Shown here in pieces: positions 1 through 64,000 of a stretch of DNA of 64,000 bases (its first letter is position 1; each line of letters starts with the position of its first letter). Below the pieces are notes generated by a model that ran no database searches, was not told the DNA's origin, and saw only the letters and a list, made by a program, of their open reading frames with translations. Position numbers and translations under genes: made by a program. Source of the DNA: Methanolobus bombayensis (GTDB taxonomy: Archaea; Halobacteriota; Methanosarcinia; Methanosarcinales; Methanosarcinaceae); the NCBI RefSeq assembly GCF_017873415.1, contig NZ_JAGGKD010000005.1, positions 62,001 to 126,000 of the forward strand, written 5' to 3'.

Positions 1-1
1 C

Positions 2-931
2 TCCAAAGGTGTACGTTTCAGATGCTCAGGCGAAGAATTCATAGTTCCAAGGGACAATCGCCTTATCGTTTCATCAAGACCTAATTGGTTGCGCATCGAC
101 ATGAGTCCTGAAATGTATGAGCAGCTTTCTGACATAAGGGAGGATATCGATGGAGCTATACTTTCAGGTTACCAGATGATCAAGGAAGAATATGATGACG
201 GCACCACATACAAGGATTATGTGCAGCGTGCTGTCAATGTAATAGAACGCCTGAAGGGCTGTAATCCTCAGATGCGCCTTCACGTAGAATTCACATCCAT
301 ACAGAACAAGGTAATTCGCAAAGCATTGCTCTCAGAGATCGTGAAAAAGCATGTTACATCCCTTGGTCTTGATACCGTGGAAGTTGCAAACGCTCTCAAT
401 GTTCTTGGTTATGAGGAACTTGCATATTCCGTTATCAACAAAGGTGAGAACAGCATTGTTTCTCTTTATGAAGGTGCTGTGATGTTACTCAAAGAACTGG
501 AGCTTCAGAGAGTGCATATTCACTCACTTGGATTCTACATATGCGTGGTCTCAAAGAACCACCCTCTTGACGCGGATGCACATCGTCAGGCACTACTTTT
601 CGCATCAGCCGTGGCGGCTACACAGGCAGCAACAGGAAATATTACAGGTATCGACGACATAGATATCGGTCTTGGGGTCCCGGTGTATGATCAGGGTTAC
701 ATGGATCTGATTGAACTTGAAAAACACCTTGTCAGGAACAACATATGCTCTGCTGAAGATTTCGAGGATGGTTGCATAAGTGCGCTGGACCATAATTTAA
801 TTATCGTTCCTTCTAAGGTTGTAAAAGACCCGGTTGCAACAGTAGGAATTGGTGATGCTATCTCGGCAGGTGCTTTCGTTGCTTTACTGGCAAAAATGCC
901 GAAAATAAATATATGCAAAATAACGGAGTAA
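2..931 (+). CDS. ADP-dependent sugar kinase (phosphofructokinase/glucokinase family), 5'-truncated by window edge
   Basis: ADP-dependent glucokinase/phosphofructokinase family protein, expected to phosphorylate glucose or fructose 6-phosphate with ADP in the modified archaeal Embden-Meyerhof pathway. The reading frame is open back to base 2, and its translation before the TTG at 89 (KGVRFRCSGEEFIVPRDNR) aligns with the downstream paralogue (KGDVVSISGQEFTVPRENR). The gene therefore begins outside the window, and the TTG is not the start. Visible family features are an HVEF segment and the C-terminal TVGIGD motif, whose Asp is the expected catalytic base. It is followed after 3 bases by a second member of the same family. 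Substrate preference cannot be read from the sequence. Confidence 0.85.
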   Translation, partial: SKGVRFRCSGEEFIVPRDNRLIVSSRPNWLRIDMSPEMYEQLSDIREDIDGAILSGYQMIKEEYDDGTTYKDYVQRAVNVIERLKGCNPQMRLHVEFTSIQNKVIRKALLSEIVKKHVTSLGLDTVEVANALNVLGYEELAYSVINKGENSIVSLYEGAVMLLKELELQRVHIHSLGFYICVVSKNHPLDADAHRQALLFASAVAATQAATGNITGIDDIDIGLGVPVYDQGYMDLIELEKHLVRNNICSAEDFEDGCISALDHNLIIVPSKVVKDPVATVGIGDAISAGAFVALLAKMPKINICKITE

Positions 932-934
932 TAA

Positions 935-2344
935 ATGAATATTCTCTGTGCCTACAATGCCAATATTGATTCTATTTACCATATTGGTGGCAGTGAATTA
1001 TCTCAAATGCTCGAAGAACTAGAAGCTGAAGATCCTGCATTTGCAGACGAGTTCAATAAGAAAATAATCTCACCACCTGGTTCAATTTCTTCAAAATCTG
1101 ATTTCCTGGCAGGACTTATCGCCTGTATGCGTGAAGGCACAGGTGCAGAGTGGCTGATCAGTGATTCAAGTGTATTGGACTGGATAAAGGAGACATTCAT
1201 TGATGGTTCTTTTATGCGAATGGGCGGCAACATGGGAATAATGTCCAACGTCCTTTCAGAACTTGGAGCTTCAAAGGTTGTGCCCAATGTAGCAAGTTTA
1301 TCAAAGTTGCAGCTTTCTTTTTTTTCTAATAAATCAATTTATCATCCATTTGAAGGAAGGCTCTATAAAAGCTCTGAACTGGAAAAAATACTTCCGGAAC
1401 ATGATAGCAATAATAAACCAGAACTCATACATTTTGTTTTTGATTTTAGAAAAGGCGATGTAGTATCTATTTCAGGACAGGAATTCACAGTTCCAAGAGA
1501 GAACAGGTTCATAGCAACCTATGATCCGCTAAATTTTGAACTTCATATGGATGCAGAATTCAGAAAATATTCAATGAATCATGTCTCGGAGATGGATGGA
1601 GCTATAATTTCCGGTTATCATATGCTTCAGGAGAATAAAAATGACTTGTCTCAGAATAATTCAGCCAATGCTTCTCCAGGGTATAAGGAAAAACTGGATA
1701 CATCCTTGAAGCAACTTCAAAGCTGGAAAGATATCCGTAGGGACTTGCACATCCATGTTGAATTCGGTCACTTTTCATCTAATGATATTGCTTTGTACGC
1801 ATTCTCTAAGCTTTCACCAATTGTGGATAGAATAGGGATGAACGAGGACGAACTTTCCATGCTTGCAAGTTTAAACGGCATTGACCCAAAGCCAATCCTT
1901 GAAATGGATTCATTCGCAATTGCAGATGCCGCAATTTCACTATGTAACGATTCAGGCCTTTGCAGGATGATCGTACATACCAGGGAATTTGTTGTTTCGG
2001 TATCATGCATGAAGAATGATGACCCTGAGGTCATAATCGAGGCAATGAACTTCGGAGCCGGGTGCGCTGCAGCTTTTGCATGTTCCGGTAAACTTGCTGA
2101 CAGGGATGCATTGCTTGGAATTGCATCTGATATTCCGGAAAGTGAATTTGGTAAAAAGGAATGTTCAAGGCTCTCACAGCATATTGAGGATAAATGGAAA
2201 TGCAGTACCGTATGCGGAATACATGACTCATATCAGGTAACCATTGTTCCGACACGTATATGTGATGATCCCATTTCAACCGTAGGACTTGGGGACACCA
2301 TATCAGCCGCTATTTTTTTAAGGGAGCTTGAACTCACTTCCTGA
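935..2344 (+). CDS. ADP-dependent sugar kinase (phosphofructokinase/glucokinase family), second tandem copy
   Basis: A 469-residue protein, full length for the ADP-dependent kinase family. It has an N-terminal strand with NANID, a GGNMGI sugar-binding-type segment at residues 97-102, an HVEF segment near residue 271 and a C-terminal GLGD at 451-454, with D454 the expected catalytic base. The family phosphorylates glucose or fructose 6-phosphate using ADP. In non-sugar-eating methanogens the usual proposed role is glycogen turnover. It is probably co-transcribed with the preceding paralogue, 3 bases away. The two copies are clearly related but well diverged, so they may have different substrates. 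This is inference. Confidence 0.85.
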   Translation: MNILCAYNANIDSIYHIGGSELSQMLEELEAEDPAFADEFNKKIISPPGSISSKSDFLAGLIACMREGTGAEWLISDSSVLDWIKETFIDGSFMRMGGNMGIMSNVLSELGASKVVPNVASLSKLQLSFFSNKSIYHPFEGRLYKSSELEKILPEHDSNNKPELIHFVFDFRKGDVVSISGQEFTVPRENRFIATYDPLNFELHMDAEFRKYSMNHVSEMDGAIISGYHMLQENKNDLSQNNSANASPGYKEKLDTSLKQLQSWKDIRRDLHIHVEFGHFSSNDIALYAFSKLSPIVDRIGMNEDELSMLASLNGIDPKPILEMDSFAIADAAISLCNDSGLCRMIVHTREFVVSVSCMKNDDPEVIIEAMNFGAGCAAAFACSGKLADRDALLGIASDIPESEFGKKECSRLSQHIEDKWKCSTVCGIHDSYQVTIVPTRICDDPISTVGLGDTISAAIFLRELELTS

Positions 2345-2345
2345 C

Positions 2346-3182
2346 ATGTATACTCTTTTCTCAGAGAATTTCAATCTTGATTATACTCTTGATTGCGGTC
2401 AGGTCTTCCGCTGGGACCTGATAGATGGCTGGTGGACCGGGGTTGTGAATGGCCATGTTGCAAGGTTGCAGCAGGACAGGGAAAGTGGTGAGGTTCTGGT
2501 AGAATGCTCTCTGCCTAAAAGTTTCTTTGAGAATTACTTCCGTTTTGACGATGATCTGGATTCCATTCTTCAGGAAGTGAATAAGGATGAGTTCATGGAT
2601 GAAGCCATAAACAAGTACATGGGACTCCGTCTTATCAGACAGGACCCCTGGGAGTGTCTGATATCCTACATGCTTGCAACAGCATGGAGTATCCCTAACA
2701 TCAAGCGTGCGATTTCAATGATGTGCAAGAACTACGGAAAAGAGATTGAGGATGGTTACTACCGTTTTCCTGAACCTGATGAACTTGTTCATGCATGTGA
2801 TGATGACCTGAGAGCATGCAAGCTTGGTTTCAGGGGTGGCCGTGTTATTAAGGCTGCAAGACATGTTGAAGATGGTACTCTGATTCTTGATGATATTTTC
2901 AAGGTGGATTATGAGGAAGCCAAGCAGAGATTGATGTTCCTTGAAGGCATCGGTGAGAAGGTCGCGGATTGTATTCTACTTTTTGCATTTGAGAAGATGG
3001 AAGCATTTCCTGTAGATACTCATGTTGAAAAGGTTGTGAAAACCGTATATGGGAATCATGAATATTTCAATGGGAATGCAACCAAAAGCAAAATCGGTAA
3101 TTGGGGAAGAATGTATTTTGGGCACTACTGTGGCTATGCGCAGCAGTATTTCTTCTATCAAAAAAGACTTGAAGGACTTTGA
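2346..3182 (+). CDS. ogg: 8-oxoguanine DNA glycosylase, Ogg1 type
   Basis: Base-excision repair glycosylase/AP lyase for 8-oxoguanine. It has an N-terminal Ogg1-type domain (CGQVFRW) and a helix-hairpin-helix GPD domain reading GIGEKVADC ... FPVDTHV. Counting from the ATG at 2346, K205 is the expected Schiff-base lysine and D224 the catalytic aspartate. At 278 residues it has the usual length for archaeal/eukaryal-type Ogg1. A TTG at 2328 could add six residues, but the AGGGAG at 2321-2326 is only one base from it, so I prefer the ATG just after the kinase stop. It is read in the same direction as the two kinases, without a gap. The tail converges on the minus-strand cca gene. Confidence 0.88.
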   Translation: MYTLFSENFNLDYTLDCGQVFRWDLIDGWWTGVVNGHVARLQQDRESGEVLVECSLPKSFFENYFRFDDDLDSILQEVNKDEFMDEAINKYMGLRLIRQDPWECLISYMLATAWSIPNIKRAISMMCKNYGKEIEDGYYRFPEPDELVHACDDDLRACKLGFRGGRVIKAARHVEDGTLILDDIFKVDYEEAKQRLMFLEGIGEKVADCILLFAFEKMEAFPVDTHVEKVVKTVYGNHEYFNGNATKSKIGNWGRMYFGHYCGYAQQYFFYQKRLEGL

Positions 3183-3221
3183 GTCTTACAGGTGCGGGTC
3201 TGGCTGTAATACGATGGTTAG

Positions 3222-4568
3222 TTACTTTCCCTGTTCCCATTTTCTAAGGAATTTTCTGAAATCGGAATCATTTACCTTGGCGATGTCTGTGTTCTCAAGT
3301 ATGGTAAAACCTGACTCTACTGTTTTACCAAGATGTTTTCCCAGAGAACAGTGTTGTATCCTCTCCTCAAGCAGTTCTTTTGCTGTGGTGAACTTGCGCC
3401 TGATATCAGCAATATAGAATCCATCCTCAATGTAGAGAGAGAAAAGCTCATCTGAACCTTTGTATTTGTCTTTGAAACCTTTTGCATGTTCACGTGACCA
3501 GACAGGTGGACCTCTATGTTTTTTGACAAATGGGAGCTGGGATGTGGTAAGCTCTATCAAAACTATCGCTTCTTCGTTTGCCCAGTATCCTGAATTGAGT
3601 ACATGAAAATCGTACTTTTCAAAGAAGGCACAGATGGATTGTTCCATTTTGTCCAGTTGCGGATATAATATATCGTCAACAACGTCAGGAGTATTAAAAG
3701 AAATGGCAACAAAGGAGCTCCTTCTTGAGGTTATCATTTCGATGACCTCATCATCTGACATAGGTTCCCTGGGTTTTGGAAAAAAGAATTCTTCGGAAGG
3801 ATTATCAGAATAAGCTCTGCATGCATCGATGAACTGGGCAAAGCGGTTCAGGGAAAGTGCTGCAGCTACATTCCTTTTAGGATCAGTAGGATCTACAACA
3901 ACTAAGGGGTCTTCGTGTTTTACTGTCCCATGTTCCAGCATGTCTATTACAAGTCCCGGTTTCCAGTTGCAGGCATTGCGTATAAGGTTGCGGAATGATC
4001 CATAGTGGACTATAAGGAGTTCAGTGAGATAACCTGAAAAACCCTGGGTCCGAAGTTCAGAACCGTAGGTTCCGGTACCTTTCATGAATTGTTTCATGAT
4101 GAGTACATCATCCTCTCTGCCGGGGATGCTCATTTTGATGAATTCATTGTGGAATGGTGTCCTGTCAACTGCGGATTTGATCTCAGATGCGGACTCAACA
4201 GCAAAGCAGGGTACAAGATCAACATCAAAACCTTTGTAATGCATGTTAAGGTAAGGATGTTCAGCATAGCGTTCCTCTACGTTAATTGCATTTCTTGCAA
4301 CTTCTCTTGCTATAAGCAGGCCGTTTGTTTCCAGTTCTTCCCGACTAACACTTTCAGGAAATGAGATAAAGATATCAAGGTCATGTGTGCCTGATATCCA
4401 TGTGTTTCTGGCTGCAGAGCCAACAAGTTTTGGCACTATGCCTTCTACTCCCTTTATTCTTGCAATAGTACTGACTTTGTTAAGTAGTTCAGAAGCAACT
4501 TCCTGCAACTTATCTTTTTCATCAGTACCTGGCTTGATCCTTTTAAGTACCTGTTCTTCGAGTGTCAT
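3222..4568 (-). CDS. cca: CCA-adding enzyme (tRNA nucleotidyltransferase, archaeal class I)
   Basis: Adds or repairs the 3' CCA of tRNAs from CTP and ATP without a nucleic-acid template. The 448-residue length is typical of archaeal class I enzymes. The nucleotidyltransferase signature is at residues 49-65 (VGSAARNTW ... HDLDIF), with D63 and D65 as the metal ligands, followed by the archaeal central and tail domains. The tRNAs in this window already encode CCA, so repair is the likely main role for them. It starts at the ATG at 4568 with no strong Shine-Dalgarno sequence. An AT-rich TATA-like stretch lies 30-50 bases upstream. It lies just downstream of proB on the same strand, but the 106-base gap holds T-rich terminator-like sequence, so it is probably transcribed separately. 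Confidence 0.95.
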   Translation of the reverse strand: MTLEEQVLKRIKPGTDEKDKLQEVASELLNKVSTIARIKGVEGIVPKLVGSAARNTWISGTHDLDIFISFPESVSREELETNGLLIAREVARNAINVEERYAEHPYLNMHYKGFDVDLVPCFAVESASEIKSAVDRTPFHNEFIKMSIPGREDDVLIMKQFMKGTGTYGSELRTQGFSGYLTELLIVHYGSFRNLIRNACNWKPGLVIDMLEHGTVKHEDPLVVVDPTDPKRNVAAALSLNRFAQFIDACRAYSDNPSEEFFFPKPREPMSDDEVIEMITSRRSSFVAISFNTPDVVDDILYPQLDKMEQSICAFFEKYDFHVLNSGYWANEEAIVLIELTTSQLPFVKKHRGPPVWSREHAKGFKDKYKGSDELFSLYIEDGFYIADIRRKFTTAKELLEERIQHCSLGKHLGKTVESGFTILENTDIAKVNDSDFRKFLRKWEQGK

Positions 4569-4674
4569 TTTTGATCTTTGGATTTGAACCTTTATAAGGA
4601 GGGCCAGTTATAAAAAAGTAATGAAGGTATTTATAAAAAAGTCAGCCGGGGTGCTCGTGGCCGATGAAGTCAGT

Positions 4675-5799
4675 TTAACAAATTCCGATATTTTCTTTCT
4701 TGATTACATGATTATAATTCTTGTAACCAAGAATGTCAGCAATCATGTCGGTATGCTGTCCTTTGACCTGTTCCAGTTCTTCAGAGGTGTAGTCTGTTAT
4801 TCCTTTTGCAAAGACCATACCTTCACAGATTACATCCACAATTTCTCCTCTGTCAAAAGCGCCACTCACTCCTGTGACTCCTGATGGAAGCAGGCTCATA
4901 CTGTTAAGTATTGCTTCCCTTGCACCGGCATCAACTTCTATTGATCCACAGGATTTTGAAAGCAGTATCCAGCGGATCCTGTTCTTGTGTACGTCCTGAT
5001 TGGCAAGGAACAGTGTACCAATATCTTCTCCTGAAAGCACTTTTGTAACCACATTCTCAGTTGCGCTGTTTGTAATGATCATATAGCAGCCTGACATGTA
5101 GCAAATCTTGGCAGCCTCGATCTTGGTTCTCATACCACCAACACCTTTCATGCTTGTAGGGTTACCCCCATAGCTTTCGATTTCAGGAGTAATTTCTTCA
5201 ACAAGACTCAGGAGTTTAGCATTATGATTGCGTTTTGGGTTCTTATCGTAAAGGCCGTCAATATCTGAAAGAATTATGAGGAGATCGGCTTCCATTTTAC
5301 TGGCAACCATTGCGGAAAGTTTGTCGTTGTCACCGAATGTTGCTTCTATCTCATTGACAGATGTGCTGTCATTCTCATTGATAATTGGTATTACACCATA
5401 GCTCAGAAGGGTGGAAATACTGTTCCTGAGATTGAGATATGTAAGTCTGTTTGAGAATGATTCGTATGTCAGGAGAATCTGGGCTACCTTCAGGTTGTGC
5501 TTTGAAAAGGATTCGCACCATTGTTGCATGAGTACGCCCTGGCCGACAGCGGCACATGCCTGTCTGACCGGTATTTCTTTTGGACGGGTGTCAAAATCAA
5601 GGATGTCAATACCAATACCGATGGCTCCTGAGCTTACCAGGATGACCTTTTTTCCCATTTCATGAAGTTCGGCAACCTGTGCAGCCATGTTTTCCATGAA
5701 CTCTTTGTTGAGCTTTCCGTCTTCGGTATTGATGGATGATGTTCCAATTTTTACAACTATTCTGTTCACATCGTTGAAGAGCTCTTTCCTGTCGTACAA
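4675..5799 (-). CDS. proB: Glutamate 5-kinase
   Basis: First step of proline synthesis: phosphorylates glutamate to gamma-glutamyl phosphate with ATP. The N-terminal amino-acid kinase domain shows VVKIGTSSI and VSSGAIGIG, with the IINEND substrate segment mid-domain. The last ~90 residues look like the PUA domain common in bacterial-type ProB. At 374 residues it is the usual length. The start is a TTG (minus strand, 5799) with AGGAG eight bases upstream. It is second in a proA-proB operon, 36 bases after proA. ProB is the feedback-controlled enzyme in characterised systems. No proC is visible nearby. Confidence 0.95.
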   Translation of the reverse strand: MYDRKELFNDVNRIVVKIGTSSINTEDGKLNKEFMENMAAQVAELHEMGKKVILVSSGAIGIGIDILDFDTRPKEIPVRQACAAVGQGVLMQQWCESFSKHNLKVAQILLTYESFSNRLTYLNLRNSISTLLSYGVIPIINENDSTSVNEIEATFGDNDKLSAMVASKMEADLLIILSDIDGLYDKNPKRNHNAKLLSLVEEITPEIESYGGNPTSMKGVGGMRTKIEAAKICYMSGCYMIITNSATENVVTKVLSGEDIGTLFLANQDVHKNRIRWILLSKSCGSIEVDAGAREAILNSMSLLPSGVTGVSGAFDRGEIVDVICEGMVFAKGITDYTSEELEQVKGQHTDMIADILGYKNYNHVIKKENIGIC

Positions 5800-5835
5800 A
5801 AGTGATGCTCCTGCGTGTTTTAGTGTTGTTCCTTC

Positions 5836-7191
5836 TTACTTTCTGGAAACTGCATCACCGACTTTCTTGTTGAGCTTACGGTGAGTGAATTTCTTAGCTT
5901 CATCTCCGGTGTAGTCTGCAACTTTGTCTCCGTTGCCTACTAATATATATTTGTAGATGAGAAGTCCTTCCATTCCCACAGGACCACGTGCATGTATTTT
6001 GTTTGTGCTGATTCCGACTTCTGCTCCTTTTCCATAACGGAAGCCGTCTGCAAATCTGGTTGATGCGTTGAGCATTACGCTGGATGAATCAATAAGGTCT
6101 GTGAACTTCTTCTTCTTGAGTTCGTTCTCTGTAATGATGCCGTCTGTGTGGTGTGAACCGTAGTTATTGATGTGCTCAATGGCTTCATCCATAGACTCTA
6201 CTATCTTTATGGAGAGTGTGAGGTCGTTGTACTCGGTTCTCCAGTCATCTTCAATGGCTCTGGCTATACTTTTAAGGAAATCTATCTGTCCGAGTATCTC
6301 AAAGGATGTTTCATCACAACGCATCTGGACGCCTGCGTCATCATACATCCTTGCCATCTTTGGCAGGAACTTGTCAGCGATCTCTGAGTTTACAAGCAGT
6401 GTCTCCATTGCGTTACATACAGCAGGGTACTGTACTTTTGAATCGAAACAGACTTCGTATGCTTTTGAAAGGTCTGCTTCATCGTCAACATAAACATGAC
6501 AGATACCGTCTGCGTGTCCGAGTACCGGAATCTTGGTGTTGTCCTGCATGTATTTGACAAATGCATTTGAACCTCTTGGGATGAGCAGGTCGATGTATGC
6601 ATCCATGCTGAGAATATCGTTGACCTCTTCCCTTGTTTCCATGAGCTGGAATGCGCCGGTTGGCATTCCTTTTACGGATTCTGCGGCTTCATTTAATAAG
6701 TCGAAAATTGTGCGGTTGGAGTTGAGTGCCTCGCTTCCACCTTTGAATATGGTTGCATTGCCGCTTTTAAGGCATAAGGACATGACCTGTGGAACTACAT
6801 CTGGACGTGCTTCAAATATTACTCCGATAAGTCCGATCGGGCAGCTTACCTGATAGAGTTCAAGTCCCTGATCAAGTTCAAGTGCATCGATAGTTTCACC
6901 CACAGGGTCTTCAAGTTTAATCACATCACGGATGCCGTCTATCATTCCGCTGATCTTGCTGTCGCTGACCTTGAGCCTGTCTACAAGAGCCTGGGAAAGT
7001 TCTCCTTTCCTTTTGAGCTTCTCTGCCGCCTCAATGTCTTTCTGGTTTGCTTCGAGTATCTTATCGCGATTATCGTCAAGTGCCTGTGCCATTGCTTCAA
7101 GGGCAACATTTTTTGTGTTTGTGCTGACACTTGCAAGAATAATGGAAGCCTTTTTTGCCTCAATGACCTTTTCTTCAATTTCAAGAACCAT
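5836..7191 (-). CDS. proA: Gamma-glutamyl phosphate reductase (glutamate-5-semialdehyde dehydrogenase)
   Basis: Second step of proline synthesis: NADPH-dependent reduction of gamma-glutamyl phosphate to glutamate semialdehyde. It belongs to the aldehyde-dehydrogenase superfamily. The catalytic cysteine is C259 in YPAVCNAME, and the cofactor-binding segment includes GVIFEARPDVVPQ. It has 451 residues, slightly longer than the common ~420. It starts at the ATG at 7191 with an AAGGTGG Shine-Dalgarno sequence seven bases upstream (complement of 7199-7205). It is the promoter-proximal gene of proA-proB and is divergent from iorA across a 229-base region. Confidence 0.95.
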   Translation of the reverse strand: MVLEIEEKVIEAKKASIILASVSTNTKNVALEAMAQALDDNRDKILEANQKDIEAAEKLKRKGELSQALVDRLKVSDSKISGMIDGIRDVIKLEDPVGETIDALELDQGLELYQVSCPIGLIGVIFEARPDVVPQVMSLCLKSGNATIFKGGSEALNSNRTIFDLLNEAAESVKGMPTGAFQLMETREEVNDILSMDAYIDLLIPRGSNAFVKYMQDNTKIPVLGHADGICHVYVDDEADLSKAYEVCFDSKVQYPAVCNAMETLLVNSEIADKFLPKMARMYDDAGVQMRCDETSFEILGQIDFLKSIARAIEDDWRTEYNDLTLSIKIVESMDEAIEHINNYGSHHTDGIITENELKKKKFTDLIDSSSVMLNASTRFADGFRYGKGAEVGISTNKIHARGPVGMEGLLIYKYILVGNGDKVADYTGDEAKKFTHRKLNKKVGDAVSRK

Positions 7192-7230
7192 GAATAAACC
7201 ACCTTGGGTTTGTTAAAAGAGTGATGTCAG

Positions 7231-7246
7231 ATTATATACTATAGAG
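7231..7246 (-). promoter_or_regulatory. Candidate TATA box for proAB
   Basis: On the minus strand this reads TAGTATATAAT, an archaeal TATA-type element about 40 bases upstream of the proA start. It lies in the intergenic region shared with divergent iorA. Assigned by motif and position only. Confidence 0.4.
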
Positions 7247-7420
7247 GTATTGCACATAGTTCTTTGGTTTTATATTTGTCGATTATGTGATAGTTTGATT
7301 CTTGGATTTTCTATGTTTATATTTATTGCAAATCAACATGCTCTGACATATGCTAACACGCAACACTCTTCCAGATATCTTTATTAATAATCATTAAGTA
7401 TGGGCTAACAGGAGATTAAC

Positions 7421-9250
7421 ATGAGCACACGCGAGTACATGCTGGGAAACGTTGCAATTGCACGCGGTATCGTGGAAGGAGGCGGACAGGTAATATCCGG
7501 TTATCCCGGAACACCTTCCTCTGAGGTCATCGGTACACTGGCAGGAATGAAGGAAAGAGACTTTTACGTAGAGTGGTCGGTCAATGAGAAAGTTGCCCTT
7601 GAAGTAGCAGCCGGAGCTGCAATGACTGGTGTGCGTTCAGTAGCAACCATGAAACACGTCGGTTTAAACGTAGCAGCAGACCCGTTACTCACACTTGCCT
7701 ACACAGGTGTCAAAGGCAGCATGATAATAATCGTAGCAGACGACCCGTCATGTCACTCATCACAGAATGAGCAGGACACCCGCAGGTACTCACAATTCTC
7801 ACTCATACCATGTCTTGACCCTTCCACACCACAGGAAGCCAAGGATATGATCCCCTACGCATTTGAATTTTCAAACAAGGTTCAGATGCCTATTATCTTC
7901 AGACCTACAACCCGTATCTCACATGGAAAATCCGACATAGAACTTGGACCGGTAGAAGAAACAAGACCTGCAGCAGAGTTTGTAAAGGAACTGGAACGCT
8001 GGGTCATGGTCCCAAAGAATGCAAGGATACAGCACCCTCACCTTCTTGAGATTCAGAAAACCATGCAGGAAGAACTTGAGAACTCACCATGGAACTCTCT
8101 TGAACTCGCAGATGGCGCAAAGGTCGGAGTCATAGCATCAGGCATTGCTTCAGTCTATGCAAAAGAAGCTGTCATCAAACAGGGAATCAATGCTTCATTC
8201 CTGAAGATCGGAACCTGTCCTCTTCCAGAAAATAAGATTCGCACCCTCATGGAGAATACAGAGAAGATAATCATCTTCGAGGAAATGGAGCCAGTAGTTG
8301 AGGAACAGGTAAGGATAATCGCACAGGAAACCGGCTCAAGCGTAGAAATAATCGGAAAGCTCCAGGGCCCGGTGCCAAGAATCTACGAACTGAACACCGA
8401 TATCTGTGCAGATGTTCTTGCAGAGGTCCTTGAACTTGAAAGACCGGATGTCCCGGCAGAAGTTGCAGAGGACTTCGATTACGACAGATGCAGGATCGAC
8501 CTTCCAATGCGTCCTCCTGTCATGTGTCCGGGATGTTCCCACAGGGCAAGTTTCCATGTCATGAAAAAGGTCTACGGCAAGGATGCTATCTTCCCAAGTG
8601 ATATCGGTTGTTACACACTGGGTATCCAGAGCGGCACAGTTGACACAACACTCTGTATGGGTGGGAGCATAACCGTAGCAAGTGGAATGTATCAGGCAGG
8701 AGAGAAAAAACCTATCTGCTGCTCTATCGGGGATTCGACATTCTTCCATACGGGAGTAAATGGCCTGCTTAATTCTATCTATAATAATGCGGACATAACA
8801 GTAACTATAGTAGACAATCGCACAACAGCAATGACCGGTCACCAGCCAAATCCCGGAATGGGCAAGCTTGCAACAGGTGAGCCAACCGTTGAAGTTTCTC
8901 TTGAGGAGTTATGTAAGAGCATGGGTGCCGGCTTTGTTGAAACAGTTGATCCTTATGATCTTGAAAAGACAGAAGAGGTCTTTAAAAGGGCAAAGGAATA
9001 TGAGGGAACATCGGTCGTTATCACGAGGCAGTTCTGCGTCATTGATGCAAAACGTTCCGGTATTCGCAGGAAACCATTTACAATCGATGCTGAGGAATGT
9101 GTAGGGTGCAAACTGTGTGTGAATCTTGGTTGTCCTGCAATTGAGTTTGACACTACTACAAAGAAAGCATCTATCAATGCAATGTGCACAGGCTGTGGAG
9201 TATGTGCAGCCCTGTGTAAGTTTGATGCCATCACGGAGGTGAAGAAATGA
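7421..9250 (+). CDS. iorA: Indolepyruvate ferredoxin oxidoreductase, alpha subunit
   Basis: Large subunit of the enzyme that oxidatively decarboxylates aryl-pyruvates (from Trp, Phe, Tyr) to aryl-acetyl-CoA, or in methanogens runs in reverse to make aromatic amino acids from aryl acids, using ferredoxin. The 609 residues include an N-terminal pyrimidine-binding domain (SGYPGTPSSEV), a thiamine-PP domain beginning at MCPGCSHR near residue 367 with GDSTFFHTG, and two C-terminal 4Fe-4S motifs: CVGCKLCVNLGC (~560-571) and CTGCGVCAALC (~589-599). It starts at an ATG with AGGAG upstream and overlaps iorB by four bases (ATGA). Confidence 0.95.
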   Translation: MSTREYMLGNVAIARGIVEGGGQVISGYPGTPSSEVIGTLAGMKERDFYVEWSVNEKVALEVAAGAAMTGVRSVATMKHVGLNVAADPLLTLAYTGVKGSMIIIVADDPSCHSSQNEQDTRRYSQFSLIPCLDPSTPQEAKDMIPYAFEFSNKVQMPIIFRPTTRISHGKSDIELGPVEETRPAAEFVKELERWVMVPKNARIQHPHLLEIQKTMQEELENSPWNSLELADGAKVGVIASGIASVYAKEAVIKQGINASFLKIGTCPLPENKIRTLMENTEKIIIFEEMEPVVEEQVRIIAQETGSSVEIIGKLQGPVPRIYELNTDICADVLAEVLELERPDVPAEVAEDFDYDRCRIDLPMRPPVMCPGCSHRASFHVMKKVYGKDAIFPSDIGCYTLGIQSGTVDTTLCMGGSITVASGMYQAGEKKPICCSIGDSTFFHTGVNGLLNSIYNNADITVTIVDNRTTAMTGHQPNPGMGKLATGEPTVEVSLEELCKSMGAGFVETVDPYDLEKTEEVFKRAKEYEGTSVVITRQFCVIDAKRSGIRRKPFTIDAEECVGCKLCVNLGCPAIEFDTTTKKASINAMCTGCGVCAALCKFDAITEVKK

Positions 9251-9843
9251 GTGCTGAAGGAATATCCAAATTTGATCTTGTAATCGCCGGTGTCGGTGGG
9301 CAGGGTACTATACTTGCATCTGACATAATCGGTAAGGCTGCTGTCAAAGAAAATATGTCCGTACGTGCAGCAGAAACACATGGAATGGCACAGCGTGGTG
9401 GATCAGTGGTCAACCATATCAGGATCGGCTGTGAACTTGGTTCTATGATCCCAATGAAAGGAGCTGACGTTCTGCTTGCACTCGAACCAAGTGAGGCGCT
9501 CAGGTATCTTGAATTCCTTTCTGATGATGGTACTATTATAGTAAATACCAAACCGATTCTTCCGGTAACTGTCACCTCGGGACTTTGTTCCTATCCGGAT
9601 GTTGATGCAATTATTGCAAAGCTGGAAGAGACTCATAAGGTTAAGGCTTTTAATGCAACTGAACTTGCAAAAGAAGCAGGCCATCCACAGTCCATGAATG
9701 TTGTTATGGTGGGTGCGGTCTCGAACTACCTGCCAATATCAGTTGATACTCTGGTTGGATGTGTCAGAGATCTTGTCCCTCCGAAAACCATTGATATCAA
9801 CGTAAAGGCTTTTGAGATGGGCATGTATGTTACACAGGGATGA
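9247..9843 (+). CDS. iorB: Indolepyruvate ferredoxin oxidoreductase, beta subunit
   Basis: Small (gamma-domain-type) partner of IorA. It has 198 residues with the nucleotide/cofactor-type GVGGQG loop at 15-20 and the AETHGMAQRGGSV segment typical of 2-oxoacid:ferredoxin oxidoreductase gamma domains. Translationally coupled to iorA through a four-base overlap. The stop codon lies inside a terminator-like hairpin, so the operon ends here. Confidence 0.95.
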   Translation: MSAEGISKFDLVIAGVGGQGTILASDIIGKAAVKENMSVRAAETHGMAQRGGSVVNHIRIGCELGSMIPMKGADVLLALEPSEALRYLEFLSDDGTIIVNTKPILPVTVTSGLCSYPDVDAIIAKLEETHKVKAFNATELAKEAGHPQSMNVVMVGAVSNYLPISVDTLVGCVRDLVPPKTIDINVKAFEMGMYVTQG

Positions 9844-9870
9844 TTTTATCATCCTTTTGATTTTATTTAT
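9838..9870 (+). terminator. Hairpin plus T-rich tail ending iorAB
   Basis: GGATGAT (9838-9844), a 3-base TTT loop and ATCATCC (9848-9854) form a perfect 7-bp stem followed by a T-rich tract. The iorB stop (9841-9843) lies within the left arm. Confidence 0.65.
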
Positions 9871-10093
9871 CAATTTCTTGCACTTTTTATATTTTTCTCG
9901 ATGATTCTATTTTGTTCTAATCTATTATCTTTTATTATATATTTTTAAACGCTATCGGATGCGCAATCTATATACAGAATGATAATCAAAAATAGCTATA
10001 TTAAGAAACTATGTTCAGAATCTATTGCATGATACTTGCATGTCGTGTTTGATCTGGTTTCATAAATGGTACGGTATAGTGGAGTAATGACCT

Positions 10094-11284
10094 ATGATTA
10101 ACAAAAGTAAATTGTATAAGCTATCGGCAGATATGTTCTTGGTAGCTATTTTATGTATAGTCACTATCTCAATGGTGGGGATGGTAAGCGCAAATGGTGT
10201 TATAGCAGAACCAACGGTTGAAAAAACAGCATCACCAACAAATATCAACGTTGCTGGTAGCGGTACTAATGATATTACCACCGTAACTATAGAAGTAACA
10301 GGTGCAGGCAGTGCCACTACAACATCTGTTCCTATGGATGTTATATTTGCTATAGACAGTTCTGGAAGTATGGGTTCAAACGATCCGGCTGAAGATCGTT
10401 TAACTGCAGCAAAAGAGTTTGTAGATAAGATGGACTCGACAAAGGATACAGCAGGTGTTGTTAGCTGGGACAGTAATATAGACTTTTTTGAGTCATTGAG
10501 TGATGATTTCTCTCATATCAAGGATAGGATAGATGATGTTGACAGTTCAGGTGGAACAAATCTCGATGTGGGTTTAACTAAATCAATAGAATTGTTAGAT
10601 TCTAATCCAAGATCAGGAGCATCTGCAGAAGTTATTATTTTCCTTAGTGATGGACAAGGTACATATTATCATAGTACTGCACAAGATGCTGCTGACAAAG
10701 GATACACTATTTATAGCATAGGATTGGGAGGTTCCGCTCCTGATGCAGATTTAGTAGATATGGCTAATACTACTGGTGGGAAATTCTATTCATCACCAAC
10801 TGCAGAAAACCTTGATGATATTTATCAGGACATCTATTCTGAAATAGCTGCTTCTACAATCCCTTATAATGTAGATGTTGTTGAAATAACTCAGGATTAT
10901 ATTATTGATGAAGGTTCATTTAACATTGTTCCAGATAATATAGTTGAAGACCCCGTCAATGGAACTACAATAATAACCTGGCTCAATATTGGTGCTATAA
11001 ACGATGCTGATCCTGATATGTCTGCTGATGAAACAGTCACTCTGACTTTCGAAGCAAAATGTGATAGGACTGGAACCAGATTACCTGTTGATGTGGTTCC
11101 TGATGCTAAAGTATATTATGATGACAGTGAAGGAACTGATGCAGGATCTGTAAATATTCCACAGGCATACATTACAGTCGGTGAAAATATCCCTCCAAAT
11201 GAGGAAATTCCTGAGTTTCCAACAGTCGCAATACCAATGATTGCAATTATTGGATTGGCATTTATATTCAGTAAGAGGGAGTAA
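10094..11284 (+). CDS. Secreted von Willebrand factor A domain protein with PEF-CTERM sorting tail
   Basis: A 396-residue predicted surface protein. Residues ~12-33 form a hydrophobic signal peptide ending near VSANG. A VWA domain follows with an intact MIDAS motif, D88-S90-S92 in DSSGSMG, plus downstream SSGGTNLD and FLSDGQ. A C-terminal beta-rich region is followed by IPEFPTV (PEF at 373-375), a hydrophobic segment and a short basic end. This layout matches PEF-CTERM signals, which are thought to be processed by an archaeosortase and linked to the envelope lipid. The function is probably adhesion or cell-surface interaction; the ligand is unknown. GTGGAG at 10078-10083 is the likely ribosome binding site. 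It is monocistronic, with a terminator at its stop codon. Confidence 0.85.
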   Translation: MINKSKLYKLSADMFLVAILCIVTISMVGMVSANGVIAEPTVEKTASPTNINVAGSGTNDITTVTIEVTGAGSATTTSVPMDVIFAIDSSGSMGSNDPAEDRLTAAKEFVDKMDSTKDTAGVVSWDSNIDFFESLSDDFSHIKDRIDDVDSSGGTNLDVGLTKSIELLDSNPRSGASAEVIIFLSDGQGTYYHSTAQDAADKGYTIYSIGLGGSAPDADLVDMANTTGGKFYSSPTAENLDDIYQDIYSEIAASTIPYNVDVVEITQDYIIDEGSFNIVPDNIVEDPVNGTTIITWLNIGAINDADPDMSADETVTLTFEAKCDRTGTRLPVDVVPDAKVYYDDSEGTDAGSVNIPQAYITVGENIPPNEEIPEFPTVAIPMIAIIGLAFIFSKRE

Positions 11285-11310
11285 AACTACTCTCATCTTT
11301 TTATTTTTTT
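11277..11310 (+). terminator. Hairpin plus T-run after the VWA gene
   Basis: GGGAGTA (11277-11283), loop AAAC and TACTCTC (11288-11294) form a 7-bp stem with one G-T pair, followed by a long T-rich run. The stop codon TAA (11282-11284) spans the stem-loop junction. Confidence 0.6.
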
Positions 11311-11440
11311 ATTTCTAAAATAGGATTATTCAATCTTATTTCAATGTATTAATGTTTATTTATTTTAATCTATTTATGATTTTTTCGTGATGTGCATACT
11401 TACTCAGATATCTTTTTTATATTTACTTTGTTATTTTTAG

Positions 11441-11458
11441 CAAAGTCTTTAAATTATA
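11441..11458 (+). promoter_or_regulatory. Candidate BRE/TATA promoter of the 11.5-13.9 kb cassette
   Basis: CAAAGTC followed by TTTAAATTATA (11448-11458) resembles an archaeal BRE plus TATA box. It is placed to start transcription near 11480, about 20 bases before the first gene of the cassette and just ahead of its GGAGGG ribosome binding site (11490-11495). Confidence 0.5.
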
Positions 11459-11501
11459 TTGCCGTATATTATATTGCACCATAAATTTTGGAGGGTAAAA
11501 T

Positions 11502-12116
11502 ATGGTATCAGTTGGTCAAAAACTATTGGATGTTCCTTTTGGGGACATGATAAAAGAAATGGCATTTGCCATTGCAGAGGGACAAACAGCACTTGATATG
11601 AACTCTATCAATGTTGCACAGGCCCTTGCAGAAACAGAACTTGAGGCTGGAAGTGTAATTCTCTACATAGAAGAAACAGTGGATGAGGATGGTAACGTAA
11701 CTGCAAGTAATGTAGTTACAAATGATCAACCAATGTCCCTGCTAACCTATGGTCTTGAGCCACGTTTTTATGAGTTTACTGAATCTATCATTGAAGTAAA
11801 AATGACAATCTCAATGAAGAGGGAATACTCAACTGAAAGAAAATATGGCAGAGAATTCAACTTTACCAATGAGTCCAAGATAAAGGGAAGCTATAAATCA
11901 GGTGGTCTTGCAGGCCTTCTTTTTGGAAAATCAAAGGTAAGTTATGAGAACACTACTAATGTTGCATACACTTCAACTTATGATGCAACATATAAGTCAA
12001 AGTTCACCTTCAATGAATCAGGAACAAGTCTTCTGAGGACCACCTTGAAGCCAGTACCTGCTCCGGAAAAAGCTGTTCCGACCGTCAGGGTCAAAGAGAG
12101 CGGCTCTTCAGAGTAA
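11502..12116 (+). CDS. Uncharacterised protein A of PASTA cassette (DUF2589-like layout)
   Basis: A 204-residue protein I cannot assign to a named family with confidence. It has an N-terminal amphipathic helix region (PFGDMIKEMAFAIAEG), then PLEPRF-like hydrophobic strands (LLTYGLEPRFYEF) leading into SIIEVKMTISMKRE, a serine/glycine/lysine-rich region (SGGLAGLLFGKSKVS) and repeated short beta-type stretches with a Pro/Lys-rich tail. There is no signal peptide or membrane segment, so it is probably cytoplasmic. The helix-then-beta layout recalls bacterial DUF2589 proteins (inference, unverified). It shares the EVKMTISM-type motif with the next two genes. It has a strong ribosome binding site, GGAGGG, six bases upstream. 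Confidence 0.7.
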   Translation: MVSVGQKLLDVPFGDMIKEMAFAIAEGQTALDMNSINVAQALAETELEAGSVILYIEETVDEDGNVTASNVVTNDQPMSLLTYGLEPRFYEFTESIIEVKMTISMKREYSTERKYGREFNFTNESKIKGSYKSGGLAGLLFGKSKVSYENTTNVAYTSTYDATYKSKFTFNESGTSLLRTTLKPVPAPEKAVPTVRVKESGSSE

Positions 12117-12130
12117 GGTAGATATTTTAT

Positions 12131-12165
12131 ATCAATGCAGAATTCCTGCATTGATCATTTATTTT
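12131..12165 (+). promoter_or_regulatory. Perfect 10-bp hairpin between cassette genes 1 and 2
   Basis: ATCAATGCAG (12131-12140), loop AATTC and CTGCATTGAT (12146-12155) pair perfectly, followed by a T-rich stretch. It sits in the only sizeable gap (71 bases) of the cassette. It may be a partial terminator or an RNA-processing/stability element that sets a different dose for the first gene. Confidence 0.6.
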
Positions 12166-12187
12166 TCAAAATAATCAGGAGGTATAT

Positions 12188-12595
12188 ATGCCATCCATTA
12201 GTAGCAAAAGTATAGAAGAGGTTCTTGTTAGTCCGCTCTCAACGATTCTTGCTGAAATGGGTAAATCAATTGCTCAGACCCAAAAAGCAATGGACCGTAA
12301 CTCAATTGATACTCAGATCGAGTTATCCAGCGATGAAGCACTTAAAGATTACAATCTGGAAGCTACATGGTATCACATGCCTGAAGTGGACATTGAACTC
12401 AAGATGGCTCTTTCCATGTCATATGAAGAAGAAAAAGATTCAAAAGGTCGTGTTCGCGGATATAAACGTGTTCTTAAAGCAGCACCATTGAATGCATCTT
12501 ATAAATCACTTAACTCCTATGATGTAGAAGGTTCAAGTGTTCTGAAAACTAAAATAGTATCTGTACCACCATCCTACAGATCAGTTGAAGAGTAA
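12188..12595 (+). CDS. Uncharacterised protein B of PASTA cassette (short paralogue-like partner)
   Basis: A 135-residue protein of unknown function. It begins with a helix-forming segment (SPLSTILAEMGKSIAQTQ) comparable in position and character to the N-terminus of protein A. It then has YHMPEVDIELKMALSMSYEE, which matches the strand motif of protein A (IIEVKMTISMKRE), and ends in LNASYKSLNSYDVEG and a short beta/Pro tail. It lacks the longer insert of protein A. No signal peptide or membrane segment is visible. AGGAGG lies about six bases before the ATG. It is followed after 16 bases by the PASTA gene. I read A and B as diverged members of one family that may form a complex (inference). 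Confidence 0.7.
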   Translation: MPSISSKSIEEVLVSPLSTILAEMGKSIAQTQKAMDRNSIDTQIELSSDEALKDYNLEATWYHMPEVDIELKMALSMSYEEEKDSKGRVRGYKRVLKAAPLNASYKSLNSYDVEGSSVLKTKIVSVPPSYRSVEE

Positions 12596-12611
12596 TATCC
12601 GGGGAATTGTA

Positions 12612-13682
12612 ATGGTTGATGTTAATGAATTAAAACAGAACCTGGAAAAGTTGAATAGAGCAACTACGGCTGCATCAAAAAGAAAAAGTTACCTTCTCGC
12701 TGAAAGAAGTGTCGAAGCCATTGAATCTGAATTTGATGTTATTAATAAAGAGCTTGTTTCAAAAACGGATGAACTTGTCCAGCTCAGAAAAGAAAATCTA
12801 TCTTTAAAACAGGACTATAATATACTTGAGAGTCGTGTCAAAGATCTAATTAATGAAAAACTGGAAATTGAGAAGAAGCTTGAGGTACTCTCTCGTAGCA
12901 GATCCGAATTATCCTCGACAAATCTTGTAAAAGCATTCAGTGATTCTCTTGATGAAATGGAATCTTCTCTTAAAAGTGAATCTTCAAGAGTAGAGTACAG
13001 TGTCAGCTCCATGAATATTAAACTGAAGACCAACATTGCAATGGAAGGTAATGATCTACGTTTCCAGTTGCCTAAAGCTGATGATCTGATTCCGGCAAAT
13101 AATCTGAGTGAGGTGCAATTCACTATCAGCTCCTCATCAAAAGAACCTGTATTATCAAGTCTTGTTGATGTGCCTGATGTAGTTGGCTTTGAACTTGATA
13201 ATGCTCTTGCTGCTATTAAGGAAGCTGGTTTTAATCAGGGTGAAATCATAGAAAAGGAAAGCAAGTTTGTACAGGGTACTGTACTTTCACAGATTCCATC
13301 CGGCAGTTCTGTTGCAAAGTCCGGTGATGCTGTAGACCTTGTAATTTCAAAGATAACCTCTGTTGAAGTTCCGGATATGACTGGCAATACTCTTGCAGTT
13401 GCTAAAAAATCTCTTATTGATTCTGGTTTGTCTCTGGGTAAGGTAACTGAAGAGGCAAATTCTTTGAAAGCAGGTACTGTTGTAAGTCAGTCTGTTGAAC
13501 CCGGTACATATGTGGATATAGGGGATGCTATAGATCTTGTTGTTGCAAGTTCGAAAACAGAGTTTGCTGCAGTTTCCGGTAGACCGTTAGCCAATGAAGA
13601 CGTTTCCAGATTTGCTTCTAGGTCAGTCCTAAGGAATGTTCCAAGGATTAGTTCTACAAGAAAATCACTTTCAAGGAAGTAG
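12612..13682 (+). CDS. Coiled-coil protein with two C-terminal PASTA domains, no export signal
   Basis: A 356-residue protein. Residues ~4-95 are a long charged coiled coil (heptad-like Leu/Ile/Glu/Lys). Residues ~125-170 hold a beta-type segment, SSMNIKLKTNIAMEGN, resembling the motif of proteins A and B. Two PASTA domains follow at ~186-247 (starting VPDVVGFELDNALAAIKEAG, with FVQGTVLSQIPSGS) and ~252-315 (VEVPDMTGNTLAVAKKSL, with LKAGTVVSQSVEPG). A basic Ser/Arg-rich tail ends it. PASTA domains usually sit outside the cell on bacterial kinases and penicillin-binding proteins. Here there is no signal peptide or membrane helix. I start at the ATG at 12612 after GGGG; an in-frame start at 12585 would overlap the previous gene. 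Confidence 0.8.
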   Translation: MVDVNELKQNLEKLNRATTAASKRKSYLLAERSVEAIESEFDVINKELVSKTDELVQLRKENLSLKQDYNILESRVKDLINEKLEIEKKLEVLSRSRSELSSTNLVKAFSDSLDEMESSLKSESSRVEYSVSSMNIKLKTNIAMEGNDLRFQLPKADDLIPANNLSEVQFTISSSSKEPVLSSLVDVPDVVGFELDNALAAIKEAGFNQGEIIEKESKFVQGTVLSQIPSGSSVAKSGDAVDLVISKITSVEVPDMTGNTLAVAKKSLIDSGLSLGKVTEEANSLKAGTVVSQSVEPGTYVDIGDAIDLVVASSKTEFAAVSGRPLANEDVSRFASRSVLRNVPRISSTRKSLSRK

Positions 13683-13687
13683 TTGAA

Positions 13688-13933
13688 ATGGCTGTTGAAA
13701 CACATCTTGTAAGGATTGCAGATAATGCAACTCCTTCACAGGTCGAAGGTATCCTTAAAGCCCTTGTAGGAATTGGTGGTCGCGTTGATGTTGTTGCAAA
13801 CAAGAGTATAATTGCCACATTTGATGGTGATTATTCTGAAGTTATAAAAAGCAAATCTGGTGTTCAACTTGTTGGCGGTGTGAATTTCAGGGGAAGGACT
13901 GTAAGGAAAGTTGTAAAAAAAGCTTCACAATAA
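13688..13933 (+). CDS. 81-residue protein of PASTA cassette, possible peptidase-inhibitor-I9-like fold
   Basis: A small soluble protein with no recognised name. The pattern HLVRIADNATPSQVEGILKA ... VDVVANKSIIATFDGDYSEV ... GVQLVGGV reads as strand-helix-strand-strand-helix-strand, like the propeptide/inhibitor I9 fold of subtilisin-type proteases (inference from pattern only). A basic C-terminus (RTVRKVVKKASQ) could bind nucleic acid or acidic partners. It starts five bases after the PASTA gene stop, so it is the last gene of the cassette. No protease gene lies nearby, so an inhibitor role has no visible target here. Confidence 0.65.
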   Translation: MAVETHLVRIADNATPSQVEGILKALVGIGGRVDVVANKSIIATFDGDYSEVIKSKSGVQLVGGVNFRGRTVRKVVKKASQ

Positions 13934-13974
13934 TTGGGATGTATTTATAATATGGATTTATAGAAAAAAACAAT

Positions 13975-14838
13975 TCACAGGTCTATGCCTGTGATATGTT
14001 CTTTTATTTGTTCTTTCATATCTTCCTTATTGAGAGCGAAGTCAATTATTGCTTTAACATATTCCACTTTGTCACCGGTGTCATATCGTTTGCCTGTGAA
14101 CTTGTATGCATAGACTTTCTGTTTCTCGTTTAACATCCTTATAGCATCAGTAAGCTGTATCTCGTTACCAACACCGACTGCTGTTTCTTTGATACAGTCA
14201 AGGATTTCAGGAGTGAAAACATATCTTCCGATCGCACCAACATTGGAAGGTGCATCTTCCGGAGAAGGTTTTTCCACAATATCTTCAAGAGAGTAGAGCG
14301 AATCATCCAGTGCCTGTCCTTTTATTATTCCGTAACTGCCGGTTTTTTCCATTGGAACTTCTTCAACTGCAATTGTAGAACGCCCGTATTTCCGGAAATT
14401 ATCAATCAATTGTTTGGTACATGGTTTCTCGTTTACAATTATGTCGTCACCGAGCAGAACTGCAAATGGCTCTTCATTAATGTGCTTTTTTGCTGTGAGG
14501 ATTGCATCTCCAAGTCCTCTTGGTTCTTTTTGCCTGATATAGTGGATATCAACCATGGATGAGATGTCCTTTACCAGTTTCAGCATTTTATCCTTATTTT
14601 TCATTTGAAGGTGACTTTCAAGTTCAGGAGAGTCATCAAAATAATCCTCTATGGATCTTTTACTTCTACCGGTAATGAATATTATGTCATCAATGCCTGA
14701 AGCAATGGCTTCTTCAACCACGTAATGTATAACTGGCTTGTCTATGACAGGTAACATTTCCTTTGGCATTGATTTTGTTGCCGGTAAGAATCTTGTTCCC
14801 ATGCCTGCAACAGGGATCACAGCTTTTTTTATTTCCAC
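13975..14838 (-). CDS. galU: UTP-glucose-1-phosphate uridylyltransferase
   Basis: Makes UDP-glucose from UTP and glucose 1-phosphate for surface polysaccharide and glycosylation. The nucleotidyltransferase signature GMGTRFLPATKSMPKEML is at the N-terminus, followed by the sugar-binding EKPSPEDAPSNVGAIGRYVF region. I choose the GTG at 14838, giving an N-terminus of MEIKKAVIPVAG as in other GalU proteins, with GGAGTGAG ending seven bases upstream. The ATG at 14862 is in frame and would add eight residues, but lacks a Shine-Dalgarno sequence. It is monocistronic and convergent with the PASTA cassette, with 41 bases between the stop codons and a T-run after its own stop. Confidence 0.93.
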   Translation of the reverse strand: MEIKKAVIPVAGMGTRFLPATKSMPKEMLPVIDKPVIHYVVEEAIASGIDDIIFITGRSKRSIEDYFDDSPELESHLQMKNKDKMLKLVKDISSMVDIHYIRQKEPRGLGDAILTAKKHINEEPFAVLLGDDIIVNEKPCTKQLIDNFRKYGRSTIAVEEVPMEKTGSYGIIKGQALDDSLYSLEDIVEKPSPEDAPSNVGAIGRYVFTPEILDCIKETAVGVGNEIQLTDAIRMLNEKQKVYAYKFTGKRYDTGDKVEYVKAIIDFALNKEDMKEQIKEHITGIDL

Positions 14839-14862
14839 TTTCTCACTCCATTTTTCTGTCAT

Positions 14863-15080
14863 GTGATTTTGTGTACATAAATGTCACATTCTCTAAAAGT
14901 ACCTAACGCATACTATCTATTTATTATCTATTTGTCCGGGACTTATTTTATTATCTTCAGGATTGTTTATGCAGTGTATTGAATTCTGGCAGGCACACTA
15001 ATATAATTTGTCTGTACCGGTTATTCAAAATTAATTATATGTAGTTGATCAATTGCTGTTTTTTTATTTGTATTTGTACT
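14863..15080. other. AT-rich intergenic stretch with no gene seen
   Basis: About 220 bases upstream of galU (minus strand) and of the ribosomal promoter (plus strand). It must hold the galU promoter. I see no open reading frame, tRNA or repeat in it. Confidence 0.5.
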
Positions 15081-15082
15081 TG

Positions 15083-15120
15083 CAAAGGGTTTATATACAA
15101 TATATTCCTTTAATGGCGCA
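15083..15120 (+). promoter_or_regulatory. Promoter of the uL3 ribosomal protein operon
   Basis: GCAAAGGG followed by TTTATATA (15090-15097) is a good archaeal BRE/TATA pair. Transcription would start about 25 bases on, near 15118-15124, giving a leader of about 380 nt before uL3. The same AAAGGG-x-TATAT arrangement appears upstream of secY. Confidence 0.65.
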
Positions 15121-15499
15121 ACGTTAGATTACATTTGAATATGTAATTCTGTGCGTATTAAGATTACAGTGCGAAAAAGTCGGATTTAACATGAAGTATG
15201 AATGGGCCTCTTCAAGAATGCCCGCTTACACAAAAATGTGTTAAAATACTGGGATGTTTAAATCTTTTCGAGATGAAGACCACTCAGTAATGTCTTATGG
15301 CATGAAAAGGGTCCGTTGACGACTGGAGTAATGTACAGGTTCGGCGTTGAATGCGTATCATGAGGATACGTGGAGTCCGCCGTATCATGTCACTTCATTC
15401 TTATAGCGGTTCCTGGCTGACTTTTCCCGCGTAAAATGGTCAATGCAAAATTGCATAGACCTGCCACAAGAAGAAAATGTGTAAATTAGGAGAATAATA
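15118..15499 (+). promoter_or_regulatory. Long hairpin-rich leader of the uL3 operon
   Basis: The stretch has no open frame but many paired arms: ATTACAT 15128-15134 with ATGTAAT 15141-15147; GGGC 15204-15207 with GCCC 15220-15223; ACACA 15228-15232 with TGTGT 15237-15241; and GGTC-A-ATGCA 15438-15447 with TGCAT-A-GACC 15452-15461 (nine pairs around one A-A mismatch), just before the TTAGGAG ribosome binding site. GATACG 15365-15370 can pair with CGTATC at 15354-15359 or at 15381-15386, but not both. This suggests a regulated leader, possibly bound by an operon protein. The regulator is unknown, and I did not match it to a named RNA family. Confidence 0.55.
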
Positions 15500-16513
15500 A
15501 TGGCAAAAGGACACAGACCAAGACGAGGATCACTCGCTTTCAGTCCACGCGTAAGAGCAAAAAGCCACATACCAAGGTTTAACTCATGGCCTGAAGCTGT
15601 CGGGGAACCAAAGCTCCAGGACTTTGCAGGCTATAAAGTAGGTATGACCCATGTGGTAATGATAGATGATACTAAGAACAGCCTCACAGAAGGCATGGAA
15701 GTATCTGTTCCTGTCACAGTAGTAGAAACTCCTGCAGTCCGTGTTGCTGCAATTCGTGCCTACACCAAGACAACAAATGGTGAGAAGGCACTTACAGATG
15801 CATGGGCAGCAGAACTTGACGAAAGCCTTGGAAAGACAATTCCTCTTCCGAAGGAGTCAAACACCGATGAAGCTCTTACAAAGATTGAAGGTATGGTTGA
15901 TGAAGGCAATGTTTCAGACATCAAGCTCGTCACATACACCTTACCAAAGAAGCTCACTGGTGTTCCAAAGAAGAATGCTGACATCATGGAAACAGCAGTA
16001 AGTGGTTCTGACGTAAAGGCAAAGTTCGAGTATGCAAAATCTGTACTTGGTTCAGAGATCAAAATAACTGACGTATTCAACGAAGGCGCATTTGTTGACG
16101 TAGCAGCAATAACAACCGGTAAGGGTACCCAGGGACCTGTCAAGAGATGGGGCATCAACCTTGCAAAGAACAAGCACTCACGTCAGGGAAGTCTCAGGCA
16201 GATAGGTACGCTCGGTCCATGGCATCCAGCTATTGTAAGATGGACAGTTCCACAGATGGGACAGATGGGCTATCACCAGAGAACAGAGTACAACAAGCGT
16301 ATCCTCAAGGTAGGCGAAGATGGAGAGGAAATCACTCCAGCAGGCGGTTTCCTCAATTACGGTCTTGTACGTGGAGAATATATCCTTATAAAGGGTAGCA
16401 TTCCAGGACCTTCAAAGAGGCTTGTAAGACTCAGAGATCCAATGAGGTCAAAAGTACCTGCTATGGGTGAACCGGAAATTGTTCACGTAAGCACACAGTC
16501 CAAGCAGGGGTGA
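15500..16513 (+). CDS. rpl3: Ribosomal protein uL3 (L3)
   Basis: A large-subunit core protein near the peptidyl transferase centre. It has 337 residues, the archaeal/eukaryal long form. The basic N-terminal extension ([18 protein letters not shown]) and the core [11 protein letters not shown] segment, which reaches the catalytic centre, are visible. First gene of the operon, behind the long structured leader, with TTAGGAG eight bases before the ATG. uL4 follows after five bases. Confidence 0.97.
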
Positions 16514-16518
16514 ACTGA

Positions 16519-17280
16519 ATGGTTACAACAAAAATTATTGATTTATCCGGAAATGCCAAGGGAGATATTGACCTTCCTGAGGTATTCGATGAAGTATACA
16601 GACCGGACCTTATCAAAAGGGCAGTTCTTTCAGCTCAGTCCGACAGGTACCAGCCATATGGTCCGAGGATGTACTCAGGTATGGACACATCAGCACATTC
16701 CTGGGGGTCAGGCAGAGGTGTCGCCCAGATTCCAAGACTTGCTAACGGAAGCCGTGCAGCAAGGGTACCACAGGCAGTAGGCGGTAGGAGAGCACATCCA
16801 CCAAAGCCTGAAGCAGACAGGACTGAAAAGGTCAACAAAAAGGAAAGGCGCATGGCCATTCGCTCAGCAATTGCTGCAACATGTGATGCTGATCTTGTAA
16901 CAGCACGTGGTCACAGGTTCGATGCAGAGCTTCCACTGGTGGCAGCAGATGATCTTGAAGGCGTCGAAAAGACAAAGGATGTTGTAAGCTTCCTGCAGAA
17001 TGCAGGTCTTTATGACGACGTAATCCGTGCAAAGGAAGGAAAAAATATCCGTGCAGGAAAAGGTAAGATCAGAGGCAGGAGATTCAAGAATAAGAAGAGT
17101 CTTCTTATTGTTGCAACATGCGACAGTCCTCTAATGAAATCCGCAAGGAACCTCTCCGGTGTAGATGTAGTATCCGTAGATTCACTGAACGCTGAGCTCC
17201 TTGCACCGGGTACACAGGCAGGCAGATTAACAGTCTGGACAGAGTCTGCAATATCCGCACTTGGAGGGATGTTCGAATGA
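16519..17280 (+). CDS. rpl4: Ribosomal protein uL4 (L4)
   Basis: Lines the peptide exit tunnel. 253 residues, archaeal form, with the loop [13 protein letters not shown] and [10 protein letters not shown] that extends into the tunnel. In some bacteria L4 represses its own S10-type operon by binding the leader, which makes it one candidate partner for the leader seen here (inference). Overlaps uL23 by four bases. Confidence 0.97.
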
Positions 17281-17525
17281 GCGTCATCAAATATCCGTTT
17301 ATTACAGAAAAAGCAATGATGCTGCTGGATGACAACAAACTCCAGTTTATTGTTGATTCCCGCGCAAATAAAATGCAGATAAAGGCCGATGTAATGAAGA
17401 TGTACGGATTCCCTGTTTCATCAGTCTGTACAATGAGCACAATGAAAGGTCTGAAGAAAGCTATTGTTACTTTCGAAGGCACAGAAGCAGCTCATGAGAT
17501 AGCGACCAGAATAGGTCTGATGTGA
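17277..17525 (+). CDS. rpl23: Ribosomal protein uL23 (L23)
   Basis: 82 residues, full length for the archaeal protein. It sits at the exit tunnel mouth and is the docking site for SRP and the SecY channel. Recognised by [14 protein letters not shown] and [18 protein letters not shown]. Starts in an ATGA overlap with uL4. Confidence 0.96.
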
Positions 17526-17536
17526 GGTGAATTGAC

Positions 17537-18250
17537 ATGGGTAAAAGACTTATATCACAGAACAGGGGTGCTGGCAAACCAACATACAGGGCACCATCAC
17601 ACAAGTACAAAGCTGCACTTACACACCCACGTGTCGATGAAGAAGACACAATTTATGCTACAGTTATTGAAATTACACACGATCCGGCTCGTTCAGCACC
17701 AGTCGTTAAAGTCTCTTTTGAGAACGGTGAAGAACGCCTGATCCTTGCACCTGAAGGTATAGCAGTAGGTGACAGGATAGCCTGCGGAATTTCAGCTGAG
17801 ATTAAACCTGGTAACATCCTGCCTCTTGCAGAGATTCCTGAAGGTAGTCCAGTCTGTAACATCGAGTCCAAGCCAAATGATGGCGGACATTTCGCACGCG
17901 CATCAGGGACCTATGCAACAGTTGTATCCCACGATCGTGGTAAGACAGTTGTTCAGATGCCATCAGGTGAGATGAAGTGGTTAAATCCTAAATGTCGTGC
18001 AACAATCGGTATCGTTGCAGGTGGCGGAAGGGTGGACAGGCCTTTCCTTAAGGCAGGTAAGAAGTACCACAAGATGAAGACAAGAGCTGCAAAGTATCCT
18101 CGTGTATCAGGAATTGCTATGAACGCCATTGACCACCCTTATGGTGGAGGTAACCGCAAACATCCTGGTAAGCCAACAACAGTTGGAAGGAACGCACCTC
18201 CTGGTCGTAAGGTAGGTCAGATAGCAGCACGCAGGACCGGAAAGCGTTAA
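17537..18250 (+). CDS. rpl2: Ribosomal protein uL2 (L2)
   Basis: A central large-subunit protein required for subunit joining and peptidyl transferase structure. 237 residues. Shows [12 protein letters not shown] at the start and the conserved histidine-containing [11 protein letters not shown] near the C-terminus, with the basic tail [27 protein letters not shown] ribosome binding site precedes the ATG. Confidence 0.97.
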
Positions 18251-18264
18251 CCGGAGGTTAATAC

Positions 18265-18678
18265 ATGGCAAGAAAATCATCATCAAGATTACCAAAACGA
18301 AAAGGTGAATTTACCTACCGTGGAAAGACGGTAGCAGAACTCGTGGCTCTGGACGAAGATGAGTTCATCAGTATGCTCCCTGCACGTGAACGCCGCACTC
18401 TTAAGAGGGGCTACACGGATGGGAGGAAGAATGTTGTTCAGCAGCTCAAAGACGGTAAAGACAATTTGAGGACCCACTACAGGGACATTATTATTTTCCC
18501 TGATATGGTCGGCAAAACTGTAGAAGTATACAACGGCAAGTCATTTGTGGCATTTGAGATTCAGCCTGAAATGATAGGACACAGGTTCGGAGAATTCGCA
18601 CCAACACGCGCAAGAGTGACCCACGGAAGCGCTGGTGTGGGAGCAACCCGTTCAAGCAAGTTCGTACCACTTAAGTAA
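18265..18678 (+). CDS. rps19: Ribosomal protein uS19 (S19)
   Basis: Small-subunit head protein contacting uS13 and tRNA. 137 residues with the archaeal N-terminal extension. The core shows [20 protein letters not shown] and [14 protein letters not shown]. Fourteen bases after uL2, with CCGGAGGTTA as ribosome binding site. Confidence 0.96.
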
Positions 18679-18688
18679 GGTGAGATAA

Positions 18689-19144
18689 ATGGCAAGAATT
18701 GAATATTCAATTGAAATGGACCCTGCTTCAAGTTCGAAGGCTATGGGTGCTGAGCTTCACATCTCTCCGAAAAAGTCACGTGAACTTTGCAAAGCTATCA
18801 AAGGCATGCGTACCAGTGTAGCCCAGAAATACCTTGAAGATGTAATGATCATGAAACAAGCAGTACCTTTCAAGAGGCACAGCGAAGGTTCAGGACACAG
18901 AAAAGGTCCAATGGCAAACGGCAGGTATCCTGTAAAGGTTGCCGAGGCTTTCCTCAAGATTCTGGAAAATGCAAGGAGCAATGCTGAATACAAAGGACTT
19001 GATCCTGAGCACATGTATATTGCACATGCTGCTGCAAAACGCGGACGTGTGATCCACGGCATGAGGCCAAGAGCACGCGGACGTGGCAGTCCAAGTAACA
19101 CAGAGACTGTGAACGTTGAGATTATTTTGAATGAGGTGCGCTAA
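18689..19144 (+). CDS. rpl22: Ribosomal protein uL22 (L22)
   Basis: 151 residues, archaeal length. Shapes the exit tunnel with uL4. Recognisable by [18 protein letters not shown] and the C-terminal [19 protein letters not shown] hairpin. Its stop overlaps the start of uS3 (TAATG). Confidence 0.96.
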
Positions 19145-20067
19145 TGGCAATAGAGAAGAAATTCGTTCAGGAAGGATATGTAAAAGCTTCAATGAACGAA
19201 TATTTCACAAAACAGCTCAGCAGAGCAGGTTATGGCGGTATGGAAATTAACCGTACTCCAATGGGTACCCAGATAACTGTGTATGCTGAAAAGCCGGGTA
19301 TGGTCATTGGTAAGGCCGGTAAGGTCATCCGCAAGCTGACCCGTGACATCGACAGGATGTATGATATTGACAATCCTCAGATAGATGCACAGGAAGTCAA
19401 AAAGCCGGAACTTAATGCTCAGATGATGGCAAGCCGCCTTGCTTCTTCCATTGAAAGAGGCTGGTATTTCAGAAAAGCTGGTCATAATACCCTCAGGGCT
19501 ATTATGAACTCCGGTGCATTGGGCTGTGAAATAGTTATTTCAGGTAAATTGACAGGTGCAAGGTCAAGGGTTGAGAAACTTGTTGACGGATACATAAAGC
19601 ACGCTGGAAAACCTGTTGATGATATAGTAGACGAGGGTTTCGCAACAGCTGTAAAGAAGCTGGGAACCCTTGGATGTAAAGTAAGGATCATCCCTCCGGA
19701 TGCAGTATTACCTGACGCTTTTGATATTAAAAAGGTCGTAGAGGATGAAGAGGTCGAGGCAGCAGAAGCTGCAAAGGCTGATATCACAGAACTCGTAGAC
19801 AAGGAATCAGAGGGTGAGGTTGCTGACGAAGAGGAAACAGTAGAGGTTGCCGAAGAAACTGCAGAAGCAGAAGTTACTGAAGAAACTCCAGCTGAAGAAG
19901 TTGAAGAGGAAACAAGTGAGGAAAAGGCAACAGAAACCGATGATTCAGTTCCGGTCGAGGAAAGCGAAGATGAGCAGAGAAGACTGGTTGACGGTGTATG
20001 GCAGCACAAGCATGAAGGCTATGACTACTGGCATCCGGTTGCACGCGTCCACAAGGAGGATAAGTAA
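19144..20067 (+). CDS. rps3: Ribosomal protein uS3 (S3) with long acidic C-terminal extension
   Basis: 307 residues, with the KH domain around [16 protein letters not shown] that forms part of the mRNA entry site, followed by the core S3 fold to about residue 200. A Glu/Ala/Thr-rich acidic segment then runs over roughly residues 205-275 and ends in a conserved-looking basic and aromatic tail, [17 protein letters not shown]. The core alone is the usual archaeal length, so the extension adds about 90 residues. Overlaps both uL22 and uL29 by one base (TAATG). Confidence 0.96.
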
Positions 20068-20270
20068 TGGCAATTCTTCGAATGAACGAGATCAGGGACA
20101 TGTCCCCGGAAGAAAGAATGGATGAACTTGAAAAGATGAGAGATGAGCTCATTCGTGAGCGTGCTCTGTCATCTGCCGGTGGTGCTCCTGACAATCCTGG
20201 AAGGATTGGGGAACTCAGGAGGACCATTGCAAGGATCAAGACCGTCCAGAGGGAAATGAAGGAGATCTGA
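20067..20270 (+). CDS. rpl29: Ribosomal protein uL29 (L29)
   Basis: 67 residues, two long helices. It sits at the exit tunnel beside uL23. Recognised by [16 protein letters not shown] and [17 protein letters not shown]. Start overlaps the uS3 stop. Confidence 0.95.
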
Positions 20271-20271
20271 C

Positions 20272-20583
20272 TTGGAGATTACTCCTTCTAATCTGGTATT
20301 CCATGAACTGATCGGATTACAGGTACAAATAGCAGAGTCTACTAACACTGCGTTAAAAACCATAAGTGGAAAAGTGGTCGACGAAACCAGGAATATGCTG
20401 ATTATCCAGACAAAGGAAAGAACTGAGAAAAAAGTTCAAAAAAACGGTACAACCTTTGTGTTTCAGATACCTGGTCACCTGTCCGGCAAGCATGCTGAGA
20501 GGTATGTTAAAGTGAATGGAAACCTTCTGCTCTCACAACCCGAGAACAGAACAAAGAACATAAGAAAAATACACATGAGGTAA
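20272..20583 (+). CDS. rnp1: Ribonuclease P protein component 1 (Rpp29/Pop4)
   Basis: Protein subunit of archaeal RNase P, which trims tRNA 5' leaders. It is encoded inside the ribosomal operon between uL29 and uS17, as in most Euryarchaeota. 103 residues with the Sm-like barrel recognised by [11 protein letters not shown] and [13 protein letters not shown]. The start is a TTG (20272), one base after the uL29 stop, with GGAG in the end of uL29 as ribosome binding site. Confidence 0.93.
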
Positions 20584-20588
20584 TAATC

Positions 20589-20918
20589 ATGGTTAAAGAT
20601 ATTGGATTGGATGTCCCGACTCCTGAAGAGGAGTGCGATGATGTCAATTGTCCTTTCCACGGAGAACTTCCGGTTCGCGGGCAGGTCCTTGTAGGGACTG
20701 TTGTCAGCGATAAAATGGGCAAGACAGTGGTCATCCAGCGCAGGCATGAGATGCTAATTAAGAAATATCAGAGATATGAAAAGAGGCAGTCCAAGATTCA
20801 CGCACACAATCCACCCTGCATTGATGCAAAGGTAGGGGACGTTGTAACCGTGGCCGAATGCAGACCTCTTAGCAAGACAAAATCCTATGTAGTCATTAAG
20901 GCGGAGGCACAGGAATGA
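20589..20918 (+). CDS. rps17: Ribosomal protein uS17 (S17)
   Basis: 109 residues, archaeal form with an N-terminal extension containing [16 protein letters not shown]. The OB-fold core has [20 protein letters not shown]. Overlaps uL14 by four bases (ATGA). Confidence 0.96.
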
Positions 20919-21313
20919 GGGGAGTAAGATCCACAGTTCCACGTGCACTTAACGCTGGTGCTAAGATCGACTGCGTGGACAATACAGGTGCACGTGTAGT
21001 TGAGATTATATCCGTAAAGGGCTACAGAGGTGTGAAGAACAGACACCCAAGAGCAGGTGTAGGTGACATGTGCGTTGTTTCCGTGAAGAAAGGAACTCCG
21101 GAGATGCGCAAACAGATTCTTCTTGCAGTGGTTGTACGACAGAAGCAGGAAATGCGCCGTGCAGACGGCCTCAGGGTTTCCTTCGAAGACAATGCAGTTG
21201 TTATTGTTGATAAGGACGGGGTTCCAAAGGGAACTGACTTTAAAGGTCCTATTGCAAGGGAAGCAGCAGAAAGGTATCCAAAGATCGGTACCACTGCATC
21301 TATGGTAATGTGA
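20915..21313 (+). CDS. rpl14: Ribosomal protein uL14 (L14)
   Basis: 132 residues. Sits at the subunit interface and contacts initiation factor aIF6. Shows [20 protein letters not shown] and the C-terminal [14 protein letters not shown]. Start overlaps the uS17 stop. Confidence 0.97.
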
Positions 21314-21324
21314 GGTGTGAATTT

Positions 21325-21678
21325 ATGGTATCAAATCAACCAAGAAAACAGAGAAAGGCAAGGTTTACTGCTCCTCTGCACATCAAACAGAAGTACATGG
21401 GTGCACCTCTTTCAAAGGATCTCCGTGAAAAGTATGGATGCCGCAGTGCCAGTGTTGTCATTGGTGACACAGTAAAACTGATGCGTGGCGATCATGCAGG
21501 GACAAGTGGCAAGGTTGAAGCAATTTCTCTCAAACATGGAACCATTGTCGTTGAAGGTATAACAGTTTCAAAGGCAGACGGAACTGAGGTTGCAAGACCG
21601 GTATATCCTTCAAATGTGATGATCACAACCCTTGAATTGAAGGATGAACGCAGAGAAAAAGTAATCAATAACAGGTGA
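21325..21678 (+). CDS. rpl24: Ribosomal protein uL24 (L24)
   Basis: 117 residues with the KOW motif [16 protein letters not shown]. It initiates large-subunit assembly. I use the ATG at 21325 ([11 protein letters not shown]), served by GAGGTG at 21312-21317. The in-frame GTG at 21310 would overlap uL14 and add five residues with no homology support. Confidence 0.95.
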
Positions 21679-21682
21679 TTTT

Positions 21683-22393
21683 GTGGGCAAACATCAGAAG
21701 AGAATATCTGTTCCAAATAGCTGGCAGATATCAAAGAAATCCAACAAATGGATCACATCAACAAGACCAGGTCCACATCACAAGCAACAGAGTGTTCCTC
21801 TGGGCGTAGTTCTCAGGGATATGCTGGGTATCGTAGATACTCGTGCAGAAGCAAAGCGCGTTCTTTCAGAAGGTAAAGTGCTTGTTGATGGTGTTATGAG
21901 AAAGGATCTCAGATTCCCTGTAGGTCTTTTGGATGTAATTACAATTCCTCTTGAGGACGTAGCATACCGTATGCTACTGGACCGCAAGGGAAGGCTTGAA
22001 GTTCATAAACTTGAAGATATGAATGCAAACAAGCTTTGCAAGATAAATGGTAAGACTATATTAAAAGGCGGGGCTGTACAGCTAAACCTTAATGACGGCT
22101 CAAACCTTATAGGTTCTAACGACTACAAGACAAAGGATTCACTGATCCTCTCTATGCCTGACAAGGAAATTGTCAAACACATCAAATACGAGGAAGGTAA
22201 TCTTGCTATGATCGTCGGTGGAAGACACACCGGTGAAATAGGAACCATCAAGCAGATCAACACAGTAAGAAGTTCCAGGCACAACACAGTTGCCATATCC
22301 GGCGACTATGAGTTCGAGACAATCGAGGATTTCGTAGTTGTTATCGGTGAGAAGGAACCTGAGATCAAACTAGGTGGTGAGGTAGTTGAGTAA
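21683..22393 (+). CDS. rps4e: Ribosomal protein eS4 (S4e)
   Basis: 236 residues, found only in Archaea and eukaryotes. N-terminal S4-like RNA-binding segment followed by the S4e core and a KOW-type [14 protein letters not shown]. The start is GTG at 21683 ([11 protein letters not shown]), with AACAGGTGA upstream. Confidence 0.95.
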
Positions 22394-22895
22394 TCCAATG
22401 AGAACACCTGTAGTTGAAAAGGTAGTTGTTCACATGGGTGTCGGCGAAAGTGGTCAGCACCTTGTTGATGCTGAGGGCATTCTCAGTGAGATTACCGGCC
22501 AGTCCGTTGTAAGGACATATTCAAAGAGAACTCTGCCGGCATTTGGTATTAAGAAGAATGAACCAATCGGATGTAAGGTCACATTAAGATCTGACCGTGC
22601 AGAAGAGTTCCTTAAGACAGCACTTAATATTGTAGAGAGCAAGCTCAGATCATCCCAGTTCGATAAATACGGGAATGTTGCCTTTGGTATTGAAGAACAC
22701 ACAGACTTTCCGGGAATGAAATATGATCCTAACATCGGTATCTTTGGAATGGATGTCAATGTTGTTGTAAACCGTCCAGGTTACAGGATAAGCAAAAGAA
22801 GGATAGTCAAGAGGAAGATTCCAACATCTCACAGAATAACAAAAGAGGATACGATTGCTTTCTTCAAAGACAAATACTCCGTGGAGGTAATATAA
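22386..22895 (+). CDS. rpl5: Ribosomal protein uL5 (L5)
   Basis: 169 residues. Binds 5S rRNA and contacts the P-site tRNA. Shows [17 protein letters not shown] and [19 protein letters not shown]. The start is uncertain: TTG at 22386 overlaps the eS4 stop, and the ATG at 22398 (MRTPVVEK) is in frame. Neither has ideal spacing to GGTGAGG at 22376-22382. Confidence 0.94.
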
Positions 22896-23048
22896 ATGGT
22901 ACAAACCACAAAGAGCTTTGGAAGAGGAGCAAATGAATGTAAGAGATGTGGAAGAAAACAAGGTCTCATAAGGAAATATGGTATTTACCTTTGCAGACAC
23001 TGCTTCCGTGAAGTTGCCCACGATATGGGATTTGAGAAATATACGTGA
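22896..23048 (+). CDS. rps14: Ribosomal protein uS14 (S14), zinc-binding form
   Basis: A 50-residue protein. Its four cysteines form a zinc site: C15-x-x-C18 (ECKRCGRK) and C33-x-x-C36 (YLCRHCFRE). Starts at the ATG at 22896 directly after the uL5 TAA, with GTGGAGGT as ribosome binding site. The TGA at 23046-23048 precedes uS8 by ten bases. The position between uL5 and uS8 is the conserved one. Confidence 0.96.
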
Positions 23049-23058
23049 GGTGAAAGAT

Positions 23059-23451
23059 ATGGTATTATTAGATCCTCTTGCTGATGCTCTGTCTACAATT
23101 AAGAACGCAGAGGCAATTGGTAAAGATTCCTGTATTATAAAACCCGCATCAAAACTCATTGGTACTGTACTCAAGGTCATGCAGGACCGAGGATATGTCG
23201 GTGAATTCGAGTTTGTTGAAGATGGTAAGGCGGGAGTTTACAAGGTCGAACTTATTGGTAGGATCAACAAGTGTGGTGCTATCAAACCACGTTATTCAGT
23301 AGGTGCTGCTGATTTTGAAAGATGGGAAAAGCAGTTCCTTCCTGCAAAGAACTTCGGAACACTTATACTGACCACATCAAACGGTGTGATATCCCAGTAC
23401 GAAGCCCGTGAGAATAACGTAGGTGGACAGTTACTTGCATATGTGTACTGA
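23059..23451 (+). CDS. rps8: Ribosomal protein uS8 (S8)
   Basis: 130 residues from the ATG at 23059 ([18 protein letters not shown]), with GAGGTGAAAG as ribosome binding site. A longer open frame back to 22978 covers uS14 and is not used. Shows [18 protein letters not shown] near the C-terminus. A primary 16S rRNA binder; in bacteria it represses the spc operon. Confidence 0.96.
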
Positions 23452-23466
23452 TGGATGTGATGTCAC

Positions 23467-24000
23467 ATGGCAAAAGAAATTAAGAAAATAATCGAGATCC
23501 CTGAAGGTGTGACCGTTACAATGCAGGGTCAGGTTCTGTCTGTAACAGGCCCAAAAGGTATGACCGAAAGGAACTTCTGGTATCCTGGTGTCAAGATAGA
23601 GATTGAAGGCTCAGAGGTCATTGTGGATTCAACAGTCATAAAAAAGACTCAGAAAGCAATGGTCGGTACCTTTGCATCCCATATAACCAATATGATCAAG
23701 GGCGTTACAGAGGGATTCGAATATCGGATGAAGGTCGTTTACTCTCACTTCCCTATGCAGCTTAAGGTTGAAGGGGACAGGTTGATGATCAGCAATTTCC
23801 TTGGAGAGAAAAAGGCAAGGAATGCTAAGATTCTCGGAGAGACCAAAGTAAAGGCTTCAGGTGATGAGGTTGTTGTCACAGGTAACAACAAGGAAGATGT
23901 TGGACAGACAGCTGCCAATATCGAGCAGACAACAAGAATCAAGAGATTCGACCCTCGTGTATTCCAGGACGGAATATACACTGTGGAGAAGATAGTGTAG
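23467..24000 (+). CDS. rpl6: Ribosomal protein uL6 (L6)
   Basis: 177 residues, two copies of the L6 fold. Shows [20 protein letters not shown] and [20 protein letters not shown]. Located near the factor-binding site. Starts 15 bases after uS8. Confidence 0.96.
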
Positions 24001-24009
24001 GTGATTTGA

Positions 24010-24408
24010 ATGGATGATAACATTAAACGCCTTTTTAAGGTAAGGAAAGTCCAGAAGCACAAAAAACCTCAGTTCAAGAGAACAGAAAGCCACAAATACA
24101 AGCGTCTGGACGACAACTGGAGACGTCCAAGAGGTCTTCAGGGTAAACAGCGCAAGGGCATCAAGGCAAAGGGTGCTGTCGCACAGGTAGGCTATGGAAG
24201 TCCTGCCGCTGTAAAGGGGTTACACCCATCCGGATATGCGGAAGTTCTAGTTTGCACGCTCTCACAGCTTGACAATGTCAATGCAGAGACAGAGGCAATC
24301 AGGGTCGCTGCAAAAGTTGGTGGCAGAAAAAAAGCACTCATTGAGGCAAAGGCTGCAGAACTTTCAATAAAAGTACTCAACCCAACAAGAGGTGAACAGA
24401 ATGACTGA
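24010..24408 (+). CDS. rpl32e: Ribosomal protein eL32 (L32e)
   Basis: 132 residues, archaeal/eukaryal protein. Recognised by [20 protein letters not shown] and the [16 protein letters not shown] signature. Ten bases after uL6; its stop overlaps the start of eL19. Confidence 0.95.
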
Positions 24409-24859
24409 TCTTACAAACCAGAAAAGGATCGCTTCTGAAGTACTTGGTTGTGGTCTTAAAAGGGTATGGCTTGACCCGGAAGCAGCAGAAGATATTGCAG
24501 TGGCAATCACAAGAGCTGACATCCGTGAGCTCATTGAAGCTGGCAATATAAAGCTTATTCCTGTAAAGGGTGTAAGCCGTGGTCGTGCAAGAGTAAGGGA
24601 TGCTCAGCGTAAGTATGGACACCGTAAAGGACACGGTAAGAGGAAAGGTAAGAAGGGCGCACGCAATCCTCGCAAGGAGCAGTGGATGAAAAAGATCCGT
24701 GCTCTGAGAAAGGAACTCAAACAGATGCGTGAAGATGGCTCATTGGACAGGGCAACCTACTGTAAGGTTTACCGCAAGGCAAAGGGTGGAGAATACCGTA
24801 GTGTAGCTCACCTTAAAGCACACCTTGAGTCAGAGAAGCTCATTAAGCACGAGGAATAA
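24401..24859 (+). CDS. rpl19e: Ribosomal protein eL19 (L19e)
   Basis: 152 residues, long helices and a very basic central loop ([19 protein letters not shown]). I start at the ATG at 24401 ([15 protein letters not shown]), six bases after GAGGTGA, and not at the GTG at 24392. Overlaps eL32 by eight bases. Confidence 0.95.
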
Positions 24860-24861
24860 TC

Positions 24862-25383
24862 ATGGCAACAGGACCCAAATATAAAGTCGCATTCAGGCGA
24901 CGAAGAGAAGGGCGTACTGATTACCACCAGAGACTCAGGTTACTCCTTTCAAAGGAAGACCGTGTGGTAGTACGCAAGAGTTCAAGGCACATGCAGGTCC
25001 AGCTTATAGCTCCAAAACCTGAAGGAGACGTAACTCTTTCAGCTGCAATTTCAACAGAACTTAAGAAATACGGATACGATGCTCCAACAGGAAACACAAC
25101 AGCAGCGTATCTTACAGGTCTGTTATTCGGTTACAGAGCACTGAGCGAGGGATATGATTACGGCGTTCTTGATATAGGACTCCAGGCATCAACATCCGGA
25201 TCACGTGTATATGCAACCTTGAAGGGCATCGTAGATGCAGGATTCGAAATTCCTCATGACTCATCTGTTCTTCCTTCAGATGAGAGGGTAAGAGGAGAAC
25301 ACGTAGCAGAGTACATGGAAGACTCAAATCTGCCTGAACTGTTTGATGCAGTTAAGGAAAAGATCTCTGCAGAGTTCAACTAG
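24862..25383 (+). CDS. rpl18: Ribosomal protein uL18 (L18)
   Basis: 173 residues. Binds 5S rRNA with uL5 in the central protuberance. Shows [20 protein letters not shown] at the N-terminus, the archaeal/eukaryal long form. Two bases after eL19. Confidence 0.96.
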
Positions 25384-25391
25384 GTGATTAC

Positions 25392-26027
25392 ATGGCATAT
25401 GAATATGAAGACGAATGGGTTCCACAGACAAGACTTGGAAAACTCGTTCAAGAAGGGCAGATCACTTCCATGGACGAAGTTATAGAATCAGGTCTTCCAA
25501 TAAGGGAATCCAAGATTATCGATATCCTTTTACCTGATCTTGAGGATGAGGTTCTCGATATCAACATGGTCCAGAGAATGACTGACTCCGGTCGTCGTGT
25601 TAAGTTCAGAGCAACTGTTATTGTTGGTAATGGCAATGGTTTTGTTGGTCTTGGACAGGCAAAGGACGTTCAGGTAGGACCAGCTATCAGAAAAGCTATC
25701 AGCAACGCAAAGATCAACATTATAAGAGTAAAACGCGGATGCGGTTCATGGGAATGCGCATGTGGTCTTGAGCACACAGTACCTTCACAGGTACGTGGAA
25801 AGGCAGGCAGTGTACTCGTTGAGCTTAAACCGGCACCAAGGGGACTTGGTCTTGCTGCAGGAGATACTGCAAGGAAAGTACTTGAGAAAGCAGGTATAAA
25901 AGATGTCTGGACAAGGACTGAAGGTACCACAAGGACGACCCTGAACTTCGCAAAGGCTACATTTGAGGCATTAGAGAACACAGGTATTGTAAGGATGCCT
26001 GCAAACCTGGAGACTAAGGAGGCTTAA
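25392..26027 (+). CDS. rps5: Ribosomal protein uS5 (S5)
   Basis: 211 residues. Double-stranded RNA-binding-like N-domain ([19 protein letters not shown]) and the C-domain [19 protein letters not shown]. Acts in mRNA entry and decoding accuracy. Eight bases after uL18. Confidence 0.96.
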
Positions 26028-26028
26028 A

Positions 26029-26490
26029 ATGTACGCTTTGGTCAGAGTACGTGGAGACGTAAATGTAAGAGGAACCATCAAGGATACCCTTCAGATGATT
26101 CGTCTGCACAAAGTAAACCATTGTGTTCTCCTTGCTGACAATCCTAACAATGCAGGAATGATCCAGAAGGTAAAGGACTATGTGGCATACGGTATCATTG
26201 ATGCTGACACACTTGCAGAAATGCTTACAAATCGTGGAAGACTTGAAGGTGGAGACAGACTCACCGAAGAGTATGTAGCTGAAAACACAGACTATGACTC
26301 TATCAAAGCTCTTGCACAGGCTATCTGTGAAGGTAACGCAACCCTAAAAGATGTTCCAAAGCTCAAGCCGGTATTCAGGCTTCACCCACCAAGGAAAGGC
26401 CATTCCGGTATGAAGAGAACAGTTCAGCAGGGCGGTGTACTGGGTAACCATGGTGAAGATATCAACAAATTGTTGAAGAAAATGAGGTAA
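26029..26490 (+). CDS. rpl30: Ribosomal protein uL30 (L30)
   Basis: 153 residues, the archaeal/eukaryal long form. Shows [18 protein letters not shown] and [10 protein letters not shown]-like [18 protein letters not shown]. The ATG comes one base after the uS5 stop. Confidence 0.95.
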
Positions 26491-26494
26491 TCCC

Positions 26495-26938
26495 ATGACA
26501 TCAAAGAAAAGCAACACAAAGAAGTTCAGAGGTTCACGCACATGTGGTGGCGGAACAACCAAGAATAGACGTGGTGCAGGTAACCGTGGTGGTAGGGGTA
26601 GGTCTGGTGAAAACAAGCACCATTTTACCCGTGCAATAGAACTCGGATACCGCCGTGGGCACCAGAGAGGATTTACCCGTCCACTGAAGGTCTTAAATGA
26701 CACTTCTATTGTAAACGTAGGTGAACTTGATGAACTTGCAGATCAGCTCGTTGAAGATGGTTTTGCAGAACTTCAGGATGATACCTTTGTAATCGATCTG
26801 TCAGTTCTTGACATTGACAAGGTACTTGGATCCGGAAAGGTGTCAAAGAAACTTTCAATAACAGCAGCTGAATTCTCTGCAAGTGCGAAAGAAAAGATTG
26901 AAAGTGCAGGTGGATCTTGCACTGAAATAGAAGAGTAA
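26495..26938 (+). CDS. rpl15: Ribosomal protein uL15 (L15)
   Basis: 147 residues. Basic Gly-rich N-terminus ([19 protein letters not shown]) and a folded C-terminal half. Last ribosomal protein of this operon. Its stop codon forms the foot of a terminator-like hairpin, and secY has its own TATA-like element, so secY may be a separate or semi-independent unit. Confidence 0.95.
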
Positions 26939-26972
26939 TGCCATTTGGCATTACCTATTTTATTTTTATATT
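26936..26972 (+). terminator. Hairpin plus T-rich tail after uL15
   Basis: TAATGCC (26936-26942), loop ATTT and GGCATTA (26947-26953) form a perfect 7-bp stem followed by a T-rich stretch. The uL15 stop is the first three bases of the left arm. Confidence 0.6.
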
Positions 26973-26980
26973 ATGCAATT

Positions 26981-26998
26981 TAAAGGGTGTATATTTAT
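26981..26998 (+). promoter_or_regulatory. Candidate promoter of secY
   Basis: TAAAGGG followed by TGTATATTTA lies about 75 bases upstream of the secY ATG. It closely resembles the element in front of the uL3 operon. Confidence 0.5.
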
Positions 26999-27069
26999 TA
27001 ATGTGTAAATCCATTAAGGTGTACTTTACCTAAAATTGCATGGATTTTTCCATTCAAAGGGTGGAATTA

Positions 27070-28551
27070 ATGAGTCTTAAGGATAGTTTGGAACCAATAT
27101 TTAATAAATTACCTGCGGTATCAAGCCCGGAAGGGCATGTCCATTTTAAAAATAAATTAATGTGGACTCTTGGAATTCTTGTGCTCTATTTTGCACTTGC
27201 TAATGTACCGCTGTTTGGATTGTCAGCGGATTCGATAGATCTTTTCGAGTCCTATAGAGCATTTTTTGCCGGAGCTTCGGGTTCTCTGATGCTTCTGGGT
27301 ATAGGTCCTATTGTTACCGCATCAATTGTCCTTCAACTCTTGGTTGGTGCAGATGTCATCAAACTTGACATGTCCAATCCATCAGATCAGGCTTTCTTCC
27401 AGGGAGCACAAAAATTCATGGTTTTTGTGATGATAGTACTGGAAGCCCTGCCACAGATAGTTGGTGGTTACATCCAACCTGATGCGGCTCTTGCAGCTAC
27501 ACTGGGTGTAGGTCTTGATGTAATTACATTTATCATCTTTATACAGATATGCATTGGTGGCACATTGGTACTCTTCATGGATGAGGTAGTTTCCAAATGG
27601 GGTATTGGTTCCGGTGTAGGTCTTTTCATTGTTGCTGGTGTTTCCCAGCAGATTGTAACAGGTCTCTTCAACTGGACAACAGATTCGTCAGGTCTCCCTA
27701 CAGGTTTCTTCCCTAAATGGATATACCTGCTGCAAAGTGGGGAATTAACGGGTCTTATAACCAGTGCTAATGGTATTCTAACCATTCTGGTAACTGGCGG
27801 TATCCTTGCACTTGTGAGTACAGTGGTAATATTCCTGCTTGTCGTATATGTTGAAAGTACTCGTATTGAGATTCCTCTGGCACACAGTGCAGTAAGAGGT
27901 GCAAGGGGTAAGTTCCCTGTAAAACTTATTTATGCTTCAGTCCTGCCAATGATTCTTGTAAGGGCATTGCAGGCAAATATACAGATGGTAGGTCTTCTTC
28001 TCAGCAGCAAGGGCATCACTTTCCTTGGTGAGTTCAGCGGATCAACACCTATCAATGGTATCATGTATTACCTTGCTCCTATCCACAGTCCTTATGACTG
28101 GATACCTTCTCTTGTAAGGGAATCATTTACTGGTTATGGCGCTCCTGTTCCTGCTCTCTGGCAGATAGGTCTCCATGTGCTAATTGATGCTGTGTTCCTT
28201 ATTGTAGGAGGTATTATCTTTGCTCTGTTCTGGATCGAAACAACAGGAATGGGTGCAAAACCAACAGCCAGGAAGATATTTAACTCAGGTATGCAGATTC
28301 CGGGTTTCAGAAGGAACATTGGCAGCATTGAAAAAGTTATGATCAGGTATATACCAAAAGTGACCGTTATTGGTGGTGCTTTTATTGGTTTCCTGACACT
28401 TGTTGCAAGTATGCTTGGTACCCTTGGAGGCGCAGGTGGTACAGGTCTTCTGCTTGCGGTGAGTATTGTATACCGTTTGTATGAGGATATAGCATCCGAG
28501 CAGATGATGGAAATGCATCCGATGGTAAGGTCCTTCTTCGGACAGGAATAA
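27070..28551 (+). CDS. secY: Preprotein translocase subunit SecY
   Basis: Central channel of the Sec translocon in the cytoplasmic membrane. 493 residues from the ATG at 27070 (MSLKDSLEPIFNKLP), which follows a GGGTGG ribosome binding site. The ATG at 27040 in the same frame would add ten residues not typical of the family. About ten hydrophobic segments are visible, with the plug/TM2 region ASGSLMLLGIGPIVTASIVL and the cytoplasmic loop VYVESTRIEIPLAH. It is followed by adk and a DUF106 membrane insertase-type gene, the usual euryarchaeal order. Confidence 0.96.
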   Translation: MSLKDSLEPIFNKLPAVSSPEGHVHFKNKLMWTLGILVLYFALANVPLFGLSADSIDLFESYRAFFAGASGSLMLLGIGPIVTASIVLQLLVGADVIKLDMSNPSDQAFFQGAQKFMVFVMIVLEALPQIVGGYIQPDAALAATLGVGLDVITFIIFIQICIGGTLVLFMDEVVSKWGIGSGVGLFIVAGVSQQIVTGLFNWTTDSSGLPTGFFPKWIYLLQSGELTGLITSANGILTILVTGGILALVSTVVIFLLVVYVESTRIEIPLAHSAVRGARGKFPVKLIYASVLPMILVRALQANIQMVGLLLSSKGITFLGEFSGSTPINGIMYYLAPIHSPYDWIPSLVRESFTGYGAPVPALWQIGLHVLIDAVFLIVGGIIFALFWIETTGMGAKPTARKIFNSGMQIPGFRRNIGSIEKVMIRYIPKVTVIGGAFIGFLTLVASMLGTLGGAGGTGLLLAVSIVYRLYEDIASEQMMEMHPMVRSFFGQE

Positions 28552-28566
28552 AAAACAGGTGTAAAT

Positions 28567-29214
28567 ATGAATATTGCATTATTTGGCCCACCGGGTGCCG
28601 GCAAAGGCACCCAGGCAAAGGAATTATCTAAATATTATAACATTCCACATATCTCCACAGGGGATATATTGAGAGCTAATGTCCGTGATGGTACTGAACT
28701 TGGTTTAAAAGCAAAACAGTACATGGACAAAGGTGAACTGGTACCTGATGAGGTTCTTATCGGACTTATCAGGAATAGATTAAGTGAGAGTGACTGTGAT
28801 ACTGGTTACTTGCTTGATGGGTATCCACGTACAATTCCTCAGGCAGACGCCCTCACTGATATTCTTAACGAGATCAACAAACCTCTCGATGCGGTTATTA
28901 ATATCGAGGTAAGTGATAATGAACTTGTGAAAAGACTCAGTGGACGTCGCAGCTGTGCATGTGGTGAGAGTTACCATGTTATGTTCAATCCTCCTGAGAA
29001 GGAAGGAATTTGTAATGCATGCGGTGCTGGACTTTATCAGAGAGATGATGACAAGGAAGAAGTAATTCGTCAGAGGCTTGCTGTTTATAATGATAAGACA
29101 AAGCCACTAATTGACTACTATGATGATGCTGAACTTCTTGTTAATATAGATGGTTCTGGCGCTGTGGATGTTGTTTTGAATGACATTTGCAACATAATGG
29201 ATAAATTTAAATAA
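28567..29214 (+). CDS. adk: Adenylate kinase, bacterial-type with zinc-type lid
   Basis: Interconverts ATP + AMP and 2 ADP. 215 residues with the P-loop GPPGAGKGT at 7-15, the LLDGYPRTIPQ signature and a long lid carrying CACGESYH and CNACGAGLY, four cysteines that fit a structural zinc site. This is the Adk family widespread in Bacteria, not the short archaeal AdkA. The position behind secY mirrors the bacterial spc operon. Fifteen bases after secY. Confidence 0.95.
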   Translation: MNIALFGPPGAGKGTQAKELSKYYNIPHISTGDILRANVRDGTELGLKAKQYMDKGELVPDEVLIGLIRNRLSESDCDTGYLLDGYPRTIPQADALTDILNEINKPLDAVINIEVSDNELVKRLSGRRSCACGESYHVMFNPPEKEGICNACGAGLYQRDDDKEEVIRQRLAVYNDKTKPLIDYYDDAELLVNIDGSGAVDVVLNDICNIMDKFK

Positions 29215-29236
29215 AATAATTTAGAGAGGCTATCTT

Positions 29237-29857
29237 TTGGTTACAGAACAATTCAAGAAAAAGCTGGATCAATTCCTGCTGGCTTTTGGTATTTCTCTTA
29301 TGGTCGGTATCATGATACTTGGCGAGGACTTCAGGGACTCTCTCGGAAGGTCAATGAGTCTCATCATGGACCCGGTAGTGACTATTCTCGGGGCAAGCAA
29401 TTTTCATATTGTCCTTTTTATAATGGCCTCTATTACTGCTCTTTACGCATCGCTCATCCAAAAATATACTATTGATTGGGATTTGATGCGTAATACTCAG
29501 GAAAAGATGAAAGTATTTCAGAAGGAATACAGGGAAGCCCAACTCTCAAACAATACTGCTCTTATGAAGAAGATGGATGAAGAGCGTAAGGAAATGATGG
29601 GGGACCAGATGGAGATGTCAAAACAGCAGTTCAAGCCAATGGCATATATAAGTGTAATTTCTCTTCCATTGTTCATGTGGGCTTATTATTATATCAAGGG
29701 TCATGAAGCTGCATCTCTTGTTTTCCCTTTCTGGGGAGAACAAATATTGACTGACCCCATTCTAGGTCCTTTCCAGCATTGGATATTCTGGTATTTTATT
29801 GCTTCACTTGCTGTCAGTCAGTTGATAAGAAAGGCTCTTGATGTCGGTGGAGTCTGA
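29237..29857 (+). CDS. DUF106/EMC3-like membrane protein (Oxa1/YidC superfamily)
   Basis: 206 residues with an N-terminal hydrophobic segment, a second near residues 55-75, a charged cytoplasmic coiled coil (QEKMKVFQKEYREAQLSNN ... MDEERKEMMGDQMEM) and two C-terminal membrane segments. This is the layout of archaeal DUF106 proteins, related to EMC3/TMCO1/Get1 and YidC and thought to insert membrane proteins next to SecY. Starts at a TTG (29237) after AGAGAGGC. Its location between adk and cmk is the conserved euryarchaeal context. Confidence 0.88.
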   Translation: MVTEQFKKKLDQFLLAFGISLMVGIMILGEDFRDSLGRSMSLIMDPVVTILGASNFHIVLFIMASITALYASLIQKYTIDWDLMRNTQEKMKVFQKEYREAQLSNNTALMKKMDEERKEMMGDQMEMSKQQFKPMAYISVISLPLFMWAYYYIKGHEAASLVFPFWGEQILTDPILGPFQHWIFWYFIASLAVSQLIRKALDVGGV

Positions 29858-29858
29858 A

Positions 29859-30392
29859 GTGTTACTCACTATAAGCGGTCTTCCGGGAAGTGGTACCACT
29901 ACCGTATCCCGTTTAATTTCTGAAAAATACAATCTTGAAATGATATCTGCCGGAGAGGTTTTTCGTTCCCTTGCTAAAGAGTATGGTATGACTCTGGCGG
30001 AATTTGGTGCACTGGCTGAATCAGATGAAAGTATAGATATCAAAATCGATGAACGCCAGAAAGAGATTTCTAATACCCGTGATGACATTATTCTTGAAGG
30101 CAGGCTCGCCGGACACATGGCAGAAAAGGCACTTAAGGTCTGGATAAAAGCTTCTGTTGATGTCCGGGTTCAGAGAATTGTCAGCCGTGAAGGAAGTTCT
30201 TTTAAAGATAAGCTTGATGAAACCATTGAGCGTGAAGCTTCCGAGGCTGTCAGGTATAGGACTATCTATGGAATCGACATTAGTGACTTTTCTATTTATG
30301 ATCTTGTTGTAGATTCTGAAAATTGGAATCAGTTCCAGATAGCAAATATTATTTCCTGTGCAATTGATAATTGTTCATATTCTAATGTCTGA
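29859..30392 (+). CDS. cmk: Cytidylate kinase (archaeal type)
   Basis: Phosphorylates CMP/dCMP. P-loop LLTISGLPGSGTTTVS at the very N-terminus. I choose the GTG at 29859, giving MLLTISGLPGSG as in archaeal Cmk proteins. TTG 29838, ATG 29841 and GTG 29847 are in frame upstream but overlap the preceding gene. GGTGGAG at 29845-29851 is well spaced for 29859. 177 residues from this start. In many Euryarchaeota eL14 and eL34 genes lie between cmk and cbf5; none is present here. Confidence 0.9.
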   Translation: MLLTISGLPGSGTTTVSRLISEKYNLEMISAGEVFRSLAKEYGMTLAEFGALAESDESIDIKIDERQKEISNTRDDIILEGRLAGHMAEKALKVWIKASVDVRVQRIVSREGSSFKDKLDETIEREASEAVRYRTIYGIDISDFSIYDLVVDSENWNQFQIANIISCAIDNCSYSNV

Positions 30393-30410
30393 AAAAATCT
30401 GGCGGTTTTT

Positions 30411-31421
30411 ATGAAATCAGGAATTTTACCTTCTGAGCAGGAAAGGAAATTAGTACATAAGGCAGAAGCGAAGACAAATTCTCTTCATGGCTGTAATCCT
30501 GAGCAGCGTTCTATAAGACAGTATATTGAAATGGGAGTTGTCAATCTTGACAAACCCGCAGGTCCCACCAGTCATGAGGTTACTGCCTGGGTAAAGGATA
30601 TACTTGAAATTAACAGGGCAGGACATTCCGGATCACTGGACCCCGTGGTTACAGGCGTACTTCCAATCATGCTTGGCAGGGCTACAAAGACTGTTGCAGC
30701 ACTTCGCCTTTCGGGTAAGGAGTATATCTGTCTGATGACTTTGCACGAGGATGTTCCTGAGAAGAAGGTCCGTAAGGTATGCAAGGAATTCACAGGTTCT
30801 ATTTTCCAAATGCCTCCTATTATTTCAGCGGTAAAGCGCGCAGTGCGTGTCAGGAAAATCTACTACCTTGAAGTTCTTGATGTGAAGGGTAAGTCAGTCC
30901 TTATGCGTGTTGGCTGCGAGGCAGGAACTTATATGCGAAAACTCTGTCATGACATTGGTGTTGCTCTGGGCTGTGGTGCTCATATGCAAGAACTCCGCAG
31001 AACTAAAACAGGACCTTTCAGAGAAGATACTCTTGTGACACTGCAGGATCTTAAGGATGCTTATGTTTTGTGGAAAGAGGACGGAGATGAACGTTTTTTA
31101 CGTGAGTTTGTAAGGCCCATGGAGGAAGGTCTATCACATCTTCCAAGGATAATAATTCGTGACAGTGCAGTGGATGCAGTGTGCCGTGGTGCGGCAATTG
31201 CAGTGCCCGGAATACTAAGCATTGATGCCGATATTAAAAAAGATGATTCCATCTGCATCTTCACTTTAAAAGGAGAAGGTGTGGCACTTTGTACAGCTGT
31301 CATGAATGCTGAGGAAATTCTTGAAAATACTCATGGAATTGTAGCAACGACCGAAAGAGTAATAATGGATGCTGGCACTTATCCGCAAGGCTGGCACAGC
31401 AAGCCAGAAAAAACACAATGA
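30411..31421 (+). CDS. cbf5: tRNA/rRNA pseudouridine synthase Cbf5 (TruB family)
   Basis: Catalytic subunit of archaeal H/ACA RNPs and also a stand-alone tRNA U55 pseudouridine synthase. The catalytic Asp is D77 in AGHSGSLDPVVTG. KPAGPTSHEV precedes it, and a PUA domain occupies the last ~85 residues. 336 residues, normal length. Its 3' end is ten bases from a tRNA-Ser gene, so the two may share a transcript. Confidence 0.94.
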   Translation: MKSGILPSEQERKLVHKAEAKTNSLHGCNPEQRSIRQYIEMGVVNLDKPAGPTSHEVTAWVKDILEINRAGHSGSLDPVVTGVLPIMLGRATKTVAALRLSGKEYICLMTLHEDVPEKKVRKVCKEFTGSIFQMPPIISAVKRAVRVRKIYYLEVLDVKGKSVLMRVGCEAGTYMRKLCHDIGVALGCGAHMQELRRTKTGPFREDTLVTLQDLKDAYVLWKEDGDERFLREFVRPMEEGLSHLPRIIIRDSAVDAVCRGAAIAVPGILSIDADIKKDDSICIFTLKGEGVALCTAVMNAEEILENTHGIVATTERVIMDAGTYPQGWHSKPEKTQ

Positions 31422-31430
31422 AACACGCGT

Positions 31431-31517
31431 GCCGAGATAGTCTAGCGGTAGGGCGCAAGCCTGGAAAGCTTGTGGGGCATCAGCCCCTCGGGAGTTCGAA
31501 TCCCCCTCTCGGCGCCA
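31431..31517 (+). tRNA. tRNA-Ser (anticodon GGA)
   Basis: 87 nt including CCA. Acceptor GCCGAGA/TCTCGGC, anticodon stem CAAGC/GCTTG with loop CTGGAAA giving GGA, a long class II variable arm (GGGGC ... GCCCC) and a T loop TTCGAAT. It follows cbf5 by nine bases. A T-run after the ATT repeat probably ends the transcript. Confidence 0.95.
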
Positions 31518-31527
31518 TTCTTTTCTA

Positions 31528-31549
31528 ATTATTATTATTATTATTTTTT
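31528..31549. repeat. (ATT)6 microsatellite running into a T-run
   Basis: Six ATT units followed by a run of T directly behind tRNA-Ser. The T-run would serve as an archaeal terminator. Confidence 0.7.
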
Positions 31550-31639
31550 CAGGTTTAAATTTTGGTTATAATGATTAAGAGGCGTATGCTCTAATTGAAT
31601 TGCATAATTACTGGAACTTAAAATGAAGGTTGGGTAATA

Positions 31640-31927
31640 ATGTCTGAAGTAAACGTATTTCGCATAAAAGAAAACATGGATATCGATGACGATGGCAGTA
31701 CAGTTGTGGCCTGTCCGGAATGTGAGGCAGAAATTAAAGTTTTATATTCAAATATAGCAGATGACAGTATGGCGCTTGTTGAGTTTATGGAATGTCCTGT
31801 TTGCCACATTAATCTTGGGCAGGTTCATCCGTCTGAAGCGTTGAATAAGAAAATAGCTGACCATGTGGCAAAAGAGTTATTAAATGGCCTTGAACTTGAT
31901 TTGAGTAATGCGCTTTCAAAACGCTGA
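31640..31927 (+). CDS. Small Cys-rich protein of unknown function, possible zinc ribbon
   Basis: 95 residues. Two CxxC pairs, ACPECEAEI and ECPVCHINL, are separated by about 27 residues and could bind one zinc ion. The rest is acidic with a helical C-terminus (KIADHVAKELLNGLEL). I do not recognise the family. It is isolated between tRNA-Ser and the uS13 operon, with its own terminator-like hairpin, so it is probably monocistronic. Confidence 0.65.
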   Translation: MSEVNVFRIKENMDIDDDGSTVVACPECEAEIKVLYSNIADDSMALVEFMECPVCHINLGQVHPSEALNKKIADHVAKELLNGLELDLSNALSKR

Positions 31928-31950
31928 TTAAAACTTTTGGTTTTAATACT
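31928..31950 (+). terminator. Hairpin after the small Cys-rich gene
   Basis: TTAAAAC (31928-31934), loop TTTTG and GTTTTAA (31940-31946) begin at the base after the stop codon. Confidence 0.45.
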
Positions 31951-32069
31951 TTTAAAACAGTTATCTTCGATTTACAGGAAAGTATTTATGCAATTACCTT
32001 ATACTAGGTGCTCACCTGTTTCACTATTTTCTGCGACATGAATAATATTAAATAAGAACAATGGTATAA

Positions 32070-32184
32070 ACAGGCGAGTTATTCTATTAATCTTTAGAAT
32101 TGCCTGCCCCAGTAATATTCGGGGTGTGTCGAAACTTACGTTTCGGGGCTACCGGGCGCTTGCGTCCCTAAGGAGGAAGAAATA
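32070..32184 (+). promoter_or_regulatory. Structured leader of the uS13 operon
   Basis: Hairpin CGAAAC 32130-32135 / GTTTCG 32140-32145 (loop TTAC); hairpin GGG ... CCC at 32154-32168, ending two bases before the AGGAGG (32171-32176) that serves uS13; and GCCCC 32106-32110, which can pair with either GGGG 32121-32124 or GGGGC 32145-32149. The second choice would invade the right arm of the first hairpin, as in a pseudoknot or switch. The transcript start is not certain. Autogenous control by an operon protein is an inference by analogy with the bacterial alpha operon. Confidence 0.5.
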
Positions 32185-32631
32185 ATGGCAGACGAAGAAA
32201 TAAGACACTTAGTCCGTATCATGAATACTGACCTACAGGGAAGTCAGCCTGTAATCTATGCGCTGACAGGTATTCGTGGTATTGGTCTTAGAACATCAAG
32301 AATTTTAGTTGACAGCACGGGTGTTGACCCGGATGAGCTTATTGGTTATCTTTCCGATGAGGATGTTTCAAAACTCGATGATGCAATAGCAAATTTTGAG
32401 ACGAATGTCCCAACCTGGATGCTTAACAGATGTGAAGATCCAATGACAGGTGATGACAAGCACCTTCTTGGCCAGGATATCATTATGACCCTCAGAGAAG
32501 ATCTAAACAATCTCAAGAAGGTAAGGGCATACCGTGGTATGAGGCACGAGAAAGGCCTTAAGGTCAGAGGTCAGAGAACAAAGTCCACAGGAAGGCGTGG
32601 CTCAACCATCGGCGTAAGCAAGAAGAAGTAA
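32185..32631 (+). CDS. rps13: Ribosomal protein uS13 (S13)
   Basis: 148 residues. Small-subunit head protein contacting P-site tRNA. HhH-type [19 protein letters not shown] and the basic tail [17 protein letters not shown]. First gene behind the structured leader, with AAGGAGG eight bases before the ATG. Confidence 0.96.
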
Positions 32632-32644
32632 ACAAGGTGATCTT

Positions 32645-33214
32645 ATGGGATATCCAGGTAAGAAAAGAAAGAGTTACGATACTCCAAAGCATCCTTGGCA
32701 GGCAGCCAGGATGGCCACTGAAGTAGAGCTCATCAAGAAGTACGGTCTCCGTAACAAGAAAGAACTCTGGAAGGCAGTCAGTATCCTGAGGAGGTACAGA
32801 GCGGATGCACGTAGGATACTTGCAGAGTCAGCTGAATTTGTCGACAGCGAACTAACAGGACATCTTAAGACCGAATCTACTGAGATCCTTGAAAGATTGA
32901 GAAAATATTCAATCCTTCCTTCTGATGCAAATATCGATGATATTCTTGCTCTTCAGACAGAAGCAATTCTTGAGCGCAGGTTACAGACGCAGGTATACAG
33001 ACTTGGTCTTGCAAGAACTCCAAAGCAGGCAAGGCAGTTTATCACACATGGCCACATTTCTATCAATGGACAGAAGGTCACGGTTCCAAGTGTACTTGTC
33101 TCAAAGGAAGATGAGATGAACATTGATTATTATGGTAATTCGCCATTAACTGGTGAATCTCATCCAGAAAGGCCGGCACAGATAGCTTCATCAATAGCAG
33201 GAGAGGAGGAGTAA
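32645..33214 (+). CDS. rps4: Ribosomal protein uS4 (S4)
   Basis: 189 residues. Primary 16S rRNA binder; the S4 RNA-binding domain is seen in [20 protein letters not shown]. In bacteria S4 represses its operon by binding a leader pseudoknot, which makes it the obvious candidate for the leader here (inference). An acidic C-terminal tail ends it. Followed by uS11 after four bases. Confidence 0.96.
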
Positions 33215-33218
33215 TACT

Positions 33219-33599
33219 ATGGCAGATGGAATTTGGGGTGTAGCACACATTAAATGCTCATTCAACAATACTATCATCACTGTAACTGATATTACAGGTG
33301 CTGAGACTATTGCCAAGTCATCCGGTGGAATGGTTGTAAAAGCGGCTCGTGATGAAAGTTCACCATATACTGCTATGCAAATGGCAAGCCAGCTTGCAGA
33401 TACTCTTAAGGATAAGGGAATCGAGGGAGTTCACATCAAGGTGCGTGCACCTGGTGGAAACAAACAGAGGAGTCCGGGTCCGGGAGCACAGGCTGCGATC
33501 AGGGCTTTCGCCAGGGCAGGTATCAAGATCGGAAGGATACAGGATGTAACTCCTGTGCCACACGACGGTACACGTCCAAGAGGCGGTAGAAGAGCATAA
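33219..33599 (+). CDS. rps11: Ribosomal protein uS11 (S11)
   Basis: 126 residues. Small-subunit platform protein at the mRNA exit. Shows [20 protein letters not shown] and the C-terminal [17 protein letters not shown]. Confidence 0.97.
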
Positions 33600-33626
33600 A
33601 TAATATAAATAAACGGATATGAACTC

Positions 33627-34424
33627 ATGACAATGGAAGTAGACATACTTGAACTGTCAGAGAGGTCTGCAAAGTTCATATTATCCGATGCAAGTGCAGC
33701 ATTTGCGAATGGTATCAGGAGAGCAGCGCTCTCTGATGTACCAACTCTTGCAATTGATGATGTGAATATCTACAATAATACCTCAGTCCTCTTTGATGAA
33801 CAGTTAGCGTTAAGACTTGGTCTTATCCCCTTAACAACGGACATTGAGGAGTTTGTACCAGTAGAAGAGTGCACCTGTGGCGGTGCTGAATGCCCAGCAT
33901 GTAAAATATCCCTTACACTTAGTGCGGAAGGTCCGAGAATGGTATATTCAGGTGATCTTGTGTCATCTGATGAAAGGGTACAAGCAGCCGACCAGAACAT
34001 TCCTATTATTGATCTCAAAGAAGGTCAGAAAGTAGTGCTTGAAGCTGTTGCTCATATGAATTATGGGTATAAACATGCTAAATGGCAGGCTGGTGTGGCA
34101 TGCGGCTACAAGAATATGCCTATAGTCACGTTCGAAAACTGTGACGAATGTGGTGCATGTGTGAACGAATGTCCAAAGAACATTATTCACATTGGTCCGA
34201 ACGGTGCAGAAATAGCCGGTGACGATATCCTTAAATGTATTCTTTGCAAACTCTGTGCATCTGTCTGTGAGATCGATGCAATTACTGTATCTGAAGATGA
34301 AAAATCTTTCATTTTCACTATGGAATCCGATGGTTCTTATACGGTTCAACAGTTAATTATAAATGCAGGAACAACTATTAAGGAGAAAGCCAGCCGGTTG
34401 GGACAAATTTTAGAGTCCCTCTGA
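33627..34424 (+). CDS. rpo3: RNA polymerase subunit Rpo3 (RpoD) with two 4Fe-4S motifs
   Basis: Archaeal homologue of bacterial alpha; pairs with Rpo11 to nucleate RNA polymerase assembly. 265 residues with the assembly domain FANGIRRAALSDVPTLAIDD and an inserted ferredoxin-like domain: C172-C175-C178-C182 and C204-C207-C210-C214, both complete. Two intact cluster motifs are the form known from Methanosarcina. ATG at 33627; an ATG two codons on is equally possible. Last gene of the uS13 operon here: the eL18-uL13-uS9-rpo10 genes that often follow are absent, and tRNA genes come next. Confidence 0.95.
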   Translation: MTMEVDILELSERSAKFILSDASAAFANGIRRAALSDVPTLAIDDVNIYNNTSVLFDEQLALRLGLIPLTTDIEEFVPVEECTCGGAECPACKISLTLSAEGPRMVYSGDLVSSDERVQAADQNIPIIDLKEGQKVVLEAVAHMNYGYKHAKWQAGVACGYKNMPIVTFENCDECGACVNECPKNIIHIGPNGAEIAGDDILKCILCKLCASVCEIDAITVSEDEKSFIFTMESDGSYTVQQLIINAGTTIKEKASRLGQILESL

Positions 34425-34430
34425 TGTGGT

Positions 34431-34465
34431 TTAGGAGATTTACTCTCCTAATAATTTATAATTTG
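34431..34465 (+). terminator. 8-bp hairpin after rpo3
   Basis: TTAGGAGA (34431-34438), loop TTTAC and TCTCCTAA (34444-34451), then an AT-rich stretch that may double as the TATA element (TTTATAATTTG) of the following tRNA gene. Confidence 0.6.
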
Positions 34466-34486
34466 AATCTAGGAAAACTGTCTTGT

Positions 34487-34574
34487 GCGGGGGTTGCCCA
34501 GCCAGGCCAAAGGCGCTAGGTTGAGGGCCTAGTCTCGTAGGAGTTCGTGAGTTCGAATCTCACCTCCCGCACCA
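34487..34574 (+). tRNA. tRNA-Leu (anticodon GAG), copy 1
   Basis: 88 nt with encoded CCA. Acceptor GCGGGGG/CTCCCGC with one G-T pair, anticodon stem CTAGG/CCTAG with loop TTGAGGG giving GAG, long class II variable arm and T loop TTCGAAT. Confidence 0.96.
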
Positions 34575-34652
34575 ATTTCCCTTTCAACGGGAAGTTGGAT
34601 TTAAAGACACAATATTTCCTGTAATAATCGCCAATTCTACTGCATATCTTGT

Positions 34653-34740
34653 GCGGGGGTTGCCCAGCCAGGCCAAAGGCGCTAGGTTGAGGGCCTAGTC
34701 TCGTAGGAGTTCGTGAGTTCGAATCTCACCTCCCGCACCA
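34653..34740 (+). tRNA. tRNA-Leu (anticodon GAG), copy 2, identical
   Basis: Base-for-base identical to the copy at 34487-34574, including the six bases upstream (TCTTGT). The 78-base spacer between the copies is not repeated. Confidence 0.96.
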
Positions 34741-34872
34741 AACTCATTTTTTAATACTACAATTTATTTGATTTACTACTGCTTTGTTTCTTTTCAAGCA
34801 GGATTTTTCGCTATTTATGAAAAATAGTAATCTAAAATGGATATATAGGTAATAATAGATTTGAATATGATT

Positions 34873-35754
34873 TTAATTATTATCTATGGAATGGTGTCTC
34901 ACTTCATCGATTTCTGCTTTTCCAAGAGCCGTTAAAAAGTGAGCTGCACGTATGGTTGTATGTTGTTTTCTTTCCTTCATACGGGTCTGATACACACGAA
35001 TAGAACGAAGGAAGTCGATCTTACGAAACTCTGGCCAGAAAGGTGCACAGAAATAAGCGGCACATTCACTTCCATTGGCCTGCCAGGGAAGGAAATTAGA
35101 TACTCTCTCATCTCCACCTGTACGAATGATGAGATCAACGTCCGGCAGTGCTGCACTACCAGATGGATATAAGTGGCTTGATATTGTTTCTTCAGTAATG
35201 TCTTCCGGGCTGAGCTTGCCTGCTTCAACCTTTTCAGCAATTTCTCTTACAGCCTGGATAATTTCCTGCCTTCCACCATAAGCAACTGCAACTATTAGAT
35301 TAAAGTTATTATATGAAGATGTTACAAGTTCAACATTCTTTATTGATTCCTTTAACATGTCAGGTAATTTTTCAATATCTCCGATTGCATGGACTCGCAT
35401 TTTTCTTTCATGGGTCCTTTCATCTACAACAATCTCATCGAATTTTACTCTTATAAGATCAAAAAGTTTGTCTTTTTCATCATTTGCTCTATTAAAATTC
35501 TCAGTTGAAAAAGCATAAATTGTAAGATACTCCACACCGATATCACATGCCCATTCCATTACATTTTCTGTGACATCGGCTCCTTTGCTATGGCCAAATG
35601 ATGTTATTTGTCCCAGTTTTCGTGCATACCTACGGTTCCCATCCATAATAATGGCTACATGCCGTGGTACTTCCTCACTTTTCACTTCCTGGGTAAGCAG
35701 GCGTTCGTATCCTTTGTAAACTATTCCTGGTATGTTTTTTAGTATACTTAACAC
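34873..35754 (-). CDS. uppS: Polyprenyl (undecaprenyl-type) diphosphate synthase, cis-prenyltransferase
   Basis: Builds long-chain cis-polyprenyl diphosphate, the dolichol-type glycan carrier of archaea. 293 residues with HVAIIMDGNRRYARK (catalytic Asp in MDGN), GHSKGAD, YAFSTENFNR and the C-terminal LIIRTGGDERVSNFLPWQ. The N-terminal ~30 residues before the domain and a ~20-residue tail make it a little longer than bacterial UppS. A single gene on the minus strand; its tail faces the tRNA-Leu genes. Confidence 0.93.
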   Translation of the reverse strand: MLSILKNIPGIVYKGYERLLTQEVKSEEVPRHVAIIMDGNRRYARKLGQITSFGHSKGADVTENVMEWACDIGVEYLTIYAFSTENFNRANDEKDKLFDLIRVKFDEIVVDERTHERKMRVHAIGDIEKLPDMLKESIKNVELVTSSYNNFNLIVAVAYGGRQEIIQAVREIAEKVEAGKLSPEDITEETISSHLYPSGSAALPDVDLIIRTGGDERVSNFLPWQANGSECAAYFCAPFWPEFRKIDFLRSIRVYQTRMKERKQHTTIRAAHFLTALGKAEIDEVRHHSIDNN

Positions 35755-35828
35755 TCCAGCGCATTAAATAAAAACAAGTTCAATACAGTTTAATTGGTAT
35801 TTGAACTTATCCTGATTAAAAAAGTGGG

Positions 35829-36152
35829 TTAATAGTTTTCAAGCACGTCTCTTACAATTTCTCTGTAATCCTCTTTCAAAAGATAGATATTATGATCGCC
35901 GGTCACATCAATACTCAATATCCCAAGCCTGGTATTCATAAGACCTACCATTGCTGAAACGCCTCTGTAACTTACATCAAAATCAGTATTATGAAGATGC
36001 TCGTACACGTCTCCCGTAGTGAACTTATCACCATTAAGGAACAATTTCAGTACTACTTTGCGTATACCAGTATCATCGCGACTAAGATATTTAATAAGCC
36101 TTTCTCTTACTCGCTCTTCAATCGTTTCCAGTACAAACACCTCTTTCTTCAA
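35829..36152 (-). CDS. Small conserved-looking protein, winged-helix-like (possibly DUF2551)
   Basis: 107 residues. Helix-rich with LSRDDTGIRKVVLKLFLNG, then TTGDVYEHLHNTDFDVSYRG, SAMVGLMNTRLGI and a short beta pair (LSIDVTGDHNIYLL). The order looks like a winged helix. I recall a methanogen family (DUF2551) of this size and character, but this is from memory and unverified. No signal peptide. Upstream of uppS on the same strand with a 74-base gap, so it may be co-transcribed with it. Confidence 0.65.
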   Translation of the reverse strand: MKKEVFVLETIEERVRERLIKYLSRDDTGIRKVVLKLFLNGDKFTTGDVYEHLHNTDFDVSYRGVSAMVGLMNTRLGILSIDVTGDHNIYLLKEDYREIVRDVLENY

Positions 36153-36259
36153 TATGTTATTTTATCTTATAAAACTATTTATTTCCGATAGCTTCAAAAC
36201 CTGCATTGTATATGGAAATTGTACCATCTATATCATTCTCACATATATAATTTAGCCTT

Positions 36260-37312
36260 TTAAAGAGGTATTTTTTCAACAATTAGTCCTTCTTCAAAAG
36301 GATATCTTTCTATAATGCACAATTTTCGATCAGGTTTTCTGATATATTCTGCAATATCCTCTAGTATCCACCAGGAAATATCTATTCCATTTGACGTCAT
36401 TTCCATCATATCCACAGGAACTTCAATTTTTTTGAGTTCTTCATAAACTGCTTCCTGATCATTATTCACACATTCAATATGTCCGTAATAAATCGTTCCT
36501 TCCTCTCCAATTTCATCAAACGATCTTGCAGTATTCTCTGCAATACGTAGCAGTCGTTTTCGGAGCTGTACAGCATCCTTGTAACTTGAAGAACAAAAAT
36601 GGATTCTATCACACTTATTTACAGCCTCAAGTGCATATTCCTTTGAACCAGCCACTGCATTTGACATATCATCAGCAAGACCGTATCCTAGTTTTTTCAT
36701 GGCATCCGAATTTGTATCTGAAAATTCCAGCTCATTTAAGTTCAGAAAACACCCTAAATTATTTGCAAAAATCCCTATCACTTCTGCACCTTTTACAGAT
36801 GGTATCTCTATGCCTGTTTTCATTCCCAGATCATTTGCATGCCTGATAGAATTGGCATAACCTGTTTCCTCCAGTTTATCCCAGATATTTACCGGTGGAT
36901 GGAATCTGATTTCGTCAAGTCCTGCCTCTGCCAGTTCTTGTAAAGTATCTCTATCAGGTGTCATTGATGTGTACAAATGGATATGGTGTTGTGATCCAAA
37001 CCTTTCCTTAAGTAGTCTTATGTAATGGACTACCTTTTCTTTTCTGATAAGTGGCTCTCCACCGGTAATTCCTGTTCCAAGTGCATCCATCTGCAGTGCT
37101 TCATCCAGAACATCCCGGTCACAAATTACCTTTCTTTCATTAGCATAAGTGATATCTGCGCGTCTCTCATCGGATACAGGGCAATAAAAACAATCCTTTG
37201 GACAGATGCCTGTTATAAAAAGAACCATCTTTGAACCCTCCTGACAGAGTTTGCAACCTTCTGAAAGAAAAGAATGGAAAGAATCCGCTTCTCCACTTAT
37301 GATCTTACTCAT
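36260..37312 (-). CDS. Radical SAM protein of unknown substrate
   Basis: 350 residues. The CxxxCxxC cluster motif is ICPKDCFYCPVS near residue 37, and GITGGEPL is the SAM-binding glycine motif. An additional pair, GCKLC, lies ~15 residues before the cluster motif. The C-terminal part has further Cys/His (KCDRIHFCSS), but no clear second-cluster motif. It looks like a short TIM-barrel radical SAM enzyme similar to activase-type proteins. The substrate is not evident. It is divergent from a small ferredoxin that could serve as its electron donor (inference). Confidence 0.85.
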   Translation of the reverse strand: MSKIISGEADSFHSFLSEGCKLCQEGSKMVLFITGICPKDCFYCPVSDERRADITYANERKVICDRDVLDEALQMDALGTGITGGEPLIRKEKVVHYIRLLKERFGSQHHIHLYTSMTPDRDTLQELAEAGLDEIRFHPPVNIWDKLEETGYANSIRHANDLGMKTGIEIPSVKGAEVIGIFANNLGCFLNLNELEFSDTNSDAMKKLGYGLADDMSNAVAGSKEYALEAVNKCDRIHFCSSSYKDAVQLRKRLLRIAENTARSFDEIGEEGTIYYGHIECVNNDQEAVYEELKKIEVPVDMMEMTSNGIDISWWILEDIAEYIRKPDRKLCIIERYPFEEGLIVEKIPL

Positions 37313-37399
37313 TATGCCATTCTATAACCTGCAGGTATTTAAGGGTATTTTATACCGGATGTCAAAACTTATGTAAGATTCATACATAAAATTACTTAG

Positions 37400-37585
37400 A
37401 TGGAAGAACGTGAAGGTTTTATTGTATCTATCGGTTGCCGCAAATGTGGTAAATGCGAGAATATCTGTCCTAACGGAGCTCTTTACAGGATTAACGGTTT
37501 TGTTAATATTGATCACGAAAAATGTGATCTTTGCATGAAATGCGTAAACGTATGTCCAAATAAGGCCTTGGTATACATGGAATAA
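37400..37585 (+). CDS. Small 2[4Fe-4S] ferredoxin-type protein
   Basis: 61 residues with two motifs: CRKCGKCENICPNG and CDLCMKCVNVCPNK, each CxxCxxCxxxCP. A bacterial-type dicluster ferredoxin used as a soluble electron carrier. The ATG at 37400 has no clear Shine-Dalgarno sequence, and a TATA-like ATTTTATACC lies ~45 bases upstream, so the leader is short. Flanked by a divergent radical SAM gene and a convergent flavin-reductase-like gene. Confidence 0.9.
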   Translation: MEEREGFIVSIGCRKCGKCENICPNGALYRINGFVNIDHEKCDLCMKCVNVCPNKALVYME

Positions 37586-37621
37586 GTCATTGTATTTCAG
37601 GCCAGAACCTCATTAACCATA

Positions 37622-38194
37622 CTATTTCTCGACTCCTTCCATACCAATTGAAAATGCTTTCCCAAGGAATTCACCAAGTCCGTAATAACTTCTTTCAGGT
37701 GAATAGATGATCGGACGGATTTTCTTAATTTCCGGATTGTTCTTCTCATCCAGTATGGATTCATCTGCTTTGATATCTACAATTTCTCCAATGAATTGGG
37801 TATGAAGTCCCAGTTCAAAACTCTGTATCAGCTTGCATTCAAGAACAATAGGAAATTCTTCCACATAAGGTGCATACACAAGATCACTTTTTACAGGTGT
37901 AAGCCCCATTTTCTCGAATTTGTTCACATCTTTTCCGCTTGCAATTCCAAAGTAATCCGTTTCTTTCACATAATCTTCGGTTGGGATGCTTATGGTAAAA
38001 GCTTCTTTTTCCATGATGTTGGCATAACTATATGTTGCCTTGCGGAGGGATACTGCAATGCACGGTGGATCAGAGCAACATATTCCTCCCCAGGCCGCAG
38101 TCATTGCATTTGCATTTCCAAACATATCATAGGTTCCCACAAGCCATACAGGCGTCGGATATGCCAGTGATTTTGCTCCGATTGATTTTTTCAT
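37622..38194 (-). CDS. Flavin reductase-like (FMN-binding split barrel) protein
   Basis: 190 residues of the flavin reductase-like/DIM6 family. N-terminal [15 protein letters not shown] and [20 protein letters not shown] are the FMN-binding signature, followed by [19 protein letters not shown]. Such proteins carry FMN and reduce flavins or unknown partners. With the adjacent ferredoxin and radical SAM gene it forms a small redox neighbourhood, but the genes are not one operon (opposite strands). Confidence 0.88.
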
Positions 38195-38275
38195 AAAAGC
38201 ACCTCTATAAAAAAGGTGTTAAAGGAGCTTTAATCTTGCGGCAGATTCCATTAGTTCAAATCTGAAAAATCAAAT

Positions 38276-40222
38276 TCACATCATTCCTCTGAAAATGATT
38301 CTTGAGAATATGGTTGATACAGTAAAGACGATTATTGTTATGGGAAGTATTTGCCCTATCTCATATCTTAAATGTGTCTTATCACCACCATATTCAATTG
38401 TACCTGAGAATCGTATCAATATCACAGTGATAAGTATGATGTAGATCCCTATTGCAAACATAAAATGATCTGAAGGAATGGACTGGTTCAGATTTTCAGG
38501 TGTAATTTGTGTAGGTCCCGGGATGGAATTATCAGGAAGTCTTCTGATGCTTTCGGATATATTCTGGAGGATCTTTGCTATTACTTCTGAAAGGGCAATG
38601 GTAACACCTGCAATGAGTGGTGCAAATACTGCTGCAGTGGAACGCATAGTAGATGTCATATCATACAATGATTGTTTAATGTTGAGTTCCACATCCTGAA
38701 GCTCTTTCAAATGGTCTGCAAGCTTAACAATTGCAACACCTGCAATCTCATGACTTTTGTGGGTACTTTCCACCAGCAGTTTCATTGTTGTCTTTATCCT
38801 TTCTGAGTAAATATCCTTGAAAGCTCCGAAATCCTCATCAAATATTGCAGAATAGACATCAGTTCTCATATTCATCAGGTTCAGTGATATTCTTTCAAAT
38901 GCTCTGGAAATATCAGACCCTTCCATGGTGGATGCTGTGTGTATGAATGCCTCTTCTGCGGACCTACCTTCAGATATTCTTCTTCCCAGAATGAAAAGGG
39001 CATCTGAGAACTCATTCTCCATTTTCCGTATTTCATCTCTAATTTTCTTATAAGGGGCATAAGTAATGTTCAGGTAAATTGCAACAGCAAAAACAATTCC
39101 CCATATCACAAAAAGCGTGGGCGGAATTATTCCTTCCAGTGTTTCAGTGGACACAATATTCCATGGATTTCCTTTGAGAATTAATATGTATCCAAGAGAA
39201 GAAATCACAAGACCTATGATCGAGGACAATATCAATGCCTCATGTTTTCTTTTCCTTATACCTTCAAGCTCAGGATGGTTTTCGGGAATGTCCTGTGGTA
39301 TGAATGCGGCCGGACGCTGCATAAGTATGTATTCTGCATAGGCGAATGTGAAAAGTGGCAGAATCACGTCGTAAACGATGACAAGTGTTCCGATTCCAAA
39401 TCTTATGCCCACTACTGTGATTGCAGGCATGAGTGCCACAAGTGCCAGAGGTATCAGAATAAAAACCGAATAAAGCACGTATGTAGGTGTTTTAAGCTTT
39501 GATGCAAAGCTGTCCATGAGATTCTTCGTACTTTCGAGAACAAGGTCAAGTGATCTATTAAGTGTGATTATCCTCTGTGCTTCGTCAGGTTCACTGGTTG
39601 AGCTTTTGATTAGATGTAGTGCCCTTTTGAAATACTCGCTGTCTTTCCCCCACATATTTGAAAATTCAAGGATAGCATCGTCAATTCCGCGATATTCCCT
39701 TACATGCAGGTTCCATATCATTTTTTTCAGGTCCTTTGCAAGAGGTCTCCCTGAATTCTCCGCAGCAAACCTGATGGCTATTTCCATATTTGGCACGAGT
39801 TTCATTGACATAACCAGGTAGCTGACTATCTCTGGCATGTCCCCAAGTGAGCTCACCTTCATCCACTTTGCGTGGAGTTTGATGTATTCACTTGTGTAAA
39901 GCAGTACACCCAAAGGGAAAAGTAGACTCATAACTATGACTGCCTGCAGTGTCGAGGTTTCAAAACTTGTTATCCTGAAAAGGAAAAAATCAAATAGCAG
40001 TATGCTTACAAGTGCACAGGCAGAAGCCACATAGGAAAACAGAACTGTTTCATATGGCTCGAGCCCCATTCCCGTATAGACCATTGCATTGTTGTATTCC
40101 TCGCTGGTCGAATCAGTAGCTTTTCTCCTAAATGTTTCCATATCTTTAATTAGCCAGTTGAAATTTGCAGATGTGAACTTGCAACCCTGATAGTACCAGT
40201 TCTTACTGTACAGCCTGACCAC
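38276..40222 (-). CDS. Archaeal type II/IV secretion membrane protein, TadC/ArlJ-like
   Basis: 648 residues, polytopic. Membrane pairs lie near residues 60-110, 240-310, 330-390 and at the C-terminus, and two cytoplasmic T2SSF-type domains lie between them (around MVMSMKLVPNMEIAIRFAAE and around RISEGRSAEEAFIHTAS). This is the platform protein of archaeal pilus or secretion machines. It overlaps the ATPase gene by 20 bases, so the two are coupled and presumably form one machine. No prepilin with a class III signal peptide is visible nearby, so what it assembles is unknown. Confidence 0.88.
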   Translation of the reverse strand: MVRLYSKNWYYQGCKFTSANFNWLIKDMETFRRKATDSTSEEYNNAMVYTGMGLEPYETVLFSYVASACALVSILLFDFFLFRITSFETSTLQAVIVMSLLFPLGVLLYTSEYIKLHAKWMKVSSLGDMPEIVSYLVMSMKLVPNMEIAIRFAAENSGRPLAKDLKKMIWNLHVREYRGIDDAILEFSNMWGKDSEYFKRALHLIKSSTSEPDEAQRIITLNRSLDLVLESTKNLMDSFASKLKTPTYVLYSVFILIPLALVALMPAITVVGIRFGIGTLVIVYDVILPLFTFAYAEYILMQRPAAFIPQDIPENHPELEGIRKRKHEALILSSIIGLVISSLGYILILKGNPWNIVSTETLEGIIPPTLFVIWGIVFAVAIYLNITYAPYKKIRDEIRKMENEFSDALFILGRRISEGRSAEEAFIHTASTMEGSDISRAFERISLNLMNMRTDVYSAIFDEDFGAFKDIYSERIKTTMKLLVESTHKSHEIAGVAIVKLADHLKELQDVELNIKQSLYDMTSTMRSTAAVFAPLIAGVTIALSEVIAKILQNISESIRRLPDNSIPGPTQITPENLNQSIPSDHFMFAIGIYIILITVILIRFSGTIEYGGDKTHLRYEIGQILPITIIVFTVSTIFSRIIFRGMM

Positions 40223-42881
40223 CTTCCATGAAGTAATCTTCGTTTGTGATCAGGTCATAAGATTCCTCGGGCATTTTATCATCAACAGAAAGTACAGCCT
40301 TTTTTTCCGAAAAAGTTTTGACACCACTTTCGCTATCATTCTCACTGAGTTCGTCCGAAACTACTGCTTTTTCATTGATCCTTCCGGCAAACGAACTGAA
40401 CCATTCAAACCACCTGTCATAGACTCTCTGATAATTGCTACCATCAGTTTCAGTGACTTCTTTGTCCATGAGCATCCAGAACATATTGTTAGCAATTGCC
40501 ACATTCCTGGCCTCAAGCAGATGAGGCTGCCTCAATCCGAACTTCGCAATCTTTCCTTTAATTTCAGCTCTCATGCGGATATTAAGGGCAGCCTCATCCA
40601 TTGAAATTCCCCATTTGTCTGCGATTTTTCCGATTAGCACGGATTGTCCTTTGTCCATGATATCAGATGACACCAGTTTGTCAGTTGAAGCATCGTAACT
40701 CAGTATATCAGAGAACACCTTTCCTGAATTCTCATCCCATTTTTCGTTGACTTCCGCAACCTGCATGACACGTCGTTTCATTGTCATACTGCCTGAAAGT
40801 CTGGTATTTGCACAAACAATAACAGCATCAGTAGCTTTGAACGATGCAGGAGGGACTTCCAGCGTATTTACTATTCTCTCATAAACAGCATCAGTTGAAG
40901 AGCCATGTATTGTACCGATTACTGAATTCCCTGCCGCACCAACCTGCATAGCTTCGTAAAGCACCGCTACTTCCGGTCCCCTGACCTCGCCCATAATAAG
41001 TGATGAACTACCAAGCCTCAGAGAAGCACGCAACGCAACAGATGGCTCGATCTCCACACCGTATTTCATAATTGCTGATTGTGAATTAAGACCCTGCACT
41101 TTCCATCCCATTTCCTGAAGCTCTTCAATGGGTATCTCGGGAGTGTCTTCTATTGTTATCATCCGGTACTTCTGTGGCATTTCCAGCAACAATGCAGACA
41201 TAAGTGAAGTTTTCCCGGCTCCAACACCACCGGCAACCAGTACCGATGCCTGTCCATCCATAATAAAACTCAGAAGACCTGCTGTAAGTGGTGATATTGA
41301 ACCTTTGTTGATGAGCTTTGGCAAGGTCCATGGGTCTTTTGCATGTTTCCTGAAAGCATAGGCAATTCCCTTTGCACTTAGCGGGTCACCAATTACTGAG
41401 ACTCTCACTCCATACTCTCTCAGAAACATTTCAAGCACCGGAGTAGCTTCGCCGAAAGGTCTTCCACTTATCGAACGCAGCCTTGATACCATAGATTCCA
41501 TATCTTCCTGCGAAAGATAGATATTGGAAACACATTCCTCGCCGCCAAGTACCACATGAACAGGATTCTGGTCGGCAGGTGCATTCACATAGACATCGGT
41601 TACGCGTTCATCAGATAGGATGTCTTCAAGAATTCCAAGTCCAGTTGTATATTTTGTGAGAAGGTCACAGTAGAGTTTTATCTTTGCAGGGTCTGATGTA
41701 ATCTCTTCTGCATTATTTTCTTCAAACAGGAACTTCTTGCTGAGTCTTTGAAAATAATCTCTGGAATTTCCGGAATCTGCAAACTGGAGGTCTGCAGGTC
41801 TGTGAGCTATCATCTTCTTCCTGATCCTCTCTATAAGTTTCAGCTCTTTTTCTTCAAGAGAATATTCTATCGGGTTGATGATGTACATCTTCTCAGGGCG
41901 GTCTGTCAACTGGTAGATGTTGACGGGCAGGTGTCTTTCATCCTGATAACTGATTTCGTAACATTCAAGAAATAGTGTATTGTCAGGAGGTTCTGCATAT
42001 ATTCTGGAAGTTGAAAATGGTGGTCTTACATAGGAGCGCAACTGTCTTTCATACTCTGCTGCATATTCCTGATCACATCTGCTAACAGAATCTGTATAGT
42101 GGCATGTACCCGTTCTGTTTCCTATACAACTGGTGATTCTTTCAGATATTGTCTTCATTTCAAGCAAGGTGTTGAGAAATCTCTGTCTGCAGTGAGAACA
42201 CTCATCCCTGATATCAAAGTGTTTTTCCTTTTTTTCGTTGTATTCTATCAGTTTTTTAACATCATAACAGGATTTTAATGGATCATTTCCGGCACCAGAA
42301 ACAATAAGATCCATGATTTTTGTATGTTCTTTCTTACAAAGACCGGAATTCTCGCAGTTGTCAGTTATGAAGCTGATATTTTTGTACGGAATAAATTTGT
42401 CCTGCAAGCCTGCCATCAGGTATATTGCGTTCAGTGACCTGCCTTCGTAATCTCTTTCATAGAGTTTTGCAAGAGTCAATCTATCAACAGCAGGCTCTTT
42501 CTTCAATATCTCAAAAATGTTCTTTCTACAATGCTCACTCTCCAGGCTGGATTCATGTTCACATTCATTGCAATCTATTGTAATGGTCCTGCTACTTCTG
42601 GAAACCTTTGATTTGTAAGAGCAGAGTTCATCCTGTTCCTCTTTCTCCCTGTTCAGAAGGCTGAATTTCGAAATTAGTTTGTGCACAATTTTTTTTGTTT
42701 TACTGTTCTTCTGATCATTTTCAAGGGGAATGCCTAAAAGTACCATTTCTTCTTCAGCCATTATCATTTGCATCTGCGAATGGTGCACGAGTTCTGCGAT
42801 CGAATCAGAATTATTGTCTCTGACACTATTCGTTATGCAGGTCGTTTTTGTTTTTCTCAATACCACGTTTTTACCACCCAT
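40203..42881 (-). CDS. Type II/IV secretion ATPase (TadA/GspE-like) with Cys-rich N-terminal region
   Basis: 892 residues. The C-terminal half is a secretion ATPase: VNAPADQNPVHVVLGGEE N-domain, Walker A GGVGAGKTS, Asp box ITIEDTPEIP, Walker B SLIMGEVRGPE and a His-box-type GTIHGSSTDAVYERI. The first ~270 residues hold 13 cysteines: C104-x2-C107 with C118, C176-x5-C182, C228-x2-C231, and C252, C260, C269. This suggests metal or Fe-S binding ahead of the motor. It is longer than plain TadA ATPases (~450-550). First gene of a two-gene operon with the membrane platform. Confidence 0.88.
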   Translation of the reverse strand: MGGKNVVLRKTKTTCITNSVRDNNSDSIAELVHHSQMQMIMAEEEMVLLGIPLENDQKNSKTKKIVHKLISKFSLLNREKEEQDELCSYKSKVSRSSRTITIDCNECEHESSLESEHCRKNIFEILKKEPAVDRLTLAKLYERDYEGRSLNAIYLMAGLQDKFIPYKNISFITDNCENSGLCKKEHTKIMDLIVSGAGNDPLKSCYDVKKLIEYNEKKEKHFDIRDECSHCRQRFLNTLLEMKTISERITSCIGNRTGTCHYTDSVSRCDQEYAAEYERQLRSYVRPPFSTSRIYAEPPDNTLFLECYEISYQDERHLPVNIYQLTDRPEKMYIINPIEYSLEEKELKLIERIRKKMIAHRPADLQFADSGNSRDYFQRLSKKFLFEENNAEEITSDPAKIKLYCDLLTKYTTGLGILEDILSDERVTDVYVNAPADQNPVHVVLGGEECVSNIYLSQEDMESMVSRLRSISGRPFGEATPVLEMFLREYGVRVSVIGDPLSAKGIAYAFRKHAKDPWTLPKLINKGSISPLTAGLLSFIMDGQASVLVAGGVGAGKTSLMSALLLEMPQKYRMITIEDTPEIPIEELQEMGWKVQGLNSQSAIMKYGVEIEPSVALRASLRLGSSSLIMGEVRGPEVAVLYEAMQVGAAGNSVIGTIHGSSTDAVYERIVNTLEVPPASFKATDAVIVCANTRLSGSMTMKRRVMQVAEVNEKWDENSGKVFSDILSYDASTDKLVSSDIMDKGQSVLIGKIADKWGISMDEAALNIRMRAEIKGKIAKFGLRQPHLLEARNVAIANNMFWMLMDKEVTETDGSNYQRVYDRWFEWFSSFAGRINEKAVVSDELSENDSESGVKTFSEKKAVLSVDDKMPEESYDLITNEDYFMEGGQAVQ

Positions 42882-43087
42882 GAAGTTTTTTCAAATGAAA
42901 AACCAATCTATTAAAAGATTTCTATATTTAATTTCAAGTATTTACTTATTTTAGAACTTATTTTTTAGATGAATCGACTACATAAGAAAAATATCAACAA
43001 CAAGAGTTAATACAATACTTTCACATCACTTACTACTGGGTTTTATACTCCCGAAACATATTCCCTTATTAAAGGCCAGAGGTTCAC

Positions 43088-44311
43088 ATGGGTATATACA
43101 CCGTATCACAGCTAAATGAGCACATAAAACAGGTTCTTACAAGCGACCCCCAATTATCGCATGTATGGGTGCGCGGTGAGATATCGAACCTGACCAAACA
43201 TAGCTCCGGCCATTATTATTTCACGTTGAAGGATGGAAATGCCCAAATTAGCTGTGTGAGCTTCAGGATGACCAACAGGACCCTGAAATTCGAACCTGAA
43301 TCATCAATGAAAGTTTTGGTTTTCGGAACTGTTGATGTTTACACTGTCCGGGGACAGTATCAACTAAGAGTTCTTGACATGCGCCCTGATGGTATCGGCG
43401 AGCTTTACAAAGCATACGAGCAGCTCAGGAACAGGTTACAGGAAGAAGGCCTTTTCGATGTGATATATAAGAAAAAGATTCCACAATATCCTTCAAAGAT
43501 CGGCGTGGTCACATCACCCACGGGTGCAGCAATTCACGATATTCTCCACGTTCTTAAGCGCAGGTTCCCCGTGGACGTCCTGCTAAGTCCGGCAATAGTC
43601 CAGGGTGAAAAATCCGCAGATAGCATCATAAAGGCTCTTGAATATCTAAACCAGGCCTGTGTAGATGTGATTATTCTGGGAAGGGGCGGCGGTTCTCTTG
43701 AAGACCTTTGGTCATTTAATGAAGAGGTTGTTGCAAGGGCTATATTTGGTTCAGAGATTCCCGTGATCTCAGCAGTGGGGCATGAAACTGATTATACTAT
43801 TTCTGATTTTGTGGCGGATGTGCGGGCTCCAACACCATCAGCTGCAGCCGAAATCGCTGTTCCTGAAAAGACCGGTCTCAAAAAACATGTAGAATCTATG
43901 TCATCGCGTATGGAGCAGGCTGCAATTCATCTTATTGCTGACAGGCGGCATCATATTGAGTTTCTTTATTCACGCATAGAACCGGAAAGATTTGCTGAGT
44001 TCATACGGCATGATATGCAGAGGGTCGACGAGCTGAGTTCTCGTATGGAGATGGTTTTCGGAAGAACAATGGAATCCAGACATGCTTTACTTGGTGGACT
44101 TGCAGGGAGATTGAATGCTGTAAGCCCTTTGAACACTCTCGAACGAGGATATAGTATTGTTCTGAAAAGTGAGAATCATTCTGTGATCAGAAGCGTTAAT
44201 GAAGTGGAAATCGACGAGCTGATTGATGTCAGGTTAATAGATGGTACTCTTGAGTGCAAAGTAACGGGTGCAAAGTCTGAGAAGAAAAATAAAGTTGAAA
44301 GGAGGAGCTGA
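43088..44311 (+). CDS. xseA: Exodeoxyribonuclease VII large subunit
   Basis: 407 residues. N-terminal OB fold (VWVRGEISNLTKHSSGHYYF), then the nuclease core with IGVVTSPTGAAIHDILHVLKR and GRGGGSLEDLWSFNEE, a coiled-coil-type helical region and the C-terminal LERGYSIVL segment. Degrades single-stranded DNA in repair. A bacterial enzyme by distribution, present in some methanogens, probably by transfer (inference). AGAGGTTC precedes the ATG. xseB follows after five bases. Confidence 0.95.
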   Translation: MGIYTVSQLNEHIKQVLTSDPQLSHVWVRGEISNLTKHSSGHYYFTLKDGNAQISCVSFRMTNRTLKFEPESSMKVLVFGTVDVYTVRGQYQLRVLDMRPDGIGELYKAYEQLRNRLQEEGLFDVIYKKKIPQYPSKIGVVTSPTGAAIHDILHVLKRRFPVDVLLSPAIVQGEKSADSIIKALEYLNQACVDVIILGRGGGSLEDLWSFNEEVVARAIFGSEIPVISAVGHETDYTISDFVADVRAPTPSAAAEIAVPEKTGLKKHVESMSSRMEQAAIHLIADRRHHIEFLYSRIEPERFAEFIRHDMQRVDELSSRMEMVFGRTMESRHALLGGLAGRLNAVSPLNTLERGYSIVLKSENHSVIRSVNEVEIDELIDVRLIDGTLECKVTGAKSEKKNKVERRS

Positions 44312-44316
44312 GTTTA

Positions 44317-44622
44317 ATGGCAGGAACTAGAGAAAGTTCTGACGAAAACGCAGATGTTGGTAAGCGCCAGATGAGTGATCTTATGAATAATTCAGAAGAT
44401 TCAGAAAATGTGAGTTTTGAAGAATCCCTTGAAGAACTTGAATCTCTGGTTGAGATGCTTGAAAGAGGGCAATTGACCCTTGATGAGAGTCTTGAACTAT
44501 TTGAGCGTGGCATGAAACTTGCCAGGATATGCAACCAGAAACTTTCAAAAGCTGAAAGGAAGATTGAAATACTGATCGAAGAGAATGGCAATCTAAAGAC
44601 TGAAACTTTTATTGAAGAATAA
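44317..44622 (+). CDS. xseB: Exodeoxyribonuclease VII small subunit
   Basis: 101 residues. The XseB core FEESLEELESLVEMLERGQL and LDESLELFERGMKLARICNQ forms two helices that bind the large subunit. It carries ~35 extra N-terminal residues (acidic/Ser-rich) compared with the typical ~75-80. Immediately behind xseA. Confidence 0.93.
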   Translation: MAGTRESSDENADVGKRQMSDLMNNSEDSENVSFEESLEELESLVEMLERGQLTLDESLELFERGMKLARICNQKLSKAERKIEILIEENGNLKTETFIEE

Positions 44623-44649
44623 AATCATCCCGGACCGAGGTGCAGTTCT

Positions 44650-45429
44650 GTGAAAAAGGGATTCGACGGTGAGAAGTACGAAAAGTTCTCAGCACCACAA
44701 CAGGAATGGGGCAGCAAAGTAATAGATGAGCTTGGCCTGAATGATAATGACAACATTCTTGACCTTGGTTGTGGCAATGGTCTTCTAAGTGCAAAACTTG
44801 CAGAAAAAGTCCCGCATGGCAAGATAATAGGTGTTGATAGTTCTTCTTCCATGATTGAACAGGCAGAGAAGCACAAAAAAAACAACATGGAGTTTTTGCT
44901 TTGTGATATTACTAAGCTGAATTTCGAAGAAGCATTTGATGTTGTGTTTTCCAACGCTGCTCTTCACTGGGTGAAAGATCATTCTCTGGCTCTGAGACAA
45001 GTCTACAGATCAATGAAAAGTAATGCTATCATGAGAATACAGTTTGCAGGCGAAGGTAACTGTCTGAATCTTGCTTCGGTTCTTCAGGATGCAATGTTCT
45101 CTCCGGAATTCAAAGATGATTTCACTTCATTTGAGTGGCCGTGGTATATGCCAGGTGTTGGAGAATATAATAAATTGCTTATTGAGTCTGGTTTTCAGGA
45201 TTTCCGTGTGTGGATCGAGAACGCTGACTGCAACTTCCCTGATGAGGAATCCTATATAGGGTGGATAGACCAGCCATGCCTTGTTCCTTTTATTTCTCAT
45301 CTCCCGGGAGACAGGGCGCTGTTTTTCAGAGATTATGTTATCAGGGAAGCAAAAAAGATCGCTGCACAGGAAGATGGAGCCTATTTTGAGTACTTCAGGC
45401 GTCTGAATGTATATGCAATAAAAAAATAG
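44650..45429 (+). CDS. SAM-dependent methyltransferase (trans-aconitate methyltransferase-like)
   Basis: 259 residues, class I methyltransferase. Motif I is ILDLGCGNGLLSAKLAE, motif II region GVDSSSSMIEQA, and the post-II LLCDITKL and FSNAALHWV. The HWV segment and C-terminal length recall Tam/UbiE-type small-molecule methyltransferases. The substrate cannot be read. GTG start at 44650 with GAGGTG nine bases before it. 27 bases behind xseB, so it may be read with it. Confidence 0.82.
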   Translation: MKKGFDGEKYEKFSAPQQEWGSKVIDELGLNDNDNILDLGCGNGLLSAKLAEKVPHGKIIGVDSSSSMIEQAEKHKKNNMEFLLCDITKLNFEEAFDVVFSNAALHWVKDHSLALRQVYRSMKSNAIMRIQFAGEGNCLNLASVLQDAMFSPEFKDDFTSFEWPWYMPGVGEYNKLLIESGFQDFRVWIENADCNFPDEESYIGWIDQPCLVPFISHLPGDRALFFRDYVIREAKKIAAQEDGAYFEYFRRLNVYAIKK

Positions 45430-45488
45430 AATGGCAAATGCCGTGATAACATTGTCCGAATTTATTTTTTGTTTTCGATTTTCCTCTT

Positions 45489-46550
45489 TTAGTTCTCTTC
45501 CAGGTATCTCTTACCCAGAAGGAATACGCTGCTTCCTGTAAGAATTACAAGGAAAATGGCTATGATCAGTCCTTCAGTTGTGAAATCCTGCCATGAGTGC
45601 ACAGAAGCCCAGATACCACTTCTTGTGACAAAGGTTGCAAATATAACAAGTATGAAAGATGCAACTGCAAGTAATGGTGCCAGAAATTCATATTCTCCAT
45701 ATCTTGAGCGCGATTGTGCATGAAGATATGCTGTGGCAGTTATCCATGGTATAAGAGAAGATGTTTCCACAGGGTCCCATGTCCAGTACCATGCTCCCCA
45801 TCCAAGTACTTCATATGCCCAGAAACCCCCAAGACCTATTCCAAGCGTGAGGAATAGCCATGCAATTCTCATCCAGTCTCTTGATATCAGTGTCCAACGG
45901 CTGTCTTTTGTGATAAGGTTGGATATGGCAGCAGCAAATGGAATGGTGAATGCTGCATATCCCAGAAAAAGCATTGGCGGATGGACAGCCATCCATGGGT
46001 TTCTCAGGAGAGGGTTCATTCCCTGGCCGTAGGGTACATCATAGAGTGTAGCAAATGGGTTCCAGTTTGTTGGTTCAATGGATCCTGAGGGAAGGATCCT
46101 GAATGCTGAAAACGGGTTGTCAATTACAAGTAATATCAGGAATACAGATACAATTGCCATAGTTACCATTGTGGTAATGTTCATCAACTTTGATTCGGCA
46201 AATTGCTTTGTGTGCCCTGTGTAACGCACGAACATAAGTATTGCAAGTATTGCCCATGCCCATAGCAGGAGTGAACCCTGCTGGCCTGCCCAGAATGCAG
46301 ATATGCGGTAGAACCATGAGAGGTCGGTGCTTGAGTGATTATACACATATTCATAGGATGCGTTAACACTCAGCAGATGTATTATGAGGATAATGGACGA
46401 GAGAGTGACAGCAAGTGTGCAGAGAATTTCCAGCTTTTTTGTCAGTAGTCCTGACCTCTGATCAGAACCGATATAATATCGAATTGAAGCAAATATCGTT
46501 CCCAATCCGCAGATGAAGGCTATCCATATAAGTATCATTCCAAAATTCAA
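45489..46550 (-). CDS. ccmF: Cytochrome c heme lyase CcmF, N-terminal half (split gene)
   Basis: 353 residues, many membrane helices. Shows GQQGSLLLWAW, VHPPMLFLGYAAFTIPFAAA and the tryptophan-rich heme-handling WWD segment WGAWYWTWDPVETSS. These are the N-terminal parts of bacterial CcmF (~650 residues). It therefore encodes only the first half. The remaining part is encoded just upstream by the neighbouring gene, four bases away. Acts in the membrane to attach heme to cytochrome c. Confidence 0.88.
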   Translation of the reverse strand: MNFGMILIWIAFICGLGTIFASIRYYIGSDQRSGLLTKKLEILCTLAVTLSSIILIIHLLSVNASYEYVYNHSSTDLSWFYRISAFWAGQQGSLLLWAWAILAILMFVRYTGHTKQFAESKLMNITTMVTMAIVSVFLILLVIDNPFSAFRILPSGSIEPTNWNPFATLYDVPYGQGMNPLLRNPWMAVHPPMLFLGYAAFTIPFAAAISNLITKDSRWTLISRDWMRIAWLFLTLGIGLGGFWAYEVLGWGAWYWTWDPVETSSLIPWITATAYLHAQSRSRYGEYEFLAPLLAVASFILVIFATFVTRSGIWASVHSWQDFTTEGLIIAIFLVILTGSSVFLLGKRYLEEN

Positions 46551-46554
46551 AATA

Positions 46555-47613
46555 TCACCTCTTTCCCTTCATCCTTTTTGATTTACGCTTCTCTATTTCC
46601 TGCTGAAGCATACGGTTGTATTTTTCTTCATTTTCCGTGGTAGCTGGATTTATTCTTTCTGATGCGACAATGTTAGGATAAATTGCTTTTTCTTTGTTCC
46701 TGCGGTCAGTCACAAGCAGGGCAACGATACCTATTATCATAAGGTAGATACCTCCCCATAGACTGTTTATGTATGGAACGGTTCTCATGTAAAGATCGAT
46801 TTCACCGGCAGATTCATCAATTGCTCTTGGAGCTATGAAAAGCTCCTCTGTGAGCCCGCGGTTTATGTAAGTGGTTGTGTAGGTCTGTCCCCATTTGAAA
46901 TCGGTTATGTAGTCCACCTTCCCACTCTTGAAATAGCTGCCATCTTTGTAAATGTCAAAAATAACTTCTGTGGTGTATGATGATGCTGGATAGTTCCTGA
47001 AAGCCTCTCCGCTGTAGTATGAGTTCATACTAGTAACTTTAAGCTGATAATGTTGTCCAGCAAAGCTTATGATTTCTCCGGACTCTGAGCTGAGTACTCC
47101 GGAACTTTCCATTTTCATGTTGGAGCTGAGTACAATTCCAAGCAGGATCATCAGTATCCCTAAATGGATTACATGTGCGCTGATCTTACGGATCTTTTCT
47201 TTAGTTGCAGCATTCTGTTTACCTGATACCATTTTGTATATGCGGTAAAAGGTTGCCATAAGGGCTACTATTAGTATTGGTAGGGAAATATCGATAGGAG
47301 TGTTTCCAAATGGTGATAGCACTGCAAAAATAATGGAAAGCAAAGCTGAAGCTGTTACTACAGGAATGATATATTTCTTATCTGCATAGCCTGTGAGCAT
47401 GCATGTGCTTAGAAGCAGGACCAGTGCAGCAACAGGGATTGCAGACCTGTTGTTAAAATATGCCGGTTCAAGACTGAGGTCCACTCCGTTTGCGAGCTTT
47501 GCGATCAGGGGAGTTAGCATTCCCATTGTGATTATAGTTGCCAGTAAGAGAAAAGTGACAACGGCTGCAAGCATGTTATTACTTGTTGTCAGGTTTGGTA
47601 TTTTGTTTTTCAT
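46555..47613 (-). CDS. Cytochrome c heme lyase CcmF, C-terminal-half-like protein (split gene)
   Basis: 352 residues with several N-terminal membrane helices, then HVIHLGILMILLGIVLSS (the conserved His-bearing helix seen before the periplasmic domain of CcmF). A soluble beta-rich domain follows (SGEIISFAGQHYQLKV, IFDIYKDGSYFKSGKVDYI), then a final helix (SLWGGIYLMIIGIVALLV) and a basic tail. This matches the C-terminal part of CcmF in layout. It is translated before the N-terminal half, the reverse of the fused bacterial order. Assignment rests on layout plus linkage. Confidence 0.75.
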   Translation of the reverse strand: MKNKIPNLTTSNNMLAAVVTFLLLATIITMGMLTPLIAKLANGVDLSLEPAYFNNRSAIPVAALVLLLSTCMLTGYADKKYIIPVVTASALLSIIFAVLSPFGNTPIDISLPILIVALMATFYRIYKMVSGKQNAATKEKIRKISAHVIHLGILMILLGIVLSSNMKMESSGVLSSESGEIISFAGQHYQLKVTSMNSYYSGEAFRNYPASSYTTEVIFDIYKDGSYFKSGKVDYITDFKWGQTYTTTYINRGLTEELFIAPRAIDESAGEIDLYMRTVPYINSLWGGIYLMIIGIVALLVTDRRNKEKAIYPNIVASERINPATTENEEKYNRMLQQEIEKRKSKRMKGKR

Positions 47614-47741
47614 CTTGCGGGAAATTTTATGTGTACAACGTATTTATAGTTAGAGCTATTTTATCCGTTGTACTTCGATATATTAAATAAGTTATTGCAA
47701 ACGGAAATTGCAAAAAAAGAGTTTTCAACGAGGGTTGTTAC

Positions 47742-48299
47742 TTGATAGAGATAATCATCACTGCTGTCTGGCTCATGCTTCCTGCTTATCTTCCAAACTC
47801 CATGGCTGCTGTTTTTGGCGGTGGCCGTCCTATAGATGGTGGCATAACTATGTCTGATGGACGTCGCATGCTTGGGGATGGAAAGACATACCGAGGTCTT
47901 ATTGCAGGAACGGCTTGCGGAATGTTGGTGGGCTTGTTGCAGATGTATTATCTTAGCAGGAGCAACAGTATATTTGGTGTTGAATTACCATCCTTTGGAG
48001 ATGGTGCAGGTGCCCTGATTGTGATATTCACCCTTGCATTCGGTTCGCTTATGGGTGATATGTCCATGAGTTTTGTAAAACGCAGGATCGGATATAAGAG
48101 AGGAGCTCCTCTTCCTGGTGTTGACCAGCTTGATTTTGTCATGGGTGCATGGCTTCTGACATTTCTTGCTTCACCTGCCTGGTTTCTGAGCAACTTCACT
48201 TTCAGTATTGTCCTTACTGTGCTCATTGTAACACCCTTGCTGCATTTTGTGACGAACGTTATTGGTTACTTCATCGGGGTAAAGAACGAACCCTGGTAA
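47742..48299 (+). CDS. carS: CDP-archaeol synthase (CarS family)
   Basis: Transfers CTP-derived CMP to digeranylgeranylglyceryl phosphate, making CDP-archaeol for archaeal membrane lipids. 185 residues, several membrane helices. Shows PIDGGITMSDGRRMLGDGKT, GDMSMSFVKRRIGYKRGAPL and GVDQLDFVMGA, the conserved cytosolic loops with the active-site aspartates. TTG start at 47742 with CGAGGG upstream. Divergent from the ccmF pair. Confidence 0.92.
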   Translation: MIEIIITAVWLMLPAYLPNSMAAVFGGGRPIDGGITMSDGRRMLGDGKTYRGLIAGTACGMLVGLLQMYYLSRSNSIFGVELPSFGDGAGALIVIFTLAFGSLMGDMSMSFVKRRIGYKRGAPLPGVDQLDFVMGAWLLTFLASPAWFLSNFTFSIVLTVLIVTPLLHFVTNVIGYFIGVKNEPW

Positions 48300-48357
48300 C
48301 TAAAAGAATTTAACATTTATCAAACAAATAATCTATTTAGCAATAATCGGTGATCTT

Positions 48358-48891
48358 ATGTCTGAAGGGAATGGCAAACTTAAATTAATTGATGCGTTAA
48401 AGGAATGTGGTGCGGTAAAATTCGGAGATTTCACACTTGCTTCCGGTAAGAAGAGCAGTTATTATATTGATATCAAGAAGGCAAGTACTGATCCTAAGAC
48501 CTTGAAGGTTATAGCAAAGGAAGCAGGAAGGCTCATAAAGGGCATGGATCTCTCTGCTGTTGGCGGCGTTGTTCTTGGTGGTGTGCCACTTGCAACGGCA
48601 GTTTCAATGGAGACGGATCTTCCTCTGATCCTCATTCGTAAGTCTGAGAAAGAGTATGGTACCGGTGGACGCTTTGTTGGAGATTTCCAGGAAGGTTCAA
48701 AGATATTGCTTCTTGAGGATGTGACTACCAGCGGTGGTTCTGTAAAGGATGCCATTGTGGCAATTCGTGAAGCAGGAGCTGTTGTTGACAGGGTTATCAC
48801 TGTTGTTGACCGCGAGTCCGGAGCAGAAAAGAGCCTGAGTGATATTGGTGTTAAACTTGTGCCTCTTGTAAGGGCAAGTGATCTCATCTGA
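48358..48891 (+). CDS. pyrE: Orotate phosphoribosyltransferase
   Basis: Converts orotate + PRPP to OMP in pyrimidine synthesis. 177 residues with LASGKKSSYYIDIKKAS at the N-terminus and the PRPP-binding LLLEDVTTSGGSVKDAI. GGTGAT lies before the ATG. 58 bases behind carS, so possibly in the same transcript. Confidence 0.94.
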   Translation: MSEGNGKLKLIDALKECGAVKFGDFTLASGKKSSYYIDIKKASTDPKTLKVIAKEAGRLIKGMDLSAVGGVVLGGVPLATAVSMETDLPLILIRKSEKEYGTGGRFVGDFQEGSKILLLEDVTTSGGSVKDAIVAIREAGAVVDRVITVVDRESGAEKSLSDIGVKLVPLVRASDLI

Positions 48892-48913
48892 GGTGTTATT
48901 TGAAATATCATCA

Positions 48914-48932
48914 GAATGTGATCAGCACATTC
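48914..48932 (+). terminator. Hairpin after pyrE
   Basis: GAATGTG (48914-48920), loop ATCAG and CACATTC (48926-48932), 20 bases behind the pyrE stop. It is followed by an A/T-rich stretch without a strong T-run, so the assignment is tentative. Confidence 0.4.
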
Positions 48933-48958
48933 GGACAAAAGACAAGTTATTTATTTCA

Positions 48959-48988
48959 GGAATTAGAACTCTCTGGTATTCTAATTCC
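48959..48988. promoter_or_regulatory. Perfect 10-bp inverted repeat upstream of purD
   Basis: GGAATTAGAA (48959-48968) and TTCTAATTCC (48979-48988) are separated by ten bases. The spacing fits either a dyad protein-binding site or a hairpin. It lies about 100 bases before purD. Confidence 0.45.
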
Positions 48989-49090
48989 TACTTATAACAA
49001 AAAAATATCTCGAATCAATCGAATACCAATGTATTACATTGACAATCTGATAAGATTTTTCTGACAAATTTTGATAATGAGGTTTAATAT

Positions 49091-50395
49091 ATGAATATAC
49101 TAGTAGTTGGTGGCGGCGGAAGAGAGCATGCTATTGTGGCAGCAATTGAACGTAGCAGGCAAGACCCGTCCATCTATGCGGTGATGTCAAAAAAGAACCC
49201 TGGCATTGCTGCTCTTTGTGAGGATTTCCTCCTTGAGAAAGAGACAAACGTTGAGAAAGTTGTCGAATATGCTGTTTCTAAGAATATCGAACTTGTTGTA
49301 GTTGGTCCGGAAGCACCTCTTTCAGTGGGTCTTGCAGATGCCCTTGAAGCAGAAGGTATCAGTGTTGCAAGTCCTAAGCAGAAGGTTGCACAGCTTGAAT
49401 TCGATAAGGCATGGGCACGTAACTTCATGAGGAAAAACAATATTGCAGGTTGTCCGATTTTTGATGTGTTCACAGACAAGGATGCAATGGATGCTTTTAT
49501 CGATGAGCTTGGAAATGTTGCTATCAAGCCTGCCGGTCTTACAGGTGGTAAGGGTGTCAAGGTAATGGGTGACCAGTTACCTAACCTAAAGGCTGCAAAA
49601 AAGTATGCTGCAAGTCTGCTTGATATGGGAAGCGTTGTTGTTGAGGAAAACCTCGTTGGCGAGGAGTTCACACTCCAGGCTTTTGTTGACGGAAAGAATC
49701 TTGCATTTATGCCGACGGTCCAGGATCACAAGAGGGCATTTGAGAATGACCTGGGACCAAACACCGGTGGAATGGGCTCATATAATGCAGCAGGTGAGAT
49801 CCTTCCATTCCTGACTGCTGAGGATGTTGAAAGTTCAAAGCAGATAATGAACGACACTATCAAAGCACTTTACAAGGAGACAGGCCAGGAGTATAAAGGT
49901 ACGCTCTACGGTCAGTTCATGATCACAAAGGACGGTCCGAAGGTCATTGAGTTCAATGCACGTTTCGGTGACCCTGAGGCGATGAATGTACTGCCTCTGC
50001 TTGAGTCTGACTATGTTGATGTGCTGGCTGCAATGGCAAGCGGTACACTTGATAAGATCGATGTGAAGTTCAGCAGCAAGGCAACAGTGTGCAAGTATGC
50101 TGTTCCTGCAGGTTACCCTGATGATCCTACAAAGGACAGGGAAGTTACTGTAGGTGACATTGGTGATGCAATTCTTTTCTATTCAAGCGTTTACGAAAAA
50201 GATGGAAAAGTGTACACCACAGGTTCAAGGGCTGTTGCTGTTGTGGGCGTTGCTGATTCAATCGAAGAAGCAGAAGAGATAGCCCAGAATGCTCTGGAAA
50301 ATATTTCCGGTGATCTTCATTACAGAAGTGATATCGGTAAGTCATTCCTTATCCAGAGGCGTATTGACCATATGAATAAAATACGCGGGCAGTAG
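49091..50395 (+). CDS. purD: Phosphoribosylamine-glycine ligase (GAR synthetase)
   Basis: Second step of purine synthesis: joins phosphoribosylamine and glycine with ATP. 434 residues, ATP-grasp. Shows [18 protein letters not shown], the [15 protein letters not shown] region, [13 protein letters not shown] and [13 protein letters not shown], and [11 protein letters not shown] near the ATP site. The TGAGGT ribosome binding site is well placed. Usual length. Confidence 0.96.
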
Positions 50396-50426
50396 TATTA
50401 ATTAGTTATATAGTGAGGGTTTAAGT

Positions 50427-51332
50427 ATGAAGCACCTGATTTCAATGGCAGACCTGACTCATGATGAGATTGTTGAGATACTCGACATGGCGGAGGACCT
50501 TAAGGAGAAACGCCTGAGGGGAAAGGTCACGGACCTGCTGAAGAATAAGAGTCTCGGTATGATCTTCGAAAAGTCATCTACACGTACCCGTGTGTCTTTT
50601 GAGGTTGCTATGTGCGACCTTGGAGGGCATGCTCTTTATCTTAACGCCAGGGATATGCAGCTTGGCAGAGGTGAGACGGTTGGTGACACTTCCGAGGTTC
50701 TTTCCAGATACCTCTATGGCATCATTGCAAGGGTCTACAGCCATGAAACGGTGAAACAACTGGCAGAGAATTCCTCTATTCCGGTTATCAATGCACTTTC
50801 GGATAAGGAGCATCCATGTCAGATACTTGCTGACCTGCTCACTATCCGCGAGTATAAGAACAGGCTCGCAGGCCTTAAATATACATGGGTTGGCGACGGA
50901 AACAATGTTTGTAATTCAGCTATTATCGGCTGCGCACTCATGGATATGGAGATGGCAGTTGCATGTCCTCCCGGATATGAGCCGGATGAGGATGTTGTTG
51001 AGCTTGCAAGGCAACTTGGAGGAGATATCACAATCACCAATGATCCGTCTGAAGCTGCAAAGGATGCAGATATTCTTTATGCCGACGTATGGGTTTCAAT
51101 GGGCGATGAGGATGAGCGCGAGAAGCGTTTGAAGGACCTCGCACCATACCAGATCAATGATGAACTGGTGGAACAGGCTAAACCTGATGTCATCGTAATG
51201 CACTGTCTCCCTGCACACCGCGGTGAAGAGATCAGCGCAGAGGTTATGGATGGTCCCCATTCAGTTGTATTCGACCAGGCAGAGAACCGCCTGCACGCCC
51301 AGAAAGCTCTTCTTATGAAAATGATGGCATAA
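50427..51332 (+). CDS. argF: Ornithine carbamoyltransferase
   Basis: Makes citrulline from ornithine and carbamoyl phosphate in arginine synthesis. 301 residues. Carbamoyl-phosphate motif [13 protein letters not shown] and the ornithine-side [11 protein letters not shown] are intact. [11 protein letters not shown] identifies an OTCase and not an aspartate carbamoyltransferase. 31 bases behind purD. Its stop codon is the loop of a terminator-like hairpin. Confidence 0.96.
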
Positions 51333-51361
51333 TGCCACCGTTTTCACCAAACCTTTTTTAA
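51325..51361 (+). terminator. Hairpin with argF stop as its loop, then T-run
   Basis: TGGCA (51325-51329), loop TAA (the argF stop, 51330-51332) and TGCCA (51333-51337), followed by a T-run near 51355-51360. Confidence 0.55.
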
Positions 51362-51415
51362 CTTTCCAAACACAAAGTTTAACTAGAAAAAGCGCTACTA
51401 ACCAACGTTCACATT

Positions 51416-51503
51416 GCGGGAGTTGCCCAGCCTGGCCAAAGGCGCTAGGTTCAGAGCCTAGTCTCGTAGGAGTTCATGCGTTCGAATCGCATCTCCCGCA
51501 CCA
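51416..51503 (+). tRNA. tRNA-Leu (anticodon CAG)
   Basis: 88 nt with CCA. Acceptor GCGGGAG/CTCCCGC, anticodon stem CTAGG/CCTAG with loop TTCAGAG giving CAG, long variable arm, T loop TTCGAAT. It stands at the left edge of the restriction-modification region. Confidence 0.96.
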
Positions 51504-51815
51504 GATTAGTTTTAGTTGTTTCAATGTAATGTTTTTCTGTTTTCCCATACTTTTTAGTAAATACTTTATATTGATTTTACATTTAACACTATAATATAGA
51601 TTTGTATGTTCATACGCGTCTCTAAGGTATATTAGCAAGACTAACTAAAATTTGGGTTGAAATCAGCAAATTTTATGTTTTGTAGATATAAATCTGGTAA
51701 ATCTTCAATACCTTAATTTGAGGTTAGATTACAAAAAAGATATTCGAAGTGGGATGTATGGGTTTTATTTAGTTGTTAAATTTATTAATAATCTAGATAT
51801 TAGGAGGCATTAATT
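51504..51815. other. AT-rich intergenic region before the hsd operon
   Basis: 312 bases with no open frame or repeat that I can support. It must hold the hsd promoter; GTTAAATTTATTAATAAT near 51773-51790 is TATA-like. AGGAGG at 51802-51807 is the ribosome binding site of hsdM. Confidence 0.5.
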
Positions 51816-53333
51816 ATGAGTGATATCGAAAAACAATTGTGGAAAGCGGCTGATAAGCTTCGGAAAAATATTGATGCTGCAGAGTATAAGCATATAGTTC
51901 TTGGCCTGATTTTCCTGAGATATATTTCGGATGCCTTTGATGAGTTATATGATAAACTGGATAAAGGGGAAGGGGAGTATGCCGGTGCTGATCCTGAGGA
52001 CAGGGACGAGTACAAAGCCGAGAACGTTTTCTTTGTACCTGTAATTGCACGCTGGTCATACTTAAAAGCAGAAGCCAAAAAACCGGAGATTGGTAAGGCT
52101 GTTGACAATGCAATGGATGTAATTGAAAAAGAGAATCCTTTGCTTCGTGGGGTTTTGCCGAAAGTTTATGCCAGAGGCAATCTCGACCCTGCTAATCTTG
52201 GAGGTCTGATCGATCTTGTGAGCAATATTGCTCTGGGGGATGCAAAAAGCAGAAGTGCCGATGTTCTGGGTCATGTTTTTGAGTATTTCCTTGGTGAGTT
52301 TGCCCTTGCAGAAGGAAAGAAAGGTGGACAGTTCTACACTCCAAGAAGTGTTGTTGAATTACTGGTCGAGATGCTTGAACCATACAATGGTCGTGTTTTT
52401 GACCCTTGTTGCGGTTCAGGCGGCATGTTCGTGCAGTCGGAGAAGTTCGTTGCCGACCATCAGGGGAAGCTGAACGATATCTCTATTTATGGGCAGGAGA
52501 GCAACCAGACAACGTGGCGGCTGGCAAAGATGAACCTTGCCATAAGAGGCATTGATAGTTCTCAGGTCAAGTGGAACAATGAAGGCTCTTTCCTCAATGA
52601 TGCTCACAAAGACCTGAAGGCGGATTATGTGATAGCCAACCCGCCGTTTAATGACAGTGACTGGAGCGGTGATCTGTTACGTAAGGACGGAAGGTGGAAG
52701 TATGGTGTTCCGCCGGCCGGGAATGCAAATTATGCCTGGATACAGCATTTCCTTTATCATTTAGGCCCGAGCGGTCAGGCGGGATTTGTTCTGGCTAAGG
52801 GTTCCCTTACATCCAAATCTTCGGGTGAGGGAGATATCAGAAAAGAGCTTGTAGAAGCACGTCTGGTGGACTGTATTGTGAACCTTCCTCCAAAACTGTT
52901 CCTGAACACCCAGATTCCGGCAAGTCTCTGGTTTTTGAGCAGGAACAAGGCCAATGGTGGGTACCGAAACAGGACAGATGAGATCCTGTTCATTGATGCA
53001 CGGAACATGGGACACCTGATAAACCGCAGAACCCGGGAGTTCTCATCTGAAGATATACAGGAGATTGCGAGCACCTATCATAACTGGCGAAATCCTGAAG
53101 GGGATTACGAAGACGTGAAAGGATTCTGCAATTCCGCCCCGATTGAGCGGGTGCGCGAACTGGACTATGTGCTGACTCCGGGGCGCTATGTGGGATTGCC
53201 GGACGATGAGGACGATTTTGATTTCAATGACCGGTTCACCGCCCTGAAAGCCGAGTTTGAGGAGCAGTTGAAAGAGGAAGAGAGACTTAATGCGTTGATT
53301 GCCGAGAATCTGAAAAAGGTGAAGCTGGTATGA
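51816..53333 (+). CDS. hsdM: Type I restriction-modification DNA methyltransferase subunit
   Basis: 505 residues. N-terminal helical HsdM domain ([17 protein letters not shown]), then an N6-adenine methyltransferase domain with the SAM motif [10 protein letters not shown] and the catalytic NPPFND. Methylates adenine at the sites chosen by HsdS and is part of both methylation and restriction complexes. First gene of hsdM-X-hsdS-hsdR, starting ~310 bases from tRNA-Leu. Overlaps the next gene by four bases (ATGA). Confidence 0.96.
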
Positions 53334-54214
53334 GTGGAAATGACCTGATAATACCAGAAGAGATTCGAAGCAGGATATATACCATTCGTGGTGTTCAGGT
53401 AATGATCGACCGTGACCTTGCATCACTTTATGATGTAGAGACTAGGGTACTCAATCAGGCTGTGAAACGAAATAGTGAGCGTTTTCCCGAGGAATATTGC
53501 TTTCAGCTTAATGATGAAGAATTTTCGAATTGGAAATCACAGATTGTGATGTCCAATGAGGACAGGATGGGGTTAAGAAGGCCTCCGTATGCTTTTACTG
53601 AACAGGGTATCTCTATGCTTTCAGCGGTTTTAAGAAGCGAAACTGCCATTAAAGTAAGTATCAGGATAATAAATGCTTTTGTGTCAATGCGACGCTTCAT
53701 CAGTTCAAATGCACATATCTTCCAGAGACTTGATACGCTTGAAATAAAGCAACTTGAAACAGATAAGAAGATCAATCATGTCCTGAATGCTATTGAGAGT
53801 AAGGAAATCCAGCCAAAACAGGGTATTTTCTTTGAGGGTCAGATATTCGATGCCTACAATTTCGTAGCAGACTTAATTAGAACAGCCCGAACATCAATTA
53901 TAATCATTGATAACTATGTGGACGATACTGTCCTGACCCACCTCACAAAAAGAAACGATGGTGTGGATGTTACTATTTTCACAAAGACTATATCAAAACA
54001 ACTGGCACTGGACCTGAAGAAGTTCAATTCCCAATATCCACCTATTGAGATCAGGAAGTTCAAAAATTCCCATGATCGTTTTATGATTATCGACGACAAA
54101 ACAGTCTACCATTTCGGTGCTTCCCTGAAAGACCTCGGTAAGAAATGGTTCGCCTTCTCAAAAATGGATTTCGAAGCAGTTGAGATGCTCACAAGACTGG
54201 AGGGGATGAAGTGA
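53330..54214 (+). CDS. ORF6N-domain protein with phospholipase-D-like C-terminal region
   Basis: 294 residues. Residues ~10-110 are an ORF6N/KilA-N-type domain ([38 protein letters not shown]), common in phage antirepressor-like proteins. Residues ~165-294 look PLD-like ([19 protein letters not shown], then [20 protein letters not shown], an HDR-x-D variant of the HKD motif with K changed to R). It is locked into the hsd operon by four-base overlaps on both sides, so it is made with HsdM and HsdS. Its function is unknown; it may regulate the system or act on nucleic acid (inference). Confidence 0.82.
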
Positions 54215-55398
54215 CGGGTGAGTGGAAGGAAACTGAAATTGGCCGTATTCCATCTGAATGGAATTATGGTTGTTTATTAGATATTGCTTCGAGAGACAAA
54301 AAATCAATTATTTCAGGGCCATTTGGTTCCAATATAAGCAGGAAATATTTTGTAGACGAAGGTGTGCCAGTAATAAGAGGTAACAATCTTTCTTTGGATA
54401 TTGGTCAGCCGTTTATTGATAATGAATTTGTTTATGTGACTGAAGAGAAAGCGGAGGAACTAAATACATGGGCAAAAGTCGATGATTTGGTTTTCACTGC
54501 GGCAGGCACTATTGGTCAAGTGGGGATAATTGGACATAGACAAAAATATGAAACTTATATTATTTCTAACAAACAACTCAGAGCTACAGTTGATTCTTCA
54601 AAGATGCTTCCGATTTTCGCTTATTATTGGTTTGCATCGAATTTCATGCAAAGATGGATTGAAAATTGTAATACTGGCTCAACAATTCCATTGATTAATT
54701 TAACTGTGCTTAAATCCCTCCCTGTTCCAATTCCCCCTCTCCCCGAACAACGTGCCATCGCCTCAGTCCTTTCCAGCCTCGACGACAAGATTGACTTACT
54801 CCACCGCCAGAACAAGACTCTTGAAACGATGGCGGAAACTCTTTTCAGGCAGTGGTTTGTGGAGGAAGTGGATGAGGAGTGGGAGGAAGGCACACTGGGT
54901 GATGTTATTGAGCTTATTTATGGTAAAGGTTTGAAAAAGGAAATAAGAACAGGTACAGGCTATCCAGTAATTGGTTCAAGTGGTGTTGTTGGTTATCACT
55001 CAGAATTCTTGGTTGAAGGCCCTGGAATTGTCATTGGAAGAAAAGGCACTCTTGGGAAAGTTATTTACTTGTGGAATAACTTTTTCCCGATCGACACCAC
55101 ATACTATGTTAAATCTAAAGTTGAATCTGCTGGATTGTTATATGAGTACTTCTTATTAAAAACACTCAATTTTGAAGAAATGAATTCAGATTCAGCAGTT
55201 CCTGGTTTAAATAGAGACCTCGCTTTGTCTACAGAAATCAGAATTGCACCTTTAGATAGATTAAAGAAGTTCAATCAATTTTGCTCACCATTTATAGATA
55301 AATTAAGAGAAAATACAAAGCAAATCCACACCCTCGAAAAACTGCGGGATACGCTGCTGCCTAAACTGATGAGTGGTAAAGTGAGGATGGAATTTTAA
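54211..55398 (+). CDS. hsdS: Type I restriction-modification specificity subunit
   Basis: 395 residues in the usual two-repeat layout: target recognition domain 1 (IGRIPSEWNYGCLLDI ... IISGPFGSN), spacer helix PLPEQRAIASVLSSLDDKID, target domain 2 (VIGSSGVVGYHSEF), and C-terminal helix KQIHTLEKLRDTLLPKLMSG. Sets the two halves of the recognised DNA sequence, which cannot be deduced from reading. GTG start overlapping the previous stop. The recognition domains are more AT-rich than the spacer helices, as is common for exchanged hsdS domains. Confidence 0.94.
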   Translation: MTGEWKETEIGRIPSEWNYGCLLDIASRDKKSIISGPFGSNISRKYFVDEGVPVIRGNNLSLDIGQPFIDNEFVYVTEEKAEELNTWAKVDDLVFTAAGTIGQVGIIGHRQKYETYIISNKQLRATVDSSKMLPIFAYYWFASNFMQRWIENCNTGSTIPLINLTVLKSLPVPIPPLPEQRAIASVLSSLDDKIDLLHRQNKTLETMAETLFRQWFVEEVDEEWEEGTLGDVIELIYGKGLKKEIRTGTGYPVIGSSGVVGYHSEFLVEGPGIVIGRKGTLGKVIYLWNNFFPIDTTYYVKSKVESAGLLYEYFLLKTLNFEEMNSDSAVPGLNRDLALSTEIRIAPLDRLKKFNQFCSPFIDKLRENTKQIHTLEKLRDTLLPKLMSGKVRMEF

Positions 55399-55417
55399 GG
55401 ATGAGTGGGGAGTAGGG

Positions 55418-58400
55418 ATGACTACAACTAAAATCACCGAATCCGAAATAGAGAACTTCGCCATCGAGCTTCTTGAACGTCAGGGCTATCGGTACATCTA
55501 TGCGCCGGACATTGCCTCGGATAGTGACACTCCCGAAAGGAGCAGTTTTGAGGATGTTTTATTATTAGAGCGTCTGCGAACGGCTGTTGGTCGGATAAAT
55601 CCGGGCGTACCGGCAGATGCGAGGGAGGATGCTATCAGGCAGCTTCAGCGACTGAACTCTCCGGAGCTCATTTCTAACAACGAGGCATTTCACAGGATGC
55701 TTACGGAAGGTGTAAATGTAAGTTACCAGAAAGATGGGATTAACAGGGGTGATCTGGTCTGGCTGGTCGATTTTAAAAATCCTGAAAATAATGATTTCCT
55801 TGTTACCAATCAATTTACTGTTATTGAGAACGATGTGAAAAAGCGTCCTGATATCATTCTTTTTGTAAACGGTCTGCCTCTGGTGGTTATTGAACTCAAG
55901 AACCCTGCTGATGAGAATGCAACCGTAAAATCTGCATTCAAACAACTGCAGACCTATAAACAAACTATTCCCTCCCTTTTTGCATATAATGGTTTCATGG
56001 TCATCTCCGATGGGCTGGAAGCAAAATCCGGTTCCCTTTCCGCTGGTTTCAGCCGCTTTATGGCATGGAAAAGTTCAGATGGCAACGTTGAAGCCTCGCC
56101 ACCCATCGGACAACTTGAAACACTCATTAACGGAATGCTTGAGAAAACTACTCTTTTAGACCTTATCCGGCATTTCATCGTATTTGAAAAATCGAAAAAA
56201 GAAGACTCTGCTACCGGCATCATTACCATCCAGACCGTAAAGAAGCTCGCCACATATCATCAATACTATGCAGTTAACCGGGCCGTGGAATCAACACTCA
56301 GGGCATCGGGTTTTATTGTAAAGGGAAAAACGGACTGGGATACTCTGGGCATACATCACGAGAGTCCCGAAAGTTATGGTCTTCCGGGAGTGGAAAAACA
56401 ACCTGTAGGAGATCGCAAAGGTGGCGTTATCTGGCACACCCAGGGAAGTGGCAAATCCCTTTCCATGGTATTTTACACAGGAAAGATCGTATTGGCAATG
56501 GACAACCCAACGCTGGTAGTAATTACTGACAGGAACGACCTCGATGATCAGCTTTTTGACACATTTGCCGCTTCAAAGCAACTCCTCAGGCAGGAACCTG
56601 TACAGGCAGAAAACAGAAATCATTTAAAAGAACTCCTAAATGTTGCATCCGGTGGAATAGTATTTACTACTATCCAGAAATTCCAGCCTGAAGAAGGCAA
56701 CGTTTACCCGAAACTCTCAAACAGGGAAAACATCATTGTAATAGCTGACGAAGCACACCGTACACAATATGGTTTCAAGGCAAAACATGTCGATGTCAAA
56801 GATGATAAAGGAAATGTAATCGGTAAAAAAATCGTTTACGGTTTTGCGAAATATACACGTGATGCTCTGCCCAATGCAACATTCCTCGGTTTTACCGGTA
56901 CACCAATAGAAAAATCAGATGTGAACACACCTGCTGTTTTTGGAAATTATGTTGATATTTATGATATCTCGCAATCAGTTGAAGACGGTGCCACGGTAAA
57001 GATCTATTATGAGAGCAGGCTGGCAAAAATCGCTCTTAGCACCAAAGGAAAAAGACTTGTCGCTGAACTGGATGAAGAGCTGGAAAAGGAAGACCTTGCA
57101 GAAACCCAGAAAACCAAGGCAAAATGGACTCAACTTGAAGCCTTAATTGGCAGTGAAACCCGGGTAAAGAAGATTGCTCAGGACATTGTGACCCACTTCG
57201 AACAGCGACAGGAAGTTTTCGAAGGGAAGGGGCTAATCGTTACAATGTCACGAAGAATAGCTGCTGACCTCTATGATGAGATAATCAGGATAAAACCGCA
57301 GTGGCACAATGACGACCTTCGAAAAGGAGCGATCAAGGTAGTAATGACCTCCGCATCATCCGATGGTCCCAAAATATCAAAACATCATACAACAAAAGAT
57401 CAAAGAAGGGCTCTGGCAGAACGAATGAAAGACCCGGAAGACGAATTAAAACTTGTAATCGTCCGGGACATGTGGCTAACGGGTTTTGATGTTCCATGTC
57501 TCCATACCATGTACATCGACAAACCAATGAAAGGCCATACCCTCATGCAGGCGATTGCACGTGTGAACCGGGTCTATAAAGACAAGCCCGGAAGCCTGAT
57601 AGTTGATTATCTGGGAATAGCCTCTGACCTGAAAGAAGCCTTATCCTTCTATTCAGACAACGGAGGCAAGGGTGATCCTGCTGTTCTTCAGGAGAAAGCA
57701 GTTCAGTTAATGCTTGAAAAACTAGAAATCGTATCCCAGATGTTTTACGGATTTATCTATGATGATTACTTTGCCGCGGACACTTCCAGAAAGCTGTCAA
57801 TAATACTTGAAGCAGAAGAACATATTCTGGGTCTTGAAAATGGAAAGAAAAGATACATTGATGAAGTAACGGCTTTATCAAAAGCATTTTCTCTGGCTAT
57901 CCCACACGAACAGGCAATGGATGTAAAGGATGAGATATCCTTCTATCAGGCAGTAAAAGCCAGACTCGTTAAATTTGATAGCACTGGAACAGGTAAAACA
58001 GACGAGGAAATTGAAACTGCAATCAGGCAAGTTATTGATAAGGCTCTTGTTACCGAACAGGTAATAGATGTATTTGATGCAGCCGGAATTAAAAAACCGG
58101 ATATTTCCATATTGTCAGAAGATTTCCTTTTAGAAGTCCAGAACATGGAACATAAAAATCTGGCACTGGAAGTCCTGAAAAAGTTGCTCAATGATGAGAT
58201 TAGAGCCCGTGCAAGGAAAAACCTTGTTCAGAGCAGATCCCTAATGGAAATGCTGGAAAATTCCATCGTCAGATATCATAACAAGGTCTTAACTGCGGCT
58301 GAGGTCATTGAGGAATTAATCAAACTAAGTAAAGATATCAGGCGTATGGATAAAGAGCCTCAGGAAATGGATATGTCTGATTTTGAATATGCTTTTTACA

Positions 58401-58663
58401 CAGCAATTGCAGACAACGACAGTGCCAGAGAAGTAATGCAAAAAGATCAATTACGTGAGTTAGCCGTTGTTTTATTTGAAAAGGTAAAACAAAATACGTC
58501 TATTGACTGGACAATAAAGGAAAGTGCCAGAGCTAAACTAAAGGTTATTGTAAAAAGAACATTAAGGCAATATGGATATCCTCCTGACATGCAGGCACTT
58601 GCTACAGAAACAGTACTCAAGCAGGCGGAATTGATAGCTGATGAAATAACAAAGAGTTCTTAA
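55418..58663 (+). CDS. hsdR: Type I restriction enzyme, motor/endonuclease subunit
   Basis: 1081 residues. The N-terminal nuclease domain has a PD-ExK core (RPDIILFVNGLPLVVIELKN). Two RecA-like motor domains follow, with Walker A WHTQGSGKSLSM, DEAH box VIADEAHRTQYG, motif III GFTGTPIE and motif VI MQAIARVNRVYKDKPG, then a helical C-terminus. It translocates DNA and cuts far from unmethylated sites. The ATG at 55418 follows hsdS by 19 bases, with GTAGGG upstream. Intact, so the system is probably active. Confidence 0.96.
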   Translation: MTTTKITESEIENFAIELLERQGYRYIYAPDIASDSDTPERSSFEDVLLLERLRTAVGRINPGVPADAREDAIRQLQRLNSPELISNNEAFHRMLTEGVNVSYQKDGINRGDLVWLVDFKNPENNDFLVTNQFTVIENDVKKRPDIILFVNGLPLVVIELKNPADENATVKSAFKQLQTYKQTIPSLFAYNGFMVISDGLEAKSGSLSAGFSRFMAWKSSDGNVEASPPIGQLETLINGMLEKTTLLDLIRHFIVFEKSKKEDSATGIITIQTVKKLATYHQYYAVNRAVESTLRASGFIVKGKTDWDTLGIHHESPESYGLPGVEKQPVGDRKGGVIWHTQGSGKSLSMVFYTGKIVLAMDNPTLVVITDRNDLDDQLFDTFAASKQLLRQEPVQAENRNHLKELLNVASGGIVFTTIQKFQPEEGNVYPKLSNRENIIVIADEAHRTQYGFKAKHVDVKDDKGNVIGKKIVYGFAKYTRDALPNATFLGFTGTPIEKSDVNTPAVFGNYVDIYDISQSVEDGATVKIYYESRLAKIALSTKGKRLVAELDEELEKEDLAETQKTKAKWTQLEALIGSETRVKKIAQDIVTHFEQRQEVFEGKGLIVTMSRRIAADLYDEIIRIKPQWHNDDLRKGAIKVVMTSASSDGPKISKHHTTKDQRRALAERMKDPEDELKLVIVRDMWLTGFDVPCLHTMYIDKPMKGHTLMQAIARVNRVYKDKPGSLIVDYLGIASDLKEALSFYSDNGGKGDPAVLQEKAVQLMLEKLEIVSQMFYGFIYDDYFAADTSRKLSIILEAEEHILGLENGKKRYIDEVTALSKAFSLAIPHEQAMDVKDEISFYQAVKARLVKFDSTGTGKTDEEIETAIRQVIDKALVTEQVIDVFDAAGIKKPDISILSEDFLLEVQNMEHKNLALEVLKKLLNDEIRARARKNLVQSRSLMEMLENSIVRYHNKVLTAAEVIEELIKLSKDIRRMDKEPQEMDMSDFEYAFYTAIADNDSAREVMQKDQLRELAVVLFEKVKQNTSIDWTIKESARAKLKVIVKRTLRQYGYPPDMQALATETVLKQAELIADEITKSS

Positions 58664-58722
58664 ACGGTAAACTCGTCCACATAGTGGCGTGCCTTGAAAA
58701 ACCTTTTTTATTTCTATCAAGT

Positions 58723-58788
58723 ATGAAAGTAGTCATCATAAACAGAAGTCCACTTAAAGAAGGAAACACAGCAGCAATGCGGAGCTAA
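58723..58788 (+). pseudogene. 5' fragment of an iron-sulfur flavoprotein/NAD(P)H-FMN reductase gene
   Basis: The first 19 codons read MKVVIINRSPLKEGNTAAM, against MKVVAINGSPRKEGNTAAM of the intact gene at 59897; the DNA matches at 53 of 58 bases. The frame stops two codons later (MRS then TAA). The upstream sequences of the two copies do not match. A remnant of a second copy, left seven bases before rhuM. Confidence 0.8.
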
Positions 58789-58794
58789 ACAGCC

Positions 58795-59810
58795 ATGAAT
58801 GAGAACAACCTTTCCGGCAACCAGTCAGATTTCATCCTCTACACCTCAAATGACGGAGACGTTAAGGTAGAGGTTGTATTGCAGGACGAGAATATCTGGA
58901 TGACACAGAAGTCAATGGGTGAGCTTTTTGGTAAGGATCGAAGTGTTATTACCAAACACATCGGGAACATTTTCAGCAGTGGGGAACTAGATGAAGAAAG
59001 CAACGTGCAAAAAATGCACTTTGCATATTCTGATAAGCCTGTAAAATTATACAACCTTGATGTCATCATATCAGTTGGCTACCGTGTCAACAGTTTTCAG
59101 GCAACCCAATTCAGAATTTGGGCTACCCATATCCTGAAGGAGTACATCATCAAAGGGTTCGTAATGGATGATGAACGGCTCAAACAGGGGAAGCAGGTTT
59201 TTGGAAAGGACTATTTCGAAGAACTTCTTGAGCGTATCAGGGAGATTCGTGCAAGCGAGAGGCGGTTCTACCAGAAGATCACCGACATATATGCCCTCTC
59301 TGCAGATTATAACAAAAATGCACCGCAAACAAAGGAATTTTTTGCCACGGTACAGAACAAGCTCCATTGGGCGATCACCGGAAAACAGCCGCTGAAATCA
59401 TTTATGACTCTGCTGACGCAACAAAGTTACACATGGGCCTGACAAACTGGAAACAGGCACCCGACGGGAAGATACTGAAATCTGACGTCACAGCTGCCAA
59501 GAACTACCTGGGGGATGCTCATATCAGGGAACTCAATCGGCTGGTCTCTGCCTATCTCGACCTCGCGGAAAACCGTGCACAGCGCCAGATACTAATGAAA
59601 ATGCAGGACTGGAGTAAATTCCTGCATAACTTCCTGGAACTGTCCAGCTATCCGATATTGAAAGACAAAGGCAGGGTCAGTGCACTGGAAGCAAAACTGA
59701 AAGCTGAACAGGAATATGAAGAATACCGGGTAACACAGGATACTACTTACATCTCCGACTTTGACAGAGAGGTCCGACGTATCATGGAGAGTAAGGATGA
59801 GTACAACTAA
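58795..59810 (+). pseudogene. rhuM: RhuM-family protein gene, interrupted by a one-base frameshift
   Basis: Two overlapping frames together give one full RhuM protein (~338 residues). Frame 1 (58795-59442) carries DVKVEVVLQDENIWMTQKSM and ends with a spurious tail after HWAITGK. The true continuation TAAEIIYDSADATKLHMGL, LKSDVTAAKNYLGDAHIREL and the C-terminus lie in the next frame, ending at 59810. One missing A in the run at 59382-59385 (AAAA where AAAAA keeps the frame) explains it. RhuM proteins commonly sit beside type I restriction genes; their role is unclear. It could be a real mutation, a slippage-tolerant gene or a sequencing error. Confidence 0.85.
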
Positions 59811-59896
59811 GCTCATTGAGTCCAAAATCACTTATAACAACTTGCAATATTCATCTAGGGATAATTAATTTAAAATCACAAAAAGAGGAACCAACC

Positions 59897-60475
59897 ATGA
59901 AAGTAGTCGCGATAAACGGAAGTCCACGTAAAGAAGGAAACACAGCAGCAATGCTGAAAAGACTTACATCCAAGCTGGAAGCTGAAGGTATAGAAACTGA
60001 AACCATCAATATTGGTGGGAAGAAGGTTCATGGATGTACAGCATGTATGAAATGTTTTGAGAAAAAGAACGATCTGTGTATTTTTGATGATGACCCAATA
60101 AACGAGTGTATCACTAAAATGAAGGATGCTGACGGAATTGTGATCGGTTCACCAACTTATTTTGCTGATGTGACAACCGAGACCAAAGCGCTCATTGACC
60201 GTGCAGGGTATGTATCTCTTGCAAACGGTGGTTTTTTTGCAAGGAAAGCCGGTGCAGCAGTTGTAGCAGTTCGCAGGGCAGGCGCAGTAGCTGCTTATGA
60301 TTCCATCAATCACCTGTTTGGAATTACCAGCATGGTAACCGTGGGTTCATCTTACTGGAACCTTGGTATCGGACTTCATCCGGGAGACGTCAATGAGGAT
60401 GAAGAGGGTATGCATACAATGGACAACCTGGCATCTAATATGGCATGGTTGCTGAATAAAATCAATGCAGATTAA
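59897..60475 (+). CDS. Iron-sulfur flavoprotein / NADPH-dependent FMN reductase family
   Basis: 192 residues from the ATG at 59897, which follows AAAGAGGA; the longer frame to 59816 is not supported. Flavodoxin-like fold with VVAINGSPRKEGNTAAML (phosphate loop) and the compact cysteine motif CTACMKC ... C (Cx2Cx2Cx7C), the arrangement of the Methanosarcina iron-sulfur flavoprotein Isf. GSPTYFADVT forms the second flavin loop. Isf proteins pass electrons from ferredoxin and can reduce O2 or peroxide in methanogens. Monocistronic. Confidence 0.88.
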   Translation: MKVVAINGSPRKEGNTAAMLKRLTSKLEAEGIETETINIGGKKVHGCTACMKCFEKKNDLCIFDDDPINECITKMKDADGIVIGSPTYFADVTTETKALIDRAGYVSLANGGFFARKAGAAVVAVRRAGAVAAYDSINHLFGITSMVTVGSSYWNLGIGLHPGDVNEDEEGMHTMDNLASNMAWLLNKINAD

Positions 60476-60557
60476 GTATGAGTTGAAATTAACATAAATT
60501 AAAATTAACAAGAAAACAAACTTGAAGTTCAAATAGAAAATATAATGGAATCCGGCC

Positions 60558-61373
60558 CTATGGCTTAAATTCCTTCACCTTCACTTTATCATCAACAATT
60601 TCGATGTATTCAAGGTCTTTTTTGTCTCCGAATCCCCAGCTTCCCGTATTTGCAACCTTGTTCCTGTCATCAACATAAGCCAGGTGGGTGTGACCATATA
60701 TCAGGTATTGTTCTGGTCGTACATTCAAAAGGAAATGTCTTGTCTTTGCAGCAGCAAGTTCCATTATTGGCTCGATTACGTTGTGTCTGTGATAATTCCT
60801 TATTCTCTTCTCCGGTGGTTCCATCATTGACTGGAGTGCGGATTTTGGTTCACTTGGGAATCTCTTCAGAGTATCCCAGAATGAACGCTTGGATTGTATC
60901 TCTTCCCACACCATTTCAGCTGCATTGCCGGCATCATCACCTGCAAGACACATGTGCTCGCTGAAAGCCTCGTAAGTTTTCATGGACTTGTAGTATGGGT
61001 TGCACAAAACTTCCAGCTGGTATCCGTGGAAGAAGAAAAACTCCTGATTTATATCCTTGATAACTTCGTGCTTCTTCACTTTGAACGGAAAGTTGTCTTT
61101 CAGAACCTCACTCATGCGAAGCAGATAGAAATCATGGTTACCAACAACGTAATGAACCTCAGTTTCATCCAGCATGTCGTTTAATATGCTAAGTGACTTA
61201 GAGCATTCCATCACTGCTTTTGTGAAATCCCTTCTCCATATATCGACTATATCTCCAAGGAGCACAAGGTGATCAATTCTCCTGTGCCTTATATACTCGA
61301 TAAAATCAATGAAATCCTTTTCTTTTGCTCCCCTCATACCCAAGTGTACATCCGAAACAGCTACTATTGACAT
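60558..61373 (-). CDS. Metallophosphoesterase (calcineurin-like)
   Basis: 271 residues with all family blocks: VAVSDVHLG, VLLGDIVDIWRRD, VVGNHDFYL, RHNVIEPIMELAA and IYGHTHLAYVD. The layout resembles UDP-diacylglucosamine pyrophosphatase-type (LpxH-like) phosphoesterases, but archaea lack lipid A, so the substrate is unknown. Single gene on the minus strand, convergent with the iron-sulfur flavoprotein gene. Confidence 0.85.
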   Translation of the reverse strand: MSIVAVSDVHLGMRGAKEKDFIDFIEYIRHRRIDHLVLLGDIVDIWRRDFTKAVMECSKSLSILNDMLDETEVHYVVGNHDFYLLRMSEVLKDNFPFKVKKHEVIKDINQEFFFFHGYQLEVLCNPYYKSMKTYEAFSEHMCLAGDDAGNAAEMVWEEIQSKRSFWDTLKRFPSEPKSALQSMMEPPEKRIRNYHRHNVIEPIMELAAAKTRHFLLNVRPEQYLIYGHTHLAYVDDRNKVANTGSWGFGDKKDLEYIEIVDDKVKVKEFKP

Positions 61374-61516
61374 AAATACTCCCCCCTTTCAATTTGACTT
61401 TCTTTGTGAGATTTGTTTGCTCTCTGATTTCAATATGTTATTTGGTTGCTAATCAATTTAAAACTATTTTTCCCTGATAAATAAATGTTCTGAAGCAAAA
61501 TCGGTGTACAGTCATT

Positions 61517-62329
61517 TCAGTTGTCGTATATTCCGTCACCGGTAATCATGCTTCCTTCTGCTGAAATCCATCCGTTCTGCATTCCGTTCATTCTGACATT
61601 TACAGTATCCTGAAATGTATCGAATCTCCATCCGCCGGTCCACCATTCATTTGTGCCTGTAAGCTCAATACTTATCTCCACATCTGTCAGTTCAGATGTA
61701 TTGTATTGTGCGAGTATGAGGCTTTCATATTCATAGTATTCAGGATCTATGTACTCAGGTGGAGGTACCATATTTACAGGTTCCGTTATTCTCAGGTTGT
61801 ACTTTGGTATCAATACTGATTCATTCCCAAGAGGATATTTTGTATCGATACTCTGTTTTACTGTGATTCCGACGGTAAACTTAATGGGCCTGAGCACAGG
61901 AGTTTCTTCCGAATATTCATTTGACTCGTTAATGGTATCTTTCTTTGAAACTTCCTGATCTTCAGATATGGGTTTCGGTAATGAATGATAAGTTGGAACT
62001 ATTTTTTTGTTGCTTAGTTCAAGCATTGTTCCATGTTGTGTATTAACAAGACTGAAATTCCATTCGGGACTGTTATTGTAAAAATCTTTGGACATCATTT
62101 GTTGTCCCACAATGGATTCATTCTCTGATACTGGCACAGGAAGGTAAAATGTTGCATTATGCAGAGTTTTATTCGCTTTTATGGTAATCTCATAATTATA
62201 ACTGCTCGTGTATGTTTCCTCTTTCTTATCTGTACTTTCCAGGTATATTATGGTCATTACTATAGAAAAGACTACCAGCACAGCAAATATGATTGATATG
62301 AATATTAAAAACTTGCCAAACTTGTTCAA
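61517..62329 (-). CDS. Membrane-anchored extracytoplasmic protein of unknown function
   Basis: 270 residues. One N-terminal hydrophobic helix (~8-30, FLIFISIIFAVLVVFSIVMT) after a short basic end is followed by an extracytoplasmic beta-rich region with many Asn-x-Ser/Thr sites (NKT, NAT, NES, NSS-type), suggesting N-glycosylation. Mid-protein YNYEITIKANKTLHNATFYL, and near the end TGTNEWWTGGWRF. I do not recognise the family. No C-terminal sorting signal. Single gene between the metallophosphoesterase and divergent thrC. Confidence 0.65.
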   Translation of the reverse strand: MNKFGKFLIFISIIFAVLVVFSIVMTIIYLESTDKKEETYTSSYNYEITIKANKTLHNATFYLPVPVSENESIVGQQMMSKDFYNNSPEWNFSLVNTQHGTMLELSNKKIVPTYHSLPKPISEDQEVSKKDTINESNEYSEETPVLRPIKFTVGITVKQSIDTKYPLGNESVLIPKYNLRITEPVNMVPPPEYIDPEYYEYESLILAQYNTSELTDVEISIELTGTNEWWTGGWRFDTFQDTVNVRMNGMQNGWISAEGSMITGDGIYDN

Positions 62330-62525
62330 TATTTCCCAACCTTCGTTTTATTCATATTACTTCAGGAAGGTTATACTCTTATATTATTGACGCACCAAAA
62401 TGGCATAACATAGCTTAATGACAAGGTATTCATAGTTATTTATCCTTTAAAGGTCAATATCTATCAATAATCACGATATTATCCTATATAGCTTATAACC
62501 ACATCAACTAAAATTCCTGATTAAA

Positions 62526-63869
62526 ATGAAACTCTACAGCACAAATCTTAACGCACCGGAAGTAAGCTTTCAGGAAGCTCTCATAACCGGACTTGCACCG
62601 GACAGCGGCCTTTATATGCCAAAGAGCCTGCCAACCTTCTCAAAGGAAGAGATTGACTCCTTTAAGGGTGTTCCATATCCTGAGATAGCTTACAGGGTAC
62701 TTAGCAAAGTACTTGATGGCGAGGTCGATGATGAATCACTCAAAGCCATCACCTATGACGCTTACAACTACGATGTCCCGCTTGAACCTGTTGATGGGCA
62801 GACCTACATAATGAGACTTGACAGAGGACCAACTGCATCATTCAAGGACTTCGCAGCCCGCATGATGGCAAGACTCATGCAGTACTATCTCAGCAAGGAG
62901 AACAGAAGTCTGACCATCCTTACCGCAACATCCGGTGATACAGGCAGCGCAGTTGCCGATGCATTCTATGGTCTTGACAATATCAGGGTCATCGTACTCT
63001 TCCCAACAGGTGAGGTTTCCGACCGGCAGCGCAAACAGATGACCACACTTGGCAAGAACATCACTGCTATTTCAGTTGATGGTAAATTCGATGACTGCCA
63101 GGCAATGGTAAAACAGGCATTTGCAGACCAGGATCTAAAACACCTGAACCTCTCATCAGCAAACTCCATTAACATCGGTCGTCTTGTTCCTCAGTCTATT
63201 TACTACATTTACGCTTACGCAAAACTCAGAGATTATCCAGAAGATATAATCTACTCCATCCCATCCGGAAACTTCGGTAACATGATGGGATGTGTCCTGG
63301 CAAGGACCATGGGACTTCCTGTCAAAAAGATAATCGCTTCTGTTAATGAGAACGATGAAGTTCCAGCATTCCTGAGCACAGGCAAGTATGACAAGATCGT
63401 ACCTTCAAAGAACTGTCTCTCCAATGCAATGAATGTGGGTCACCCAAGCAACCTTGCAAGACTTATTGCAATTTATGGCGGTATCATGGATGAAAAAGGT
63501 ATCATTAGCAAAGAGCCCGATATGGATAAACTCCGAAAAGATATTCTCTCCAGCTCTGTGACTGATGAGGAAACTAAGGCAACCATTAAGGAGATCTTCG
63601 AGAAACACAATATCCTAATAGAGCCACATGGTGCGGTTGGAATAAAGGGACTTCTTGATTTCAGGAGGGAATCAGGCGATAACACACTTGCAGTAACCCT
63701 TGAAACAGCGGACCCTGCCAAATTCCCTGAACATGTCAAAGCCCAGACAGGCGTTGAACCTGAACTTCCGGAGAGTCTGAAGAAGGTAGAATCAAAGGAC
63801 GAGTTCATGGATTATCTTGGAACTGATTATCCTGCTTTCAAGAAATATCTTCAGGAAAAACTCGGATGA
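62526..63869 (+). CDS. thrC: Threonine synthase
   Basis: Converts O-phosphohomoserine to threonine with PLP. 447 residues, the longer class. N-terminal MKLYSTNLNAPEVSFQEALI, the PLP lysine in RGPTASFKDFAARMM, the phosphate-binding SGDTGSAVADAFYG and IPSGNFGNMMGCVLAR. The ATG at 62526 has no strong Shine-Dalgarno sequence. A pyrimidine-rich tract behind the stop (63871-63893) probably ends transcription. Confidence 0.95.
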   Translation: MKLYSTNLNAPEVSFQEALITGLAPDSGLYMPKSLPTFSKEEIDSFKGVPYPEIAYRVLSKVLDGEVDDESLKAITYDAYNYDVPLEPVDGQTYIMRLDRGPTASFKDFAARMMARLMQYYLSKENRSLTILTATSGDTGSAVADAFYGLDNIRVIVLFPTGEVSDRQRKQMTTLGKNITAISVDGKFDDCQAMVKQAFADQDLKHLNLSSANSINIGRLVPQSIYYIYAYAKLRDYPEDIIYSIPSGNFGNMMGCVLARTMGLPVKKIIASVNENDEVPAFLSTGKYDKIVPSKNCLSNAMNVGHPSNLARLIAIYGGIMDEKGIISKEPDMDKLRKDILSSSVTDEETKATIKEIFEKHNILIEPHGAVGIKGLLDFRRESGDNTLAVTLETADPAKFPEHVKAQTGVEPELPESLKKVESKDEFMDYLGTDYPAFKKYLQEKLG

Positions 63870-63870
63870 G

Positions 63871-63895
63871 TTTTCCTTTTCCTTTCTTTTTTGCT
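63871..63895 (+). terminator. T-rich tract after thrC
   Basis: Runs of T broken by C directly behind the stop and without a hairpin, the simple form of archaeal terminator. Confidence 0.4.
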
Positions 63896-63948
63896 CTAAG
63901 CACAAGACTATTAATTTGATCTTTAAAATTATCCAGTAGGGTGGTTTA

Positions 63949-64000
63949 TTGACAGAGAATAATTCATATGTTCCGGAAAAGCGTGGTAAATATTTTGGAA
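63949..64000 (+). CDS. Start of a gene cut by the window edge, possibly tryptophan synthase beta chain
   Basis: TTG start at 63949 behind GTAGGGTGG. The frame stays open for 17 codons: MTENNSYVPEKRGKYFG. The RGKYFG segment is reminiscent of the N-terminus of TrpB proteins, where a glycine-rich FGG-x-YVPE stretch follows, but the part shown is too short to decide. The function is a guess. Confidence 0.4.
   Translation, partial: MTENNSYVPEKRGKYFG

Follow-up and report, generated by a model that had tools for sequence, protein, structure and literature searches.

The four genes described here, A to D of Methanolobus bombayensis, appear to be an undescribed, conserved, PASTA-bearing branch of a wider DUF2589-like superfamily. 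We think the chances about even that they form a conserved, operon-like set whose products build a hetero-oligomeric scaffold in the cytosol, in which the coiled-coil protein C displays PASTA arms, and which is related to a bacterial and phage cell-wall module. The genes lie in a stretch of 64,000 nucleotides (the window), to which the coordinates below refer unless another locus is named.

The four-gene cassette

The features of the cassette are as follows:

11448..11459, + strand: putative TATA-like promoter element TTTAAATTATAT, read from sequence
11502..12116, + strand: gene A, 204 aa; distant relative of DUF2589; helix at the N terminus (13-44), then long beta strands
12188..12595, + strand: gene B, 135 aa; paralogue of A
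12612..13682, + strand: gene C, 356 aa; coiled coil, helix, small A/B-like beta domain, two PASTA domains, basic tail
12669..12896, + strand: coiled-coil helix of C, residues 20-95 (AlphaFold model)
12915..13139, + strand: helix plus beta domain of C, residues ~102-176 (AlphaFold model); weakly B-like
13161..13550, + strand: two PASTA domains of C, residues ~184-313 (Pfam PF03793, E 4.5e-25; PknB fold match)
13614..13679, + strand: basic C-terminal tail of C (...SSTRKSLSRK), low-confidence/disordered in the AlphaFold model
13688..13933, + strand: gene D, 81 aa; small basic protein, pI 10; conserved VxLVGGVxFRxR motif

A preliminary description of this DNA had proposed four co-directional, non-exported open reading frames, and their coordinates, strand, lengths and gaps are all borne out: the genes, of 204, 135, 356 and 81 codons, are all on the + strand and separated by 71, 16 and 5 bases. 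The TATA-like element that it placed in front of A is also present; TTTAAATTATAT sits 43-54 bases ahead of the A start codon, a position that would suit a candidate archaeal promoter. Its strong ribosome binding sites hold for A (TGGAGGG) and B (CAGGAGG), but the Shine-Dalgarno sequences of C (CCGGGGA) and D (AAGGAAG) are weaker. The conserved start of C is the ATG at 12612, which gives 356 amino acids; the longest open reading frame begins at a TTG at 12585. A-D showed neither a signal peptide nor a membrane segment: in 19-residue Kyte-Doolittle windows the maximum mean is 0.96-1.27 in the four proteins versus 2.53 in an exported neighbour. (At 10094-11284 of the window there is a vWA-domain surface protein with a signal segment at its N terminus and a hydrophobic C-terminal stretch that follows PEFP; by eye its tail looks like a PEF-CTERM sorting tail.)

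Synonymous changes far outnumber non-synonymous ones between Methanolobus relatives (dN/dS within the genus is about 0.05 for A, 0.06-0.08 for B, 0.15 for C and 0.15-0.22 for D), so all four are real, constrained genes. This purifying selection, together with a gene order that is widely conserved (below), means that the cassette is not a chance arrangement.

Relationship of A and B to DUF2589

Scans of A-D with Pfam, NCBIfam, PHROGs and PADLOC gave nothing beyond PASTA and coiled-coil matches. The suggestion that A and B are related is confirmed by profile-profile comparison (hhalign probability 99.5%, E 5e-22). A is not matched by any Pfam model, and both A and B fall below the curated Pfam cut-off of DUF2589 (PF11655), so we do not file the cassette as a DUF2589 member; A and B do form the tandem paralogous pair that is a membership feature of DUF2589 cassettes. 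The A profile aligns with that of DUF2589 over 175-182 columns with a probability of 95-98% (hhalign, E 2e-8 to 3.5e-12), versus 0.5-3.7% for reversed controls. Run against 4081 open reading frames, it matched DUF2589 proteins at E values down to 5e-7, in a hit list from which B proteins and further rows other than DUF2589 with E below 1e-4 had been filtered. These comparisons place A as a distant, full-length relative of DUF2589 at the superfamily level. B gives 58% (E 1e-4) against DUF2589 and 72% (E 3e-5) against the third gene of the Archaeoglobi DUF2589 cassettes, and it too joins the DUF2589-like superfamily, as, more weakly, does the small domain of C.

The AlphaFold model of A, with a long helix followed by long strands, is weak (pLDDT 60), and a fold search with it against the PDB and a viral library returned no reliable match, with one viral protein at E 0.004. 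The invariant residues of A are G, P, Y, E, Q and D, among which there is no obvious catalytic set.

Protein C, its PASTA domains and protein D

C had been described as a coiled-coil protein with PASTA domains, and the models agree: most of the helix at residues 20-95 has a pLDDT of about 90 or higher, and the PASTA region passes the Pfam cut-off with 87.8 bits and matches the PknB PASTA structure with a Z score of 13.2. The beta domain between them gives a marginal match to B (hhalign E 0.009) and 33% (E 4.5e-4) against the third gene of the Archaeoglobi DUF2589 cassettes (A8), a weak but consistent indication that it may be linked to the A/B family.

The idea that the PASTA protein is the core of the cassette did not survive comparison with its relatives. 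PASTA is absent from the C relatives of three loci (L056, L057 and L058) and otherwise occurs in one (L093, L095), two, three or four copies, with 14 in a second C-like gene of L029, whereas the coiled coil and the beta domain persist. PASTA is thus an added module, and the core is the DUF2589-related helix-plus-beta unit of A, B and C. The C-like gene just mentioned encodes about 1,500 residues and lies upstream of A (L029 932-5512; there is another at L030 659-5511). The end of C also varies: HHH_5/DUF4332 domains are found there in several Methanosarcinales and a haloarchaeon-like genome, and a short basic tail in Methanosarcinaceae.

Two possible affinities of D were examined. A resemblance to subtilisin propeptides (inhibitor I9) came from Tk-subtilisin and proteinase K chains at E 1.1-1.5 in one alignment and was not reproduced, and there is no profile similarity (probability 0.6%) to the small gene that follows bacterial DUF2589 pairs. 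The latter, a conserved gene of about 90 residues directly after the pair (L146 9930-10193, L147 9920-10195, L159 7821-8096, L178 6505-6771), has no Pfam match and is not D-like by profile.

Gene order and distribution

A genome-wide scan for relatives gave 38 loci, whose gene order was read by local profile searches together with that of stretches taken later. All 29 sufficiently long Methanosarcinales loci, apart from L041, have the order A-B-C-D with spacings from overlap to less than 200 bases; three further Methanosarcinales loci, outside the 29, stop within the cassette. In L041, a Methanosarcina metagenome-assembled genome (MAG), transposase-like genes at 7325-8535 split B from C, and the C open reading frame lacks its N-terminal part. 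The A-B-C-D order occurs in Methanolobus, Methanosarcina, ANME-2, Methanoperedenaceae, Syntrophoarchaeum and Argoarchaeum, the lineage labels of part of the relatives being deduced from protein content. Beyond these, the order is A-A-B-C-D in two haloarchaea-like loci (L092 and L093); in L094 a diverged A/B paralogue stands between A and B, ahead of C and D; and the Archaeoglobi-like L095 has A-B-C with no D seen. Several bacterial loci, L099 and L052 have D-A-B-C or D-A-A-B-C-C, and families with D-A-B-C come from several bacterial lineages and one more archaeon. Bacterial L057 and L058 have B-C-A with a short C, and a Sphaerotilus plasmid carries D, A, A', one more gene and a C-like gene, all annotated as hypothetical. 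Some cassettes of the A-B-C-D and D-A-B-C orders show short gaps and others overlapping stop and start codons. The proposal of an undescribed multi-gene system is supported: the linkage is conserved in many genera, archaeal as well as bacterial.

The distribution is nevertheless patchy: the cassette is present in 28 of the 49 good genomes among 60 relatives, in 24 of 247 genomes of the phylum, and in 6 of the 247 from the phylum to which L058 belongs. The nearest relatives by A are from Methanolobus, and a tree of A unites the Methanosarcinales in one group, with the placement of long branches unsure. Fragments of A in three Methanosarcinaceae genomes (G188, G280 and G032; one lies at a contig end) suggest decay of the cassette in some Methanosarcina.

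No conserved flanking partner of the archaeal cassettes was found in the neighbourhoods inspected; what follows the cassette in Methanolobus and some Methanosarcina is only the ribosomal operon. Two other neighbourhoods may be recorded. In L052, a bacterial MAG, a T4 gp19-like tail tube gene (510-941) is directly upstream of D-A-B-C, a single instance; in L114 (6206-8395, 12086-14845) and L054, by eye, a glycosyltransferase ends in a fused D-like sequence, and downstream of the cassette there is a GH5-like gene.

DUF2589 relatives and murein hydrolases

In Archaeoglobi the DUF2589 genes come in tandem pairs, with a third, B-like gene behind them. Three Archaeoglobi-like loci (L140, L142 and L144) have two DUF2589 genes and a B-like gene, and the second DUF2589 gene of L140 appears broken. 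In the literature searched, no function or system is described for DUF2589; its sole mention reports that the DUF2589-related Archaeoglobus fulgidus genes AF0414-AF0417 are up-regulated on lactate (PMC3949148).

Among 22 bacterial loci with DUF2589-like or A-type cassettes (loci other than phage contigs, including a 4-kb "Bacteriophage sp." record), ten have a murein hydrolase within about 3 kb, on the same strand in nine of the ten; since the hydrolase queries were drawn from these same neighbourhoods, and other hydrolase families would be missed, this count is descriptive and not an unbiased rate. The enzymes include Phage_lysozyme (1.3e-42), N-acetylmuramidase (1.9e-66), PG_binding_1 with M15 peptidase, MltA, MltF (two Vibrio plasmids) and one more muramidase, with a PG-binding muramidase and two PG-binding endolysin-like genes recognized by eye. 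That several different hydrolase types occupy the same place suggests a functional link, although several bacterial cassettes have no murein hydrolase nearby. With eight hydrolase queries, none was found near the archaeal cassettes (0 of 19 loci). The two Vibrio plasmids (L147 and L159), which have a DUF2589 pair and an MltF-type lytic transglycosylase, also bear genes annotated as TcdA/TcdB-domain proteins.

On IMG/VR contigs a DUF2589 pair lies shortly upstream of a portal gene, a call backed by matches to annotated Streptomyces phage portals (E 2e-44). In L150-L158 the pair follows a coiled-coil protein with a C-terminal hydrophobic segment and precedes portal and prohead-protease-like genes; most of these contigs that were read have a 195-aa protein in between. 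By eye this protein seemed NlpC/P60-like, but it has no PDB or phage match and was therefore left out of the hydrolase count. In the "Bacteriophage sp." record a helix-plus-beta gene lies between two DUF2589 genes, and a PG-binding muramidase comes next. Neither A-type proteins (searched in phages and viral contigs) nor B (searched in viral contigs) were found.

A possible assembly and its alternatives

A repeated subunit, paralogues in one operon, a coiled coil and the lack of an obvious catalytic set point to a structural assembly rather than an enzyme. We envisage that A, B and the middle domain of C each carry one helix-plus-beta (DUF2589-like) unit and probably pack together as non-identical subunits, that C multimerises through its long coiled coil and would project an adjustable arm of PASTA repeats, followed in some lineages by a helix-hairpin-helix domain or basic tail, and that D may be a small basic accessory. 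A physical A-B-C-D complex is plausible. PASTA domains usually bind cell-wall fragments outside bacterial cells and methanogens of this group have no murein, so here PASTA must bind something else or serve as a spacer. The ancestral bacterial or phage version may have acted with murein hydrolases at the cell envelope, and in archaea without murein the scaffold would have been retained while its PASTA domains bind another ligand. The bacterial assembly probably has to do with cutting of the cell wall, and is perhaps of phage origin.

The cassette might instead be a domesticated phage or lysis-type module. On this view DUF2589 pairs are phage proteins produced together with an endolysin, and the archaeal cassette, now chromosomal, descends from them and may have kept an action on the envelope, such as a part in lysis or particle release. 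The IMG/VR pairs just before the portal gene and after a coiled-coil protein with a hydrophobic end, the junction of DUF2589 genes with a muramidase in the "Bacteriophage sp." record, and the endolysin-type enzymes after DUF2589 genes in several bacteria are all what this would predict. We nevertheless consider it unlikely, as A-type members are missing from the phages and viral contigs searched, the archaeal cassettes have neither hydrolase nor membrane protein, and the Methanosarcinales A tree is largely compatible with vertical descent. Somewhat less probable again is a nucleic-acid-associated scaffold, in which the helix-hairpin-helix domain or basic tail of C and the basic D would bind DNA or RNA and PASTA would form rigid spacers: the HHH_5/DUF4332 domains, the basic tails of Methanosarcinaceae C and the pI of D agree with it, but neither type of C-terminus is universal, helix-hairpin-helix domains also mediate protein contacts, and nucleic-acid genes do not recur nearby. 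We give only a slim chance to a defence or stress cassette with Trypco2-like adaptor proteins. Its patchy distribution (24 of 247 phylum genomes), the plasmid copy, the Methanosarcina fragments and one weak Trypco2 match could be read that way; that match, however, is below the cut-off, PADLOC matches arise only through PASTA or the coiled coil, and no defence genes recur in the neighbourhoods inspected.

The scaffold reading connects an orphan cassette of archaea with a domain of unknown function, predicts that DUF2589 proteins act as multi-subunit assemblies, relates the bacterial members to phages and to hydrolases of the cell wall, and raises the question of what PASTA binds in the cytosol of cells without murein. 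More tentatively, it may be that previously unrecognised multi-gene assemblies of DUF2589-like subunits are common to archaea, bacteria and phages, the bacterial forms working with murein hydrolases and the archaeal form bearing PASTA arms despite the lack of murein.

Comparison with known systems

A-D match no PHROGs structural family, among them the tail tube, sheath and baseplate parts of contractile injection systems. Trypco2 (PF19631) is alike by eye in its short helix followed by beta strands; one A-type protein matched it at E 0.011 (16.3 of 24.2 bits), mostly over the N-terminal helix region; all matches to the family were sub-threshold, and no Trypco2 loci were obtained. Phage lysis and endolysin modules have in common with our cassette that murein hydrolases adjoin its bacterial and phage-like relatives; the archaeal cassette differs from them in having no hydrolase, holin or spanin. 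C shares two genuine PASTA domains with the PknB/PrkC kinases and PBP2x, but unlike the PASTA kinases and PASTA penicillin-binding proteins it has no kinase or transpeptidase domain, membrane segment or export. The DUF2589 cassettes of Archaeoglobi, haloarchaea, bacteria and phages differ in that a PASTA-bearing C and an A-type D were not seen in those inspected; they share with the Methanolobus cassette full-length similarity to the A profile, tandem paralogues, and a third helix-plus-beta gene that resembles B and, weakly, the middle domain of C.
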